Origin: Synechococcus sp. RS9916
GTDB lineage: Bacteria > Cyanobacteriota > Cyanobacteriia > PCC-6307 > Cyanobiaceae
Assembly: GCF_000153825.1 (NCBI RefSeq)
Contig: NZ_DS022299.1
Span: 1,762,869 to 1,826,868, forward strand
Length of the DNA: 64,000 nt
Direction: 5' to 3'
The notes beneath the pieces were generated by a model. That model ran no database searches and was not told the DNA's origin. It was given only the letters and a program-made list of their open reading frames with translations. Position 1 is the first letter of the stretch, and each line of letters begins with the position of its first letter. A program made the translations under genes and the position numbers. This document shows, in pieces, positions 1 through 64,000 of the stretch.

Positions 1-510
1 CAGCAACCAGGCCAACAAACGGCGTTCCTCAGAATCCGCTGCCGCCGCCACCTTCCACTTAAGGGTCAGCGCGCCATCGACCGGCATCGCCGCGAGCACC
101 CGGGCCAGCGCCTCCTGCATCGGGGGCCCAGCCGGCAGCAACCGGGCTGATGCAGGCGCTGGCAACCAGTCCAGCGGACTGCGCTCTCCCACCAGACCCT
201 GCAGCTCTGCCAGGGCTGCCCCCAAAGCGAAGGCCACTTCTGCAGGGGGGCCCGCCAACAGCTGTTCGACCTCATCCACAGACGCAAACGTGGCTGCGCC
301 ATGGATCCGCTCAGTCAACCAGCGGTCGCAAAGCACCTGTTGCTCTGGTGTGAGCGGTGATACCTCGCCCCAACCACAACAACCACAGCCATCTGTGATG
401 CGCAGCAACCAGCCCCGTCGCTGCTGCCAGGCTCCAGCAGCAGTCTGCAAAGGGCGGGTGAGCGCAAAGGCGTAGGGCCTGGTCTCGAGCCTCAGACCCA
501 TGACCCTCAT
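1..510 (-). CDS. menC: o-Succinylbenzoate synthase, 5' part (runs off window)
   Basis: The minus strand is open without a stop from the ATG at 510 to the window edge, giving 170 residues of the N-terminal part. The segment TLKWKV near the visible end matches the lysine-containing strand of the enolase-superfamily enzyme MenC, which dehydrates SHCHC to o-succinylbenzoate in phylloquinone synthesis. The start overlaps the menA stop by one base (TGATG), which suggests translational coupling; a second in-frame ATG lies at 501. The catalytic C-terminal half is outside the window. The identification rests on the partial sequence plus the men-gene context. Confidence 0.8.
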   Translation of the reverse strand, partial: MRVMGLRLETRPYAFALTRPLQTAAGAWQQRRGWLLRITDGCGCCGWGEVSPLTPEQQVLCDRWLTERIHGAATFASVDEVEQLLAGPPAEVAFALGAALAELQGLVGERSPLDWLPAPASARLLPAGPPMQEALARVLAAMPVDGALTLKWKVAAAADSEERRLLAWLL

Positions 511-1490
511 CACCCCGCCATCTTTACCGACCATCCCAGCAGAGGAGCCAGCGCCAGACCAGCGCTGAGGCCAAGACCGTTCAAGGCCTGAAAGCGGAGG
601 GCCAGAAACTTGCTTTGCTGGATGCGCTCTGGTTGATGGTGGTGGTGGCGCAGCAAACGAATCAAGGCGACTCCAGCCGGTAGGCCCAGAACGCCAGCCA
701 GGGCGGAAGGGGGCCAATGGCCCTGCAGCACCGGGATCCACTCCAGAGCCAAGGTGCCGCCCACAAACCAGGGAATCAGCGCCGCGGCCCTGGCCGTCCC
801 CAGACGCACCACCGGAGAGCGCTTGCCATGGGCCGCGTCCTCCTCCACCTGATGGAAGTGGGAGCAGAAGAGCACCAGCGCCGTGGCCAAGGCCGGGCCG
901 GAGCCCAGGGTGAGCGCGGTGCCCCAGGGGAGCACCGCGGTCTCACCTGCAGCCGGAACGGGGGCCAGCACCAGCAGAGCGGCCGCCGTTGCAAAAGGGC
1001 CAAAGGCCAACCAGCAGAGCGGTTCTCCCAAGCCCAGATAGCTGAAACGGAAGGGAGGACCTTGATACACGTAACCAATGACGCAGCTGATGGCCACCAG
1101 CAGCAGCACCCAAGGCGTGCTGCGCAGGGCCAAGAGCAGCATCAACAACAGACCGAGCAGCAGAGCCAGCCAGGCCAACTGCCGCACCGGTCGCTTGCGA
1201 CCCAGCAAAGCCACGACGGAATGAGGTTTGCCTACCGCATCCACCCCGGTGTCGGCATCAAACAGATCGTTGCTGAGGTTTTCCCAGAGGAGCAACAACA
1301 CAGCTGCCATCAGGAAGCCAGCGCACTGCCCCCAGCGCACGGGCTGTGCCGCGGACAGCCGCCAACCCGCTGCCAACAGCACAGGCATCACCGCCACCGA
1401 ATACATCGGCCACTTGATCGCAGCCTTCCAAAGACGCCGGCGATCCGGGGACGGGGAGTAACGGGATGCAACAGCCTGCGGATCTGGCAT
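510..1490 (-). CDS. menA: 1,4-Dihydroxy-2-naphthoate phytyltransferase
   Basis: This is a UbiA-family membrane prenyltransferase. In cyanobacteria it attaches a phytyl chain to dihydroxynaphthoate in phylloquinone (photosystem I quinone) synthesis. The protein starts near MPDPQAV and is about 326 residues with many hydrophobic helices. The motif NLSNDLFDADTGVD is the prenyl-diphosphate/Mg binding NDxxDxxxD-type motif, and a second acidic loop follows around HFHQVEEDAAHGK. The frame is open further upstream to 1667, but that part overlaps menF and is not membrane-like, so I chose the ATG at 1490. It is coupled to menC and divergent from menF. Confidence 0.93.
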   Translation of the reverse strand: MPDPQAVASRYSPSPDRRRLWKAAIKWPMYSVAVMPVLLAAGWRLSAAQPVRWGQCAGFLMAAVLLLLWENLSNDLFDADTGVDAVGKPHSVVALLGRKRPVRQLAWLALLLGLLLMLLLALRSTPWVLLLVAISCVIGYVYQGPPFRFSYLGLGEPLCWLAFGPFATAAALLVLAPVPAAGETAVLPWGTALTLGSGPALATALVLFCSHFHQVEEDAAHGKRSPVVRLGTARAAALIPWFVGGTLALEWIPVLQGHWPPSALAGVLGLPAGVALIRLLRHHHHQPERIQQSKFLALRFQALNGLGLSAGLALAPLLGWSVKMAG

Positions 1491-1557
1491 GGATTCGAGC
1501 CCTGCAGCCCGAACAAAGGCCCATACATTTGAGCAGCACGATGTCTTATCCCGTCGG

Positions 1558-3009
1558 ATGCAGGCCGGTTCCGTCTCCAACCCGGATGCTGCACGCCTTG
1601 CTGACGTGCTGGCGGAAGCCCTGTGCACCTGGGAACAGCACCGGGGCGACGACGGGGTCTTCACCATGGCGCTGCCCCTGCAGGGCGTCGACCCCTTGCA
1701 GCAACTGCCCCTGCTGGAGGCTCCCCATCCCTTCCGTTTTCTCTGGGATGGCTCCCCAGGCCTCTCCCTAGCCGCCAGCGGTCGCTGCCATCACCTCGAT
1801 CTGGCCGGACCGAAACGCTTCGAACTGGCCCAGCGCTTCAGCGACGCCACCTTGGCCCGGCTGATTGATGCCAGCCCCGACGCCCCGGCCCAAGCCCGCA
1901 GCCGCGTCCTTCTGGCGTTTGCCTTCTTCGCCCATGCCGGGGAGCAACAGCCCCAGCCCGTCGATGCCATTCCGTCGGTGCAGGCGGTGCTGCCGCGCTG
2001 GCAATTAAGCCGCCATGGCCGTCAGGGCTGGGTACGCGTCCATGGCCTGGCACAGCACAGCGGAGATGTGCGCGAGCTGGTGGAAGCCCTCTGGGCCATG
2101 CGCGAACGCCTGCTGGCCCCGACTCTGCCCAGCGACAACGCCACCACCATCCCCTGGCACGGGCCGGTCGGTGCCGTGAGCAGTGAACGGCCTTGGCAGC
2201 AGTGCTACACCCCTGCCCTCGAACAAGGCATCGCACTGGTCAACCAAGGCGAGCTCCACAAATTGGTGCTGGCTGTGCGCCAAAGCATCGCCCTACGCGA
2301 GCCCCTCAATCCCCTGCCGCTGCTCGACCGCTTGCGTCAACAGCAATCCGGCAGCTGCCGCTTTCTGTGGCAACGCAGCCACGACGATGCCTTTTTCGGT
2401 GCCTCACCCGAACGTTTGTTGAGCCTGCGCGGTGGCCAACTGCGTAGCGATGCCCTGGCTGGCACCGCTGGACAGAGCGATTGCGGCGAGGCCTTGCTGC
2501 AGTCCGATAAGGACCGACGTGAGCATGAACTGGTGGTGAAGGCGATCACAGACCATCTGCAGCACAAAGGCCTCAACCCCCGCCGTCCGCGACGGCCACA
2601 ACTGGCCCGCCATGGAAGGCTTGTGCACTTGCACACGCCGATCACGGCCGCCGCCGATGGCCACCAGCCCCTCACCCTGGCTGGCGCATTGCACCCAACT
2701 CCCGCGGTGGCCGGCCTTCCAAGGCGGGAAGCCATGACCTGGCTGCGCAGCCTGGAACCGTTCGAACGGGGAGGTTATGCAGCTCCCGTGGGCTGGATCG
2801 ACAGTGCTGGTGATGCCGAGCTACGCGTCGCCATCCGCTGCGGCCATGCGCGCGGCCATCGGCTCGACCTCACCGCCGGCGCGGGCCTCGTGCGCGGATC
2901 CCTGGCCGAGCGGGAACTGCAGGAGGTGGGACTGAAGCTGGCCGTGTTGGCAGACCAGCTTGATTTGCAATCAGGGCTTCGGGAGCGAGCGCAGACGCCA
3001 TTCCATTGA
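1558..3009 (+). CDS. menF: Isochorismate synthase
   Basis: This is a chorismate-utilising enzyme (anthranilate synthase component I fold) of about 483 residues. It converts chorismate to isochorismate, the first committed step of phylloquinone synthesis. Visible family motifs are KLVLAVRQ, FFGASPERLL, LAGTAGQ, the acidic DKDRREHELVV segment and the C-terminal ERGGYAAPVGW and TAGAGLVRGS blocks. The frame is open from an ATG at 1489, but that start would overlap the divergent menA start, so the ATG at 1558 is preferred. Its 3' end overlaps the convergent peptidase gene by 39 bases. Confidence 0.92.
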   Translation: MQAGSVSNPDAARLADVLAEALCTWEQHRGDDGVFTMALPLQGVDPLQQLPLLEAPHPFRFLWDGSPGLSLAASGRCHHLDLAGPKRFELAQRFSDATLARLIDASPDAPAQARSRVLLAFAFFAHAGEQQPQPVDAIPSVQAVLPRWQLSRHGRQGWVRVHGLAQHSGDVRELVEALWAMRERLLAPTLPSDNATTIPWHGPVGAVSSERPWQQCYTPALEQGIALVNQGELHKLVLAVRQSIALREPLNPLPLLDRLRQQQSGSCRFLWQRSHDDAFFGASPERLLSLRGGQLRSDALAGTAGQSDCGEALLQSDKDRREHELVVKAITDHLQHKGLNPRRPRRPQLARHGRLVHLHTPITAAADGHQPLTLAGALHPTPAVAGLPRREAMTWLRSLEPFERGGYAAPVGWIDSAGDAELRVAIRCGHARGHRLDLTAGAGLVRGSLAERELQEVGLKLAVLADQLDLQSGLRERAQTPFH

Positions 3010-4989
3010 GGACTGCTCGAGCACGTCGCCGAATGGCTCTGCCCTTCCGCCGATATGACGTTGCAAAAACGCTTCGGTTAGGGCTTGCATCGCCAGCGCG
3101 TTGCGGGGATTGGCCAATCCATGCCCCTCATCCGGGAACACCACGAAATCAATCGGAAGGTTGCGGGCCTCCATCGCTGCTGCGATGGTTTCACTCTCTT
3201 TGAGATTGACGCGTGGATCATTGGCGCCATGGCCCAAAAGCAGCGGACGCTGAATCTGATCCACATGGTTGAGGGGCGAGATCGCGTCCAGATCAACGCT
3301 TCCCACACCGATCATGCGCTCCGTAATTTTGCGACCAGATTCCCAATACGGAGGGAACGATGCCAACAACGTGCGCAGATTGGATGGCCCCACTTCGGCC
3401 ACCGCCGCCGCGAACAGTTCGGGATCACGGGTGAGACCGGAGAGGGCGGCATAGCCCCCATAGGAGGCACCCATGATCACCAGCCGATCCGGGTCGGCGA
3501 TGCCCTCATCCACAGCCCAACGCACCGCATCGACCAGGTCATCCTGCATGCGTCCGTACCACTCCCCTTCACCAGCGAGGAGATGGGCTTTGCCAAAGCC
3601 GGTGGACCCCCGGTAATTGACGCTCATCACGTGGTAGCCGCGGTTGGCCAGCAGTTGATGGGTGCCGTTGAGGCCCCAATAGTCACGCGCCTGAGGACCA
3701 CCATGGACCACCAACACCAAGGGCTGGGGTCCCTGGTCGGCCAAGGGCGTTTTGGTGAGGTAGGCCGGCAAGCGTCGCCCATCGCGCGCCTTGAGGTCGA
3801 GACTCTCCATCGGCGCCAGGGTGTAGGCATCGAGACGCGGCCGAACGGTGAACAACTTGCGGTGGCGTTGCTGATCACGATTCCAAAGCCAGTACTGGGG
3901 GCCTTGCTGATCAGAGCCAATCGCGACAAGCCAGACGCGATCGTTGAGGTCGCGGTCGACGATGGCGAAGTCATTGCGGCCTGCCAGCCGTTTGAGCGCC
4001 GCCAGGTCTGGCTTTAACGCCGGATCAAGCACCACCTTTCGGGTCCGCAGATCCGTTTCCTGCAGCAGCGTCGGCACCCCGGTGTCGATATCAACCAACG
4101 CGGTCCCGAGACCGCCGCTCTTCGAGCGATACACCACTTCTGCGGGGCAATCCGTGCCACAGGTGCGCAGTTGGTCGCGACTCCAACGCACCAGACGCGG
4201 CAAGTCTTCCCCCGTACTCAAGTGTCCATAAAGCCAGCGCCCATCCCGGGTAAAACCGCCTGGGCCCGATCCGCCAATGGTGTCTTCAAAACTGAAGCTG
4301 AGGAACGGGCGCCACTCCGATGCGCCGGGCAAACGCAATTCATAGGCACTGCCCCCATCGGGAAGCACCCGCCCGCGCAGCACCGGTTGCCAGCGACCAT
4401 TCAGCCACTCCACCGAGCTGATAAACCGACCGTCATCGGTGGAGCGATACAGCAGCTCTCGCTCTCCACTGTCGATCTTGATTACATAGAGATCATGAAA
4501 ACGGGGGTCTCGGTCGTTGAGCCCCACCACCACTTCATTGGGGACATCACGGTGGATGCCCACCACCCGCGCTTGAACACCCCGAGCGGGGGTGAGGTCC
4601 TGGCTCTCCCCGGTTTCGGGGTCGATGCGCACCAGCACGGTGTTTTCATCCCCTTCGCTATCCCTGGAGGTCACCAGGTAGCGGCCATCAAAGGTCCAGT
4701 TCGCACCACGCTGGGGCCGATCTTGACGACGGGTCAGTAACTGGGGTGGCTCTTTCCCATCCAGCGTCCGCACCCAGAGGTTCATGACGCCTTGGTAAGG
4801 CGCCCGGTAAACGATGCGCGTGCCATCGGGACTGAGATCAACACCCGAAATCTCAGGGTTACCGAACAACACCTCCCGGGGGATCAATGGCGGAGATTCC
4901 GCCGCTTGCAGCCCCACAGGGAGGAGCGCCTGACCGATCATCAAGCCAGAGAGAAGCAATCCCCCAAACAAGAGCGAGCGCTTGCGCAT
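2971..4989 (-). CDS. Exported S9 (prolyl oligopeptidase-family) peptidase
   Basis: The 672-residue protein begins with a signal peptide (MRKRS, a hydrophobic core, cleavage near LQAAE at about 30). A predicted beta-propeller of about 350 residues with SPDGTRI-type WD-like strands follows, then an alpha/beta hydrolase domain. The catalytic triad is visible: Ser509 in GASYGGY, Asp591 in GANDPRV and His623 in DEGHG. Family members are dipeptidyl or acylaminoacyl peptidases acting on short peptides; the specificity here is unknown. It is convergent with menF and overlaps it by 39 bases. Confidence 0.9.
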   Translation of the reverse strand: MRKRSLLFGGLLLSGLMIGQALLPVGLQAAESPPLIPREVLFGNPEISGVDLSPDGTRIVYRAPYQGVMNLWVRTLDGKEPPQLLTRRQDRPQRGANWTFDGRYLVTSRDSEGDENTVLVRIDPETGESQDLTPARGVQARVVGIHRDVPNEVVVGLNDRDPRFHDLYVIKIDSGERELLYRSTDDGRFISSVEWLNGRWQPVLRGRVLPDGGSAYELRLPGASEWRPFLSFSFEDTIGGSGPGGFTRDGRWLYGHLSTGEDLPRLVRWSRDQLRTCGTDCPAEVVYRSKSGGLGTALVDIDTGVPTLLQETDLRTRKVVLDPALKPDLAALKRLAGRNDFAIVDRDLNDRVWLVAIGSDQQGPQYWLWNRDQQRHRKLFTVRPRLDAYTLAPMESLDLKARDGRRLPAYLTKTPLADQGPQPLVLVVHGGPQARDYWGLNGTHQLLANRGYHVMSVNYRGSTGFGKAHLLAGEGEWYGRMQDDLVDAVRWAVDEGIADPDRLVIMGASYGGYAALSGLTRDPELFAAAVAEVGPSNLRTLLASFPPYWESGRKITERMIGVGSVDLDAISPLNHVDQIQRPLLLGHGANDPRVNLKESETIAAAMEARNLPIDFVVFPDEGHGLANPRNALAMQALTEAFLQRHIGGRAEPFGDVLEQSSMEWRLRSLPKP

Positions 4990-5065
4990 GAAGCTGTTTG
5001 CATCCGCTCTCGATTGTGACCAGAGTTCTCCAGGTCTGACTCAGGGGCGCAACATCTCAGCAGCA

Positions 5066-5983
5066 CTAGGCCGCAAGCCGTGCAATCACCATGTCAGCCA
5101 ATGGGACGTTCATGAGCCGTTCCACTTCACGGATGCCTGTCGGGCTGGTGACGTTGATCTCGCTCAACATCCCCCCGATCACGTCAATCCCCACGAAGAA
5201 CAACCCTTCCGCCCGCAACGCCGGGGCAAGGGCTGCACAGATCTGACGCTCCCGATCACTGAGCTCGGTGGCTTCCGGATGACCACCCACCGCCAAATTG
5301 CTGCGGAATTCACCTTGCTTGGGCTTGCGGTTGACCGCACCAAGGGGCTCTCCATCCACCAACAGGATCCGCTTGTCGCCTTCAGTCACGGAAGGAAGAA
5401 AGCGCTGGGCCATCACCGGCAGCCGCCCTTGCTCGGTGACCAGCTCCAGCAGTGCGCCAAGGCCTGGGGCCTCGGCTGAAACACGCACCACCCCCAGACC
5501 GGCACGACCACCAAGGGGTTTGAGCACCACTTCCCCCTGATCCTTGGCGAAAGTCTCCAGCTCGGAAATACGCCCGGCCACCAGCGTGGGGGCCATCCAA
5601 CGGCTGAAGCGCAGGGCACCCAGTTTTTCGTTCCAACTCCGCAACGAGGACGGACGGTTCAGCACCAACGCCCCAGCCCTCTCCGCCACCTCCAAAAGGT
5701 GGGTGGCATACAGGTAAGCCTCATCGACGGGTGGATCCTTGCGCATCCAGATGGCGTCAAAGCTCTGGAGTTGCTGCCGCTGAGAGGCACCAATCGTCAG
5801 CCAGGGTTCAGCCTCCACGGGCACCGCCACCACCAGGGGCTCGTCCCCCAAGGCGATGAGATCAGCAGGAGTCGAGGCCCACACCTCATGACCAGCGCGC
5901 TGGGCCGCCTGCATCAAGGCGGCCGTGGAATCTTTTGCCGGGTTGATCCGCTCCAGCGGATCCATCACAAACAACTGGCGCAT
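5066..5983 (-). CDS. gshB: Glutathione synthetase
   Basis: This ATP-grasp enzyme of about 305 residues adds glycine to gamma-glutamylcysteine. The N-terminal [16 protein letters not shown] is diagnostic for prokaryotic GshB. The ATP-grasp elements [15 protein letters not shown] and the C-terminal [12 protein letters not shown] (metal and glutathione binding) are present. The ATG at 5983 is preferred to a GTG one codon upstream. It lies 11 bases downstream of the glutaredoxin gene on the same strand, so the two form a likely thiol-redox operon. Confidence 0.96.
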
Positions 5984-5994
5984 CACAGCCCTGC

Positions 5995-6255
5995 TCAGCC
6001 CTGGGCCAGGAGCGCATCCAAATCGCCTGCACGCTCCCGCGCATGCAGATCATCACAGCCGCCGATGTGCACATCGTTGATGAACACCTGAGGCACACTG
6101 CGACGACCATCACCCCGCGCTGCCATCGCATCACGGGCGGGCTCATCCCCATCGACGCTGTGCTCGGTGTACGCCACCCCTTTGCCATCCAGCAGGGCTT
6201 TGGCACGCACACAGAACGGGCAGGTGCGCCAGGTGTAGATCTCGACCTTGGCCAT
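5995..6255 (-). CDS. grxC: Glutaredoxin 3
   Basis: This is an 86-residue dithiol glutaredoxin with active site CPFC at residues 12-15 and the glutathione-binding [14 protein letters not shown] segment with its cis-proline. It reduces disulfides or mixed disulfides using glutathione. The open frame extends to 6582 upstream, but that part overlaps prfB and looks non-coding; the start is the ATG at 6253-6255 (MAKVEIYTW). It is directly upstream of gshB, which makes its co-substrate, and divergent from prfB. Confidence 0.95.
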
Positions 6256-6286
6256 GAAACTGCTGACGCGGGTAAGAGGGAATCCT

Positions 6287-7463
6287 ATGCAGGCCAACCT
6301 CGCTGATAGCGTCGTTCCAACAGACCAACTTCCGTTGCTCGACCTCACCGACTTCAAGCGCGATCTCTCCGAGCTCACTGACCGCCTGGGCAATGCCCAG
6401 GACTGTCTTTGACGTTCCTGCACTGAAAGCCAGGCAACAGGACCTCGAACAACTCGCTGCCCAACCTGACTTCTGGGACGACCAGCAGAACGCGCAGAAG
6501 CAGATGCGCCGCCTCGATGAGGTGAAGGCTCAGCTGGAGCAGCTGAATCAGTGGAAGCGTGCAGTCGACGACGCCGACGCAACGGTTGAGCTCTATGCGC
6601 TCGAGCCTGACGACGACATGCTCGGAGAAGCCCAGACCGGGTTGACCCAGCTGCGCACGGAACTCGATCGCTGGGAACTGGAACGACTACTCAGCGGTGA
6701 ATACGACAAAGAGGGTGCCGTGCTCTCCATCAACGCCGGTGCCGGCGGCACCGATGCCCAGGACTGGGCGTTGATGTTGATGCGTATGTACACGCGCTGG
6801 GCGGAAGACCACGGCATGAAAGTGACCGTGGACGAACTCTCGGAAGGAGAAGAAGCCGGGATCAAGAGCTGCACGATCGAGATCGAAGGGCGCTACGCCT
6901 ACGGCTACCTACGCAATGAGAAGGGCACCCATCGCCTGGTGCGCATCTCACCCTTCAACGCCAACGACAAGCGCCAGACCAGCTTTGCCGGTGTGGAGGT
7001 GATGCCCAAGATCGAGGAGGACGTCCAGCTCGACATTCCTGAAAAGGATCTGGAGATCACCACCAGCCGCTCGGGCGGCGCGGGTGGCCAGAACGTGAAC
7101 AAGGTGGAAACGGCTGTGCGCATCCTGCACATACCCACCGGGCTGTTTGTACGTTGCACCCAGGAACGCTCCCAGCTCCAGAACAAGGAGAAGGCGATGG
7201 CGTTGCTGATGGCCAAATTGCTGGTGATCGCCCAGGAGCAACGAGCGGCAGAGATTGCCGACATCCGCGGCGACATTGTGGAAGCCGCCTGGGGAAACCA
7301 GATCCGCAACTATGTCTTCCACCCCTATCAAATGGTGAAAGACCTGCGCACGCAGCACGAAACCAACGACGTGCAGGGCGTGATGGATGGGGATCTCGAC
7401 CCCTTCATTCAGAGCCTGCTGCATCAAGGTGTCGACAGCCCTGGGAGTGAGGACGAGGGCTAA
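6287..7463 (+). CDS. prfB: Peptide chain release factor 2, expressed by +1 programmed frameshift
   Basis: This release factor terminates translation at UGA and UAA. Zero-frame translation starts at the ATG at 6287, preceded by an AGAGGG Shine-Dalgarno, and runs 41 codons to CTT-TGA at 6407-6412. Reading then shifts +1 onto GAC at 6411 and continues 350 codons to 7463. The product has the RF2 SPF tripeptide (RISPFNAND) and the catalytic GGQ ([11 protein letters not shown]). The N-terminal helix ([16 protein letters not shown]) lies wholly in the pre-shift frame, so the two frames clearly make one protein. An internal ATG at 6393 in the downstream frame would remove this domain. An alternative TTG start at codon 17 would give exactly 25 pre-shift codons, as in E. 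coli. Confidence 0.95.
6399..6413 (+). promoter_or_regulatory. prfB programmed +1 frameshift site
   Basis: The site has an SD-like AGGA (6399-6402), a 4-base spacer, the slippery codon CTT (6407-6409) and TGAC (6410-6413). This is the arrangement known from bacterial prfB autoregulation, where slow RF2-dependent termination at UGA favours slippage to the +1 frame. Coding similarity to RF2 switches frame exactly here. Confidence 0.93.
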
Positions 7464-7466
7464 GCC

Positions 7467-7703
7467 ATGGGCGACTCTTCAGGGCAAACCAACGCTGCAG
7501 CGGAGAACCAAGGCGACCAGGCCAAAGTGAGCACGGATTCGGTAGCCACCACCACCCCTCCGCCGAGCTTCGTGAAGCAGGCGATGCGCAACATGGTGCG
7601 CAAAGGCAGCAAGAGCCTCTTCCACTTCGGGCTCACCGCCGTGGGATTCCTTGGCTTCATCGTGCTGGTGGCCTGGCTGGGGCGGCCAACCCTGCCGCAA
7701 TGA
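7467..7703 (+). CDS. DUF3285 small membrane protein
   Basis: The 78-residue protein has a polar N-terminal half and one hydrophobic segment (about residues 53-72, FHFGLTAVGFLGFIVLVAWL) preceded by a basic stretch MVRKGSKS. It matches the cyanobacterial DUF3285 family as I recall it; the function is unknown. It lies 3 bases after prfB and overlaps ybeY by 4 bases (ATGA), so it is probably cotranscribed with both. Confidence 0.85.
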   Translation: MGDSSGQTNAAAENQGDQAKVSTDSVATTTPPPSFVKQAMRNMVRKGSKSLFHFGLTAVGFLGFIVLVAWLGRPTLPQ

Positions 7704-8281
7704 TCGAGCTCGACCTGGCCTTCGATCCCGCACCGGACGCGGTGGTGGATGCCACCGACGGTGACCTCCTGCGGGCACGACTTCGCAATCCGGAGGATTG
7801 GATCACCGATCTCAGCGACTGGCTCCAAACCATGCGCCAGCTCGCTCCTCCGGCCTGCCCCGACAGCGTTGGCAAGGCCAGCATGTTCAGCCTGGGGCTT
7901 CAGCTCACCGATGACGCCACCATCGCCGAACTCAACGGCAACTGGCGGCAGAAACCCGAACCCACCGACGTGCTCTCCTTTGCCGCACTGGAAAAGGCAC
8001 CACCGTTCAGCGGAGACCCCTGTCTGGAACTGGGGGACATCATTGTCTCGGTGCCCACCGCCCGGCGTCAGGCGACTGAACACGGCCATGCGCTGCTCTG
8101 GGAACTGCGCTGGCTCGTGAGCCATGGGTTCCTGCATCTGCTGGGCTGGGACCATCCTGATGAGGCCCAGCTCGCCGCCATGTTGCGGCGGCAGGAACAG
8201 CTTCTGAACAACGGCGGTATGGTTTTGGGCGAAGGGAAGCGTGGCGTTGATGGAAGTCAAAGATCCACCGCCGCGTCCTGA
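7700..8281 (+). CDS. ybeY: Endoribonuclease YbeY
   Basis: This is a single-strand RNase involved in 16S rRNA 3' maturation and ribosome quality control. Its 193 residues include the family zinc motif HGFLHLLGWDH with ligands His142, His146 and His152. The segment PTDVLSFA upstream is the other conserved block. There is an N-terminal extension of about 50 residues relative to E. coli YbeY. The gene overlaps the DUF3285 gene by 4 bases and dgkA by about 30. Confidence 0.94.
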   Translation: MIELDLAFDPAPDAVVDATDGDLLRARLRNPEDWITDLSDWLQTMRQLAPPACPDSVGKASMFSLGLQLTDDATIAELNGNWRQKPEPTDVLSFAALEKAPPFSGDPCLELGDIIVSVPTARRQATEHGHALLWELRWLVSHGFLHLLGWDHPDEAQLAAMLRRQEQLLNNGGMVLGEGKRGVDGSQRSTAAS

Positions 8282-8744
8282 ACGCTCCGCCAACGTGCCT
8301 GAGGATCTCAGCCAAACCAGTCCTGGCCAAGCGCGACGAGCCGCCCGCCATGCGGCCCATCGTGGCGCGTGGACGATTGCTGGGGACCTACCCTCCAGCT
8401 TCCGCTATGCCGCACAAGGTCTCGGCTACGGCTTCATCAGCCAGCGCAACTTCCGCATCCATGTCGTCACTGGAGGCGTGGTGTTCGGCCTAGGACTCTG
8501 GCTGCAACTGCCTGCCCTGCAGCTGGCGGTGTTGGTGCTCACGGTGGCGGCCGTGCTGGTGCTGGAACTTCTGAACACAGCCATTGAAGCGGTGGTGGAC
8601 CTGGCCATCGGCCGACGCTTCCATCCCCTCGCCAGAATCGCCAAGGACTGTGCCGCTGCGGCCGTGCTGGTGGCGGCGATCAGTTCGATGTTGATTGCCC
8701 TGCTGCTGTTGCTACCGCCGCTGTTGGAGCACCTTCAGAGATAA
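8250..8744 (+). CDS. dgkA: Diacylglycerol kinase (prokaryotic DgkA type)
   Basis: This small integral-membrane kinase phosphorylates diacylglycerol or a related lipid such as undecaprenol. After a polar N-terminal tail of about 40 residues, the core has the motif ELLNTAIEAVVDL (catalytic Glu/Asn) and AKDCAAAAVLVAA, with three hydrophobic helices. The start is uncertain: ATG 8250 is used here, but GTG 8241 has a closer purine-rich SD. The start overlaps the ybeY 3' end. Confidence 0.9.
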   Translation: MEVKDPPPRPERSANVPEDLSQTSPGQARRAARHAAHRGAWTIAGDLPSSFRYAAQGLGYGFISQRNFRIHVVTGGVVFGLGLWLQLPALQLAVLVLTVAAVLVLELLNTAIEAVVDLAIGRRFHPLARIAKDCAAAAVLVAAISSMLIALLLLLPPLLEHLQR

Positions 8745-8752
8745 TCAGCGCC

Positions 8753-9349
8753 ATGCTTCTGGTCATCGACAACTACGACAGCTTCACCTTCAACCTGGTG
8801 CAGTACCTGGGGGAGCTAGCCAGTCGTCACCCGGTGGCGGCGGACCTGAGGGTGGAGCGCAACGATGCGCTGGATCTCGAACAGATCCGTCACCTCAAAC
8901 CCGATGCCATCCTGCTGTCCCCTGGGCCTGGTGACCCGGATCAGTCCGGTGTGTGCCTGGATGTGCTGCGAGACCTCTCTCCCACCGTTCCCACCCTCGG
9001 GGTGTGCCTGGGTCATCAAGCGCTGGCCCAGGTCTATGGCGGCAAGGTGGTACGAGCCCCAGAACTGATGCACGGCAAAACTTCACCGGTACTGCACAAA
9101 GGTGAAGGGGTGTTCGCAGGCCTGCCCCAACCCCTCACCGCCACCCGCTACCACAGCCTTGTGGCTGATCGCGACAGCCTCCCGGCCTGCCTTGAAGTCA
9201 CCGCCTGGCTGGAAGACGGCATGGTGATGGGACTTCGCCACCGGGACTACCCCCACCTCCAGGGGGTGCAGTTCCACCCCGAGAGTGTGCTCACCGAAGC
9301 TGGTCACCAGCTGCTGGCCAATTTCCTGCGCCAGGCGGAAGCCTGCTGA
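8753..9349 (+). CDS. trpG: Anthranilate/aminodeoxychorismate synthase glutamine amidotransferase subunit
   Basis: This is a class I glutamine amidotransferase of 198 residues that supplies ammonia to TrpE or PabB. It begins MLLVIDNYDSFTFNLVQYL as in TrpG/PabA. The nucleophile is Cys85 in GVCLGHQAL, with His175 and Glu177 in VQFHPES. The oxyanion loop LLSPGPGDP is present. The neighbours do not show whether it serves tryptophan, folate or both; sharing is common in bacteria. Confidence 0.93.
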   Translation: MLLVIDNYDSFTFNLVQYLGELASRHPVAADLRVERNDALDLEQIRHLKPDAILLSPGPGDPDQSGVCLDVLRDLSPTVPTLGVCLGHQALAQVYGGKVVRAPELMHGKTSPVLHKGEGVFAGLPQPLTATRYHSLVADRDSLPACLEVTAWLEDGMVMGLRHRDYPHLQGVQFHPESVLTEAGHQLLANFLRQAEAC

Positions 9350-9388
9350 AGCCCTCCGGCATCACTGCTAGTTTCCAGAGCCAGACGG

Positions 9389-10135
9389 ATGCTGTCCATG
9401 CCCGCTCGTCAGCCGCTCATGGCCGTTGGAACCACAGCGGCACTGCTGGGAGTCGGCCTCGGATTGGGGCCCATGCAGCCTGCCCAGGCCGGAGGCGTGT
9501 CCATCACCAGTTACGGCCATAGCGCTCTGCTGATCAAAGGGGGCGGGCAGTCCGTGCTGGTCAATCCCTTCAAGGCCGTGGGTTGCGCCAAGGGGCTGAC
9601 GGAACCCCGGGTGTCGGCCACGGTGATTTTGGCCAGCTCGGAATTGCTGGATGAAGGGGCACGCATCGCCAACGGCACCTTCCTTGTCAAACCTGGCTCC
9701 TATCGGGTTGGGGGGCTGAAATTGGAAGGCTTCGCCGCACCCCATGACCGCATCGGCGGCCGCCGTTATGGCCAGTCCACCCTGTGGCGCTGGCAGCAAG
9801 GGGGCCTGAGCTTTGCCCACCTCGGTGGCACGGCTGCTTCCCTCAGCGGAGAGGACAAGGTGCTGCTTGGACGGCCCGATGTGCTGATCATCGGTGTTGG
9901 TGGTGGTGGCAAGGTCTACGACGGCAACGAAGCCGCGGCCGTGATCAAAGCCCTGAACCCCCGCCGCGTGATCCCGGTGCAGTACGTCACGGGAGACGCA
10001 CCCGCGGGCTGTGACCAGACCGGGATCCAGCCGTTCCTTGATGCTCTCAGTGGCGTCACTGTGCAACGGGTGGGCAACACTCTCACCCTGCCCTCCAGCC
10101 TGGGGGACTCCACCGTGGTGGACGTGATGCGCTGA
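9389..10135 (+). CDS. Exported metallo-beta-lactamase-fold protein with degenerate metal motif
   Basis: The 248-residue protein has a signal peptide ending near AQA-GG (about residue 34). The segment ITSYGHSALLI, a Gly-rich LIIGVGGGG strand and RVIPVQYVT match the UlaG-like (Lactamase_B_3) fold. Where that family has the metal-binding HxHxDH after the beta-hairpin, this protein reads VILASSELLDEG, so the ligands are missing. It may be a non-catalytic or altered relative; function unknown. A second ATG at 9398 is an alternative start. Confidence 0.75.
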   Translation: MLSMPARQPLMAVGTTAALLGVGLGLGPMQPAQAGGVSITSYGHSALLIKGGGQSVLVNPFKAVGCAKGLTEPRVSATVILASSELLDEGARIANGTFLVKPGSYRVGGLKLEGFAAPHDRIGGRRYGQSTLWRWQQGGLSFAHLGGTAASLSGEDKVLLGRPDVLIIGVGGGGKVYDGNEAAAVIKALNPRRVIPVQYVTGDAPAGCDQTGIQPFLDALSGVTVQRVGNTLTLPSSLGDSTVVDVMR

Positions 10136-10149
10136 GCGCAGGCCGGGGA

Positions 10150-11166
10150 TCAGACCGCCATCAAACCCAGGCGTTGGAGTTCACCCTCCAGATCAGCGCG
10201 GGTGTAGCCGGCGATCAGCGCCAACAGCAGCAGGACACGGGCCTTCTGAGGGCTGAGAGTACCCGCCGGCAACAGCCCTAAACGGGCATGGTCGGCGCAG
10301 CGATGCACCGGCCCGGAACCACAGCGATTGGCGCGGAGCATCAATGGCAAAGGGCCATTCCACTGGTCGATGGCGGTGCGTTCCACCGCCGACAGCTGGC
10401 CTGCACCGGTGCCGGTGAAGACCAATCCCTGCACACCGGCCTGGAGCAGCGCAGGGATCAGCGCCGCTGGAGGCTCCACGCAGCCATGCAGGATCGCCAC
10501 CTGGGGCCACATTGATGAGAGCGGGAGGGCAGCGAAGGGCACCATCGGCGCCCCTGCCGCAGCCGGCCAGTGCACGCCGGCATCATCCACCCACCCCAAC
10601 GGGCCCGCCCCAGTGCTGCGGAAGGCGCCCACCCCCTGGGTGGCGACCTTGGTCACGGCACGGGCCCCATGGATCTCGCCATCGAGTACCGCAAGCACGC
10701 CGCGCCCGCGTGCTTGCGGATCGATCGCCACCTCAACCGCCTGGTAGAGGTTCAACGGCCCATCGGCGCTGAGGGCGGTGGCCGGTCGCATCGCCCCCAC
10801 CAGCACCACCGGCCTGGGGTCATCGATCAAGAGCTGAAGCAACCAGGCGGTTTCCTCCAGGGTGTTGGTGCCATGGGTAATCACCACCCCGGCGAGGTCA
10901 GGTTGCGTCTGAAACGCCTCACGAATCCGTGCCACCAACAGGCGCCAATGGGCGAACTGCAGGTCGGCACTATCGACGCTGGCGATGGCCTCCACCCGGA
11001 TCGTCGCCAGCTGCTGCAATTCGGGCACCGCCGCCAACAGGGCATCACCGCTGAGGGCGCCAGCGGCATAGGTATTGACCTGGGTGCTGGTCGCCCCGGA
11101 GCCGGCAATCGTGCCTCCCGTGCTGAGCAACAGCAGCGCAGGCCGCTGCACCGCAGGCTCCCCCAT
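10150..11166 (-). CDS. L-asparaginase-family amidohydrolase
   Basis: The 338-residue protein carries the asparaginase motifs STGGTIAG (Thr16/Thr19), VVITHGTNTLEET (98-106), VGAMRPATALSADGPLNLY and ARAVTK. Family members hydrolyse asparagine or glutamine. The Thr and Lys of the catalytic set are present, but the usual aspartate of HGTDT is Asn here, which may alter activity. There is no obvious signal peptide. The ATG at 11166 overlaps the upstream stop by one base, making this the last gene of the signalling operon. The open frame upstream of 11166 belongs to the cyclase-kinase gene. Confidence 0.88.
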   Translation of the reverse strand: MGEPAVQRPALLLLSTGGTIAGSGATSTQVNTYAAGALSGDALLAAVPELQQLATIRVEAIASVDSADLQFAHWRLLVARIREAFQTQPDLAGVVITHGTNTLEETAWLLQLLIDDPRPVVLVGAMRPATALSADGPLNLYQAVEVAIDPQARGRGVLAVLDGEIHGARAVTKVATQGVGAFRSTGAGPLGWVDDAGVHWPAAAGAPMVPFAALPLSSMWPQVAILHGCVEPPAALIPALLQAGVQGLVFTGTGAGQLSAVERTAIDQWNGPLPLMLRANRCGSGPVHRCADHARLGLLPAGTLSPQKARVLLLLALIAGYTRADLEGELQRLGLMAV

Positions 11167-13427
11167 CAGCGGAGGCCGAAGCGGCGGCCCAAGGTGTCGA
11201 GCACAGCTGCATCCACGCCATAGCCCCGCAACGCCTCGATCACCGCCCGGGGCTTCTCCGCAGGCGGGCACTGGTCCAGCTGATCGAGCACGGTGAGGCC
11301 AATCGGGCCGATCAGTTCGGTGAGTTGGTCGCGCAGCTGAGCCTCATCGAGCACATCAACAGCAGCCTCAGCCACTGGGGATGGAGCGGGTGTAGACGAC
11401 GACGGGATGGGGGACGAAGGCTGAACCGCAGCCTCTGGGGCCTCTGGATCAGGGGGCTCCATCGACGACTCCGCAGCCATCGACGTTGCTGCAGCCGTGA
11501 GCAAATCTTCAATCACAGCATCGGGCACCGAAGCGTTTTGCAACTGGATTCGGAAGCGCGCAGGGTCATGGGGCAGCAATGCCGCCAACTCGGCGGTCCA
11601 AATGAAATCAGCGATCGGACCGATGCGATCCCGCAACAGGGCCAACAAAACCGGGTTCCAATCGCCAGCCCCGGAAGCAGGTGCCGATCCGGATGGTTCC
11701 GGGGTCGCAGGATCGACCACTGCCTGGGGCTCAGATGGGGCAGGCGCCACTGGCTCCGGCGTCGGCACTTCCGCCTTGCGGCAAGCCTCGTCGACGTCAG
11801 CGACCGCCAAGCCAGCTGCCACCAGCCGATCCCGCAGGGGCCCGAGCTGTTGAGGGTCGATGGTGGAGGGAACGGATTCCAGCAACAGCTCCACCATCGG
11901 GCCATAAATCACCACCAGATGGTCGTGGAGGCCGGCTTTACGCACCGCCGGTCGGGACAGATCCACCGCTGGGGAAGGAGCAGAGGCACCCGTCGTGGCG
12001 CTGACTGCACTGGTCCGTCCAGCGCTGGCAGGAGCTGCGCTGGCACTGACTGGATTGGAATTCTCTGGAGTGGTGCTGCCTGGCGCAGACACCGGCACCT
12101 GCACCGGCTGGTCCAGCAGCTGCAGAGCATCGGAGGCCTGCTTCAAACGTCGGGCCGGCTGATCTTCCAACAGGGGCGCCAGCCAGCGCTGCACCTCCGG
12201 GTCAAGGGCGTCCAGAGTCCAACAGGCCAGGGTCTCGTCATAGAGCTGGGAAGGCTCACCACCGGTGTAAAGCAACAACGCCGTCACACCGAGGGCGTAG
12301 AGATCGGCCGCTGGTGTGATCCGTCCAAAACGGGCCCGCTCCGGGGCCGTGAAATAGGGCCTCCCCCGCTCCGACAGGCTGGGCTCGCGAGCCTCGGATG
12401 GCTCATGGGTGGTTTCCGTGCGGGCGCGCAACAGGGAGAAGTCGACCAGGAACGGAGCAGCGTTGCTGTCGGGAAGGATCAGGTTGGCGGGATGAATATC
12501 GCCATGCACCAGACCAGCGGCATGCACTTCCTCCAGCACCTGCAACACCTGACGGAGCAAAGCGGCAAGCCGCTGTTTGCGCCGCAACAGATCGAGAGAA
12601 CCCTGCAGGGATGGACCTGCGATGTACTCCTGGATAAAGCAGAACATCCCCCCCTGGGCATAGGCATCCAGCACCCGGGGAATGCGGGGATGGCGCAGCC
12701 GATCGAGGCAAGCGGCCTCCACCCGTAAGGCCTCCTCCAGAGCGGGATCTGCAGGAATCAGCTTGAGAACCGCCTGACGGTCGCGCTGGCGCTCCTGCAA
12801 CAGGAGGGTGTTGCGCTCCACGGAACGACTCAGGGGCCGCACCACGGAATACGGGGTGTCCTGCAGCAGGGCATCCACATTCATGCCGTCATCAACGGGG
12901 GCCCGCCCGAAGCGCAGTAGTTCCTCAGGGCCGAGGCAATAGAGCTCCATTCGCTCCGGCAGACCCTTCAACTCCACATCCCCCATGCTGCGTGCGATCT
13001 GGCGAAACCTGGGATCAATCAATTCATAGGTCGAACGCGTAAAGGCCACGCCGTTCGCCGGACTCACGGTCTGCAACCGAGAGGCGAGATGCACCCCCTG
13101 GCCAATGATGTCGTCGCCGTCGGCATAGATCTCGCCGGTGTGCAGCCCAAAGCGGTGCGCCAATGATTGACGCCCGCGGGCACTCAGGGCCTGCACCGCT
13201 GTCTGAATGAACTGCAGTGCTTGCGTCGGCCCATCGAACGTGACCAGCAGACCATCGCCAAGGGATTTCACCAACAGCCCCCCATGGCTTTGCACCGCAT
13301 CACGAATCAGGGAAAGGTCCTCCTTGATCCGCTGGATAGCAATCAATTCATCAGCAAAGATCTTGAGCGACGAATCGACCACATCACTGAAGACGATGGC
13401 GCGCAGCTGGCGGGCCTGTTCCGGCAT
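11166..13427 (-). CDS. Class III nucleotide cyclase-protein kinase fusion with triplicated C-terminal module
   Basis: The 753-residue protein has three parts. Residues 8-165 are a class III cyclase domain: metal Asp15 (FSDVVDSS) and Asp58 (KSLGDGL), with Lys54 and Asp106 suggesting ATP as substrate; the usual VN-x3-R transition-state Asn is His113, with Arg117 kept. Residues about 193-440 are a Ser/Thr-kinase-like domain: Lys222, catalytic loop HGDIHPANL (Asp310, Asn315), DFS in place of DFG at 329-331, APE at 361-363. A Pro/Ala/Ser linker follows, then three related helical modules at about 498-555, 590-648 and 695-753, each with a Y/IGPx core. It is coupled by one-base overlaps to the genes on both sides. 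It is presumably a cytosolic signal transducer; ligand and targets are unknown. Confidence 0.88.
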   Translation of the reverse strand: MPEQARQLRAIVFSDVVDSSLKIFADELIAIQRIKEDLSLIRDAVQSHGGLLVKSLGDGLLVTFDGPTQALQFIQTAVQALSARGRQSLAHRFGLHTGEIYADGDDIIGQGVHLASRLQTVSPANGVAFTRSTYELIDPRFRQIARSMGDVELKGLPERMELYCLGPEELLRFGRAPVDDGMNVDALLQDTPYSVVRPLSRSVERNTLLLQERQRDRQAVLKLIPADPALEEALRVEAACLDRLRHPRIPRVLDAYAQGGMFCFIQEYIAGPSLQGSLDLLRRKQRLAALLRQVLQVLEEVHAAGLVHGDIHPANLILPDSNAAPFLVDFSLLRARTETTHEPSEAREPSLSERGRPYFTAPERARFGRITPAADLYALGVTALLLYTGGEPSQLYDETLACWTLDALDPEVQRWLAPLLEDQPARRLKQASDALQLLDQPVQVPVSAPGSTTPENSNPVSASAAPASAGRTSAVSATTGASAPSPAVDLSRPAVRKAGLHDHLVVIYGPMVELLLESVPSTIDPQQLGPLRDRLVAAGLAVADVDEACRKAEVPTPEPVAPAPSEPQAVVDPATPEPSGSAPASGAGDWNPVLLALLRDRIGPIADFIWTAELAALLPHDPARFRIQLQNASVPDAVIEDLLTAAATSMAAESSMEPPDPEAPEAAVQPSSPIPSSSTPAPSPVAEAAVDVLDEAQLRDQLTELIGPIGLTVLDQLDQCPPAEKPRAVIEALRGYGVDAAVLDTLGRRFGLR

Positions 13428-14338
13428 CAGCGGCTCTCCTCCTTGGCAGGCGAGGCAACTTTTTTCGCCCCATACACCGTGTAAGGAGCTCCGGCCCGCG
13501 GCAGAGACCACCCTTCAACGGCCGCCACGATCCCCCGCAACTCCTTGAGGGAGTAGGGCTCAGGGATCACGCCGCTGGCATAGCCCAGAGACGGGGGCAG
13601 CTGGGAGACGTTCTGATCCAGTTGACTCAAGAAGGGTTGGTGATCCGACTGCAACAGCGGCTGGCTGAGGGCCAGGGCACCCAGAGGAATCAAGTGGGAA
13701 TCCTCATAGAGCATCCGCAAACCGGGGCTGCCATGGGGAAGCGCCCCATCCCAAGCGATCACATCCACACGACCGTCGTTGAGCATCTCGCGCAGATCGG
13801 CGTAGCTCAGGGCGTACTGCACTTCAGAGAAGCGCAGGCCATGGAGATTGAAGAGGGGTAAGTAAAAGCCCGTGAGGGAGCCTCGCGGCAGCAACCCCAA
13901 CCGTTTGCCGCGCAGGTCGGCCCTGGTGCGAAGGCCACTGGCTTCACGCACCAACAATTGCGACTTGGAATTGCTGCGCCGCCCCAACTGACGCACCAGC
14001 CCATAGCCACCCCCCTGCTCGAGGGCATAGGCCGTCAATCCCGGTGGCAGAAAGGCCAGATCCCAGTCACCCGTGCTCAGCCGGCGCCGCGCCTGCTCCG
14101 GACTGGCCACTGGCTCCAGCTGCACCTCACAGCGACTGGCCACGGTCAACAACTCCTTGAGCCGAAACTGGTCGCTGTCAGGCAAAACCGCTGCACCACC
14201 CTGCGTGCGACCTTCCAGGGCCCCCACCAGACCAACACGCAAGCGATTGCCCGGCCCGCATAAAGCGACGGAAGGAGACTGCGGTCCACCACAAGCGGCG
14301 GTGAACAACAAAGCCAGCAGCGGCAGCCAGCGCTTCAT
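13427..14338 (-). CDS. PhnD-like periplasmic substrate-binding lipoprotein
   Basis: This is a lipoprotein with lipobox FTAAC (Cys16) and a fold matching the phosphate/phosphite/phosphonate-binding PhnD family: LRVGLVGALEG, then the CEVQLEPVASPEQARRRL helix, DLAFLPPGLTAYAL, RGKRLGLLPRGSLTG and a C-terminal closing helix. No permease or ATPase gene is adjacent. It sits between a membrane HAMP sensor and a cyclase-kinase, with one-base overlaps on both sides, so a ligand-sensing role is more likely than transport. ATG 14338 is preferred to the TTG at 14341. The ligand is unknown. Confidence 0.87.
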   Translation of the reverse strand: MKRWLPLLALLFTAACGGPQSPSVALCGPGNRLRVGLVGALEGRTQGGAAVLPDSDQFRLKELLTVASRCEVQLEPVASPEQARRRLSTGDWDLAFLPPGLTAYALEQGGGYGLVRQLGRRSNSKSQLLVREASGLRTRADLRGKRLGLLPRGSLTGFYLPLFNLHGLRFSEVQYALSYADLREMLNDGRVDVIAWDGALPHGSPGLRMLYEDSHLIPLGALALSQPLLQSDHQPFLSQLDQNVSQLPPSLGYASGVIPEPYSLKELRGIVAAVEGWSLPRAGAPYTVYGAKKVASPAKEESR

Positions 14339-15276
14339 CAACCCTGGCCTTTGCGGTCCTTGAGCATCTGCATGGAAATCGCCAGGCTCTGCTTCATGCG
14401 CTCGAAACTACGGGCCAACAACCCGATTTCATCGCGACGCTCCCGTTCCTCGAAGTTGACGGTGGCGGGAGTGACGCTGGCTTCCTCGGCCTTGCGGCTG
14501 ATCTCGCGCATCGGGCGCAGGATCAACTGACTGAGCACCACGTTGGTGATCACACCCACCACAGCGAACGCCAGCACCATCAACAGCGCGGTCGCAATCA
14601 AGGAGCGATCTTTGGCCGCAAACACCGCCTTCTGGGGGACGGTGACGATCTGGGTGCCGACGATCTCATTCAGCTTCCAACCGAAGCCACTGCTATCGCC
14701 GTAAGCCAGCAGCTGACTTGCGGGTGCCCGATCCGGGGTGGAATGGCAAACCAGGCAACTCTCCTTGCTGACCTTGATCGGCTGGGCAACGAAGTGAACT
14801 GTGCCCAGAGGCGTGTTCTTGCTACCGGACTGACGCTTCAGCGACGGATCGCGACGGAAATTCTCGATGATGCCGGTTTCAAACGAATCGGCCTTGTCTC
14901 TCAGATTGGTGGGGTTGAGGGCCGCTTCGCGATAGGAGTATTCGCGGTAATCGGGATTGTCTTTGAGATAGCCCGCAACGGTCTGGGCGGAATAACTGGG
15001 CACCGCTTCCGGACGGAACAACCCCACTCCCTGATTCAGCGGGGCAACGATCGGATTCACCTTCTTGCTGGTGTAGGCGCGAACCGACAACATCGCGTCC
15101 ATAAAGAACGCCGCTCGCTGATCAATGAGCTCCCGAGCCTGCCAGCCAAACAGCAGATTCAGCAGCAGCACCGCCACAAGAATCGACAGCGTGAGAATCG
15201 CTGTAAGCGTGATAGCGAGCTGCTGACGCAAGGGACGCTGGCCCGGCTCCGGGAACAACCGCTTGATCGGTGACAT
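14338..15276 (-). CDS. Membrane sensor with CxxCH-containing Tll0287/DUF3365-like domain and HAMP
   Basis: The protein is about 312 residues. TM1 is at about 20-42, followed by a periplasmic DUF3365/Tll0287-like domain with a single c-type heme motif CLVCH at 174-178, TM2 at about 225-252, and a HAMP region (LRPMREISRK to DEIGLLARSFERM) at the end. There is no kinase, cyclase or methyl-accepting domain, so signalling must pass to a partner. It is the first gene of the operon with the PhnD-like lipoprotein and cyclase-kinase, whose genes follow with one-base overlaps. Redox, gas or heme-state sensing is an inference from the motif. Confidence 0.87.
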   Translation of the reverse strand: MSPIKRLFPEPGQRPLRQQLAITLTAILTLSILVAVLLLNLLFGWQARELIDQRAAFFMDAMLSVRAYTSKKVNPIVAPLNQGVGLFRPEAVPSYSAQTVAGYLKDNPDYREYSYREAALNPTNLRDKADSFETGIIENFRRDPSLKRQSGSKNTPLGTVHFVAQPIKVSKESCLVCHSTPDRAPASQLLAYGDSSGFGWKLNEIVGTQIVTVPQKAVFAAKDRSLIATALLMVLAFAVVGVITNVVLSQLILRPMREISRKAEEASVTPATVNFEERERRDEIGLLARSFERMKQSLAISMQMLKDRKGQG

Positions 15277-15332
15277 CAACGCAACCGGGAGCTCTTATCC
15301 ACAAACTAGTGGGCAAGTTGGATTTTCACCGC

Positions 15333-16481
15333 TCAAGAGGGCACAGAATCAATCTGCTGATAGGTCTGCCAAAAGCGCTGCATCTGCTCCGTGGTGCCGA
15401 GGCTGACCCGCAAGGCACCGTCGATCTGCGGCTTGCCAGCCATCGAACGCACAAGGATCCCTGCAGCACGCAGCTCGGCGTCCACACACGCCACACCGCG
15501 ACGGGGCCAGAGCAAGAGGTAGTTGCCGCCATCGACGTGGAAACGCACACCAGAGCGCGTCAACTCCGACACGATCCAGTTACGCGCACGCAACACCTCG
15601 GCAACGTAGGCGTCTGTGTAGGCCTGGTCCGCCAGGGCCGCAAAGGCCGCGGTGACCGCCAAGCTGTTGACGTCATAAGGGCCCGTCACCCGGCTGACGC
15701 GATCCACCACCTCGGCATGGCCGATGGCAAAACCAATGCGCAGCCCCGCCAGTCCTGCCGTCTTCGCGAGAGACCGCAGCACCAACACATTCGGCATTGC
15801 TGCGAAGTCGACACAAGGAAGCACGCTGTCTCCCGTAAACGCCTCATAGAGCTCATCCACCACCACCAAGGTGTCGGGAGCTCCTGCCGCCAGCTCCAGC
15901 ACCCGGTCCGGCGCCAGACGCGTGCCGGTGGGGTTATTGGGATTGCAGAGCATCAGCACCCGAGGGCGCCGTGCCAGGGCCTCTTGGATCGCCGCGAACG
16001 GGAAGACGTAACCCGGCATCTCATGGGGCACGGCGTCGATCACCATGCCCTGCATCCCTGCGCAAGGGGCGTAATAGCCAAAGGTGGGACTGGTGGTGAG
16101 CAGGGTGTCGCCGGCACCGCCATAGGCCTGCAGCACCGCGTGAATGGCCCCATCCACGCCGTTAAAAATGCCCACATTGGCGGCGCCAAGCCCCGTCGCC
16201 AGGCCCATCGGCGCCGCGGCCAGATTGGCCACCACCGCCTCGCGCAGGCCGTCGTATTCGGGATACACCGCCAGCTGATCGGCTGGAATCGACCGCAACG
16301 CCTCCACCACCTTCGGGCTGGGACCGACCGTGTTCTCGTTGAAATCGAGGCGCAATAGGCCCCGCCTCCCCTCCAGAGGAGCGCTGTAGGCCTTCAGACG
16401 CTCCACATCGGCGCGGGCTGGCGGAACGCCGGATGAGGGCGCTGCACTGAACGCGGTCGCAGCAGGGTCAGTCATCGCCAT
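15333..16481 (-). CDS. hisC: Histidinol-phosphate aminotransferase-family enzyme
   Basis: This is a fold-type I PLP enzyme of about 382 residues. It contains RLDFNENTVGPSP, YPEYDGLREAV, the CNPNNPTGT motif, VVVDELYEAF and the PLP lysine Lys240 in RSLAKTAGLAGLRIG. HisC converts imidazole-acetol phosphate to histidinol phosphate; paralogs act on other amino acids, and no other his gene is nearby, so specificity is not proven. The ATGs at 16481 and 16475 are both plausible; the upstream frame to 16547 is Pro/Arg-rich and probably not coding. Confidence 0.85.
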   Translation of the reverse strand: MAMTDPAATAFSAAPSSGVPPARADVERLKAYSAPLEGRRGLLRLDFNENTVGPSPKVVEALRSIPADQLAVYPEYDGLREAVVANLAAAPMGLATGLGAANVGIFNGVDGAIHAVLQAYGGAGDTLLTTSPTFGYYAPCAGMQGMVIDAVPHEMPGYVFPFAAIQEALARRPRVLMLCNPNNPTGTRLAPDRVLELAAGAPDTLVVVDELYEAFTGDSVLPCVDFAAMPNVLVLRSLAKTAGLAGLRIGFAIGHAEVVDRVSRVTGPYDVNSLAVTAAFAALADQAYTDAYVAEVLRARNWIVSELTRSGVRFHVDGGNYLLLWPRRGVACVDAELRAAGILVRSMAGKPQIDGALRVSLGTTEQMQRFWQTYQQIDSVPS

Positions 16482-16729
16482 CGGCTTGGGATCGCATCTC
16501 CAGGGGGCGGGCACGGGGGCGGGCATCAACCCGTTCGGCCTCAGCAAGGCTGGTGCCGATGCACGTCATCCCCAGCTTGCCGTGCGCAGAGAGCCATCAG
16601 GGCAAAGCCCTGATCAGCCACCGCATCGATCCAGAGCACAAGGACATCCAAGTCTGGTGATCGCTCCACTCCACGTCAGCACCAGAAGCGTGCCGAGAAT
16701 GGGTGCACGACCGCGCCGAGCCCCTAGCC
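16482..16729. other. Divergent hisC-selO intergenic region with a perfect hairpin
   Basis: About 248 bases without a convincing gene. It must hold the promoters for the two divergent genes. A perfect 8-bp inverted repeat ATCAGGGC-AAA-GCCCTGAT lies at 16596-16614. It has no T-tract on either strand, so it is not a standard terminator. No tRNA-like structure was seen. Confidence 0.5.
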
Positions 16730-18433
16730 ATGACAGGCGAGCAGACCCCATCGACCACTGGGGCGATCCAAAGCTTCAGCGCCCTGGCCGAGCGGGCGGA
16801 CTATTCCCTTCTGGACACGCTGCGGGCGGACCCAGACGCCAGCGTCGACGGCAACGATCACCGGGCGCGCCAGGTGTATTCCGGTCACTACGTACCGGTG
16901 ACGCCCACCCCTTTGGCGGAGGCGGAGTATGTGGCCCATAGCCCAGACCTCTTCAGCGAACTGGGGCTGAGCGATGCCCTGGTGCACGACGAGGCCTTCC
17001 GGCGCTGGTTCTCGGGCGACAGCAGTATGGCGACCGGCCCCCTCCGGCCCTTCGGCTGGGCGACGGGCTACGCCCTGTCGATCTACGGGACCGAATACAC
17101 CCAGCAATGCCCCTTCGGCACCGGCAACGGCTATGGGGATGGCCGAGCTCTCTCGGTGTTTGAAGGAGTGTTCAAAGACAAGCGCTGGGAGATGCAGCTC
17201 AAGGGCGGCGGCCCCACCCCCTACTGCCGCGGTGCCGATGGCCGTGCCGTGCTGCGCTCCAGCGTGCGCGAGTTTCTGGCCCAGGAGTTCATGCATGCCC
17301 TTGGCGTGCCCACCTCACGCTCCCTGACGCTCTACGTGTCCCGCAGCGAAACCGTGCGGCGACCTTGGTATTTGGAGCACTCACGCTCCCTGGATCCCGA
17401 CGTGATGGTCGACAACGCAGCGGCGATCACAACCCGCGTCGCACCATCGTTTCTGCGGGTGGGTCAGCTGGAGCTGTTCGCCCGCCGGGCCCGCAGCAAC
17501 GCGCATCCCGATGCGATGGAAGAGCTGCGCATGATCGTGACCCACTTGATCAGTCGCAATTACCGCGAGGTGATTGATCGCTCTCTGGACTTCAGCGATC
17601 AGGTGGTGCAACTGGCGCAGTTGTTCCGAGGCAGGCTCACCAGCCTGGTGGCCGATTGGATGCGGGTGGGCTATTGCCAGGGCAACTTCAACAGCGACAA
17701 CTGTGCCGCCGGCGGATACACCCTCGACTACGGGCCGTTCGGATTCTGCGAATTGTTCGACCCCCGCTTCCAACCCTGGACTGGCGGAGGGGAGCATTTC
17801 TGCTTCTTCAACCAGCCTGCGGCCGCTGAAGCCAATTTCCAGATGTTCTGCAGTGCGCTGCGGCCATTGCTCCAGGACCAGCCGGACGCCATGGCACAGC
17901 TGGATCAGATCAGTGCAGGGTTCGCCGAAGCCATGGAAACCACGCTGGATGCGATGTGGGCGAGGAAACTCGGGCTCCCAGGCTCCAACCCCCCACTGGT
18001 GCGCGAACTGCTGGCGCTGATGGCCCAATCACGAGCGGATTACACCCTCTTCTTCCGTGGCTTATCGGCCTGTCCCTCAACGCTGGAGCCCTTAGCGGGC
18101 AGCTTCTATTTCCCCTGCAGCCCTGAACTGGAAACGCAGTGGCACAGCTGGCTGGAGCGATGGCAGGAGCAGACCATGGGCAACGGCGACAACGCCGAGC
18201 GATCCACCGCCATGAAACGCGTCAATCCCGCGATCACCTGGCGTGAATGGCTGATCGCTCCGGCTTATCAGCAGGCAGAGCACGGTGACACCAACCTGAT
18301 CCAGGAGCTCCAAGCCGCATTCCGCAACCCCTATGACGACCCCAGCGAGGCGATGCAAGCGCACTACTGCCGCTTGAAACCAAGGGAGTACTTCAACGCT
18401 GGGGGCATCTCCCACTACAGCTGCTCGTCGTAA
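16730..18433 (+). CDS. selO: Protein adenylyltransferase SelO (pseudokinase fold)
   Basis: The 567-residue protein belongs to the YdiU/UPF0061/SelO family, which transfers AMP to protein Ser/Thr/Tyr and is linked to redox homeostasis. Diagnostic blocks are [11 protein letters not shown], the glycine-rich [42 protein letters not shown] and DYGPFGFCE. The E. coli-type C-terminal Cys-containing tail is represented here by the final SHYSCSS. ATG 16730 is chosen over an upstream GTG at 16703. It stands alone between hisC and argS. Confidence 0.94.
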
Positions 18434-18452
18434 AGGCGAAGCGCTGTCGTAA

Positions 18453-20240
18453 TCACATCCGCTCGAGGGTGGCGATTCCCAACAGACCCAGGCCCGCTTT
18501 GAGGGTGTCGGCCGTGAGTCGGCAGAGGGCAAGCCGTGAGGGCAGAGCCTCGGGGTCAGCCTTCAGCACCGGCACTTGGTCGTAGAAGCGGTTGAACACC
18601 TGACTGAGCTCGAACAGATAGCTGCACAGGCGGTTGGGCAGCAGTTCCTCCTCCACCTCAGCGATCACGGCGTCGAACTTGAGCAGCTCCCGCACCAGTG
18701 CCCACTCCTGGGGTTCGCTGAACTGCAGCTGCGCACCCAACACCTCCAGATCGCCTCCCTTGCGGGCGATCCCAGCAATCCGCACCACGGCGTAAAGCAG
18801 ATAGGGGGCGGTGTTTCCCTGCAGGGCCAGCATCCGATCGAAGGAGAACTGGTAGTTGGTGATCCGGTTCTGGCTGAGGTCGGCGTATTTCACAGCCGCG
18901 AGTCCCACCGTGGTGGCCACATGGCCAATGAACTCCTTGGATTCGCTGCGCTCCTCCTCAGAAAGGCGCGAGCGCAGATCAGCTTCGGCGCGCTCGACGG
19001 CTTCATCGAGCAGATCCCGCAGACGCACGGTGTCACCGGCGCGGGTCTTCAGCTTCTTGCCGTCTTCCCCCTGCACCAGCCCAAAGGGCACGTGCTCGAG
19101 GCGACTCCCCTCAGGGATCCAGCCGGCCCGTTCGGCCACCTGGAACACCCCAGCGAAATGGTTCGCCTGGCCGGCATCGGTCACGTAGACCACGCGCTTG
19201 GCACCGTCCCCATCCGGCGCTGCCCCAAAGCGATAGCGGATCGCCGCCAGGTCGGTGGTGGCGTAGTTGAAGCCGCCATCGCTCTTCTGCACGATCACCG
19301 GCAAGGGCTTGCCGTCCTTGCCCTGCACACCCTCCAGGAACACGCACTGGGCACCGTCATCGGTGACCAACAGCTCGGCGTCCTTCAAGCCATCAATCAC
19401 GGCTGGCAAGAAGGGGTTGTAGAAGGATTCGCCCCGCTCGCTGAGACGGATATCCAGGCGGTCGTAGATCTTCTGGAACTCGCGCCGCGACTGATCGCAG
19501 AGCAGCCCCCAGGCCTTGAGCGACACCGGATCACCACCCTGCAGCTTCACCACTTCATCGCGGGAGGTGGACTGGAAGGCTTCGTCGTCATCAAAGCGCT
19601 TCTTGGCCTCGCGGTAGAAGGCCACCAGGTCGCCGAGATCCACAGCATCGGCCGTCTGCAGGGCTTCCGGCGCCACCTGCTTGAGGTGGGTGATCAGCAT
19701 GCCGAACTGGGTGCCCCAGTCGCCCACATGATTGAGGCGCAGCACGGGATGGCCGCGGAACTCAAGCACCCGCGCCAGCGAGTCGCCAATGATCGTGGAG
19801 CGCAGATGCCCCACATGCATCTCCTTGGCAATGTTGGGGCTCGAAAAATCGACCACCACCGGGGCCGCGTTCTCCACTGCGGGCACCCCCAGGCGTGGGT
19901 CGCCGAGGCGTGAGGCCACCTCAGCCGCCAGCTGCTCCGGCCGGATCGTGAGGTTGATGAACCCAGGGCCAGCGATCTGGGGTTCGAGGCAGAGGTCTGT
20001 GAAGGCGGGATCGGCCTGCAGCTGCTCCACGATCGCCGTGGCGATCTGCCGAGGTGCCTGCTTCAGCGGTTTGGCCAGGGGCAGCGCTCCATTGGCCTGA
20101 AAGTCTCCGAACTCCGGCTTGCTCGCCGGGGCCAACTGAGGATCAAGGCCCGCCCCTTCCGTGGCCTCCCAGGCTTCGGGGAAAGCCCGCTGCAGAGCAC
20201 CGCGCAGCTGAGTTTCGAGGGCCTGGGCGATGCGCAGCAT
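18453..20240 (-). CDS. argS: Arginyl-tRNA synthetase
   Basis: This class I synthetase of about 595 residues charges tRNA-Arg. The HIGH-type motif is [13 protein letters not shown] after [11 protein letters not shown], and the KMSKS-equivalent region is [14 protein letters not shown], the usual degenerate form in ArgRS. The N-terminal additional domain and the C-terminal DALR anticodon-binding domain ending in L.RM are present. The open frame begins at a GTG at 20267; the ATG at 20240 fits family N-termini better. Confidence 0.96.
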
Positions 20241-20391
20241 GGACAGCAGCGGTGACAAGGTCAGCACCCGATCATCCCCCGGCAGGGGTCAGGCCCGGAT
20301 CAAACCTCCGACCAGCAGCGGCAAACCAGCTCACCAATCAGGCTGAGACTGACTGTTCAGGGACAGGAGGTGCGGCGCAGGGGTCCCTGAC

Positions 20392-21081
20392 TCACCCCTC
20401 CATCCGCAAGGCAAACACCACTCCGCGCACCGTCTGAATCACCCTCTGGGAGCCCGTGGCCTCCAGCTTCTTGCGCAGATAGCGCACATACACATCGACA
20501 ACGTTCTCGTCTCCGAAATAGTCGTCACCCCAGACGTGCTGAATCAACTGAGCCCGAGACAGCGCCTGACGGGGATGACGCATGAAGCACTCCAGCAGGT
20601 CAAACTCCCGCACCGTGAGCACCAGCGGGGTCCCGTTGATGGCGCAGGTGCGTTCGGCGCCATTCAGCACCAAATCCCCCACCTGCAGCACATCGGAACT
20701 GAATCCCTGCGAACGGCGCAGCAGCGCTTTGGCACGCGCCAGCACCTCACGCACGTTGAACGGCTTGGCAATGAAATCGTCGGCTCCGGCCTCCAGCGCG
20801 GCGACGCGATCATCCATTTCATCCCGGGCCGTGATCATGATCACCGGCAAAAACACCCCGGTGTCGCGAAGGCGGCGGCAGATGTCCAAGCCGGTCATCC
20901 CAGGCATGTTCCAGTCGAGCAGCGCCAGATCCGGGGGGGTGTCACGCACGGTCTTCATCGCCGTGACGCCATCCGATGCCGTCAGCACTGTGAAGCCCTC
21001 GGCCTCAAGCTCCATCTCCAGGAGCATCACGATGTTGGCCTCATCATCGGCCAACAGCACCGTGGGAGTGGAACCGGCCAT
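20392..21081 (-). CDS. OmpR/PhoB-type response regulator
   Basis: The 229-residue protein has a receiver domain (LLADDEANI, phospho-Asp in LLDWNMPGMTG near residue 57, Lys in AKPFNVREV) followed by a winged-helix DNA-binding domain (TVREFDLLECFMRHP, DYFGDENVVDVYVRYLRKKL). No kinase gene is adjacent, so it is an orphan locally; the HisKA kinase at 25114-26571 is the nearest candidate partner by position only. ATG 21081 is chosen over the TTG at 21087. It is not similar enough from memory to name. Confidence 0.92.
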   Translation of the reverse strand: MAGSTPTVLLADDEANIVMLLEMELEAEGFTVLTASDGVTAMKTVRDTPPDLALLDWNMPGMTGLDICRRLRDTGVFLPVIMITARDEMDDRVAALEAGADDFIAKPFNVREVLARAKALLRRSQGFSSDVLQVGDLVLNGAERTCAINGTPLVLTVREFDLLECFMRHPRQALSRAQLIQHVWGDDYFGDENVVDVYVRYLRKKLEATGSQRVIQTVRGVVFALRMEG

Positions 21082-21143
21082 TACCAAGAGAAGTCTGAAA
21101 AAACGCTAGTGGCAACGTCCGATCGCCACAACTGATTCGACCA

Positions 21144-22034
21144 TCAGGCCACGGCAAGGCCACTGAAACGCATGCTGAGATCCAACCAGGAGCTGCGGGT
21201 CACAGGAGCACTGGTGGAGATCAGATCAATCCCTGTGGCGGCATAGGCCCCCAGCTGGGCCGGCTGAATCCCTGAGGCCTCGAGAACCACCGGAGCGGCG
21301 CTCGGGCGATGCCGGGCCTGCTCCCGCAGTTGGGGCACCAGCCCCATCAGTTCAACTGGCGTGAATTCATCCAGCAACACACCATCGGCCCCTGCCGCCA
21401 CAGCAGACAGCGCCTCTTCCGCTGTTTCCGCTTCCACGATCACCCGAGTCGGCCAAGGGGCCTGGGCACGCACCGCGGCCATGGCCTGCACCACCCCACC
21501 AGCCCAGGCGAGATGGTTCTCTTTCAACATCGCCGCATCGTCGAGACCCATGCGGTGATTGAGGCCACCGCCGCAACGCACGGCGTATTTCTCCAGCTCC
21601 CGCAAACCCGGGGTGGTCTTGCGGGTGTCGGCGAGCACCACGCCGGTGCCCTCCAGTTCCGCCACCAAAGCCGCCGTAGCGCTGGCAATCCCCGACAACC
21701 GCATCGCCAGGTTGAGGGCCGTGCGTTCCAGAGCCACGAGCACGGAAGCGGGCCCCTCCAGCTCCACCAACCGATCACCGGCTCGCACCCTTGCCCCATC
21801 CACCACCAGGCGATGAAGCCTGCAGCCGCCATCCGGAGGTTGCAGTTCCCGCAGCAGGGGCTCGATCAGCACACCGCCACAAAACACCCCGTCAGCTTTG
21901 GCCACCCAATGGGCCTGTCCGCGCCTTGCCTGCAAGGCCGGAGCCGTGAGATCACCCCGACCCAAGTCTTCCTGCAACCATTCGCCCAGCTGCCGGCGCA
22001 ACCGGGGCGTGATCGTCAAGGTCGCGGGAGCCAT
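21144..22034 (-). CDS. nadC: Nicotinate-nucleotide pyrophosphorylase (quinolinate phosphoribosyltransferase)
   Basis: This is a 296-residue QPRTase that makes nicotinate mononucleotide from quinolinate in de novo NAD synthesis. Family blocks seen are LQEDLGRGDLT, the Arg/Lys-rich ADTRKTTPGLRELEKYAVRCGGG active-site region, HRMGLDDAAMLKENH, VEAETAEE and LLDEFTP, and the C-terminal SGIQPAQLGAYAATGIDLIS. It is followed by the response regulator gene after about 60 bases and preceded by mnmE on the same strand. Confidence 0.96.
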   Translation of the reverse strand: MAPATLTITPRLRRQLGEWLQEDLGRGDLTAPALQARRGQAHWVAKADGVFCGGVLIEPLLRELQPPDGGCRLHRLVVDGARVRAGDRLVELEGPASVLVALERTALNLAMRLSGIASATAALVAELEGTGVVLADTRKTTPGLRELEKYAVRCGGGLNHRMGLDDAAMLKENHLAWAGGVVQAMAAVRAQAPWPTRVIVEAETAEEALSAVAAGADGVLLDEFTPVELMGLVPQLREQARHRPSAAPVVLEASGIQPAQLGAYAATGIDLISTSAPVTRSSWLDLSMRFSGLAVA

Positions 22035-22091
22035 GGCACTCCGTCGAATGGGACAGGGGCAATGGACCCATGTTGACCGCTGAGGGCCGCC

Positions 22092-23483
22092 TCACTTGCC
22101 AATGCAGAAACGGGAGAAGATCCGATCCAGCACCGATTCGGTGAGTTCTTCCCCGGTGATCTCCCCCAGGCTCTGAATCGCTTGACGCAGATCAATCGTC
22201 CAGAAATCCCAGGGGAGCCCCTGCGCCGCCACCTCTTCACTGCGCTGAAGAGCCGCCGCTGCCGCCGCCGCCAGATCCACCTGGCGCTGATTGAGGGCAA
22301 GCAGCAAGGGCTGCTCACTCAAGGCACCGCAACGGCGCAACATCGCCTGCACCAACTCGGCTTCACCATCTCCCGTCTGGGCACTGAGCTGCACATCCAC
22401 CGCCAGCGGCCGGCCTTCAGCCTGCACCGGAGCAGCCAGATCAGCTTTGTTGCCCACCAGCAGATGCTCGACCCCCTCAGGGATCCGAGCCAACAACGCT
22501 TGATCCTCAGCGGTCCACCCCTCGCTGAGGTCAAACAACAACAACACCAGATCAGCACTGGCGAGAGCATCGTGACTGCGGGCGATCCCAAGTTGCTCAA
22601 CGGCATCGGTGGTGACCCGGATCCCGGCCGTATCGAGCAGGGTGATCGGCACACCCTCCAGCACGATCTCACTCTCGAGCAAATCCCGCGTTGTGCCCGG
22701 CAGATCGGTGACGATCGCGCGCTCACGGCGGCTGAGGCGATTGAGCAACGAGCTCTTGCCCACGTTGGGGCGCCCCACCAGGGCCACCCGCAGACCGGTG
22801 CGTAAGGCATCCCCACGTTCCCCATCCGCCACCAGTTCAAGAAGTGCGTCCCGCACCGCCAACAGCTCCCGCAGCAGAGCCGGGCCATCCAATGGAGGCA
22901 GATCCTCTTCAAAATCCACCCGCGCCTCCAGCTCGCTCAACTGGTCGAGCAGCCGCTCCCGCAAGGCGCCAATACGCCGCTGAATCCCGCCATCCAGGCC
23001 GGCCATGGCCAACTGCGCTGCCCGCTGACTGCGAGCCGCCACCAGATCTGTGATGGCTTCGGCTCGGGTGAGATCCAAACGCCCGTTAAGCACCGCCCGT
23101 TGGCTGAACTCACCGGGGAGGGCGCGACGCACTCCAGGCTGCTCCAGAACACGGGCCAGCACCCGTTGCACGGCAATCACCCCGCCGTGACAGTGGATCT
23201 CCACGACGTCTTCAGCGGTGAAGCTGCGCGGTGCCTGCATCACCAGCACCAACACTTCATCCAACCGCTCCACCCCATCGGCCGCCAGCACATGGCCGTA
23301 GAGCACCCGATGGCTGGCCCACTCCTGCTGGCCAGGGAAATGGGCAATGGTTTGCACCACCTGCTGGGCCTGGGGGCCCGACAGGCGAATCACAGCAATG
23401 CCGCCCTGCCCCGGTGCCACCGCCGTCGCAACGGCAACGATCGTGTCAAGCGGGAGGGAATGACCGGTCTCTGGCGTGGACAT
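22092..23483 (-). CDS. mnmE: tRNA uridine-5-carboxymethylaminomethyl modification GTPase
   Basis: This three-domain GTPase of about 463 residues works with MnmG on wobble uridine of tRNA. The N-terminal formyl-THF-binding domain begins DTIVAVATAVAPGQGGIAV. The G domain has G1 GRPNVGKSSLLN, G3 DTAGI and G4 NKAD. The protein ends FCIGK, containing the conserved C-terminal cysteine. The ATG at 23483 gives the standard N-terminus; the longer open frame to 23555 overlaps the divergent promoter region. Confidence 0.97.
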   Translation of the reverse strand: MSTPETGHSLPLDTIVAVATAVAPGQGGIAVIRLSGPQAQQVVQTIAHFPGQQEWASHRVLYGHVLAADGVERLDEVLVLVMQAPRSFTAEDVVEIHCHGGVIAVQRVLARVLEQPGVRRALPGEFSQRAVLNGRLDLTRAEAITDLVAARSQRAAQLAMAGLDGGIQRRIGALRERLLDQLSELEARVDFEEDLPPLDGPALLRELLAVRDALLELVADGERGDALRTGLRVALVGRPNVGKSSLLNRLSRRERAIVTDLPGTTRDLLESEIVLEGVPITLLDTAGIRVTTDAVEQLGIARSHDALASADLVLLLFDLSEGWTAEDQALLARIPEGVEHLLVGNKADLAAPVQAEGRPLAVDVQLSAQTGDGEAELVQAMLRRCGALSEQPLLLALNQRQVDLAAAAAAALQRSEEVAAQGLPWDFWTIDLRQAIQSLGEITGEELTESVLDRIFSRFCIGK

Positions 23484-23588
23484 CACGATCTCAGGAGCAT
23501 CGAGGAACACACCACAGCGCCCCCATCCAGACCTCCCTTCTACGATCCCCGGCAACCTTCACCCGCCACTGGCGGCAGCGCTGCTCCC

Positions 23589-24068
23589 ATGACCCGGTGG
23601 TTGCGACGACTCTGGCGCCGCGGCAGACAAGCCCTCCAATGGGTGTGGCAGCAGGAGGGCAGCCCAGGACAACGGGCACGGGGCTTAGCGGCAGGCATCT
23701 TCTGCGGCTGCTTCCCCTTCTTTGGCCTTCAGACCCTGCTAGGCATTGCCCTGGCCAGCATGGTGCGCGGCAATCATCTGCTTGCAGCCGCCGGAACCTG
23801 GATCAGCAATCCCTTCACCTACGTGCCTCTCTACTGGTTCAACTATCACGTGGGCGATGTGCTGCTGCGGGGGGGAGCGGAGCCAACCGCACGCACCATC
23901 AACCAAGCCTCGATCTGGGACCAGGGGTGGACTTTCACCAGCCGCCTCCTCCTGGGCTCGAGCCTTGTGGGGCTGGTGCTGTCGCTCAGCCTTGGCCTGC
24001 TGGCCTGGAGGCTGTTCCGCTGGCAGTCCAGACACCAACATCGCGTGCCAACGGAACGGCACCTCTAG
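23589..24068 (+). CDS. DUF2062 membrane protein
   Basis: The 159-residue protein has a basic N-terminus and about three hydrophobic segments. The conserved DUF2062 block is visible: SPGQRARGLAAGIFCGCFPFFGLQTLL followed by NHLLAAAGTWISNPFT and a C-terminal transmembrane helix. The function of the family is unknown. The gene is divergent from mnmE. The same frame is open upstream into mnmE, but the ATG at 23589 is the sensible start. Confidence 0.85.
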   Translation: MTRWLRRLWRRGRQALQWVWQQEGSPGQRARGLAAGIFCGCFPFFGLQTLLGIALASMVRGNHLLAAAGTWISNPFTYVPLYWFNYHVGDVLLRGGAEPTARTINQASIWDQGWTFTSRLLLGSSLVGLVLSLSLGLLAWRLFRWQSRHQHRVPTERHL

Positions 24069-24190
24069 AGGCAGATCCAGGCACCGTTCCTAGGGTGAAG
24101 CCCATGGGAAGCCCAGCCCCCTTGCCAATCACGACGTCACCGTTGGCGGTCACACCAAAGGATGTGAAGCCGAGGCAGCGGCCATGGAGG

Positions 24191-25129
24191 ATGACCAGGG
24201 TTGCTGCCAGCTGGGTACTTGGCGCCAGCCTGAGTGCCTGCAGTGCACCCTCGCCCTCACTGACACCTCCAGTCGCCCCAAAAGACGCAGATTTAAGGCT
24301 CACGGAAGAGCCGTACCAAAGCCAGGAAGCCATCAATCAACGGATGGCGATCGTGATCCCCTACCTGGAACGCGTCACTGGCCTTCGCATCGCCTACGTG
24401 CCGGCCATTAATTACGCCCATAGCCATCAGATGCTCCGGGATGGCGAGGTGGATGTGATCAATATCGGCGTGATGGGTGGCTATCGATTGCTGCACAACA
24501 ACCCTGGCGTGCAACCACTCGCGGTTCAAAAGCCATCCTTCCGGAGTGTGCTGATTGCCAATCAAGCAGCTCTCAAGCACAAGGCTCTGTCGCCCCCCGA
24601 TGCATCCCCTCTTGCCATCCTTCGCGATCAACGCGTGGCGTTTGGCAGCCGCTCATCCGGGTCGACCTTTATGCAACCACTACTGCATCTGCGTGATCAG
24701 CAGATCGAACTCTCAGCCTTGAACGGCTGCGTGCATGAGCCCAACACCAACCACTTGTCGCAGCTCGTGGCCGAAGGCGGGATGGTGGATTTTGCCTTCA
24801 TCCCCAGCTTCAGCGGCGACCCCCTGCATGCCGTGCCCGAACACCTGCATGAGGCGGTCACGGTGGTGTGGGCCAGTGATCACTCCCGCAACGACTTCAT
24901 GGCAGCGGCTGTTCACCCACCCACATCAACGAAATATCGCCATCTGCAGCAACTCAAGATGGCGTTCCTCAAACTCAACCTCAACGATCCTGCCCAGAAG
25001 CGCGTGCTCGACACCTGGGGCTATCACGGCTTTGAACAACCCACCGCCGACTTTCCTGGCGCCATGATTAACAAAGTGGCCGATGCTCATGCCAGTGCTG
25101 GAGGTGTGTCTCAATGCCAACAGCTGTAA
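24191..25129 (+). CDS. PhnD-like substrate-binding lipoprotein linked to a histidine kinase
   Basis: The protein is about 312 residues with lipobox SLSAC (Cys17 from the ATG at 24191). A PhnD-like binding fold follows: RLTEEPYQSQEAINQRM, YLERVTGLRIAYVPAINYAH, GEVDVINIGVMGGYRLL, RDQRVAFGSRSSGSTFM, ending in DTWGYHGF. The start is uncertain: ATG 24104 with a weak SD would add 29 residues including a basic stretch. It overlaps the next gene, a histidine kinase, by 16 bases and has no transporter genes, so it probably supplies ligand recognition to the kinase. The ligand is unknown, possibly phosphate or phosphonate-like. Confidence 0.85.
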   Translation: MTRVAASWVLGASLSACSAPSPSLTPPVAPKDADLRLTEEPYQSQEAINQRMAIVIPYLERVTGLRIAYVPAINYAHSHQMLRDGEVDVINIGVMGGYRLLHNNPGVQPLAVQKPSFRSVLIANQAALKHKALSPPDASPLAILRDQRVAFGSRSSGSTFMQPLLHLRDQQIELSALNGCVHEPNTNHLSQLVAEGGMVDFAFIPSFSGDPLHAVPEHLHEAVTVVWASDHSRNDFMAAAVHPPTSTKYRHLQQLKMAFLKLNLNDPAQKRVLDTWGYHGFEQPTADFPGAMINKVADAHASAGGVSQCQQL

Positions 25130-26571
25130 CCCCAGCCCCAAAACGGCCTTGGTCGCTGGGGCGGCGACTGCTGTGGATCAGTCTCGCAGTGGTGCTCGGA
25201 CAGTCGATCATCAGCATGGTGATCGCCACCACCCTGCGCCAGCAGCTGATGGCGGGTTTGCTGCAGGGAACCCTTCAACGCCAAGGGCTGCTGGCCCTGA
25301 ACAAGGTCAACAATCAGCTGGATCAACTCACGGCAACCCAAGCGAAACGCTGTTGCTCCCGTGCTGATTACCAACGTTTTCTTGCCCCCCTCAAGCTCAA
25401 CGACGGCAAAGCAGCTCTGATCCTCGGGAGCGCTGGCCTCGTCAGCACACCGGGGAGCCGGACTCTGTTCACCAACGAGCAACTCCTCGACGTTGCCGAG
25501 CAAGCCATCCATGCGCCCGGTGGCTTCAGCATCGTTGACACCAGCGCACAAGAAGCGGTCGCCGCAAAAGCGATGAAGCTCCCCGGTGGCCTGCAAACGG
25601 GGCACTTCGTGTATCTGCGGCCGGTGTACGCCATGCCGGCCGTGAAAACCCAGAGCCTGATCAAACTCGGGGCGGAATTGCTCTTGATCCTGCTCACCGG
25701 GTCGGTGCTGATCATGAGCGCACGGCGGATCTTCCAACCCGTGCGCAAGCTCAGCCAGGACCTGGCCGCGATTGAACTGAACTCCTTAGACGGCGCCACG
25801 CTGCCGACGGACAACGCACCGGTGGAACTGCTGCCGATCCTGGAGGAGTTCAACCGCATGGTGGAACGGCTGCGCCGCTCAGCCGCCAACCAAAAACAAT
25901 TCGCCTCCACCATCAGCCATGAATTCCGCACACCACTGACGGTGATTTCTGGGTTCATCCAGTCGGTGCTCAACCGCAGTAAAGACCTCGCAGAGCCACA
26001 ACGGCGGGCCCTGGGGATTGCTGACCTGGAAGTGCTGCGCTTGAACCGCATGCTCAGCGACTTGTTGGACCTAAGCCGCGCCGACAACCATCAGCTCGCG
26101 ATCCGCCAAGAAGCATTTGAGCTGATCCCCAGCCTGGAGCATGCACTGCGTTTGGCACGTGCGGCCCACAGCAATCCGATCGGCGACAACTTGACCGAGC
26201 TCGACAACCTGACCGTGATCGGCGACCCCGACCGCCTCGTTCAGTGCATCGGGAATCTAATCGGCAATGCAGCGAAGTATTCGCCGTCGCAGGCACCGAT
26301 CACGCTGCAGGTGAACACCAGCCCTCAGCACGTCGTCATCTCCGTGCAGGATCAAGGGCAGGGCATCCCCAAGAACCAACTGGCACGCATCTTCGAGCGG
26401 TTCACCCGAGCGGAAGGCGTCACCCTACCCAAGGGGCAAAGCAGCTCTGGCCTTGGGCTGTCAATCGTGAAGATGCTGATCGAAGCGATGGGAGGCACCG
26501 TCAGTGTGGAATCCACCGTGGGCGAAGGCAGTGCCTTCAACCTGAAGCTGCCGTTGGCGGATCAACCCTGA
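25114..26571 (+). CDS. Sensor histidine kinase
   Basis: The 485-residue membrane kinase has TM1 at about 17-38, a periplasmic sensor of about 145 residues with no domain I recognise (adjacent Cys80-Cys81), TM2 at about 183-203, a HAMP-like linker, HisKA with His269 in ISHEFRTPL, and HATPase_c with NLIGNAAKYS (381-390), QDQGQGI, FERF and SSGLGLSIV. A strong SD (GGAGGTG) precedes the ATG at 25114. It overlaps the PhnD-like lipoprotein gene by 16 bases, pointing to a two-part sensor. No response regulator is adjacent. The end overlaps rel by 10 bases in convergent orientation. Confidence 0.93.
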   Translation: MPTAVTPAPKRPWSLGRRLLWISLAVVLGQSIISMVIATTLRQQLMAGLLQGTLQRQGLLALNKVNNQLDQLTATQAKRCCSRADYQRFLAPLKLNDGKAALILGSAGLVSTPGSRTLFTNEQLLDVAEQAIHAPGGFSIVDTSAQEAVAAKAMKLPGGLQTGHFVYLRPVYAMPAVKTQSLIKLGAELLLILLTGSVLIMSARRIFQPVRKLSQDLAAIELNSLDGATLPTDNAPVELLPILEEFNRMVERLRRSAANQKQFASTISHEFRTPLTVISGFIQSVLNRSKDLAEPQRRALGIADLEVLRLNRMLSDLLDLSRADNHQLAIRQEAFELIPSLEHALRLARAAHSNPIGDNLTELDNLTVIGDPDRLVQCIGNLIGNAAKYSPSQAPITLQVNTSPQHVVISVQDQGQGIPKNQLARIFERFTRAEGVTLPKGQSSSGLGLSIVKMLIEAMGGTVSVESTVGEGSAFNLKLPLADQP

Positions 26572-28898
26572 CCCGTACGGGCGATATCAAGAACATCCGC
26601 CATGGAACGGATCTGATTCATGGTGCGCTGCAGCAACTCCGCGCTGCCCAGCTCCACCTGCAGTTCAATCCGTGCCGGCTTGCCATAGGCGGTTTTCACC
26701 CGTGCATCGCTGACGTTGATCGAGCCATCCGAGAGGCGCATCAGGATGTCTTTGAGGATGCCGACCCGATCGATCACCTCAATGCGCAGGTGCACCGGGA
26801 AGCGCTGACCCTCGCGGCTCACCGCAGGGTTCCAGCGCACCGGCAGTCGCCGTTCACTGGGCATCGCCTCGATGTTGGGGCAGTCCTGGCAATGAATGGT
26901 GATGCCATGGTTGCCAAGGGCCACAGTCCCCACGATCGCTTCACCGGGCAGAGGGCCACAGCAGCGTCCAAGCCGGTAATCGAGGCCTTCCACACCCAGG
27001 ATCGGCTGGGAATCACCATGGCGTTCGCGCGTGGGGGAACCATCGGCCTGCTGCTCCACCAACTTGCGGGCCACGTCCTCGTTGCTGAGGGGCTGGGCCT
27101 GAGCTTCCGTCTGCAGGCGCACTTCTTCCCGCAGACGGTTGAGCACCTGATGCAGGGTGACGGCACCGAAACCCAGGCCGGCCAGAAGATCGTCCGTGCT
27201 CTGCAGATTGCAGCGCTCGGCAACGCGGGTCATCGCCTCACTGGAGAGCAAAGCATCAAAGCCACTCCGCCCCAGCTCCCGCTCCAGCAGCTCCTTACCG
27301 CGTTGGATCGTTTCATCGCGATGGCTGCGCTTGTACCACTGGCGGATGCGATTGCGGGCCGTGGGGGTCGCCACGAAGTTGAGCCAATCGAGGCTGGGAT
27401 GGGCTGTCTTGCTGGTGAGGATGTTGACGAAATCGCCGTTCTGCAACGGTGTGGACAGGGGCGAGAGACGATCGTTGATGCGCACCCCATGGCAGTGATT
27501 CCCCACCTCGGAGTGGATGCGATAGGCGAAGTCCACAGCGGTTGAGCCTTTGCGCAGGCCCACCACTTCTCCTTTGGGGGTGAACACAAACACCTCTTCA
27601 TCAAAGAGGTCTTCCTTGATCGAAGCGAGGTAGTCGTTGTGATCGTCGCTGCCGCCCTCTTGCTGCCAATCCACCAGTTGGCGCAGCCAGTTGAAACGCT
27701 CGGTGTCACCACCTGCTGCGGGTGAACCACCCTCCTTGTATTTCCAGTGGGCGGCGATGCCGAACTCCGACACCTGATGCATTTCCGCCGTGCGGATCTG
27801 CACTTCGATCGGGCGATGCCGACCAATCACAGCCGTATGCAGCGATTGATAGCCATTGGGCTTCGGTAAGCCGATGTAGTCCTTGAAGCGTCCCGGGATG
27901 GGGCGGAAGGTGTCATGCACCACCGCCAGCGCCCGGTAACAGGTCTCGAGGTTGGGGGTGATGATCCGCACCGCCGCCACGTCGTAGATCTCGTGGAAGG
28001 CCTTCTGCTGGCGCTGCATCTTGCTCCAGATGCCATAGAGATGCTTCGGGCGGCCATTCACCTCGCAGCTCTCCAGCCCCACCGCCGCCAACCGGTCACC
28101 CAACAACTTGAGGGTCACGCCAAGCCGTTCTTCCCGTTCGCTGCGCTTGGTGGCCACCTCCTCGGTGATCTCCCGGAACGCCTCAGGCTCCAGCAGCTTG
28201 AAGGCCAGATCTTCAAGCTCCCACTTGAACCGGCCGATCCCGAGCCGGTTGGCCAGCGGCGCGTAAATCTCCCGGGTTTCGCGGGCGATGCGCTCCTGCT
28301 TCTCCCGCTTCAGGGAGCCGAGGGTGCGCATGTTGTGGAGCCGATCCGCCAGCTTCACGAGCACCACGCGTATGTCGCTGGCCATGGCCAGAAACATCTT
28401 GCGCAGGTTCTCCGCCTGGGCTTCGGTGCGATTGGTGAAGTGCAGTCCACCGAGTTTGGTCACCCCCTCCACCAGGGCCCGCACCTCAGGGCCGAAATGT
28501 TCTTCCAGCTGATCTGCGGTGAGGTCGGTGTCTTCCACCACGTCGTGGAGGAAGCCCGCAGCGATCACCGGAGCACTGGCACCGATGTCGCGCAACAGAT
28601 CGGCCACCGCCACAGGGTGAACGATGTAGGGGTCACCGCTGGCGCGGAACTGACCTTCATGGAGCTGAAACGCGAAATCAAAGGCCGCGGCCAGCAGCGC
28701 TTCTGAATCCGTGGGGCAGCTGTATCCCGCGCCTGGAGGCACATGGTCCAGACACTCCTGCAGCCAAGGGGGCAGGTCGATGCCGTAATCCTCGATGCTG
28801 CGAATCGGATGGGCGCGAACCGTGGGCAGACCGGTGGACGGTCCAGCACCGACCGCATCGGTCTGTGTCGGTTCTGTCGTAGAGGCGCCTTTCAGCAT
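26562..28898 (-). CDS. rel: Bifunctional (p)ppGpp synthetase/hydrolase
   Basis: This is a 778-residue long RelA/SpoT homolog. The HD hydrolase motif is intact (FLHDVVEDT). The synthetase region shows the RPKHLYGIWSKM loop and RFKDYIGLPKPNGYQSLHT; the RFKD sequence is the RxKD form typical of bifunctional Rel enzymes rather than the ExDD of RelA. TGS (EVFVFTPKGEVV), a conserved Cys-containing region (CCGPLPGEAIVG) and a C-terminal ACT domain follow. It controls the stringent response through ppGpp. It is divergent from the ABC ATPase gene with a 35-base gap. Confidence 0.95.
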   Translation of the reverse strand: MLKGASTTEPTQTDAVGAGPSTGLPTVRAHPIRSIEDYGIDLPPWLQECLDHVPPGAGYSCPTDSEALLAAAFDFAFQLHEGQFRASGDPYIVHPVAVADLLRDIGASAPVIAAGFLHDVVEDTDLTADQLEEHFGPEVRALVEGVTKLGGLHFTNRTEAQAENLRKMFLAMASDIRVVLVKLADRLHNMRTLGSLKREKQERIARETREIYAPLANRLGIGRFKWELEDLAFKLLEPEAFREITEEVATKRSEREERLGVTLKLLGDRLAAVGLESCEVNGRPKHLYGIWSKMQRQQKAFHEIYDVAAVRIITPNLETCYRALAVVHDTFRPIPGRFKDYIGLPKPNGYQSLHTAVIGRHRPIEVQIRTAEMHQVSEFGIAAHWKYKEGGSPAAGGDTERFNWLRQLVDWQQEGGSDDHNDYLASIKEDLFDEEVFVFTPKGEVVGLRKGSTAVDFAYRIHSEVGNHCHGVRINDRLSPLSTPLQNGDFVNILTSKTAHPSLDWLNFVATPTARNRIRQWYKRSHRDETIQRGKELLERELGRSGFDALLSSEAMTRVAERCNLQSTDDLLAGLGFGAVTLHQVLNRLREEVRLQTEAQAQPLSNEDVARKLVEQQADGSPTRERHGDSQPILGVEGLDYRLGRCCGPLPGEAIVGTVALGNHGITIHCQDCPNIEAMPSERRLPVRWNPAVSREGQRFPVHLRIEVIDRVGILKDILMRLSDGSINVSDARVKTAYGKPARIELQVELGSAELLQRTMNQIRSMADVLDIARTGQG

Positions 28899-28933
28899 CC
28901 GACCCGTCAGGGTTGAACCATGGTATTGGAGTC

Positions 28934-30580
28934 ATGCGTCCAGTAACGCCCTCGATGCCTCCATCGCCTGGCCCCGGCAGCACGACACCAGCGATTCTTG
29001 AGCTGGAACAGTTGCAGCTGCGCTATCCAGGCACCGACCACTGGACCCTGAATGGCCTGAATCTGCGCATCGCGCCGGGCGAACACCTGGCCCTGGTGGG
29101 CCCCTCCGGCTGCGGCAAAAGCACCGTGGCCCGAGCCGCCCTGCAGCTGTTGCCCCCCGGGAGCCTCTGCCAGGGGACCCTGCGGCTCAACGGCCAGGAC
29201 CCCCGCGGCCTTAGTCGTGCAGCCCTGCGCCGCCTGCGCGGTGAAGCAGTGGGCCTGGTGTTCCAGGACCCGATGACCCGGCTCAACCCACTGATGACCG
29301 TGGGCGGACACTTGCTCGACACCCTGGAGGCCCACCAAGCCGAACAATCGCTGGCAGCCCGGCGCGACAGGGCCTGCAACCTGCTGGAGCGGGTAGGCAT
29401 CGGCGCTGACCGCTTCAACGCCTACCCCCATGAATTCAGTGGCGGCATGCGCCAACGACTGGCCATTGCCTTGGCCATCGCCCTCCAGCCGCCCCTGGTG
29501 ATCGCCGATGAACCGACCACCAGCCTGGATGTGGCCGTGGCAGGGCAAGTGATGGCGGAACTGCGCCAGCTCTGCGACGACCTGGGCAGCGCCCTGCTGC
29601 TGATCAGCCACGACCTGGCCATGGCCCACCGCTGGTGCGACCGGATGGCGGTGCTGGACGGAGGACAGGTGGTGGAAATCGCCAGCAGCACAGCCGTGCT
29701 CACCCAACCGCAATCGGCCGTGGGCCAGCGGCTGGTCGCGGCAGCCCGAGAACGGGAAGGGGGCGAGACACCGCATGCTGCTGATGCCGCAATCGTGCTG
29801 AAGGTGGAGGCCCTGCGCTGTTGGCACAACTTGGGTGGGCCGCCCTGGGCACCCCGCTGGCTCAAGGCCGTCGACGGGGTCAGCTTTGCCCTGCAGGCCG
29901 GGGAATCCCTCGGGGTTGTGGGGGGGTCTGGCTGCGGCAAGAGCACCCTTTGCCGCGCCCTGATGGGGCTGAGTCCAATCCGGGGCGGGCAAGTGTGGCT
30001 GGATGGGAACAACCTGCTGCAGCAACGGGGCCGTCGCGAACGGCAACTGCGGCGCTCAATTCAGATGGTGTTTCAAGACCCTCTCGCCTGCCTCAACCCG
30101 GCCATGCAGGTGGCCGATGCGATCGCCGATTCCCTCCTGATTCATGGTCTGGCCAGCAAGGCGGCCGCCCGAGAACGGGCCCGAGAGTTGCTGGAGCTGG
30201 TCGGCCTCTCGCCGGCCGAGCAGTTCCAACAACGCCTGCCAAGGCAACTGTCGGGTGGCCAGCAACAACGGGTCGCCATTGCCCGGGCCCTGGCCTTGGA
30301 GCCCAAGGTGCTGATCTGCGATGAAAGCGTGAGCATGCTCGACGCAGAAATCCAGGCCGAGGTGCTGGCCCTGCTGCGCTCTCTTCAGCACCGTCTGGGT
30401 CTGGCGATGGTGTTTGTCACCCACGACCTTTCAGTGGCCAGTGGCTTCTGCCACCAGGTGATCGTGCTCGACCAGGGCCACGTCGTGGAACAAGGGCCTG
30501 GGGATCAGCTCTTACAACGGCCGCAGGCCGCCATCACCCAGAGCCTGGTGGAGGCATGTCCACGCCTGCCCGCCGCCTGA
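28934..30580 (+). CDS. Fused double-ATPase ABC transporter subunit (DppD-DppF type)
   Basis: The 548-residue protein has two complete ATPase halves of the oligopeptide/nickel family. Half 1 has Walker [10 protein letters not shown], the [10 protein letters not shown] segment and signature FSGGMRQR. Half 2 has Walker [20 protein letters not shown] and signature LSGGQQQR with Walker B VLICDES. It would power uptake or export of peptides or metal chelates, but no permease or binding protein is adjacent, so the partners must be elsewhere. ATG 28934 is chosen over an upstream TTG. The 3' end overlaps rluD by 47 bases, convergent. Confidence 0.9.
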
Positions 30581-31565
30581 GCACCGACAGCAACTTCTCC
30601 ATCACCGGCGGGAGTGGGGCTTCAAACACCATCCGTTCCCGTGTGATCGGGTGGTCGAGCCCCAGTTGAAAGGCATGCAGGGCCTGGCCAGGCAGGTCGA
30701 TCGGCAGTTTGCGGCAGCGGCTGTAGGTGGGATCCCCCACCACGGGGTGATTCATGTGGGCGCAATGGACCCGGATCTGGTGGGTGCGGCCGGTGTCGAG
30801 CTTGAAACGCAAGAGCGAATAATCCCCAAGCCGTTCCACCAGGGTCCAGTGGGTGCAGGCATAGCGGCCGCTCTCGCCACTCACCACCGCATATTTCTTG
30901 CGATCCGCCGGATGCCGCCCGATCGCCCCAACAATCGACCCCGAATCCCCCTGGGGAAGTCCATGCACCACAGCCATGTACTCCCGGGAGGCAATCCGTT
31001 TCTGGATCTGCACCTGCAGTTTGACCAAAGCCTCCTGGCTCTTGGCGATCACGATGCAACCGGTGGTGTCCTTATCAAGCCGGTGCACGATCCCGGGCCG
31101 CAGTTTGCCGCTGATCCCTGGCAGATCCGGGCAGTGATGCAGAAGGCCGTTCACCAAGGTGCCGTCTTTATTGCCGGGCGCTGGATGCACCGTGAGACCG
31201 GCCGGCTTGTTGATCACGATCAGGTGATCGTCTTCAAAGAGCACATCCAGGTCCATGGGCTCTGGCTTGAGATAAGGCAGCGGCTCGGGCGGCGGCATCC
31301 ACAGCTGCACCTCATCGCCATCACGCAATGGCGTTTTCGCCTTGCCGGTTTTGCCGTTGACGCGCACAAAGCCAGCGTCGATGAACTTCTGAATCCGGGC
31401 CCGGCTCTGCTCGGAGCGCTGACTCACCAACCAACGATCCAGTCGCATTGGCAATGGCTTGGGATACGTGAGCGTGACCAATTCCCCCTCGCCCTCACCA
31501 AAGGCCTGAGTGAAGGTCTCCTCCGGCAAGGGAGGCCGTGGCCGCCGCTGACCCTGCGGACTCAC
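30534..31565 (-). CDS. rluD: RluD-type 23S rRNA pseudouridine synthase
   Basis: The 343-residue protein has an N-terminal S4 RNA-binding domain (RLDRWLVSQRSEQSRARIQKFI) and a catalytic domain with the motif GIVHRLDKDTTGCIVIAK that contains the nucleophilic Asp. Further RluA-family blocks are VINKPAGLTVHPA and TGRTHQIRVH. It isomerises uridines in 23S rRNA helix 69 or a related site; the exact target cannot be read from sequence. The GTG start overlaps the rbgA stop by 4 bases. Confidence 0.92.
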   Translation of the reverse strand: MSPQGQRRPRPPLPEETFTQAFGEGEGELVTLTYPKPLPMRLDRWLVSQRSEQSRARIQKFIDAGFVRVNGKTGKAKTPLRDGDEVQLWMPPPEPLPYLKPEPMDLDVLFEDDHLIVINKPAGLTVHPAPGNKDGTLVNGLLHHCPDLPGISGKLRPGIVHRLDKDTTGCIVIAKSQEALVKLQVQIQKRIASREYMAVVHGLPQGDSGSIVGAIGRHPADRKKYAVVSGESGRYACTHWTLVERLGDYSLLRFKLDTGRTHQIRVHCAHMNHPVVGDPTYSRCRKLPIDLPGQALHAFQLGLDHPITRERMVFEAPLPPVMEKLLSVLRRRAGVDMPPPGSG

Positions 31566-32440
31566 GCCACCTGCTCCGCCGGCAGTTCCAGAGAAATACT
31601 GCCCAAGGCTGATTTACGGAAATCGTCCATCAGACGCTGGGCCATGCGCGAGGTATCGGCAGAAGTGTGCTTCTCCGCCGCGGCCTGCATCCACAGCGCG
31701 GGATCCGCTGTCTCACCGGTGAGCGCAATGCCATAACGCTTTTCAACCCGGCCCAAGGAGACACCGGACCCCGGCCGCTGCTCCATGGCCGTCAACATAC
31801 GCAGAAACGCCTGAGCCACCAGCTCACCGTCGTAGGCCGCCTGGCCGATGTCATCGCAGAGGGCCAGGAACAGAGCCGCGCGCTGGTCGTCGAGCCGGGG
31901 AGGCAACACCCCAGGAGCATCCAGCAGATCCAGGTCTTGGCCCAAACGCACCCAGCGCAACGTGCGGGTGACCCCAGCGCGGCGGGCACTGGCCACCACC
32001 TTCTGTTTCACCAGGCGATTAATCAGAGCCGACTTCCCCACGTTGGGGAAACCCAGGGTGAGGGCACGCACCGGCCGTGGACGCATGCCCCGGTTGCGGC
32101 GGCGCTCATTGAGCTGGTTGCCTGCCCGAATCGCCGCCTGCTGCAGTTGCTTCACACCGGTACCGGCCTTGGCATCACACCAGACCGTGGCCTGCCCCTG
32201 GCTCTTGAACCATTGCTGCCAAGCATCACGCGCCTCAGCGGTGACCATGTCGCGGCGATTGATCACCAATAAATGTTGCTTGCCCTTCACCCAGCGGTTG
32301 AGGTGGGGATGCCCCGTCGCCAAGGGGATGCGCGCATCGCGCACCTCGATCACCAGATCCACCTTGTCGAGGTTCTGCTTGAGCTGCTGCTCCGCTTTGG
32401 CGATGTGGCCGGGGTACCACTGAATGGGGGGGGTACTCAC
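31562..32440 (-). CDS. rbgA: Circularly permuted ribosome-biogenesis GTPase (RbgA/YlqF)
   Basis: The 292-residue protein starts VSTPPIQWYPGHIAKAEQQL as in YlqF. GTPase motifs are in permuted order: G4-like VINRRD first, then G1 GFPNVGKSALINRL, then G3 DAPGVLPP. RbgA assists late 50S subunit assembly. The gene has a GTG start, overlaps the upstream Usp gene by 4 bases and the downstream rluD by 4 bases, so the three form a tight unit with two ribosome-related functions. Confidence 0.93.
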   Translation of the reverse strand: MSTPPIQWYPGHIAKAEQQLKQNLDKVDLVIEVRDARIPLATGHPHLNRWVKGKQHLLVINRRDMVTAEARDAWQQWFKSQGQATVWCDAKAGTGVKQLQQAAIRAGNQLNERRRNRGMRPRPVRALTLGFPNVGKSALINRLVKQKVVASARRAGVTRTLRWVRLGQDLDLLDAPGVLPPRLDDQRAALFLALCDDIGQAAYDGELVAQAFLRMLTAMEQRPGSGVSLGRVEKRYGIALTGETADPALWMQAAAEKHTSADTSRMAQRLMDDFRKSALGSISLELPAEQVA

Positions 32441-32820
32441 GGCACCACCAGCACAGGGCAGGGCGCCAGCTGAATCACCCGCACCGCCGTGCTCTCCGTG
32501 TCGTCTTCGAGATTCACGCCGCGGGTGCCCATCACAATCACGTCCACATTCAACTCGTCAGCCACATCGCAGATCACGAAGGCCGGCTTGCCCTGCCGTT
32601 CCACAACCTCGCAGGCCACCCCCGCCTCCTCGAAGCGGCTGCGGGCCTGCTCCAGCAGGGGGGCCACGGTGGCGTGGTCATGCATCTCCGGTCGCTCCGG
32701 CTGCACCACCGAGAGCAGCACCATGCGGCTGCCGTGGCTGCGGGCCAACTCCAGAGCTTTACCGGCGGTCTCCACCGCCTCGCGGCTTTGATCGATCGGG
32801 AACAGAACGGTGTTGAACAT
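32437..32820 (-). CDS. Universal stress protein family
   Basis: The 127-residue UspA-domain protein begins MFNTVLFPIDQSREAVETAGKAL. It contains the ATP-binding-type loop VIVMGTRGVNLEDDTESTAVRVI, close to the Usp GxxG-9x-G(S/T) loop but with Asp/Thr in place of the usual small residues, and ends CPVLVVP. The role is presumably stress response; the partner is unknown. It is the first gene of the unit leading to rbgA and rluD and is divergent from pgk. Confidence 0.88.
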   Translation of the reverse strand: MFNTVLFPIDQSREAVETAGKALELARSHGSRMVLLSVVQPERPEMHDHATVAPLLEQARSRFEEAGVACEVVERQGKPAFVICDVADELNVDVIVMGTRGVNLEDDTESTAVRVIQLAPCPVLVVP

Positions 32821-32921
32821 GCGTTCCTCCTCGTGAACCGCACCGATAACGCTGGTCTAGCGCCAGATCTGCACGACTCGCGTTAATCTCCCCTCGTTTT
32901 CTTACCGCACGACACAACCCC

Positions 32922-34127
32922 ATGGCGAAGCGTTCCCTGGCCAGCCTCACCGGCGCCGACCTCAGCGGCAAACGCGTTCTCGTGCGGGTTGATTTCAATG
33001 TGCCTCTGAACGACGCCGGTGCGATCACCGACGACACCCGCATCCGCGCCGCCCTCCCCACCATCAACGACCTGATCGGCAAGGGCGCCAAGGTGATTTT
33101 GTCGGCCCACTTCGGTCGCCCCAAGGGCCAGGTGAACGACAGCATGCGCCTCACCCCCGTGGCCGCGCGCCTGAGCGAGCTGCTGGGCAAGCCCGTCGTG
33201 AAGACCGACAGCTGCATCGGCCCCGACGCTGAAGCCAAGGTGGGCGCCATGGCCGACGGCGACGTGGTGCTGCTGGAGAACGTGCGCTTCTTCGCCGAAG
33301 AAGAAAAGAACGATGCCGGCTTCGCTGAAAAGCTGGCCGGCCTGGCTGAGGTGTACGTGAACGACGCCTTCGGTGCCGCCCACCGCGCCCACGCCTCGAC
33401 CGAGGGCGTGACCAAGTTCCTCAAGCCTTCCGTCGGCGGCTTCCTGATGGAGAAGGAGCTTCAGTACCTGCAGGGTGCCATCGACGCTCCCAAGCGCCCC
33501 CTCGCCGCCATCGTGGGTGGCTCCAAGGTGAGCTCCAAGATCGGCGTGCTCGAGGCACTGATGGACAAGTGCGACAAGATCCTTGTCGGCGGCGGCATGA
33601 TCTTCACCTTCTACAAAGCGCGTGGCCTTGCCGTCGGCAAGAGCCTGGTGGAAGAGGACAAGCTGGAACTGGCCAAGGAGCTCGAGGCCAAGGCCAAAGC
33701 CAAAGGTGTGGAACTGCTGCTGCCCACCGATGTGGTTCTGGCCGACAACTTCGCTCCCGATGCCAACAGCCAGACCGCTCCTGTGACCGCCATCCCCGAC
33801 GGCTGGATGGGCCTGGACATCGGTCCCGACTCCGTCAAGGTGTTCCAGAACGCCCTTGCGGATTGTCAGACCGTGATCTGGAACGGCCCCATGGGTGTGT
33901 TCGAGTTCGACAAATTCGCAGCCGGCACCAACGCCATCGCCACAACCTTGGCCGACCTGAGCGGCAAGGGTTGCTGCACGATCATCGGCGGCGGTGACTC
34001 CGTTGCAGCCGTTGAGAAAGCCGGTCTCGCCGACAAGATGTCCCACATCTCCACCGGCGGTGGCGCCAGCCTCGAGCTGCTGGAAGGCAAGGTTCTCCCC
34101 GGCGTGGCCGCCCTCGACGCCGCCTGA
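32922..34127 (+). CDS. pgk: Phosphoglycerate kinase
   Basis: The 401-residue enzyme of glycolysis and the Calvin cycle phosphorylates 3-phosphoglycerate. Motifs are [62 protein letters not shown] and [13 protein letters not shown]. Codon use is strongly biased towards C-ending codons, consistent with high expression. It is followed by a strong intrinsic terminator at 34182-34208. Confidence 0.98.
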
Positions 34128-34181
34128 TCACCCCCAGGCATCGGTTGGGCAGCCTCACTGCTGTGGCTGTTCAGGCTTGTT

Positions 34182-34208
34182 GGCCGCTCCTCAAGGAGCG
34201 GCCTTTTT
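34182..34208 (+). terminator. Intrinsic terminator of pgk
   Basis: A perfect 9-bp stem GGCCGCTCC / GGAGCGGCC encloses a TCAA loop and is followed directly by TTTTT. It lies 55 bases after the pgk stop. Confidence 0.93.
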
Positions 34209-34229
34209 GTTGGTCAGCTCACCCCTCAC

Positions 34230-34628
34230 TCAGCCGCGCTTGGAGTGGCGCCCAGACCGCTCAGGCCAGAGCGGCAAGCCCAGTCGCTTGCGCTCGACAT
34301 TGAGCTGCTCACGCCCCTGCCGATGCAGTGAGCGGCGGGCCTGATAGCGCTGCTGTTTGCAAGTGCGATAGGACTCGATGGTGTCGGCATCCTTGAGGCA
34401 CAGCTGCTCGTTTTTAAGCAGGGCAAGCCGCTGGGGGTAGCTGCGCAACTCCCAGTCACGACGCACCTTGAACAACGCCTGCTTCTGGACCTGGGTGAGC
34501 TTGGGCCGCTGGTCAGGCTGCCCATCGCGGCGGGATTCGGCCTGGCCACGACTCGCAAGAAGCGAAGCAGCGGCAAGAGCCGCGCAGGGGATCAACAACA
34601 CCCGCTGCCAACGTTGCGCTCGGGTCAT
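34230..34628 (-). CDS. Small secreted basic protein of unknown function
   Basis: The 132-residue protein has an N-terminal signal sequence (MTRAQRWQRVLLIPCAALAAA, cleavage near GQAE) and a charged mature part rich in Arg, Lys and Gln, with two cysteines (CLKD and CKQQ) that could pair. I recognise no domain. The start at 34628 gives a proper signal peptide; the frame is open further upstream to 34721. It is convergent with pgk, and the terminator lies between them. Confidence 0.6.
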   Translation of the reverse strand: MTRAQRWQRVLLIPCAALAAASLLASRGQAESRRDGQPDQRPKLTQVQKQALFKVRRDWELRSYPQRLALLKNEQLCLKDADTIESYRTCKQQRYQARRSLHRQGREQLNVERKRLGLPLWPERSGRHSKRG

Positions 34629-34794
34629 CACTGCAAAGGATCGGGACTCGCCAACGTTGCTGCAACCCAACTGGCGAGGTCTGACTGACCTCCGCACAAA
34701 CAATGACCAGATCTGACTCACGTCTCCATGAGCACGGGAGCGGAGCAGATCTCACACAATCAAGGGGCAGGCCTACGCCCTTATCCCGCCCGTC

Positions 34795-35700
34795 ATGCCC
34801 AGATCTCCCCTCAGTGCTCCCACCCAACTGGCCGTGGTGGGGCTTGGTGCTCTGGGGCTGCCCATGGCGATCAACCTGCTGCGGGCCGGCCATCACCTGC
34901 GGGTGCACACCCGCAGCCGCAGCGCTGAAGATCACCCGGATCTGCAAGGCGCTGTGCGTTGCGCCACGCCGGCCGAAGCCGCCCAAGGCTGCCAAGCACT
35001 GCTGGTCTGCGTCAGTAATAACGCCGCGGTGGAGGAGGTGCTCTGGGGAGCGCAAGGCGCCGGACCGGCGCTGGCGGAAGGCAGCCTGGTGATCGATTGC
35101 TCCACCATCAGCCCCGCCGGGGCGCAAGCGATGGCGCAGCGACTGAACGCGCGAGGAGTGCAGTTCCTGGATGCACCCGTCACCGGGGGCACGGAAGGCG
35201 CCAAGGCGGGGAGCCTGACGGTGCTATGCGGAGGAGACGCAGAGGATCTGGAGCGGGCACGGCCGCTGCTGGAGGTGATCGGCGGCTCCATCCACCACTT
35301 CGGCCCTGTGGGTGCTGGCCAGCAGGTGAAAGCGATCAACCAGGTGCTGGTGGCAGGTAGCTATGCCGCCGTGGCGGAAGCGATCGCCCTTGGCCAACAC
35401 CTGCAGCTGCCGATGGATCAGGTGGTGAATGCCCTCAAACACGGAGCGGCCGGATCCTGGGCCCTGGAGCACCGCTCCGCCGCCATGCTCGCTGATACCT
35501 ATCCGCTGGGCTTCAAGTTGGAGCTCCACCACAAGGATCTGGGCATTGCCCTGGCGGCCGCAGCGGCCGCCGGTCTGGAGCTCCCGATTACCGCCGCGGT
35601 GCGCGACCAGGAACAGGCGCTAATGGACCAAGGCCTGGGCGAGGCGGATGTGTCGGCGCTGCGGCGGAGACTTCCTCAAGCCAACGCCACGGACGCTTAA
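34795..35700 (+). CDS. Beta-hydroxyacid dehydrogenase (3-hydroxyisobutyrate dehydrogenase family)
   Basis: The 301-residue NAD(P)-dependent enzyme has a Rossmann motif GLGALGLPMAINLL, the substrate-binding DAPVTGGTEGAKAGSLTV and the catalytic Lys region GAGQQVKAINQVLV. LELHHKDLGIAL is the C-terminal helix motif of the family. Substrates in this family include 3-hydroxyisobutyrate, tartronate semialdehyde and succinic semialdehyde; which applies here cannot be read. It stands alone on the plus strand. Confidence 0.92.
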   Translation: MPRSPLSAPTQLAVVGLGALGLPMAINLLRAGHHLRVHTRSRSAEDHPDLQGAVRCATPAEAAQGCQALLVCVSNNAAVEEVLWGAQGAGPALAEGSLVIDCSTISPAGAQAMAQRLNARGVQFLDAPVTGGTEGAKAGSLTVLCGGDAEDLERARPLLEVIGGSIHHFGPVGAGQQVKAINQVLVAGSYAAVAEAIALGQHLQLPMDQVVNALKHGAAGSWALEHRSAAMLADTYPLGFKLELHHKDLGIALAAAAAAGLELPITAAVRDQEQALMDQGLGEADVSALRRRLPQANATDA

Positions 35701-35749
35701 TGCCATCGAGATCAAGCCAAGGGCTTGGCCGCATCCAAGACGGCGTCGT

Positions 35750-36490
35750 TTAGCCACCCAGCTGACTGCGGTCGCTCACCACGCGCACCTGTTTGGTGAC
35801 CGTGATCACGCCATCGGGATGCACCAACATCGCAGCCCAGGTCTGCACACCGGGCTGGAAGGGAGCCTGCACCGACTTGAACAAGCCACCACTACCCAAA
35901 GGCTCCAGCTGAATATCCGGACTGGTTTGCGCACGCACTTGGGCCGGCGTCAGGGCGATCAGCCCTCCAGCGACCATCGCCTGACCCAACGGCTCATCGA
36001 GGATCACATCCACGTCGTAACGGCTCCCTGTCAGCACAGTGTCGGGAATCAACAACGTCACGGGTAATTCGCCTCGCGCATTGACCAGCAGAGACTGCTC
36101 GTTCAGCACTTCCTGGTCGGTGATCAACCCGGCTTCGGTGCTGAGGGCCAACGACTGACTCGCCTGCAGCGAAAACATCAGTCCATCTTTTTCCGTGCTG
36201 CCCTCCACACTCACGGCCACAGGCAAGCGGCCATCGGAAAGAGGTGCTCCTGCTTTGAGCTGCCAACGGGCATTGGAGAACCGCTCTGTAAAGCGCTGCA
36301 GGCGAGGAACCCACTGCGGAAGCTGCCCCGGCGCGACCAATGCCTCGAGACCCGCTGGATCGGAAGCGTTCAGAGCCTGCTCGAGACGCTCCACCAAATT
36401 CGCCGGCTGAGAAGCAGCACGCACAGGAGCTTGGGCACTCACCAATCCAGCCACGGGAGCGCTGATCGCCACCAACGCAGCCAACACCAT
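35750..36490 (-). CDS. Secreted protein of unknown function
   Basis: From the ATG at 36490 the protein is about 246 residues with a hydrophobic N-terminus (MVLAALVAISAPVAGLVSAQA) that looks like a signal peptide. The mature part has a short helical segment with ALNASDPAGLEALVAP, then several beta-rich stretches. It ends with FQPGVQTWAAMLVHPDG and a final VVSDRSQLGG. I recognise no catalytic motif. The frame is open to 36637 with an Arg-rich N-terminus, so a longer form is possible. It is divergent from murG. Confidence 0.65.
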   Translation of the reverse strand: MVLAALVAISAPVAGLVSAQAPVRAASQPANLVERLEQALNASDPAGLEALVAPGQLPQWVPRLQRFTERFSNARWQLKAGAPLSDGRLPVAVSVEGSTEKDGLMFSLQASQSLALSTEAGLITDQEVLNEQSLLVNARGELPVTLLIPDTVLTGSRYDVDVILDEPLGQAMVAGGLIALTPAQVRAQTSPDIQLEPLGSGGLFKSVQAPFQPGVQTWAAMLVHPDGVITVTKQVRVVSDRSQLGG

Positions 36491-36630
36491 CGAACGCAAG
36501 GACCCGTTCAGCACGCCTCGAGGGTTTGCACGGCGAATTGCACGGCCAGTGATCCAATCGAGATGCCGCACGCCAACCGTCCTGAGCTTCGCCCTTAAGT
36601 TAGGGCGCCTGTTCGTGCCCGCCCGCTGCC

Positions 36631-37719
36631 ATGTCACGGCTTCTCATCGCCGCCAGCGGCACCGGCGGCCATTTGTTTCCCGCCCTGGCAGTCGCCGAAG
36701 CCCTACCAGCCCACTGGCAAACCCGCTGGCTTGGAGTCCCCGATCGGCTGGAAACCAGCCTGGTGCCCGAGCGCTACGGGCTGGTCACCGTCAAAGCCGG
36801 TGGGCTCCAGGGCAGGGGACTGCGCAAGCTGATCCAACTGATCCAACTGATTGCCGCCAGCCGTGACGTGCGCCGGCTGATCCGCCGCAGCGGCAGCGAG
36901 GTGGTGTTCACCACCGGCGGCTACATAGCGGCACCCGCAATCCTGGCGGCCCGATGGTGCAGGGTGCCGGTGGTGCTGCATGAATCCAATGCCATCCCCG
37001 GGCGTGTGACCCGCCTGCTGGGACGCTTCTGCACTCAGGTCGCCGTTGGCCTGCCAGCCGCAACAGAACGCATCCCGGGGACCAACGCCTGCGTCACCGG
37101 CACGCCTGTGCGCACCGCCTTCTTGGCACCTCAGGGGCTTCCCACCTGGGTCCCCCAAGGACCTGGGCCTTTGCTGGTGGTGATCGGCGGCAGCCAAGGC
37201 GCCGTCGGCCTTAATCGAATGGTGCGTGCCGTGCTGCCGGAGTTGCTGGCCGCGGGGTGCCGTGTGGTGCACCTGAGCGGCAGCAACGACCCGGAGGCCG
37301 GCACCCTGAAGCATCCGCAATTGGTGGAGCGCCCCTTCAGCGATGAGGTGCCGGGCCTGCTGCAACATGCCGATCTCGCCATCAGCCGTGCGGGAGCAGG
37401 CAGCCTCAGCGAACTGGCGGTGGCGGGTACGCCAACGATATTGGTGCCTTTTCCCCAAGCCGCCGACCAACATCAAGACGCGAATGCCGCCTGCGCCGCA
37501 GCACTCGGAGCGGCCGTGATCGTGCATCAACACGCTCCCGAGCAACCTGTGTTACTGCAAACCCTCTGGCGCCTGCTGGGGCCTCGCCTGCGCGGATGCG
37601 CGCCTGCCGCCGACCCACTGACCACGATGCGCACCGGCATGGAACACCTGGCCGTGCGGGATGCCGAACAACAACTGGTGACCATCCTTGAAGGCTTGGT
37701 CGTTCAAACCAACGACTGA
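36631..37719 (+). CDS. murG: UDP-GlcNAc:lipid I N-acetylglucosaminyltransferase
   Basis: The 362-residue GT28 glycosyltransferase makes peptidoglycan lipid II at the cytoplasmic membrane face. The N-terminal [15 protein letters not shown] contains the G-loop 1 motif, and G-loops 2 and 3 appear as TTGGYIAAP and [11 protein letters not shown]. The UDP-binding region [30 protein letters not shown] is intact. It is convergent with the CobC-like gene, overlapping 16 bases. Confidence 0.96.
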
Positions 37720-38822
37720 CGCTCCAGCTCCTGACGCAGAGCACGCACGATACGGCGGTTATTCGCATGGCTTTGAAGGCCAACACGCAGCCAACGCTCC
37801 CCGAGCCCTTCAAAGGAACGGCAATCGCGCAACAGCACCCCGCGGCGCGCCAGCCCGTCGCGAATAGTCAGCAACGACGCGCAACCTTCAATGAGCAGAA
37901 AGTTGACGCTGCTGGGACGCGCTGTCAGCCCTGGCAGCTGATTGAGCTGAGCGCGTAACCAGGGCTCTTCGCGCTGAACCCAACCATGAACGCGAGCCAT
38001 CCAACGCTCCAGCCCGGACCGGTCACCCATCACGGCTGCACCCGCAGCCATGGCCAGCCCATTGACACTCCATGGGTCACGCCATTCCTTCCAACGCTGG
38101 AGGCGATCGGGATGGGCAACGACATATCCAAGGCGCAGGCCAGCGATGGCAAACAGCTTGGTGAGGCTCCGAATGACTACCAGATTCGGATAATCCCGCA
38201 CCCAAGGGACCAGCGAATGAGCCTCCCCCTCTGGCACTAAAGGCAGAAAGGCTTCATCGCAGATCACCAACGCGTAATGCGGCAGAAGCCTTGCCAGCGA
38301 GGCACGATCCCAGAGCTGGCCCGTTGGATTGTGGGGATTGGTGATCCACAAGCAGCGACCCGAGGACAACCCTGAGGCGAAATCAGAGTGATGAGGGAAA
38401 GGCTGAGGCCAAGCATCAGACCAAGCGAGCGGTAAGCGCATCGCCTCAGTTGCCCCCCGCCAACAATGGAGGGCACGGGCGTAATCGGCGAAGCCCGGCT
38501 GCGGGAGAATATTGCTGCCCGCAGCGGCCGCATCACGCGCCGCCCAGGTGAACAATTCAGCAGCTCCGTTGCCAGCAAGCAGCGCATCTGGATCGATGCC
38601 GTGGTGCGCAGCAAGAGCAAGGCGCAACTCCGACTGACTGCGGTCTGGGTAATCGCGCAATGCACTGCCACGGATCGCCTGCGCCAGAGCACGTCGCAAC
38701 GAACGCGGAGGCTGAAAGGGCACCAAGGATGCACTGGCATCGAGCAAGCGTTGGGGATCACAGCCCAAACGCCGCGCTTCAGCGCTGAGATTGCCCCCAT
38801 GGGGAGGAACCGGGCTAGCCAA
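37704..38822 (-). CDS. cobC: Threonine-phosphate decarboxylase-like PLP enzyme (CobC/CobD)
   Basis: This is a fold-type I PLP enzyme of 372 residues. The N-terminal [13 protein letters not shown] is characteristic of the cobalamin-pathway L-threonine-O-3-phosphate decarboxylase. [16 protein letters not shown] and the PLP lysine Lys222 in [15 protein letters not shown] are present. It would supply aminopropanol phosphate for the corrinoid nucleotide loop. No ATG fits; a TTG at 38822 places HGGNL at the usual distance from the N-terminus. It is divergent from the pentapeptide gene. Confidence 0.88.
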
Positions 38823-38905
38823 GGGGCTGGTGCTGAATCACTGCATCCTGACGCTCGACGTCAACGGTGCGGAGCGATAAAACCCAGCCAGCAGCACGCA
38901 TCACC

Positions 38906-39709
38906 ATGGCAGCCCTGAGCTATCGCCTGATTCTGGTCGCTGCGCTGATCACTCCCACGACTTGGGTGTCTCAAGCCATGGCTAACGAAAGCCTGCTTGA
39001 GCTGCTGCAAAACAAACGCTGCCCGCAATGCCGCCTAGCGGATGTGGATCTGGTGCACGTTGACTTGCGCGATGCTGATCTCACTGGCGCTGGCTTACAG
39101 CGCGCCAACCTCGGCCAAGCCCGTTTGGATGGCGCCAATCTGCGCGGCGCCGATCTCAGCTTCACCAGCCTGAAAGGGGCCTCTCTGCGGGGAGCCAATC
39201 TGCAAGGAGCCAAGCTCTACGGCACTGATTTACGAAATGCCGATCTCACTGGCACAGTGCTGGACGCGAATGCCCTCGAGCAAGCCCATTGGAACGGTGC
39301 CACGGGAATGCAACCCCAGGCCCAGAGTCACGCCGCACTGCACAACTCCGGGGTGAGCGCGGCGGAAAGCGATCGCTGGAACCAAGCAGAAAACCTGTTT
39401 GGTCTCGCCATCCGCAAACAACCCGACGCCGCCGAAAGCTGGGTAGCCCGTGGCATTGCTCGCGAGAAGCTCGGCAAACGCCAACTTGCGGTTCAAGACT
39501 TCAGCTACGCCAGCACGCTTTATGAAGGCGAAGGGGCAACAGCCAAGGCCGAACAGTTACAGGCTGCCGCAACATCTCTGCAGGACAAAGTGCACAACAA
39601 ACAAAGCGGCAATGGCGTGGGATCTGCACTGCTTGGCGGCCTCCTTTCAACATCCAAGGCTCTGCTACCACTGGCGATGAAACTGTTCATGCCAGCGACG
39701 GGCTTCTGA
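38906..39709 (+). CDS. Secreted pentapeptide-repeat protein with TPR-like tail
   Basis: The 267-residue protein has a signal peptide (cleavage near SQAMA-N), a Cys pair CPQC, then about ten A(D/N)LxG-type pentapeptide repeats at about residues 38-115. A helical TPR-like segment follows (WNQAENLFGLAIRKQPDAAES, VARGIAREKLGKRQLAVQDF) and a hydrophobic tail. Pentapeptide repeats form a right-handed beta-helix; the function here is unknown. ATG 38906 is preferred to a GTG at 38867. The stop codon abuts the pilQ stop on the other strand. Confidence 0.85.
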   Translation: MAALSYRLILVAALITPTTWVSQAMANESLLELLQNKRCPQCRLADVDLVHVDLRDADLTGAGLQRANLGQARLDGANLRGADLSFTSLKGASLRGANLQGAKLYGTDLRNADLTGTVLDANALEQAHWNGATGMQPQAQSHAALHNSGVSAAESDRWNQAENLFGLAIRKQPDAAESWVARGIAREKLGKRQLAVQDFSYASTLYEGEGATAKAEQLQAAATSLQDKVHNKQSGNGVGSALLGGLLSTSKALLPLAMKLFMPATGF

Positions 39710-42280
39710 TTAGCTGGGGCCCATCAACTGACGGGCTTCTTTCGTTGAAGGGCGGAAGCCATAGCCATAGGCCCCACCCGCCTCATCGTCAACAATTGAT
39801 GGCGTCACAAGGATGACGAGCTCTTGCTTTTCTCGCTCTGATTCAGTTTTACGAAACATCTGACCCAAAACAGGCAAGTCGCCAAGAATGGGCCACTTTC
39901 TAACAACTTCAATATCCGACTCCCGAATCACACCCGTCAAAACAAGCGTCTGCCTGTCTCGCAATCGCACGCGGCCAGAACTCAGGCTTCGACCAGTAAT
40001 ATTGTAGATAGGCACCCCCTCCTGAAAACCAGCTTCCTGCGGTATCGAAACGGAAGGGAATACCTTTAATGTCACAAACCCATTATCATCAATTTTCTCA
40101 ATATCTACACCTAAAGTCAAACCTGCATTTTCCCTGGTGTTCTCGAATTGGGTCGAGCCATTTGCCGTCTCCGTTGCCTTTACACCAGTAATCACACTTG
40201 TACCAGTCTCCACTTTTGCGCTTTCTCCTTCCTGCACCAGAAGAGTAGGCGACGCAAGAGTCTTAGCACTTGTCGACTGGATGGCAGCCTCTAAATAGCC
40301 ATAAAATGAATTTTGCGGATAACTAAACTCCCGAGGATCTTTACCCGCGACGTACACAGGCCTTCCATTTTTGTCATAGCGAGGCATCAACTTTGGCTCG
40401 GCAGAGGGATCCGCTGATGGCACATAAATAGGTCGCCCCAAAGAGTCATACCTAGGCACAAGAGTTGGTGCCGCAGCAGGGTCTGTCGACTGCACATAAA
40501 TAGGCCGCCCCTGCACGTCATACCTAGGCACTAATTTCGGGTCAGCAGAAGGATCGGCAGAAAGAACGTATTCCGGCTGACCGTCAGGACCGATTGAAGG
40601 AAATAGTTGTGGGCCGGTGACAGAAGAAATCAGATTTCCAGTATCAGGATCGTAAGTCCTTGTTGTCACATTTTTGTACTCACTTTTTGGGACATAGGGA
40701 GGATCAAAGACTTTTTGAGACTCCGCAACCGGAGCAACGACATCCTGCGCACCCACGACAGCCCCAACCACATCGCTGGCAGCCTCCATGGGCACCCCAG
40801 CGGAATAAGAGCCGGGAGTTGCATAAGGAGTTCCTCGACCCAAGAGCCCCGTCCCAGCACTATTCCCAGGCCTATATTCGCCAAAATTCATGAACGCCTT
40901 CCCGCTCTCACTCACAATAAAAGTATTACCAAGCCTCGCCGAAAAACTTGCATCAATACTCTTGTCATTTGTCAAATCAATATTCAAAATCTGAACCTTA
41001 ACAGCAACCTGACGCTTCCTCAAATCCAAATTTTTGAGATAAGCCTCAGCTACCGCAACCAAGCGCGACTCACCCACCAACGTCACTGTGGACAAACGAC
41101 CATCCGTCGTGCCTTCTAGCCCCAAAAGTGGACCCTTCAACGCAAGATGACCAGACTTTTTTTCACCCTGATTTCCGCCATAACAACTGATTTCTGTTTT
41201 CGTGGAAGAGGACGACTGCGTCTGACTTGAACTAGCCGATGCAGTTCCTTCAGTCGAACTATTTGAGCTATTAAATGTTGTCGTCGTCGGCACACAAACC
41301 TTTGCACCAAGACTCGCCAGATACTGGGCCGCAGCATCAGCTGTCACCTGATTCAATCGATAAACCTTCGAGACAGACGGCGAAAAACTGACATTGGCAA
41401 GCTGGGAGCCAACGAACACAGTCTTCCCATCGATCCGACCCTTCAATCCAGCAGCCAAAAGAACAGAATTAAAGGCTTTTGCATAATTTTCTTCCTGAAA
41501 AGCCAACGACACCAATTTCACCGACGGATCACTATCACCGCCCTCTGACACACCGTTTGAATTTGCGGCCTCCTGACCAAGAAATACAAACCCATACCCT
41601 CCCAATCTAGCCAAAGCCATCAGGGCATCTTTCGCCGGCGCGTTATTCAATGTGAGCGTCACCGGAGGGCCACTCACATTCACAAAACTGCGGTTCTGGA
41701 GCACCATCGTTCCCACCGCCATGTCACCCAACGGCGGTGCCACCGCCCTTGGCCGAAGCGGTGGGGCATAACGAGGTTGAGGCACCCGGCCGGGGGTATT
41801 GAGATCCAGGCGACCGGTCTGAAGCTGGGGCGTGCCCAGACCAGAGAACGTGAGGATCAAATTGCGGCCGTCGGCGCTGACCACGGGGTCCTTCAGGGAC
41901 TGACCCTGCACCGGACGCACCGTCACCTGATAGCGGTCACCTACCCCCGACAGCGACACCGCTTCAATCCCCAGCTCCGGCAGGCTGAGGGTCTGGGGTC
42001 CACGCATGAGCCCTGGCGTGCCCTGGGTGCGCAACTGTGCTTCCCAAACACCGTTGTTGAGGCGCTGCTGCAGCTCCGGCCGTTCACCCACCCCTTCCAG
42101 CACTACCTCCAGGGCCTTGGTCTTGCGCCGCAAGGTGAGCTGCAAAGTGCCCTGCCGCTGGCTTCGGCTCTGCGCACGGGCGACACCACCACCTGCTGTC
42201 CCCTGAGCCACTCCATCCACAGCAGCGGCTCCAAGCGCCAGCACCAGGATTGCGGACGACAGTCGCCGGGGAGAGGACAT
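39710..42280 (-). CDS. pilQ: Type IV pilus secretin PilQ (mosaic composition)
   Basis: The protein is about 856 residues: a signal peptide, AMIN-like and STN/N0 regions in the first 300 residues, and a C-terminal secretin domain (GVIRESDIEVVRKWPILGDLPVLGQMFRKTE, ELVILVTPSIV). It forms the outer-membrane pore of the type IV pilus. Between domains lie three 24-residue repeats (40370-40585). The first part (about 41690-42280) has the GC-rich composition of its neighbours, while the rest is much more AT-rich with different codon choice, suggesting recombination or a transferred segment. ATG 42280 is preferred to the TTG at 42286. pilO and the pilM-pilN gene lie upstream on the same strand. Confidence 0.93.
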   Translation of the reverse strand: MSSPRRLSSAILVLALGAAAVDGVAQGTAGGGVARAQSRSQRQGTLQLTLRRKTKALEVVLEGVGERPELQQRLNNGVWEAQLRTQGTPGLMRGPQTLSLPELGIEAVSLSGVGDRYQVTVRPVQGQSLKDPVVSADGRNLILTFSGLGTPQLQTGRLDLNTPGRVPQPRYAPPLRPRAVAPPLGDMAVGTMVLQNRSFVNVSGPPVTLTLNNAPAKDALMALARLGGYGFVFLGQEAANSNGVSEGGDSDPSVKLVSLAFQEENYAKAFNSVLLAAGLKGRIDGKTVFVGSQLANVSFSPSVSKVYRLNQVTADAAAQYLASLGAKVCVPTTTTFNSSNSSTEGTASASSSQTQSSSSTKTEISCYGGNQGEKKSGHLALKGPLLGLEGTTDGRLSTVTLVGESRLVAVAEAYLKNLDLRKRQVAVKVQILNIDLTNDKSIDASFSARLGNTFIVSESGKAFMNFGEYRPGNSAGTGLLGRGTPYATPGSYSAGVPMEAASDVVGAVVGAQDVVAPVAESQKVFDPPYVPKSEYKNVTTRTYDPDTGNLISSVTGPQLFPSIGPDGQPEYVLSADPSADPKLVPRYDVQGRPIYVQSTDPAAAPTLVPRYDSLGRPIYVPSADPSAEPKLMPRYDKNGRPVYVAGKDPREFSYPQNSFYGYLEAAIQSTSAKTLASPTLLVQEGESAKVETGTSVITGVKATETANGSTQFENTRENAGLTLGVDIEKIDDNGFVTLKVFPSVSIPQEAGFQEGVPIYNITGRSLSSGRVRLRDRQTLVLTGVIRESDIEVVRKWPILGDLPVLGQMFRKTESEREKQELVILVTPSIVDDEAGGAYGYGFRPSTKEARQLMGPS
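40370..40585 (-). repeat. 72-bp tandem repeat inside pilQ (three copies plus a partial)
   Basis: Three in-frame 72-base units encode 24 residues each with the pattern xGRPIYVxSADPSAxPKLxPRYD. A partial fourth copy (NGRPVYVAGKDP) extends to about 40340. The units differ at several codons, so they are diverged rather than freshly duplicated. Confidence 0.9.
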
Positions 42281-42369
42281 GGACAAACCGCCAGCAATGC
42301 TTAATGGGCGGATGGTATCGATTGCCTATGGCTTCAACCAGCCAGGCCGTCGCGGAATGACAAAGCCAG

Positions 42370-43071
42370 TCAGGACTGGATGGCCGCTGGGGTTTTGTCA
42401 AAGAACGAAAGCCGCAGCTTTAATTCGGTAAGAGGTTGCACCCTGACCGCTGAATCCTTGGCATCGGCCTTGATCTCTAGCGCCCTAAGGGCCAGATCAC
42501 TGGGCTGCACCAGCAACTGCAGAGCCTCCATTCGGCGCAAAAAAGACTGAATCCCCGTGTAGGGACCCTGCACTTGCAGCAACACGCTGGTTTTGCTGTA
42601 GCCGAGCCCCGTCAGCGGATCCTTGGGGACCGCCGCCTTGGCATTGCGGGAGTTGTTGCGCGCATTGCGGTCCGATGTCTCGGCAGGCGCAGCCGTTGCA
42701 GGCACCGGCTCATACAGCTCAATCAGCACGCCTGTAGCGGCCGCCTCTCGACTGAGTTGGGCCAGGAAGGTCTGAATCCGTCCCCGGCCCGCAATCAGAT
42801 CCACCAACAGGGCCTGCTCTAGTGCCACCTGCTCTGCTCGGATCTCCGCCTTGGGCAATTGACGCTGCAGCCCGGGCAAAGACGCCTGTTTTCGCCGCAA
42901 GTCCTCCAGACGCTCCTGCTGCTCCTGCATCCGCCCCAGCCGGGGCCAGCCATCCACCACCGCCAACAGGGCCACCACCACCAGCACCACCAGCACGGGG
43001 ACACCAACCAGCACCCGCTCCCGGGTGAGTCGGCGCCGCCAGGCCGGTAACTCAGGGCTGAGGTTGGTCAC
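42370..43071 (-). CDS. pilO: Type IV pilus assembly protein PilO
   Basis: The 233-residue protein has one N-terminal transmembrane helix (about 20-42, VLVGVPVLVVLVVVALLAVV), a coiled-coil segment (MQEQQERLEDLRRKQ) and a periplasmic ferredoxin-like domain containing YSKTSVLLQVQGPYTGIQSFLRRMEAL, as in PilO. It joins PilN and links the inner-membrane complex to the secretin. The GTG start overlaps the pilM-pilN stop by 4 bases, and pilQ follows after about 90 bases. Confidence 0.87.
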   Translation of the reverse strand: MTNLSPELPAWRRRLTRERVLVGVPVLVVLVVVALLAVVDGWPRLGRMQEQQERLEDLRRKQASLPGLQRQLPKAEIRAEQVALEQALLVDLIAGRGRIQTFLAQLSREAAATGVLIELYEPVPATAAPAETSDRNARNNSRNAKAAVPKDPLTGLGYSKTSVLLQVQGPYTGIQSFLRRMEALQLLVQPSDLALRALEIKADAKDSAVRVQPLTELKLRLSFFDKTPAAIQS

Positions 43072-44705
43072 AACTCCACCCCCTCGCGCTCCAGCAGCCG
43101 CAACCGTTCTGCCATCCCCTCAGCCCCCAGATCCTGGAGCATTTGCAGCGAGGGTTTCGCGGCTGAATCCAAAGCCCAAGTGAGGCTGAAGCTCACCGTG
43201 GACGCATCATCCTTGTCATTCCGAGTGACTTTCACCACCTTCACGCCATCGGCCTGGGTCTGCGGCAACTTCCCCAGGGCCAGCACCAGGGCATTGATGC
43301 GCTCCAATGGGCCGGGACGGCCACCCCCCTGCACTGCCCCACTGAGTTTGATGGTGTCGTCATTCACGTTGAGATCCTTGAGCTGAATGCCCTGAGGCGT
43401 GATCCGGCGCAACTGCTCGAGCAGCGCTGATCCCGATCGCACCGCCACCAATTGCTTGGCGATCTGTTTGTTGTCTTTGGCGAGGGTGGCCGTACGGGAT
43501 TTCAAGCGGCGCAGCTTCGCTTCCGTGGCCTGCACCTGCTGCTCCACCGGCAATAAAGCCTCCAAATGCTGAGCCTGCTGGCCTTCCCACCAGGCCATGC
43601 CCCCAAGCCCGAGCACAGCCAACAAGAGCACACCACCACCCCAGCCAGCCCCCTGCAGTAGCAAACTGCGGCTCGCGCGCCGCACCGGCGTCGGGGCGGG
43701 CAGCCCGAGTTCAGGCCGCCGCTCCTCCAGCAGATCCAGGTCCTGTCCACCGGCCAAAGCCAGGGCCATCAATGGGTCCGCATGGAGATCAACCGTGCCT
43801 GCCTGCGGGGAACGACGCCCCAACACAGGCCCATCCGCGAAGGCCGCCAGCCATCCCAACCATTGCTCCTGCGCGTCAGGGCGTGCCGTGATCCACCAAT
43901 GACGCTCCCAGCGCGACGCGCCACCGCCCTGACCGGGGAGTTGCTCCCAACCCACCAACAACGCCTCAAGCTCCAGGCGCAGCGCCTCCTCCGGGGCCAG
44001 GTCAGGGGCCAAGTCTTGGTCCCTGATCCAGCGATCCAACTCCGGCAAGCCCTCAGCCAGCACCAGCACACGCCAACCGCCCTTGGCGCGAATCAACCAC
44101 ACCAACTCATCCGGAAGCTGATCAAAACCCGCCACGAGCCCGCGCCAGGCAGCCGCCAGCAACCAATCCATCCGCTGCAGGCTGAGATCAGCGGCTTCGG
44201 CCACATCCACCCAGGCCTGGAGCATCAGTCGCTGAGCCCCCACCAAGACCTGCACTGAGGCAGCGTGCTCTTGCGGCATCAGGGCCAGGTAGGCGTCATC
44301 GAGCGTCAGCGGCCAGTCCAGAGGCGGAGCGAGCCGGCGCAACGCCGCCGCATCCAAGCCACGTAGATCAACGCCGCCATCGCTGCCCGCCAGCAGTCGC
44401 CACTGACAGGCTTCAAGAGGCAACAACAGCTCGAGATCCACCGCTGCGGGGCTGAGACCGCAATCGAGCAACAGATCCGCGCAGAGCTCGCCCAGGGCCT
44501 GACGCTGCATCGGCAGACCATCCCGGCACAGATCAACTGGCAGGTCGACACCACGCCACTGGCGCTCCCCGTTCTGCAGCCAGCTGAGGGTAAGGGTCTC
44601 CTCCTGCACCGCCACCGCTACCAACTGACGGCGGGTGAAGCCACGCGAAAGTGCTTCCAGACGAGCCAGCGCCGGGACGCGTTCGAAGAGCTCAGCCAGC
44701 GCCAA
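43068..44705 (-). CDS. PilM-like/PilN fusion, type IV pilus inner-membrane platform
   Basis: The 545-residue protein has an N-terminal cytoplasmic part of about 330 residues that resembles a diverged PilM/GspL actin-like domain (GDxG-type loops are not obvious). A single transmembrane helix follows at about 350-372, then a coiled coil (EQQVQATEAKLRRLKSRTATL) and a PilN domain with LLEQLRRITPQGIQLKDLNV. PilM and PilN are usually separate proteins; here one polypeptide covers both, resembling GspL. The start is a TTG at 44705, 33 bases after pyrD. It is coupled to pilO by a 4-base overlap. The PilN part is more certain than the PilM part. Confidence 0.8.
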   Translation of the reverse strand: MALAELFERVPALARLEALSRGFTRRQLVAVAVQEETLTLSWLQNGERQWRGVDLPVDLCRDGLPMQRQALGELCADLLLDCGLSPAAVDLELLLPLEACQWRLLAGSDGGVDLRGLDAAALRRLAPPLDWPLTLDDAYLALMPQEHAASVQVLVGAQRLMLQAWVDVAEAADLSLQRMDWLLAAAWRGLVAGFDQLPDELVWLIRAKGGWRVLVLAEGLPELDRWIRDQDLAPDLAPEEALRLELEALLVGWEQLPGQGGGASRWERHWWITARPDAQEQWLGWLAAFADGPVLGRRSPQAGTVDLHADPLMALALAGGQDLDLLEERRPELGLPAPTPVRRASRSLLLQGAGWGGGVLLLAVLGLGGMAWWEGQQAQHLEALLPVEQQVQATEAKLRRLKSRTATLAKDNKQIAKQLVAVRSGSALLEQLRRITPQGIQLKDLNVNDDTIKLSGAVQGGGRPGPLERINALVLALGKLPQTQADGVKVVKVTRNDKDDASTVSFSLTWALDSAAKPSLQMLQDLGAEGMAERLRLLEREGVEL

Positions 44706-44738
44706 CGGGGGGAAGCAACCCTGCCCGCAGGGTATCGA

Positions 44739-45908
44739 TCATTGCCAGGGCACGCCGCTGCCCACCGCATCGCGCAGATGACGGAAGCCATGGCGATCCA
44801 GCTGACTGCTCAAACCCTGCAGGATCCGAGGCACCAGATCGGGGCCTTGGAAAATCCAACCGGTGTAGAGCTGAATCAAGGACGCACCGGCCGTGATCCG
44901 CTCCCAGGCCACCTCAGGAGAATCGATCCCACCCACACCGATCAGGGGCAACGAGGGCCCTGCAGTGGCTCGCAGCCGGCGCATCACCTCCAGCGCCCGA
45001 TGGCGCAACGGCGCACCACTGAGGCCACCGGCCTCCTCCGCCAACGTGCGACCGGTCTGAGACAGCACGCGCTGTTCCATCCCCAACCGGTTAAGGCTGG
45101 TGTTCACCGCGATCACCCCGGCGAGCCCCTCCTCATAGGCCAGGCGAGCAATGGCATCAATCGCCTCATCGTCGAGATCGGGGGCGATTTTCACCAGCAA
45201 AGGTGGGCAGGCCGGCAGACGCCGGAGCCGCTCCACCAAGCGGCGCAGCTGGGAGGAATCCTGCAGATCCCGCAGCCCTGGCGTATTGGGGGAGCTGACA
45301 TTGATCACGGCATAGTCCGCCATCGGCGCCAGCACCTCCAGTGAGGAGGCGTAGTCGTCGGGGGCCATCTCGAGGCTGGTGATCTTGGATTTGCCGAGAT
45401 TGATCCCGAGCACCGCCGGGCGCTGTCCTGGAGGGGGCAGGGTCTGACGCTCAAGGGTGCGCACCATGGCCTCGGCGCCTTCGTTGTTGAAGCCCATGCG
45501 ATTCAGGGCCGCCTGCTCCGCTGCCAAGCGAAACAAGCGCGGGCGGGGATTACCGGGCTGGGCATGCCATGTGACCGTGCCCACTTCGGCAAAACCGAAC
45601 CCAAAGCGATCCCAGATCCCGGCCGCCACGCCGTTCTTATCGAATCCAGCCGCCAACCCCACCGGATTGCTAAAGCGGCAACCAAACAGCACCTGCTCCA
45701 ACCGCAGGTCACGATGCTGCAGCTCGGCACCCACCCCATCCAGCACGGTGGAAATCCCCGGCCAGGAACGGCGCAGGCTGGCTTGCCCCAGGGCTGTGAG
45801 AGCAGTGCGGCTGAGCTGCTCGGCGTCGATGCCCTCGTCATTGGCCAGCACCGGACCAAACCAGCGCTGATAAAAGCCACCGGCGAAGTTGCGTGTGGGC
45901 TCAGCCAT
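44739..45908 (-). CDS. pyrD: Dihydroorotate dehydrogenase (quinone), class 2
   Basis: The enzyme is about 389 residues. Class 2 features are an N-terminal helical extension that contacts the membrane quinone, [37 protein letters not shown], the catalytic serine region [25 protein letters not shown] and the FMN-binding GVGGIDSPE and [11 protein letters not shown]. It oxidises dihydroorotate in pyrimidine synthesis. ATG 45908 is chosen; upstream codons overlap rnhA by 8 bases and beyond that are its shadow. Confidence 0.95.
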
Positions 45909-46728
45909 GGCCCGCCTCGTCGTTCTGCTTCGATCCTGCCGTGTCGCGGTGCAACCGCCAGCGGCTCCCCTCTTCGATGGGCTGCACCTCCCAGTCACGC
46001 CAGCGCCAGGCCCCCTGGTGTTGGCCCAACTTGGAGAGCGGTTGTTCCACCAACTGCGCCAACTCAATGGCCGTGAGCGCATAACCGCCGCTGGCCAGGC
46101 GATCCGCCAGTTCCAGGCGACTCAGCAACCGCTGCAGACCGGGAGGAGCGGGATCCTCCACCGCTTGCTGACTGGCCACCTCCACCACCTGGGACTTGGT
46201 GGCACCGGATGCACTCTTGCGACGTGCCATGGGTAAACCCGCCTTCACTTCTCCAGCCTGCGTCGGCACCGGCTGTTGCCCGCGTGAAAAGGCCACGGCG
46301 ATCTGATCGACCCGTTCGTTATCGGGGTCACCGCTGTGCCCTTTCACATAGGCCAACGGCACGTCGTCAAGCCGGGCCCGGTCCAGGGCCTGCCAGAGAT
46401 CCTGGTTGAGCACAGGTTTGCCCGCGGCCGTCTTCCAGCCCTTGCGTTTCCAGCCCTTCATCCAGGAGCCGAGGCCATCGATCAGATATTTGCTGTCGGT
46501 GCGCAGGCGCAGATCGGGGTGGCGGGGCAAGTCCTGCAACCGCTCGAGCACTGCCAGTGCGGCCTGCAACTCCATGCGGTTGTTGGTGGTGGCAGGGGCA
46601 AAGCCACCGAATTCCTCCACGCTGCCGTCTTCGTAGCGCAGCAACGCTCCCCAGCCGCCAGGCCCCGGGTTGCCACTGCACGCGCCATCGGTGGCGGCGG
46701 CCACCACGCGACCCGGGCCCTCAACCAT
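45901..46728 (-). CDS. rnhA: Ribonuclease HI with C-terminal extension
   Basis: Residues 1-150 form a complete RNase HI: Asp14 ([10 protein letters not shown]), Glu53 (NRMELQAAL), Asp78 (RTDSKYL), His131 (VKGHSGD) and Asp141 (NERVDQIA). This removes RNA from RNA-DNA hybrids. A tail of about 125 residues follows, with a linker and a helical or winged-helix-like part ([23 protein letters not shown]), and is not part of the standard enzyme. The 3' end overlaps pyrD by 8 bases. Confidence 0.93.
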
Positions 46729-46757
46729 TGGATTCTCCGCGCCAGGTTCGGTACAAC
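46728..46757 (+). promoter_or_regulatory. Candidate sigma-70-type promoter of the DUF3747 gene
   Basis: TTGGAT (46728-46733) and TACAAC (46752-46757) are separated by 18 bases and lie 31 bases upstream of the start codon. Each box matches consensus only partly, so this is a suggestion. Confidence 0.35.
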
Positions 46758-46787
46758 ACAGATTCGTTCTCTTGTGGGGCCTCAGCC

Positions 46788-47525
46788 ATGCCGCGAACCT
46801 ACCCCGAACGTCGGCGGCGCCAGCCCCGCAAGCTCGGGCAGATCGCAGCCCTGATGGCTCTGACTGGCAGTGCAGTTGCAGGCATTCCGCTGGCGGCCGC
46901 CAACCTGTTTGACAGTCAACCCCTCGACGAGGAGCGCTTCGCGGTGCTGGCCCAGGCCGTGGGCCGTGACCGCTGGAAACTGCTCGTTCTGGAGCAAATC
47001 AAGCCACGGCCAAGCTGCTGGGACGAGCGCAGCGATGGTCTGGTCAATCCGGCACTGAACAGCTTCGATTTCAGCGGCATCTGCAGCCGTTACCTCGATA
47101 GCAATGGCTATTCCCTGCGCACCGGCGGCAGCGATATGGACCGTGCCTTCCGCCTGCGTGTGGAAAACGACCGCCAGGGGCTGGTGCTCACCGCCATGAA
47201 CCCCAACCGCGGCGTGCCCATCGTGGTGGCGCGGGCCAAGACGGTGAAACGGGATCGCGATGCCTTTGTGAAATTGACCCTGGAACCAGGCTGGAGCTTG
47301 GAGCGACGGGCCTACAAAGGCCGCACCCTGAGCCATGTCTATTTCGCCCACGCCGACTCAACGGCCTCCTTGCTGGCCAAGGCGGGTGCATCCAGACCAT
47401 CACCGGGATTCAAAACTCTGCGCTACGCGCCGACACGTCCTCCTGAGACCACCAACGTGGCCTTCCGCCCAGGCGCTGCCAGCAATGGACCAATCCGGCT
47501 GCAGGTGATTCCCTTCCGCCCCTGA
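46788..47525 (+). CDS. Exported DUF3747 protein
   Basis: The 245-residue protein has a basic N-terminus and a signal segment (cleavage near PLAAA-N). The DUF3747 domain follows: [52 protein letters not shown] and [27 protein letters not shown]. The family is cyanobacterial, exported, and of unknown function. It is convergent with the rplL operon, whose terminator lies in the 90-base gap. Confidence 0.88.
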
Positions 47526-47536
47526 GCAGCAGCCAT

Positions 47537-47571
47537 CAAAAAACCGGTTGCTCCCTGAGGGAACAACCGGT
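47537..47571 (-). terminator. Intrinsic terminator of the rplK-rplL operon
   Basis: On the minus strand a stem ACCGGTTG / CAACCGGT (47543-47571) with an inner TCCC/GGGA pairing around a TCA loop is followed by six T residues. It lies about 45 bases after the rplL stop. Confidence 0.93.
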
Positions 47572-47615
47572 GGATGAGAACAAAGCAGTTGCCGAGGCGA
47601 ACCTCGGCGCAGCGA

Positions 47616-48005
47616 TCACTTGAGGGTGACCTTGCCGCCTGCCTCTTCGATGGCCTTCTTGAGGGCCTCGGCGTCGTCCTTGGAAGCACCTTCCTTGACG
47701 GCCTTGGGAGCAGCCTCGACGAGAGCCTTGGCATCGCCCAGACCCAGGCCGGTGGCTTCGCGCACAGCTTTGAGGACCTTGATCTTGGCGGAAGCATCGA
47801 AGCTTTCCAGCACAACATCAAATTCGGTCTTCTCTTCAGCGGCTTCACCGCCACCACCAGCAGCGCCGGGGGCAGCCATCACGACGCCAGCAGAAGCAGC
47901 GGCGGACACACCGAAGGCCTCTTCGATCTGCTTGACGAGCTCGGAAGCTTCAAGCAGGGAGAGCGTCTTCAGTTGCTCGAGAATTTGGTCGGTAGTAGCA
48001 GACAT
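47616..48005 (-). CDS. rplL: Ribosomal protein L7/L12
   Basis: The 129-residue stalk protein has an N-terminal dimerisation part ([26 protein letters not shown]), an Ala/Gly-rich hinge and a C-terminal factor-binding domain ([42 protein letters not shown]). It recruits translation GTPases. It is the last gene of the operon, 47 bases after rplJ. Confidence 0.98.
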
Positions 48006-48052
48006 GGTTGGGAATCAGCAACAGATCAAAAAAACAGTCGGGTCGAAGACGA

Positions 48053-48580
48053 TCAGCTGTCGCCGGATTCGGCGTGCTGCTTGAGCGCCCGAGCAAGACC
48101 GGAGGGAACCTCGTTGATGCCCACAGCCACCTTGGTGGCCACTGCGTTGACGGCACCGGCGATCTGGGCCATGAGCACTTCCTTGGAAGGAAGGTCGCCA
48201 ATGGCTTTGATCTCGGCCTGAGACAGGAGCTTGCCTTCGAAAAGGCCGCCCTTGGTTTCAGACTTCTTGGTCTCCTTCTGGAAAGCCTGAACGGCCTTCA
48301 CAGCACCACCCACATCGCCCTTCACCAGGACGAAAGCGTTAGTGCCACTCAGAAGCGAGTCGAGATCCGACCAAGCACTGTCACCATCAATGGCACGGCG
48401 CATCAAGGTGTTTTTGGTCACCTTGCACACACCGTTGCTGGCCTGCAGACGGGTCCGCAGATCAGACATTTCCTTGATGGAAAGACCCTGGTAATCCAGG
48501 ACCAGTGCCATTTCGGCCTCACCGAGGAGCTGCTTGAGCTCTTCGACGATCTGTTGCTTGCTCTCCAGCGTGCGGCCCAT
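48053..48580 (-). CDS. rplJ: Ribosomal protein L10
   Basis: The 175-residue protein anchors L7/L12 dimers to 23S rRNA. It shows the L10 N-terminal pattern ([38 protein letters not shown]) and [10 protein letters not shown]. The leader upstream folds strongly (see 48613-48657) and may be the L10-binding autoregulatory site. Confidence 0.97.
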
Positions 48581-48612
48581 AGGAATTGGATCGGATCGAG
48601 GGGAACAAGCTG

Positions 48613-48657
48613 GGCACGCGGCCGATGCAATTCCGAGAGGAATCGAGGCCGCGTGCC
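48613..48657 (-). promoter_or_regulatory. rplJ leader stem-loop, candidate L10(L12)4 autoregulatory element
   Basis: Within the 283-base rplA-rplJ gap, a perfect 11-bp stem GGCACGCGGCC / GGCCGCGTGCC encloses a second 5-bp stem (ATTCC/GGAAT) with a 4-base loop, separated by internal loop bases. It ends 33 bases before the rplJ start. L10 leaders that bind the L10-L12 complex are known in many bacteria; assignment here is by position and structure only. Confidence 0.6.
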
Positions 48658-48803
48658 GAATCCAATCCCAATGGGAGAAAAGTCGTCGCGTTGTCCTCGG
48701 CAGGGCTTACACCAGAGCGGAAGAACCGAAGTTCAACCGTTTTGATCACCTGCTGTCTTGGGCCGGGCGCGTGCCCGTCTGGCTTTCGCCAGCTCATAAA
48801 CCT

Positions 48804-48833
48804 ACAACAAAGCCCCCCACCGAAGTGGAGGGC
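48804..48833 (-). terminator. Attenuator-like hairpin after rplA
   Basis: On the minus strand GCCCTCCAC / GTGGGGGGC form a 9-bp stem with one G-T pair and a TTCG tetraloop, followed by TTTGTTGT. It lies just after the rplA stop, before the rplJ leader, and could partially terminate rplK-rplA transcripts or mark an attenuator. Confidence 0.7.
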
Positions 48834-48863
48834 GAGCGTGCACTTCAGGAGCGCTGTGTTGAC

Positions 48864-49571
48864 TCAGCCTTCCTGGCTGATGTCCTGCAGTGCAGTGACG
48901 TCGACTTCCACGGAGGGGCCCATGGTGGAGGTCACATACAGGCTCTTCCAATAACGACCCTTCGCACCGGAGGGCTTGTTGCGGTCGATGGATTCCTGCA
49001 GGGTCTTGAGGTTGTTCAGCAGGGCATCAGCAGAGAAGCTGGCCTTGCCGAAACGGACGTGCACGATGCCGGTGCGATCCGCACGGAATTCCAGTTTGCC
49101 GGCCTTGAATTCCTTGATAGCGGCAGCCAGATCAGTGGTGACGGTGCCGGCCTTGGGGTTCGGCATCAGACCACGGGGGCCGAGCACACGACCCAACTTG
49201 GCCACCTTGGGCATCATGTCGGGGGTGGCGATCAGCAGATCGAAATCCATTTCGCCCTTGGCGATGGTTTCGACCAGATCGTCGTCGCCAGCGAGCTCAG
49301 CACCGGCAGCTTTGGCTTCGGCCACCTTTTCACCGCGGGCGACCACAGCGATCCGCACGGTCTGACCGGTGCCTTCAGGCAGGGCCACGGTGGTGCGCAG
49401 TTGCTGGTCGGTGTACTTGGGGTCGATGCCAAGACGCGCGTGGGCTTCGATCGTTTCGTCGAACTTGGCGTTGGCGTTCTCCTTGACGATCGTGATGGCG
49501 TCAAGGGGTTCGTAGGCACGGTCCTCGATCTTGCTGACGAGGCTGGCCAGACGCTTAGAGAGTTTGGGCAT
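48864..49571 (-). CDS. rplA: Ribosomal protein L1
   Basis: This 235-residue protein of the L1 stalk starts [11 protein letters not shown] and contains [38 protein letters not shown] and [18 protein letters not shown], all typical of L1. In many bacteria L1 represses its own operon. It lies 83 bases downstream of rplK. Confidence 0.98.
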
Positions 49572-49654
49572 GTCAGAGGTGGGGTTCAGGCGACCGAAAC
49601 GGTCTCCCCCAATGGGGTGTACGGAATGCGGAAAACGCTGATGCGCTGCGCGTG

Positions 49655-50080
49655 TCAGTCGCTGATGGCGACGCCCATGTTGCGGGCGGTGCCTTCTATG
49701 ACGCGCATGGCCGACTCAACGCTGGTGCAGTTGAGGTCGGGCAGCTTGGTCTTGGCGATTTCCTCGAGCTGGGCGCGGTTGATGGAACCAACGCTTCCCT
49801 TGGCGGACTCACCGGAACCTTTGGCGATTCCAGCGGCTTTGGTGATCAGCACCGACGCCGGAGGCGTCTTGGTGATGAAGGTGAAGCTGCGGTCTTCGAA
49901 GACCGAGATCTCCACCGGAATCACAAAACCGGCCTTGTCCTGCGTGCGGGCGTTGTATTCCTTGCAGAACGCCATGATGTTGACCCCGTGCTGACCGAGG
50001 GCAGGACCCACGGGCGGTGCAGGGTTGGCTTTGCCGGCCTGAAGGGCCAGCTTGATCACAGCTACGACTTTCTTGGCCAT
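49655..50080 (-). CDS. rplK: Ribosomal protein L11
   Basis: The 141-residue protein begins [36 protein letters not shown] and has [15 protein letters not shown] and ARNMGVAI, the full L11 pattern. It forms the GTPase-associated centre with 23S rRNA. It follows nusG with a structured gap of about 109 bases. Confidence 0.98.
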
Positions 50081-50189
50081 CGGCTAGCGGGGTTGGACAT
50101 CTGCGGATCACCTGACCCTCGGGGCAGGTGCGGCGAAGCGGCGAACCACTTCTGAGGCCGCCCTCCACAGGGAGACGGCCGCCGTTGGG
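50081..50189 (-). promoter_or_regulatory. Structured nusG-rplK spacer, candidate L1-responsive leader
   Basis: Two hairpins lie in this gap: GGCCG+CTCC / GGAG+CGGCC (50156-50180) and CACCTG / CAGGTG (50109-50130), the latter about 28 bases before the rplK start. Neither has a T-tract. An L1-binding autoregulatory leader is known at this position in other bacteria; I did not confirm the L1 consensus here. Confidence 0.4.
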
Positions 50190-50852
50190 TCAGCCTTGCT
50201 TGCTGACCTGGGAAAACTCCAGTTCGACAGGGGTTTCCCGGCCGAAAATGGAGAGCAGGGCTTTGAGCTTGCTGCGCTCGCCCGAGACTTCGATCACTTC
50301 GCCCTGGAAATCCTTGAACGGACCAGCGGTGACCAGAATTTGATCGCCTTCGGTGAGATCGACCTTGACCACAGTCTTCTTCTCAGCCGCACGCTTGAAG
50401 ATGCGATCCACCTCGGAACGGCTGAGCGGGCGTGGCTTGATGTGACCACGCGCCTTGCCTGTGGCACGGCGGTCTTCAGCACCCACGAAGTTGATGACGT
50501 TGGGGGTGCTGCGCACCGCCATCATCGTGTCTTCGTCGAGCACCATCCGAACCAGGACATAGCCCGGGAACACCTTCTCCTCGGTGGATTGCCGGCTGCC
50601 GTCCTTCTTAATTTTGACGGCCGGGGTTTCAGGGATCTCAATCTCAAGAATGCGGTCGCTGACCGCCAGGGTGACCGCACGCTGTTCAAGGGTGGCCTTC
50701 ACCTTCTTCTCGCAACTGGAAGCCACCTGCACTGCATACCAACGAGCCACCGCGGTGCGAGCGGCCGGCGACACCGTGCCCGCCTCGCCCTCGTTGGGTG
50801 CGGGCAGATCAAGCACGTCAGCGCTCTGGGCAGTGAGATCGACGTCAGACAC
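50190..50852 (-). CDS. nusG: Transcription termination/antitermination factor NusG
   Basis: The 220-residue protein has the NGN domain (RWYAVQVASSCEKKVKATLEQR, FPGYVLVRMVLDE, NVINFVG) and a KOW motif (LTEGDQILVTAGPFKDFQGEVIEVSGERSKLKALLSIFGR). It binds RNA polymerase and couples it to ribosomes or Rho. It has a GTG start and lies 64 bases downstream of secE, the standard order. Confidence 0.97.
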   Translation of the reverse strand: MSDVDLTAQSADVLDLPAPNEGEAGTVSPAARTAVARWYAVQVASSCEKKVKATLEQRAVTLAVSDRILEIEIPETPAVKIKKDGSRQSTEEKVFPGYVLVRMVLDEDTMMAVRSTPNVINFVGAEDRRATGKARGHIKPRPLSRSEVDRIFKRAAEKKTVVKVDLTEGDQILVTAGPFKDFQGEVIEVSGERSKLKALLSIFGRETPVELEFSQVSKQG

Positions 50853-50916
50853 GGGCTAAGGAGTTAAAAAAAACGTGAAGAGCGAGACCAACGGGTCCCC
50901 GGAGTGCATCCGGGAA

Positions 50917-51192
50917 TCAACGGAACACTTGAGATGCAGACCAACTGAAGAAACGACTGACCGATGCGATCGCCGCTGCCGACAAGCTCACCATCAAGAT
51001 CACAGCGATCGATTCACTGAACAGCTGCTGGCGGGTGGGCCAGACCACAAGCTTCAGCTCCTCCAACGTGGCCGCCAAAAACCCGCCCTTCCGGCTTTCG
51101 CCGGATGGCGTCTGAGGCGTGGTCGCTGCTGTGTCCTCGGAAGTGGGGGTGGTCACGGATCCTGGGCCGGTGCTGACGGAGGTGCTGAACAC
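50917..51192 (-). CDS. secE: Preprotein translocase subunit SecE
   Basis: The protein is about 91 residues from a GTG at 51192 (an ATG-led form to 51276 would overlap clpB2). The C-terminal half is the conserved SecE region: FLAATLEELKLVVWPTRQQLFSESIAVILMVSLSAAAIASV, one amphipathic helix plus one transmembrane helix. It stabilises SecY in the translocon. The Thr/Ser/Pro-rich N-terminal tail is poorly conserved, so the start is uncertain. Confidence 0.92.
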   Translation of the reverse strand: MFSTSVSTGPGSVTTPTSEDTAATTPQTPSGESRKGGFLAATLEELKLVVWPTRQQLFSESIAVILMVSLSAAAIASVSRFFSWSASQVFR

Positions 51193-51232
51193 ACCTGCCA
51201 GCAAACGATCACCATACCGGATGCCTCTCTCG

Positions 51233-54193
51233 TCAAGACTCAGCTGCAAATCGGAAGGGATCACCGGCTGCATCACCGGCCGTGACCTTCACGGCTGTCG
51301 CACCGGCAAAGCGCTCCTCCAGTAGTTCGGTGGCCAGGGGATTCTCAAGATGGCGGCGCAGCACCCGGCGCAGGGGCCTTGCACCGTATTCAGGCTCGTG
51401 ACCGAGCTCCGCCAGGGCCCGCACCACAGGGGAATCCACGTGTAGCTCGAGCCCTTGCTCAGCCATCAGCGTCGAGAGATCCGCCAGCTGCAAACGCACG
51501 ATCCGCTCCAGGTCATCGACCCCCAAAGGCCGGAAGCGAATCACTTCATCAATGCGGTTGAGGAACTCCGGCCTGAACTGCCGGCCCAGGGCGTCATCCA
51601 CCTGGGTCGCGAGGGTCTGCGCCAGCGCCGCCGGATCAGCACCCTCCTCTTGGGCCTGCCGGGCACTGTCCAGGATGGCCCGGCTGGCCAGGTTGCTGGT
51701 CATCACCACCACGGTGTGGCGGAAGTCGACCGTGCGGCCCTGGGAATCGGTGAGGCGGCCATCGTCAAGCACCTGCAGCAGCACGTTGAACACATCCGGA
51801 TGGGCTTTCTCCACCTCATCCAGCAGCAACAGGGCATAGGGGCGACGCCGCACCGCTTCGGTGAGTTGACCGCCTTCCTCGTAGCCCACGTAGCCAGGAG
51901 GAGCCCCGAGCAAACGCGCCACGGCATTGCGCTCCATGAACTCGCTCATGTCGAGACGCACCAAAGCCTCGTCTTCATCGAACAGCAAGGCCGCTAACGC
52001 CTTCGCCAACTCCGTCTTCCCCACCCCAGTGGGGCCTAGGAACAGGAAAGAGCCCACGGGCCGGCGCGGGTCCTTCATGCCGGCCCGAGCGCGCCGGATG
52101 GCAGCCGCCACCGCCTGCACCGCCTCGGGCTGACCGATCACCCGCTCGCCGAGATGGGCGTCCAGCTCCAGCAGTTTTTGGCGTTCACCCGCCAACAGGC
52201 GCTGGACCGGGATCCCGGTCCAGCGAGCCACCACATCAGCGATGTCACCAGCTTCCACCTGCTCCCGAAGCAAGGCCGTGCCGGCGGCCTGGGCTGCCGC
52301 CAGGGTCTGCTCCAGGTCATGGCGCCGCTGCTGCACGCGATGCAACTGGTCGTATTCCAAACGCGCAGCTTCCTCAAGATCGCCGCCCCGCTCAGCCTCC
52401 GCCATGGCATGGCGCAAATCTTCGTCGTCCTGCAGGAGCTGGCGCAGTTCCGACAGCTGATCCCGCTCCGCCTGCCAGCGCTCCCTGAGGCTCTCGAGTT
52501 GGTTGGCTGCTTCAAGGCGCGAGCGCTGCAGCTGCACCCGCTCTGCCTCCGGGGCCTGCTCCGCCGCCAGCAGAGCCAGTTCCACACGGCGTAACTCCGC
52601 TTCAGCGTCCTCCACGACCTGGGGCTTGGAGGTCACATCCATCTTCAACTGAGCCGCCGCCTCATCGATCAGATCGATCGCCTTGTCAGGCAAGCAGCGA
52701 TCACTGATGTAGCGATCCGCCAGACGCGTGGAGGCCACCAAGGCGTCATCGGTGATCGTTACCCCGTGATGGAGCTCGTAACGCTCCTTCAACCCGCGCA
52801 AGATCTCGATGCTGAGGTCAAGCGATGGCTCGAGGATCGGCACCTGCTGGAAACGGCGATGCAGTGCCGGGTCCTTTTCCACCGTGCGGCGATAGTCCTC
52901 CGGGGTGGTGGCGGCGATGCAGCGCAGATCCCCACGGGCCAGCGCCGGCTTGAGCAGGCTGCCCGCATCAGCGCTGGAGCGATCACTGCTCACCACCGTG
53001 TGCAGCTCGTCAATAAACAGCACCACGCCGGCATCAGGGTCACTGACCTCCGCCAGTACGGACCGCAGGCGTTCTTCAAATTGGCCGCGAAACTTGGCAC
53101 CAGCAATCAGCGCTCCCACATCCAGGGCCACCAGGCGCAAGCCCTGCAACGACTCCGGCACCTCCCCAGCCACGATCCGCTGGGCCAGCAACTCCGCAAT
53201 CGCGGTTTTGCCGACACCCGGCGCACCGATCAACACGGGGTTGTTCTTGCCGCGGCGGGAGAGCACCTTGATCAAGCGCCGGATCTCGGTGTCGCGGCCG
53301 ATCACCGGATCGAGCTGACCCTGGGCCGCTGCCGCGGTGAGATCGCGCCCATACAACTGCAGGGCCGTGGGCTCGTCCTCCGGAACCTGATCGCTGAGGA
53401 GAGGATCGGCCGGTTGGGGCTCAACGCGCGCCACGGGAACGGCAGTGGCCGGAGGGGCACTCCGCCTGCGGCCGCTTGATGCGGGGGAAGACGGCACGCT
53501 TTCGCGCGCCTGGCTCTGGGAGGGGAACGAGGGCGGTCCATCCGCCTCAGCAGGCAGGTCTCTTGGGCCAGGCCTGTTACTGCGAGGGACAGCCCTGTCG
53601 TCGCGAGGCGCAGCACTCGTTCTGAATGGGGCCCCATCTTTTGAGGCAGATCGTTCTGCTGAGACAGCCCTGTCTGATGCAACAGCCCTCTCGGTAGGGA
53701 CGGCCATGGCTTCGCGCTGGACTGGCCTCCACTGACGCACCTCAGCCTCAAGCCGATCGGCCGGCAAGCCCAAGCGCTCAAACAGATCCGCTCCGACACG
53801 TGGGTCCCGTCCCATCGCGATCAGCAGATGGGAGACCTCGATCAACCGGGAGCCCCACAGCCCACGACACCGGTCAGCGGCCTCCAGCAGATCCTCAAGA
53901 TCCTCTCCAACGAACAGTTCATCGCCACGGGCCATCGGCTGTTCAGCCAGAAAGCCTTCGAGTCGATCGAGCAACTCCTCGGGATCCAGAGTCAGACCAT
54001 CCACCAACTCGCTGTAGCGACGGTCGCTGAACAGCACCTGGAGCAAGTGCTCCACATCCAGTTCGCCATGACGCCAGCGTCGGGCCAGGTCCTGGCCTGC
54101 GAGCAGTAGATCCCAGGCTTCATCGCTGAAGCGATCCGGCTCCGCCGTGAGGCTGGCGGAAGGTTCAACGCTGGGGCGGGCCGAAGAGGTCAT
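51233..54193 (-). CDS. clpB2: ClpB-type AAA+ disaggregase (ClpB2-like) with long N-domain linker
   Basis: The 986-residue protein has a Clp N-domain (1-150), a low-complexity Arg/Ser/Pro/Ala-rich linker of about 130 residues (about 160-295), NBD1 with Walker A GAPGVGKT, a coiled-coil M-domain ([20 protein letters not shown] to [12 protein letters not shown]), and NBD2 with Walker A GPTGVGKT, Walker [11 protein letters not shown] and [22 protein letters not shown]. There is no ClpP-binding IGF loop, consistent with disaggregation rather than proteolysis. ClpB1 in cyanobacteria has a much shorter linker. The gene sits directly upstream of secE with a 40-base gap. Confidence 0.92.
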
Positions 54194-54211
54194 GGCGTGT
54201 TGAGCCGTCGC

Positions 54212-54613
54212 TTAAGCCGCGTCCGAGCGGGACGACAGCTGAATTAATTCCACTTTGTAGCCATCGGGATCTTCCACAAAGGCGATCACGGTGTTGCCGT
54301 GCTTCATCGGCCCGGGTTCACGCACCACCCGTCCACCCCGTTCGGCGATGGCCTGGCAAGTGCCGACGATGTCATCGACCCCAAGGGCGATGTGGCCATA
54401 GCCGTCACCGATGGCGTAATCCTTGGTATCCCAGTTGTGGGTGAGCTCCAACACCGTGTGGTCGCTCTCGGGGCCGTAACCGACAAACGCCAGGGTGAAA
54501 CGGCCGGAGGGGTAATCCTTGCGACGCAGCAACTGCATCCCCAGAACCTCGGTGTAAAACCGCAGAGACCGCTCGAGGTCGCCGACCCGGAGCATGGTGT
54601 GAAGCATGCGCAT
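54212..54613 (-). CDS. gloA: Lactoylglutathione lyase (glyoxalase I)
   Basis: The 133-residue VOC-superfamily enzyme isomerises the methylglyoxal-glutathione hemithioacetal. [24 protein letters not shown] carries the first metal His, VLELTHNWD the first Glu, [11 protein letters not shown] the second His and [18 protein letters not shown] the last Glu. It uses glutathione, which gshB elsewhere in the window makes. It is divergent from eno. Confidence 0.96.
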
Positions 54614-54685
54614 GCGCAGGGATTCCGCCTGATCTCACCGCATGGTGCCAAAGCGAACAGGGGGGCGGCAGGGGGCATTCCATAG

Positions 54686-56005
<1,320 letters not shown>

Positions 56006-56034
56006 TCACGCCACCGGGTCCTGCTGCGAACGAG

Positions 56035-56060
56035 CCTGCCTCCCCGGCAACGGGGGCAGG
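56035..56060 (+). promoter_or_regulatory. GNRA-capped hairpin between eno and the PhyH-like gene
   Basis: CCTGC and CCCCG pair with GCAGG and CGGGG across a GCAA tetraloop, with a 2-base CT bulge on the 5' side. There is no T-tract, so it is not a normal terminator. It lies 30 bases after the eno stop and just before the unclear start of the next gene, so it could affect mRNA stability or translation. Confidence 0.6.
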
Positions 56061-56097
56061 CCATTGGCTGAAACCCCAGCTCTTCGATCCTCAGCGC

Positions 56098-56796
56098 TTG
56101 GCGCTGATCAACCAGCAGTTGCAAGCCCAGGCCACCGCCACAGGCCTGCAGCCAGGTCGCCAAGCACTGTTAGGCATTCAGGCCGACGGTGCCCACCTGC
56201 ATGCCGACCGCTTCAATCAGGAGCTGTTTGCCTTGCTCACCGACCCAGCCCTGGTGGCGGCGGTGAAAGAGGTGAGTGGCCTTGATGCTGTGCGGCCGTT
56301 TCAGTTCGATCTGCTCACCAAAGCCCCCGGTGGCCCTGGCACGCCCTGGCACCGGGACCGCGATTTCCTGCCAATCGATCGCCAGTCCTACACCTGCTGG
56401 ATCCCACTGGATCCAATCCCAGCGCATTGCACGTTGGTGTACGCGGAAGGAACGGCACAGCTCTCACCTGAGCAAAGCGACATTCCCCACCCCGATGCCC
56501 TCCAGCAGCTGCTGGAGCGGCATGGAGCTCCGATGCAAGCCCTTCCAGCCATGCAGCCAGGGGATGTGGACATTCACGAGGGCCAGGTGTGGCACTACGG
56601 GCCTGCCAATGCCACGCCCCACTGGCGGCGCGCCCTCGGCGTCGCCTACGTGGCGGATGGCACCCGACTTTGCACCCACCCCCCTGGGTTTTCAGGAGCG
56701 GCTGGTGCCACGATGCGGGCCACCACCCTGCGCACCCTGTTCGGCCCTGACGCTGAAGGGCAAGCCGTGCAGGGTTCCCGGCATCCGCGGCTCTAA
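56098..56796 (+). CDS. Phytanoyl-CoA dioxygenase-family Fe(II)/2-oxoglutarate oxygenase
   Basis: The protein is about 232 residues from a TTG at 56098. The PhyH-type HxD is seen in PWHRDRDFLP, the distal His in the DIHEGQVWHYGP region, and an Arg (HWRRALGVAYV) suits 2-oxoglutarate binding. The substrate is unknown. In-frame codons upstream (HWLKPQLFDPQRL) look like coding sequence, but no ATG, GTG or TTG lies between 56005 and 56098; a CTG at 56068 follows a GGGGGCAGG stretch, so the true start is open. It is followed after 3 bases by a sulfotransferase-like gene. Confidence 0.82.
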   Translation: MALINQQLQAQATATGLQPGRQALLGIQADGAHLHADRFNQELFALLTDPALVAAVKEVSGLDAVRPFQFDLLTKAPGGPGTPWHRDRDFLPIDRQSYTCWIPLDPIPAHCTLVYAEGTAQLSPEQSDIPHPDALQQLLERHGAPMQALPAMQPGDVDIHEGQVWHYGPANATPHWRRALGVAYVADGTRLCTHPPGFSGAAGATMRATTLRTLFGPDAEGQAVQGSRHPRL

Positions 56797-56799
56797 GCC

Positions 56800-57564
56800 A
56801 TGGCCTTTCCCGACTTCGCCGCTGCGGCCGAGACCGATCGAGAGCGGGGCAGCCATGTATTTGTGCAATGCCTCCCCAAAATGGGGTCCACGGCCCTCAG
56901 TCGCAGTCTCAGCAACGCTGCGCATGAAGTGGACATGGATGGGGCTCCGCTGTTGATGCAACACCGCGTGCAAACCGACTTTGATGCCTTGCGCTGGAGC
57001 TGGCTCAGTGAACGCCGTCAGGCGCTGGGCACCACCATTGACGTGTGCACAAGCCTGTTCCTGCTCACTGCGGAGCTATCGGATGCACAGCTGCAGCAGC
57101 GGGGGCACCATCGCCTGCTGCTCAACCGATCCCTGCGGCCGTGGTTACGCAGCATCAGCCACTGGAGCTTCCAACACGCCGACCATCCTCTGCGGGAGAC
57201 GTGGCATCAGGGCTACCGCCAGTTCGTGAATCAGCGCGACCCGGACCTCGCCGCCACGATGCCTGCCGTGCTGAATGACCTCAGCAGTGCGGTGCGCTTC
57301 TGGATGCCGGTTTGGCTGCTGTATCAGCAATGGCTCGACACGCACGCATCGGAGTGGAAAAGCAGCGTGCGCTGTCTGGTCACGGACGCCAACACCGTGA
57401 TGCCCACCCGTGCCAACAGCAGCCACTTTTCCGACGCGTTCCAGCGCCGCTTTGATCAACTGATCCCGGCCCTGCCCAGCCTGACGCTTTCAGCCGAACG
57501 CCACCACGCCTTCCAGCAGGACCTACGCCGCAAACTTCTAGGGACGTCGGCCTCAGCGACCTGA
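56800..57564 (+). CDS. Sulfotransferase-like protein
   Basis: The protein is 254 residues. Near the N-terminus VFVQCLPKMGSTALSRSL resembles the 5'-phosphosulfate-binding loop (PKxGTT/S) of PAPS-dependent sulfotransferases. A 3'-phosphate-binding Arg/Ser block may be RSLRPWLRSISHWSFQH. The acceptor is unknown. The gene lies 3 bases after the PhyH-like gene, so the pair is probably cotranscribed and may modify the same molecule. The 3' end overlaps the convergent ABC1 kinase gene by 12 bases. Confidence 0.65.
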   Translation: MAFPDFAAAAETDRERGSHVFVQCLPKMGSTALSRSLSNAAHEVDMDGAPLLMQHRVQTDFDALRWSWLSERRQALGTTIDVCTSLFLLTAELSDAQLQQRGHHRLLLNRSLRPWLRSISHWSFQHADHPLRETWHQGYRQFVNQRDPDLAATMPAVLNDLSSAVRFWMPVWLLYQQWLDTHASEWKSSVRCLVTDANTVMPTRANSSHFSDAFQRRFDQLIPALPSLTLSAERHHAFQQDLRRKLLGTSASAT

Positions 57565-59232
57565 ACCGGACAACCCCTCAACACGGGCGTCACGGCGCAA
57601 CTTGACTTGCAGCTGCAGCCAACCCATTCCCACAGGCACCCCTGCCGCAATCGGCAGAAGAGCCCACAGCGGACGCGCACTCGCCCCCAACAAGGCAGCG
57701 GAGAGAGCCAGTCCCGCCAGGAGGACCGATTGCCCCAGGGCGTGCTGGGCGGTCACCATCCGCCGGAACTGGCGATCGGACTCACCCATGCGGATCTGCA
57801 GCTGCAGATCTCCCTGCTCCAAGCGCTCGAGGCTTTCATCCAAGCGGCGGGGAATGCCGACAGCCTTGCTGCTCAAGGCACCCACCTGTCGCCCCAGCTC
57901 GTTGAACAGGTCGTTGGGGCCGGATCCACTGGCAGTCATCAGGGGCAGCAGGTAAGGCTTGGCGATCGCCACCAGGCTAAAGCCGGGATCGAGGCTGCGT
58001 CCTACGCCTTCAAAGGTGGAGAGGGCCCGCATCACAAAAATCAGCTCCACCGGAAGACGGAAGGGCTGGCCATACACGAGCTCGTAGAGGTCACCCGACA
58101 ACTTGTCGATCACATTGGGGCTGAAGGGCGGGGTGAGGGCCTCCTTCAGCATCACGCGCACCAGCCGACGCACAGGACCCACATCAATCCCGGAGGCAAT
58201 CACACCCGCGGCCTGCATCTCGGTGACCAGACCAGAGGCGTCGCGGGCGGCCGCCGCCCGCACCATTGATCCCAAACGGCGACGGAGCCCTTCTGAGAGC
58301 AGGCCCATCATCCCGAAGTCGTAGTAGATCAGGGCACCATCACTGGCCACTGCCAGGTTGCCGGGATGGGGATCGGCATGGAAAAAGCCGTAACGCACCA
58401 ATTGCTGCAGATAGCTGGCAGCACCGATCTCCGCCACCGCAGAGGGATCAATCCCCGCGTCGAGCAGGGCCGCACGATCGTTGATCTTGATGCCGGGCAG
58501 ATAGTCGAGACACAGCACCCTGCGGCTGCTCAGCTCCCAGATCACCCCTGGCACCCGAATGCGGGAGTCATCAAGGAACTGCTGGCGGAAACGGGCGGCA
58601 TATTGCGCTTCCACGCGGAAATCGAGTTCCCGCAGCAAGACCCGCCTGCACTCCTGGGCGATCGCCACCCAGTCGCGCCCTCGCCCCCAACTGGGATGAC
58701 GTTGCAACACAGCGGCCACCTGCTGCATCACCTCCAGATCAAGGCGAAACACACGTTCCAGCCCAGGCCGTTGGATCTTGAGCACCACCTGGCGACCGCT
58801 GCGCAGACTGGCGCGGTGCACCTGGGCCAGTGAGGCCGCCCCGAGGGGCTGTTGGTCGAGATCGATGATCTCCGCGCAACGCTGGCCGAGCTCCTCCTCC
58901 AGAACGGACTGGGCCCGATCGAATGAGAACGGTGGAACTTTGTCTTGCAGGTCGGCCAATTCCGCCACCCAGCCTGCAGGCAGCACATCTGGGCGTGCCG
59001 AGAGCAATTGCCCGAGCTTGATGAACGCCGAGCCCAGCGTCAGCAGCTCAGCAGTCAACCAACGGGCACGGCTCTGCTGACGAATCGCGCGCCGTTCGGG
59101 CGTGCACCCGCCTGGATACGTCCAGGCGCGGGCATCCCACCACAACAACACGATCAGGGTGAGGACTGATCGCCAGATCCGCAGGGCACGCCAAGCCCCT
59201 CGCAGGGGCGCCCGCAACCGCAACCGGCCCAT
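57553..59232 (-). CDS. ABC1/UbiB/AarF-family atypical kinase
   Basis: The protein is about 559 residues. It has the family-specific KxGQ motif (AFIKLGQLLSARPDVLP), a PLGAASLAQVHRA Ala-rich nucleotide loop, VVLKIQRPGL with the ATP-binding Lys, and the catalytic GFFHADPHPGNLAV and YYDFGMMG. The C-terminus has hydrophobic segments likely to anchor it in a membrane. The family regulates isoprenoid-quinone or lipid metabolism; cyanobacteria carry several paralogs, so the specific role is not assignable. ATG 59232 overlaps the stop of the small upstream gene. Confidence 0.92.
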   Translation of the reverse strand: MGRLRLRAPLRGAWRALRIWRSVLTLIVLLWWDARAWTYPGGCTPERRAIRQQSRARWLTAELLTLGSAFIKLGQLLSARPDVLPAGWVAELADLQDKVPPFSFDRAQSVLEEELGQRCAEIIDLDQQPLGAASLAQVHRASLRSGRQVVLKIQRPGLERVFRLDLEVMQQVAAVLQRHPSWGRGRDWVAIAQECRRVLLRELDFRVEAQYAARFRQQFLDDSRIRVPGVIWELSSRRVLCLDYLPGIKINDRAALLDAGIDPSAVAEIGAASYLQQLVRYGFFHADPHPGNLAVASDGALIYYDFGMMGLLSEGLRRRLGSMVRAAAARDASGLVTEMQAAGVIASGIDVGPVRRLVRVMLKEALTPPFSPNVIDKLSGDLYELVYGQPFRLPVELIFVMRALSTFEGVGRSLDPGFSLVAIAKPYLLPLMTASGSGPNDLFNELGRQVGALSSKAVGIPRRLDESLERLEQGDLQLQIRMGESDRQFRRMVTAQHALGQSVLLAGLALSAALLGASARPLWALLPIAAGVPVGMGWLQLQVKLRRDARVEGLSGSGR

Positions 59233-59552
59233 CAAAGGCTGCCCTCCACACGAGTGTTCAGGTCTGCCACCTTCGCCCGCAAGCGATCGATCTGCTCCTG
59301 AGGGCTGGCCGTGGGAGGCGGTGAGGATGAGGTGACATCGGACGCAGAGGCCTGCGGCGGATCACCATCACGTTCCAGCCGCTCGGCTTCAGCCTGAACC
59401 TCTTCCTGAAACAGATCCCATTCGCGCTTGAGACGTTCAGGCGCATCTTGAGCCAGCACAGCCACCTCCGCGGCAGCATCCGCCAAACCATGGCCCAAGC
59501 GCGCCGCCAACCGGCTGACGGTGGCCTTCAGCAGAGCATCAGGGGAAGGCAT
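59232..59552 (-). CDS. Small acidic protein of unknown function upstream of ABC1 kinase
   Basis: The protein is about 106 residues from the ATG at 59552, rich in Ala, Glu and Asp, with helical segments (LLKATVSRLAARLGHGLADAAAEVAVLA and EWDLFQEEVQAEAERLE), a Ser/Pro linker and a C-terminal coiled-coil (EQIDRLRAKVADLNTRVE). I recognise no domain. Its stop overlaps the ABC1 kinase start by one base (TGATG), so the two are translationally coupled and probably functionally linked. Confidence 0.7.
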   Translation of the reverse strand: MPSPDALLKATVSRLAARLGHGLADAAAEVAVLAQDAPERLKREWDLFQEEVQAEAERLERDGDPPQASASDVTSSSPPPTASPQEQIDRLRAKVADLNTRVEGSL

Positions 59553-59627
59553 GGCCTCATCACTGCATTGAGGTGACTGTGGCAGATCCAAACCCGCGCA
59601 GGGGGCCAAGACCGAAGCGAACGCTGC

Positions 59628-60299
59628 TCAGGGTGTGGGCGGAAGCGATGGCTCCATCAAGTCGAGTGCAGCAGGTGCAGGTGCGGGTGCGACTGGTGCA
59701 ACGGTCGGAGCAGGAAGCAAGGGCCCAGGCTCCTCAACGACTGGCAGCAGCTCAGGCGTGGCAACGTCGAGCGCAGGAGCATTCGCCGCCTCCGGCATCC
59801 CCTCCTCTGGCACCAACGCCTCAGGCAGCTCCGGTGCGGGAATCACCTCGGCTTCATCTGGAGGCGTGGCTGCTGCAGGAACGACCTCCGGTGCCCAACG
59901 GGTTGCGGTCTGCTGCTGCTGACGACGGGCCTCTGCCGCAAGACGCTCAGCCTCCTTCTTGGCTAGGTCAACTTTTTTCGGTTTCGGGGGCCGCGTTTTG
60001 GCCAACTCCGCCTCCCGAGCCGCCACATCCGCTTTCAGCGGCTTTGAAGCCCCCGCAAAACGGTCCCGCAAACTCTGCAGACGTTCTCCAGGGAAAGGCT
60101 TTGGGTTGAATGCCTGGGGCTTCGGTGACGACTCTCCACCCTGCATGGCCACGATCCGTTGGGTGATGCCGAACCCCAACGCGAAGCAGCTTCCAGCCAC
60201 CAGCGGGCCAACCCAGAATCGCGGGCGGCGCCGAGGCTTCTCGACCGAAGGGGGCTGAGTCTCCGCAGGCACGGCAACAGCAGCGAACAGCGCTGACAT
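59628..60299 (-). CDS. Single-pass membrane protein with Pro/Ala-rich periplasmic tail
   Basis: The protein is about 223 residues from the ATG at 60299. A short N-terminus, an Arg-rich stretch (EKPRRRPRF) and one transmembrane segment (about 27-48) come first. A charged helical segment (KKVDLAKKEAERLAAEARRQQQQ) and a long Pro/Ala/Val/Glu-rich tail follow. This architecture resembles TonB- or anchor-like envelope proteins, but I see no conserved motif. The frame is open to 60332. Opposite-strand ORFs across it are Ser/Gly/Ala-rich shadows. Confidence 0.65.
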   Translation of the reverse strand: MSALFAAVAVPAETQPPSVEKPRRRPRFWVGPLVAGSCFALGFGITQRIVAMQGGESSPKPQAFNPKPFPGERLQSLRDRFAGASKPLKADVAAREAELAKTRPPKPKKVDLAKKEAERLAAEARRQQQQTATRWAPEVVPAAATPPDEAEVIPAPELPEALVPEEGMPEAANAPALDVATPELLPVVEEPGPLLPAPTVAPVAPAPAPAALDLMEPSLPPTP

Positions 60300-60338
60300 C
60301 CTGGCAGCCCTGTTCAACTCTGCCTGAATCAACCAGAC

Positions 60339-61574
60339 CTAAGTGGTGTAGTCGGCATTGATGCGCACGTATTGATCCGAGAGATCACATCCCCAGGCCT
60401 TCGCCTGGGAGGGCCCATCGCCGACAACCAGGCGAATCTGCACGCAATCACTCTGGAGGTACGCACCATCCACACAGGCCTGCAGATATGCGGACGCGGC
60501 CTGCCGATCAAACGCAATCGGTTCCCCTCGCTCCATCAACTGATGCGAGCCGAGCCAAAGCGCCACGGCCGCCGGATCAAAAGGCACGCCAGCGCGTCCC
60601 GCAGCTGCCACAATCCGGCCCCAGTTCGGATCGCGACCGTGCACGGCTGTTTTCACAAGAGACGAGCCGCACACCGTGCGAGCCATGCGCAACGCGTCTG
60701 GTTCATTGCTGGCGCCCTCCACCTGCACCTCAATCAGGCAAGTAGCGCCTTCTCCATCCCGAGCAATGGCACGCGCAAGATGTTGCGCCACCAGGGTCAC
60801 CCCTTGCTCCAGAGCCATGTACTGATCAGCAGGCAAAACCTCGCCAGCCGCAAACGCCAAGAAGGTGTCATTGGTGCTGGTGTCCCCATCAACGGTGATG
60901 GCGTTGAACGACCGCTCCACGGCGCGGCGCACCATGCGCTGCCAAACCTCAGCAGGCACGCCCGCATCACAGGTGAGGTAGCCGAGCATGGTGGCCATAT
61001 CGGGATGAATCATCCCGGAGCCCTTCGCCATCCCGCCCAGACGCACGCGCCGACCGGCCAACTCCGTCTCCAGTGCGATCTGTTTGTCGACCAGATCAGT
61101 GGTGAGGATTGCTGCGGCCGCAGCCTCTCCGCCTTCGGCCGACAAGGCTGTGACCAAAGGATCGACAGCTGTCAACAAGGTGTCCATCGCGATTGGAACA
61201 CCGATCACACCCGTAGAGCAGATCAAGACCTCTTCCGGCTCCAAACCCAAGCGATCAGCCACAGCCTGGGTGGCCCGCAGGCTGTCGATCAGCCCGCGGT
61301 CGCCCGTGCAGGCATTGGCCTGACCAGAATTGGTCAACACCGCTCTGGCAGAACCGCCAGCCTCTGTAAGGCGTTGAGCACAAAGATCCACACAACCCGC
61401 ACGCACCACAGACGTGGTGAAAGTGCCAGCACACACCGCTCCTTCTGGCGCCAAGAGAAGGGAGAGATCGGGTTTGCCCGATGCCTTCAGACCAGCCGTA
61501 ATGCCAGCGGCTTGAAAACCGACAGGGGCAGTAATCCCACCCTTAATGGGCGTCCAGCCAACGGAGTGCGCCAT
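60339..61574 (-). CDS. argJ: Bifunctional glutamate N-acetyltransferase/ornithine acetyltransferase
   Basis: The 411-residue enzyme recycles acetyl groups in arginine synthesis. It self-cleaves before the Thr of the conserved KGSGMIHPDMATMLGYLTCDA; both that Thr and the downstream DTSTNDTFLAFA block are present. Other family blocks are VTAPVGFQAAGITAGLK-like, TNSGQANACTG and the GRDPNWGRI region near the C-terminus. ATG 61574 is preferred to a TTG at 61595. It is divergent from coaE. Confidence 0.96.
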   Translation of the reverse strand: MAHSVGWTPIKGGITAPVGFQAAGITAGLKASGKPDLSLLLAPEGAVCAGTFTTSVVRAGCVDLCAQRLTEAGGSARAVLTNSGQANACTGDRGLIDSLRATQAVADRLGLEPEEVLICSTGVIGVPIAMDTLLTAVDPLVTALSAEGGEAAAAAILTTDLVDKQIALETELAGRRVRLGGMAKGSGMIHPDMATMLGYLTCDAGVPAEVWQRMVRRAVERSFNAITVDGDTSTNDTFLAFAAGEVLPADQYMALEQGVTLVAQHLARAIARDGEGATCLIEVQVEGASNEPDALRMARTVCGSSLVKTAVHGRDPNWGRIVAAAGRAGVPFDPAAVALWLGSHQLMERGEPIAFDRQAASAYLQACVDGAYLQSDCVQIRLVVGDGPSQAKAWGCDLSDQYVRINADYTT

Positions 61575-61675
61575 CGACGAGTCAGGCAAGGCCAACCACA
61601 GCCCCTATTCAACGCGGCCAAGACCCTTCCACTCCAAGCTCCGATCAAACTGGTGCGACGCACATCTCAAGATCC

Positions 61676-62356
61676 GTGAGTCCATCCGCACGCTGGAACA
61701 GCCAACAGCGACGCATCGGCCTCACCGGCGGGATTGCAACCGGCAAAAGCAGTGTTGGACGCTACCTCGCAGCACTGGGCCTTCCAGTGCTGGATGCTGA
61801 CCGATTTGCCCATGAGGCCTTAGCCCCTGGGAGCAAGGGGGAGGCCGCGGTGTTGAAGCGCTACGGACCGCGCGTCGCAGCACCAAGCGATTCCACCATC
61901 GAAGGCTCGAAGAACAACAGCGGCATCAACCGCAAAGCGCTGGGTTCAATCGTGTTCAACGCACCTGACGAACTCCTGTGGCTCGAGCAACTGATTCATC
62001 CCTATGTCCGTGCGCGCTTTGATGAAGCACTCGTGGGGCTCAACGATGAACCCACCGTGGTGTTGATGATTCCGCTGCTCTTCGAAGCCAACCTCACGGG
62101 TTTGTGTTCCGAAGTTTGGGTCGTGCATTGCCAGCCCCAACAACAGATTGAACGGATTCAAAAAAGAGATGGTCTCAATGAGGCCGCGGCCAAGGCCCGT
62201 ATTGACGCCCAATGGCCTATTGCGCAAAAACAAGAACTCGCTGATCAGCTCATCGACAACAGTGGTGATGCCGGCCGGTGGGACGAGCAAATCCAACGGT
62301 TGCTTGATACGCCAACGGGTCTGCAAACAAGCGAGGAACTCGGGGAAAACCCCTAA
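61676..62356 (+). CDS. coaE: Dephospho-CoA kinase
   Basis: The 226-residue enzyme catalyses the last step of CoA synthesis. The P-loop is GLTGGIATGKSSV, followed by GLPVLDADRFAHEAL, IVFNAPDELLWLEQLIHP, VVLMIPLLFE and ERIQKRDGLNEAAAKARI, all standard CoaE blocks. It starts with GTG at 61676, just upstream of the P-loop. It is divergent from argJ. Confidence 0.95.
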   Translation: MSPSARWNSQQRRIGLTGGIATGKSSVGRYLAALGLPVLDADRFAHEALAPGSKGEAAVLKRYGPRVAAPSDSTIEGSKNNSGINRKALGSIVFNAPDELLWLEQLIHPYVRARFDEALVGLNDEPTVVLMIPLLFEANLTGLCSEVWVVHCQPQQQIERIQKRDGLNEAAAKARIDAQWPIAQKQELADQLIDNSGDAGRWDEQIQRLLDTPTGLQTSEELGENP

Positions 62357-62381
62357 GGAATGAGTTGTCGCTTTTGAGGCC

Positions 62382-62397
62382 TGTGATCAACATCACA
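62382..62397 (+). promoter_or_regulatory. Perfect CRP-type operator upstream of a secreted-protein gene
   Basis: TGTGA-TCAACA-TCACA matches the cAMP receptor protein half-site consensus TGTGA-N6-TCACA exactly. It lies 105 bases upstream of the ATG at 62503. A closely similar palindrome with identical flanks is at 63688-63703. Confidence 0.75.
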
Positions 62398-62502
62398 GCA
62401 GTGGACGACGTAGGTCTTCGTAAACGGCTTGCAGGCCCAAGACAGTGAGTACACCAGCAGGACACAACGTCCTTGCCACGCCTCTCTCCTCACAACCACC
62501 TC

Positions 62503-63621
62503 ATGGCTTCCTTCAACAAAAGCGCCAAATCAGCCTCTCTGCTGTGCGCTGCAGCCCTCATGACGGCATCGGGACTGCAAACACCGACCTTTGCAGGGAA
62601 CAACAACAGCGCAAAAAACTGCGAAAACGGCAGGCTGATCGGCACCTTTGCGATCCAAGCCCAAAGCAACTCGAAGTTCGTCAAAAAAGACGACGGCAAA
62701 CTCAGGGCAACGAAAAGGTCACAACCATCCAGCCCATCTAGCAAAGGTGTCTTTGAGCTTTACAGCCTCAAAGGAATGCCTGGCGCAACTGATCAAACTG
62801 TCGCCCTGCGCAGCACCCGCAATCCCAGTAAATGGTGGCGAGTCAAGAGAAACAACCACAGCGTCAAGCTGGAAAGCTATCAATGCCGTTCTGATCGCAC
62901 GAGCACAACTTTCATCGGACGCGGCTCATACGGAGCCATGGCTTTGCAAGCCCGTAAAAACGACCAGTGGATTTACGTTGCAGGCAATGGAAAGCTCAAA
63001 GCAGCATCAGACTCCGTCAGGAACGAATCGGTTTTCAAACTGGTTCAAATCGGGCAAACAGCCGACCCCGATCCACAACCCCCGACTCCAGATCCTGATC
63101 CTCAACCCCCAACTCCAGATCCTGATCCTCAACCCGTTGAACCCGAAGTCAACCTTCGAGAAGACTGTCTTGCATTCAACCCACGGGCTCTTGAGGTGAA
63201 GGATAGAGGCGGCAGAGGTGGCTGGACCATTACCCAAGGCAGTCGACAACTTCTCTCTTTTGGAGACAACAAAGAACAAGCCCATCGCTCCCTAGATCTC
63301 ATCAAAGCCTATGGATTCAACCAATCCTGTTTTGTCGGACGGCCTGGTCCATCAATGCGGTACTTCAAGAAAGGATCCTCAGTACCTAAATATGCAGATT
63401 CTGCAGTCACGCCGCGCGACTGCATCAACATCAACAATAGAAACCTGAGTCTTCGAGACAACGGTTCCTATTGGTCCCTGACCGATGGCCGCTCGAGCCT
63501 GCTTTCCTCCGATAGCAAAGAGGAAATGGCACAAGCCAAAGCCATTATTGAAAACTATGGGCTCACCAAGCACTGCTTCGTTGGAAGGCCAAACCCGCCT
63601 TTTGCCTTCTGGCTCCGCTAA
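62503..63621 (+). CDS. Secreted protein with trefoil-like domain and two Cys-pair repeats
   Basis: The 372-residue protein has a signal peptide (cleavage near TFA-G, about 31). A domain at about 45-183 has repeated hydrophobic strands (KFVKKDDGKLRA, GVFELYSLKG, VALRSTRN, MALQARKND, VFKLVQ) resembling a fascin/ricin-like beta-trefoil. A DPDPQPPTP linker (187-214) follows, then two copies of a module of about 70 residues (218-289, 305-372), each with DC at the start and CFVGRPxP near the end. The function is unknown; a surface or secreted binding protein is plausible. It is less GC-rich than neighbours. ATG 62503 is chosen over the TTG at 62473. Confidence 0.8.
   Translation: MASFNKSAKSASLLCAAALMTASGLQTPTFAGNNNSAKNCENGRLIGTFAIQAQSNSKFVKKDDGKLRATKRSQPSSPSSKGVFELYSLKGMPGATDQTVALRSTRNPSKWWRVKRNNHSVKLESYQCRSDRTSTTFIGRGSYGAMALQARKNDQWIYVAGNGKLKAASDSVRNESVFKLVQIGQTADPDPQPPTPDPDPQPPTPDPDPQPVEPEVNLREDCLAFNPRALEVKDRGGRGGWTITQGSRQLLSFGDNKEQAHRSLDLIKAYGFNQSCFVGRPGPSMRYFKKGSSVPKYADSAVTPRDCININNRNLSLRDNGSYWSLTDGRSSLLSSDSKEEMAQAKAIIENYGLTKHCFVGRPNPPFAFWLR
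63064..63144 (+). repeat. 27-bp tandem repeat coding a Pro/Asp linker
   Basis: Three in-frame 27-base units encode DPDPQPPTP, DPDPQPPTP and DPDPQPVEP. The second and third are nearly identical at DNA level, so copy number could vary between strains. Confidence 0.9.
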
Positions 63622-63655
63622 GCAACCCGACAGCACAACCTCAGTAAAAACTTTT

Positions 63656-63681
63656 GCCCCCGCTAAAAGCGGGGGCTTTTT
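63656..63681 (+). terminator. Intrinsic terminator after the secreted-protein gene
   Basis: A perfect 9-bp stem GCCCCCGCT / AGCGGGGGC with an AAA loop is followed by TTTTT, 35 bases after the stop of the 62503 gene and just before the second CRP-type palindrome. Confidence 0.95.
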
Positions 63682-63687
63682 CATGCC

Positions 63688-63703
63688 TGTGACGAACCTC
63701 ACA
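63688..63703 (+). promoter_or_regulatory. Second perfect CRP-type operator
   Basis: TGTGA-CGAACC-TCACA again matches TGTGA-N6-TCACA exactly. It lies between the terminator at 63656-63681 and the start codon at 63803, 99 bases upstream. It shares the extended form GCCTGTGA-NN-AAC-N-TCACAGC with the site at 62382. Confidence 0.75.
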
Positions 63704-63802
63704 GCCCAAGGCGACTCCCCTCATCAACTGGCATCCGAATTTCGGAGATCTTGAGTTCATTGGCGGCTTACACCGCACTCCACTCCTCACCCACCGACCA
63801 CC

Positions 63803-64000
63803 ATGAACCGCTCACTCTCTCTCCTCTCCGCAATCACCCTCTCCTCCGCGGCTCTTCTCTCCGTTCAACCCCAAGAGGCCAGCGCCATGGCCATCGCCTT
63901 CGACTGCTTTGAGCGCAGCACTGAAAAACTCGTTGCTCGCAGTGCCGTCGACATGACCAGCACTACCATCAGCTGCCTCCCTGTGCCTGGCAATCCCATC
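63803..64000 (+). CDS. Secreted protein, 5' part (runs off window)
   Basis: The frame is open from the ATG at 63803 to the window end, 66 codons. The N-terminus (MNRSLSLLSAITLSSAALLS) is a clear signal peptide with cleavage near EASA-M. The mature part begins MAIAFDCFERSTEKLVARS and contains Cys residues. The family cannot be told from this fragment. It is preceded by a CRP-type palindrome, like the gene before it. Confidence 0.75.
   Translation, partial: MNRSLSLLSAITLSSAALLSVQPQEASAMAIAFDCFERSTEKLVARSAVDMTSTTISCLPVPGNPI

Follow-up and report, generated by a model that had tools for sequence, protein, structure and literature searches.

Four adjoining genes on the minus strand of Synechococcus sp. 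RS9916 raise the question of whether a membrane sensor with a heme c motif, a PhnD-like binding lipoprotein, a soluble cyclase-kinase and an asparaginase-like enzyme constitute one signalling system, and which of them belong to its conserved part. The genes lie in a stretch of 64,000 nucleotides, here called the window; their description in the initial annotation as a coupled set with three one-base TGATG junctions was borne out by the sequence and the open reading frames (ORFs), the overlap being present at 3/3 junctions (Table 1). Such overlaps alone prove little, since a 1- or 4-base overlap was possible in 6 of the 29 codirectional neighbour pairs of the window, three of the six belonging to this locus (frames chosen by a simple longest-first rule). 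A scan of positions 9900-16700 for sigma-70-like promoters gave none, a result that says little because 0.8 would be expected in shuffled sequences.

Table 1. Positions of the genes, domains and motifs of the window locus and of fusion frames in other genomes (TM, transmembrane helix)
Feature	Position	Strand	Basis and remarks
Sensor gene	14338..15276	-	ATG 15276, TGA 14338; TM1, periplasmic Tll0287/DUF3365 (c-heme Cache), TM2, HAMP, ~14 residues
CxxCH heme-c motif (C174-H178)	14743..14757	-	sequence
HAMP domain (residues 248-298)	14383..14535	-	Pfam; directly before protein end
PhnD-like substrate-binding lipoprotein gene	13427..14338	-	ATG 14338, TGA 13427
Lipobox cysteine C16	14291..14293	-	sequence; lipobox read by eye
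Gene of soluble cyclase-kinase with three C-terminal GPxA domains	11166..13427	-	ATG 13427, TGA 11166
Class III nucleotidyl cyclase domain (residues 10-165)	12933..13400	-	Pfam; D15, K54, D58, D106, R117 kept
Ser/Thr kinase domain (Pfam stretch 212-397)	12237..12794	-	K222, E237, D310, N315 kept
GPxA bead 1 (residues 497-551)	11775..11939	-	model and profile; weakest, 29% probability
GPxA bead 2 (residues 591-654)	11466..11657	-	model and profile; 87% probability
GPxA bead 3 (residues 695-749)	11181..11345	-	model and profile; 86% probability
Type II-like asparaginase gene	10150..11166	-	ATG 11166; Pfam/NCBIfam; coupled here, outside conserved module
Kinase-TM-PhnD fusion frame	L106:3794-5998		Pfam and hydropathy
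Kinase-TM-PhnD fusion frame	L107:3546-5870		Pfam and hydropathy
Kinase-TM-PhnD fusion frame	L108:3535-5970		Pfam and hydropathy
Kinase-TM-PhnD fusion frame	L109:3214-6060		Pfam and hydropathy

Three conserved genes and a local neighbour

The genes of the sensor, the PhnD-like protein and the cyclase-kinase were found side by side, always with this arrangement, in 7 of the 151 genomes of the window's family (G000, G064, G134, G124, G035, G084 and G051). The order is thus not restricted to this strain; such a restriction is what the initial annotation, in proposing a survey of co-occurrence and order across cyanobacterial genomes, had named as refuting its reading. Weaker sensor matches were present in nine further family genomes, six of them near the threshold, and the three best (G045, G075, G101) had no adjoining PhnD-like or cyclase-kinase gene; weak PhnD matches in the family were limited to one in G082 and a second one in G134. 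Among eleven named contigs, five of which are taken to belong to genomes that also bear a handle here (G035, G124, G051, G437, G477), the sensor gene was followed by the PhnD-like gene in 11/11 and then by the cyclase-kinase gene in 9/11, the remaining two contigs ending within 1.9 kb. They include Synechococcus sp. UW140, UW105, WH 5701 and 1G10, Vulcanococcus sp. Clear-D1 and several Cyanobium. The PhnD-like and cyclase-kinase genes overlapped by 4 bases at six of six loci (L018-L023), and the sensor and PhnD-like genes by 1 or 4 bases at the five of these that had a sensor under the ORF rule; in UW105 and CZS25K, 5 bases separate the latter two genes. The sensor of Vulcanococcus sp. Clear-D1 (L042:8946-9974) aligned over only 238 residues and ended 185 bases before the PhnD-like gene, beside intact-looking PhnD-like and cyclase-kinase genes, reflecting either a real break or an assembly error. 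The conserved unit, termed here the cassette, consists of these three genes.

The fourth gene, recognised by the Pfam models Asparaginase N and C, had been proposed as a further operon member. In a four-gene pathway it would be the effector or supply the sensed amino acid. Its coupling to the cyclase-kinase gene in the window recurs as a one-base overlap in UW140 (L038/L110) and UW105 (L039/L111), but these two (G437 and G477) and the window genome were the only ones in which the cassette was followed by the asparaginase. The enzyme occurred in 12/151 family genomes, all of genera g1 and g5; the cassette was absent from 10/10 other asparaginase loci fetched (11 others found), and eight of those ten had a hisC-like gene directly beside the asparaginase (ORF rule). 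Conversely, no asparaginase match was found in the cassette genomes of genera g10, g35 and g51, in which argS came next after the cassette in 5/6 cases, the sixth (L020) having another gene and then the contig end. The cassette therefore sits between hisC and the asparaginase in this small group, having either moved there or been inserted anew. On this distribution and genomic context the four-gene unit was rejected, and a functional role of the asparaginase in the pathway has, in our judgement, only a very slim chance of being real. Near the place that the cassette occupies in the other genera, between nadC and argS, the window contains a gene for an OmpR-type response regulator (20392-21087, minus strand).

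Domain make-up of the three proteins

The sensor matched the Tll0287-like model (PF11845) with 125.5 bits against a cut-off of 24.1, together with HAMP and no further domain, and hydropathy indicated two TM helices. As it stops about 14 residues past HAMP, it has no output domain, in agreement with the initial annotation. Among 23 aligned close relatives, 22 likewise stop 10-30 residues past HAMP and one (L024) before it; HAMP and a conserved end are kept in 22/23, the conserved tail reading RMKxSL; C174, C177 and H178 of the heme motif are invariant in all 23. A search for a histidine kinase partner or output of the sensor gave in Pfam the same two domains alone, and in NCBIfam histidine-kinase matches that covered the TM-HAMP part and remained far below the cut-off. 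Proteins with the same domain and the same CxxCH motif (sCache_heme/DUF3365) are treated in a preprint, the accessible part of which reports NO binding in vitro by a TM-HAMP member and redox behaviour of a stand-alone protein, and assigns redox roles to stand-alone domains (PMC12889525). Those proteins, however, were stand-alone or fused to an output, and a separate Ser/Thr kinase or PhnD partner was not found in that part of the text (PMC12889525).

The second protein matched the Pfam model Phosphonate-bd (PF12974) with 45.3 bits (cut-off 27). Its residues C16, S154 and G157 are invariant in 30/30 aligned relatives, while residue 156 varies. The structure model (pLDDT 87) gave XAC2383 and ArrX as best folds, both at Z 21.4, with PtxB, HtxB, AioX and PhnD just behind (rows within 1 Z were counted as tied); XAC2383, with an rmsd of 2.8 over 239 aligned residues, was also the best PDB profile match (E 2.3e-9). 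As modelled, the protein thus resembles the signalling binding proteins XAC2383, ArrX and AioX as much as the transporter proteins PhnD and PtxB. In the alignment with the XAC2383 chain, the S154-G157 loop coincides with SSTSG; the corresponding loop of AioX and PhnD holds the oxyanion, according to the part of the source available (PMC5908839), and its transfer to S154-G157 is an alignment by eye. That the lipoprotein has no transporter, as had been claimed, held for the locus, where the scanned neighbours in the window were not ATPase or permease parts of a Phn/Ptx ABC importer. For the genome as a whole it needs qualifying: a strong PhnD (218 bits) lies near a PhnE-like frame (C1:789371, below the PhnE cut-off) about 990 kb from the cassette. 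Elsewhere, the PhnD gene of L089 has, at a distance of 508 bases, a gene for an ABC protein of exporter type (ABC_membrane plus ATPase). The window also encodes, outside the cassette, a second PhnD-type protein (23231-25129, plus strand; PhnD domain at about 24311-25048; 107.5 bits), the true start of which is probably internal, giving by eye a lipoprotein of about 310 residues.

The third protein, earlier described as a cytosolic cyclase-kinase, proved to be one by its Pfam matches (Guanylate_cyc, 34.7 bits; Pkinase, 70.1 bits) and by hydropathy, which gave no TM helix. Its structure model (mean pLDDT 77, pTM 0.42) comprised a cyclase, a kinase, three confident small helical beads and disordered linkers. 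Judged by alignment, five of the six cyclase residues that we take to be catalytic (presumably two metal-binding Asp, the substrate Lys and Asp, and the transition-state Asn and Arg) appear to be kept, with H113 replacing the usual Asn as in the aligned PDB chain 1ybt, and all six positions (D15, K54, D58, D106, R117, H113) are invariant in 7/7 aligned cyclase-kinases. The kinase domain has the full Hanks-type set, K222, E237, D310 and N315 being present in 20/20 aligned proteins and D329 in at least 90%, and we assume the usual catalytic roles for this Lys, Glu, Asp, Asn and Asp; the window protein has HGD instead of HRD.

The beads connect this protein with kinases linked to such sensors elsewhere. 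The 24 linked-kinase frames read have in common, at the C-terminus, a stretch of roughly 60 residues that has IGPxA at its core and is designated GPxA; these kinases have about 380-470 residues and are longer when a cyclase is present, and in one frame of 877 residues (L097) the kinase match was weak. The GPxA profile (A7) gave no match to the repeats of the window's own family (none in G000 at E 1e-5), for which reason a profile-profile comparison and a separate family profile (A8) were used. At sequence level the window beads resemble other GPxA segments weakly, and the link rests on the profile-profile comparison, in which four control segments stayed below 1.3% probability (values for the beads in Table 1); by this measure the window cyclase-kinase belongs to the GPxA kinase set. 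A bead-2 profile made from the cassette proteins found, within the family, the seven cassette genomes, a decayed cyclase-kinase in G148 and a marginal frame in G024 (E 0.007). The G148 remnant (L036, G148:C29:1-6000) stands in a genome with no sensor or PhnD-like match.

Pfam gave no match up to E 10 for the GPxA region of the window part and of one filamentous relative, and in L089 the region had a weak match to PXA (21 bits, under the cut-off of 27). DUF8082, a possible Pfam domain with an IGPIA motif, was considered for GPxA, but no search supported this. When GPxA is called undescribed here, this refers to comparison of sequences and profiles and implies no claim of a new fold. In the fetched loci, GPxA was present in 36 of 63 kinase-like frames, which are not all different genes as the loci overlap; the 27 without it include five diverged family entries and three G148 fragments. 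It was also found apart from a kinase, adjoining the sensor as a frame of 161 residues with neither a kinase nor any other Pfam match (G290) and as a frame of 97 residues (G273).

Distribution, linkage and fusions across the cyanobacteria

Profile searches covered 386 genomes of one phylum, the Cyanobacteria, with 5 to 16 candidates scored per genome, so that misses are possible and a single absence is no proof; the thresholds were set at score gaps after viewing the lists. Sensor matches at E 1e-40 were present in 45/386 genomes, 36 of them at E 5.5e-78 or better with the next genome at 5.7e-68, and 29 of these 36 were outside the window's family. The GPxA profile at E 1e-5 found 29/386 genomes, which were exactly those 29. 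Strong PhnD relatives (E up to 1.4e-25) occurred in 31/386 genomes, 27 of them outside the family, and at E 0.001 in 72/386, the weaker matches of which may be ordinary binding proteins; the sensor/GPxA genomes had a strong relative in 27/29 cases, G290 and G350 being without a separate one. Fisher values over the 386 genomes (7e-41 for PhnD, 2e-37 for GPxA) are descriptive only and overstated because the genomes are related by ancestry. An attempt to retrieve the linked kinases by kinase-domain similarity failed, other kinases scoring best in most genomes with the full profile; a cyclase-kinase with GPxA was clearly first, among the matches listed for the kinase profile, only in G350, G311 and G161.

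The genes were also close neighbours. A GPxA match lay within 5 kb of 25/37 sensors, compared with about 0.09 expected at random placement, and 25 of the 41 GPxA matches lay within 5 kb of a sensor (45 rows minus four second matches in one frame or neighbouring place); the PhnD gene was within 5 kb of the sensor in 26/27 cases and of GPxA in 18/27, with nine lacking the latter proximity. In the fetched loci the PhnD-like and sensor genes were mostly divergent neighbours, with the linked kinase beyond the sensor or between both. As a control, lower-scoring sensor paralogues (L128-L136) had an A3-type kinase nearby in 0/9 loci. High-scoring sensors without a PhnD gene were adjoined by a GPxA kinase in seven loci (L117-L121, L123, L125) and by a short GPxA frame in L124; L122 had only a kinase without GPxA, and L126 and L127 had neither. 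Seven neighbours of the module that were scanned by Pfam showed no common theme (MltA, DUF5895, M48, GTPase, Na/Ca exchanger, ABC exporter, and one without a match).

From the gene linkage, the co-occurrence, the domain make-up, the conservation of catalytic and heme residues and the PhnD-kinase fusions found elsewhere, it seems fairly probable that the products of the first three genes are parts of a single divided receptor, in which the lipoprotein and the heme sensor would control a GPxA kinase, here combined with a cyclase. The divided receptor suggested in the initial annotation is thereby retained for three genes, on their order, co-occurrence and fusions, and abandoned for the asparaginase as a fourth part; interaction of the proteins, the ligand, the direction of control and enzymatic activity are all inferred. 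Separate functions co-kept by shared regulation, for example under one stress, would require no complex and could explain why 12/37 sensors have no GPxA match nearby, overlapping stop and start codons being common in the window in any case; this seems distinctly improbable in view of genome sets that are identical even when the genes are unlinked, of the fusions, and of G148, where the parts are jointly missing or decayed.

The kinase and the PhnD-like domain were found joined in single proteins, with a TM helix between them, in G418, G271, G260 and G290 (frames in Table 1), the G418 fusion having a second, marginal hydrophobic stretch inside the kinase domain. Action of the PhnD-like domain on the kinase would predict such fusions. 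They had no sensor domain in Pfam, and sensor matches at or below E 1e-40 were absent from G260 and G271, so that the fused form can do without the sensor. It could accordingly be argued that the lipoprotein and the kinase are the signalling pair and that the Tll0287-HAMP protein, with a heme that reacts to redox or NO, serves chiefly as a modulator, of the pair or of the membrane, rather than as a transmitter, which would agree with the redox roles given to stand-alone domains in the accessible part of PMC12889525. However, 11/12 linked kinases tested in split systems had no TM helix by hydropathy (the exception being L083) and hence need a transmitter; GPxA tracked the sensor (29/29 genomes) more closely than PhnD (27/29), and the sensors retain HAMP and its conserved end, as described above. 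We regard this pairwise scheme as rather unlikely. Several kinases near sensors were of other types, without GPxA, as were the fusions: in L083 a kinase with a TM helix and a PsbP-like C-terminal domain (L083:5306-6709) stands in place of the GPxA kinase; L083 and L085 both have kinases without GPxA beside sensor-PhnD pairs; and kinases of about 600 residues (kinase plus WD40 in the two scanned) occupy the far side of the sensors at L093:3013-4797, L096:2981-4783, L099:2822-4615, L117-L121 and L123.

A proposed divided receptor kinase and its parallels

In the divided receptor, the PhnD-like lipoprotein, positioned at the membrane's outer face, would bind a small ligand, probably an oxyanion, and the sensor's c-heme Cache domain might read nitric oxide or the redox state. 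Both would act on the TM helices and HAMP of the sensor, the short cytoplasmic end of which, HAMP plus the RMKxSL tail, may recruit or switch the soluble Ser/Thr kinase through its C-terminal GPxA domains. With the class III cyclase fused to the kinase in this lineage, the receptor is predicted to drive both the phosphorylation of proteins and the synthesis of a cyclic nucleotide. Two inputs to the receptor are plausible. A wider proposal, that the cyanobacteria have an ancient group of divided receptor kinases, in which a c-heme Cache-HAMP transmitter and a PhnD-fold lipoprotein pass two inputs (NO/redox and an oxyanion) to kinases via the undescribed GPxA docking domain, with the cyclase either fused or separate, is in our opinion evenly balanced between right and wrong.

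The layout has a precedent in the actinobacterial GlnH-GlnX-PknG system, whose operon combines a binding lipoprotein with a transmitter in the membrane and a soluble Ser/Thr kinase, and where, in the parts of the sources available, the C-terminal helical domain of PknG is proposed to dock to GlnX, itself without a known enzymatic output (PMC9769921, PMC8546545). This precedent shows that such a trio can work. The two systems are alike in the three-part layout, but, as far as those parts of the sources go, their components are unrelated: GlnX has four TM segments and helical-bundle domains, compared with two TM helices (hydropathy), a c-heme Cache and HAMP in the cassette sensor; GlnH binds Asp/Glu, whereas the cassette lipoprotein has the PhnD fold; and PknG carries TPR repeats, in contrast to the GPxA beads and the cyclase. 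Pfam at E 0.1 gave no TPR or rubredoxin model in the cyclase-kinase.

Closer to the lipoprotein are the AioX/ArxX/ArrX three-component systems, in which a PhnD-fold binding protein signals together with a membrane sensor as proposed for the cassette; the partners described in the accessible part of that source are a sensor histidine kinase and a response regulator, neither of which is present in the cassette (PMC5908839). The receptor-diguanylate cyclase pair XAC2383-XAC2382 likewise combines a PhnD-type periplasmic protein with a membrane signalling enzyme. Its output is reportedly a GGDEF enzyme within the membrane protein itself, with no heme sensor and no Ser/Thr kinase. A literature search by title and start of abstract, in which subscription journals are little covered, gave no paper describing the three-gene set, its spread or GPxA; the domain families themselves are known.

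To our knowledge, the activators of bacterial Ser/Thr kinases are largely unknown, and up to 35 Ser/Thr kinase matches at E 1e-20 were counted in one of the 29 genomes (among the matches listed). For one set of these kinases, recognisable by the C-terminal GPxA mark, the module points to a probable transmitter as well as a probable extracellular binding protein, and it offers a partner to the DUF3365-HAMP proteins without output, which otherwise look like orphan sensors.

The cyclase recurs in two arrangements. Cyclase-kinases with GPxA were found outside the window's family in G311 and G350 (family f23; Pfam) and in G161 (f5; profile). In G164 the cyclase, combined with FHA and GAF domains, has a gene of its own about 43 bases upstream of the linked kinase, and G302 has a homologue at the corresponding position; kinase and cyclase have thus been joined in more than one way. 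These separate genes, L080:10942-12609 (Pfam) and its homologue L086:11149-12771, both directly upstream of a sensor-linked kinase, could mean that the cyclase is controlled by phosphorylation.
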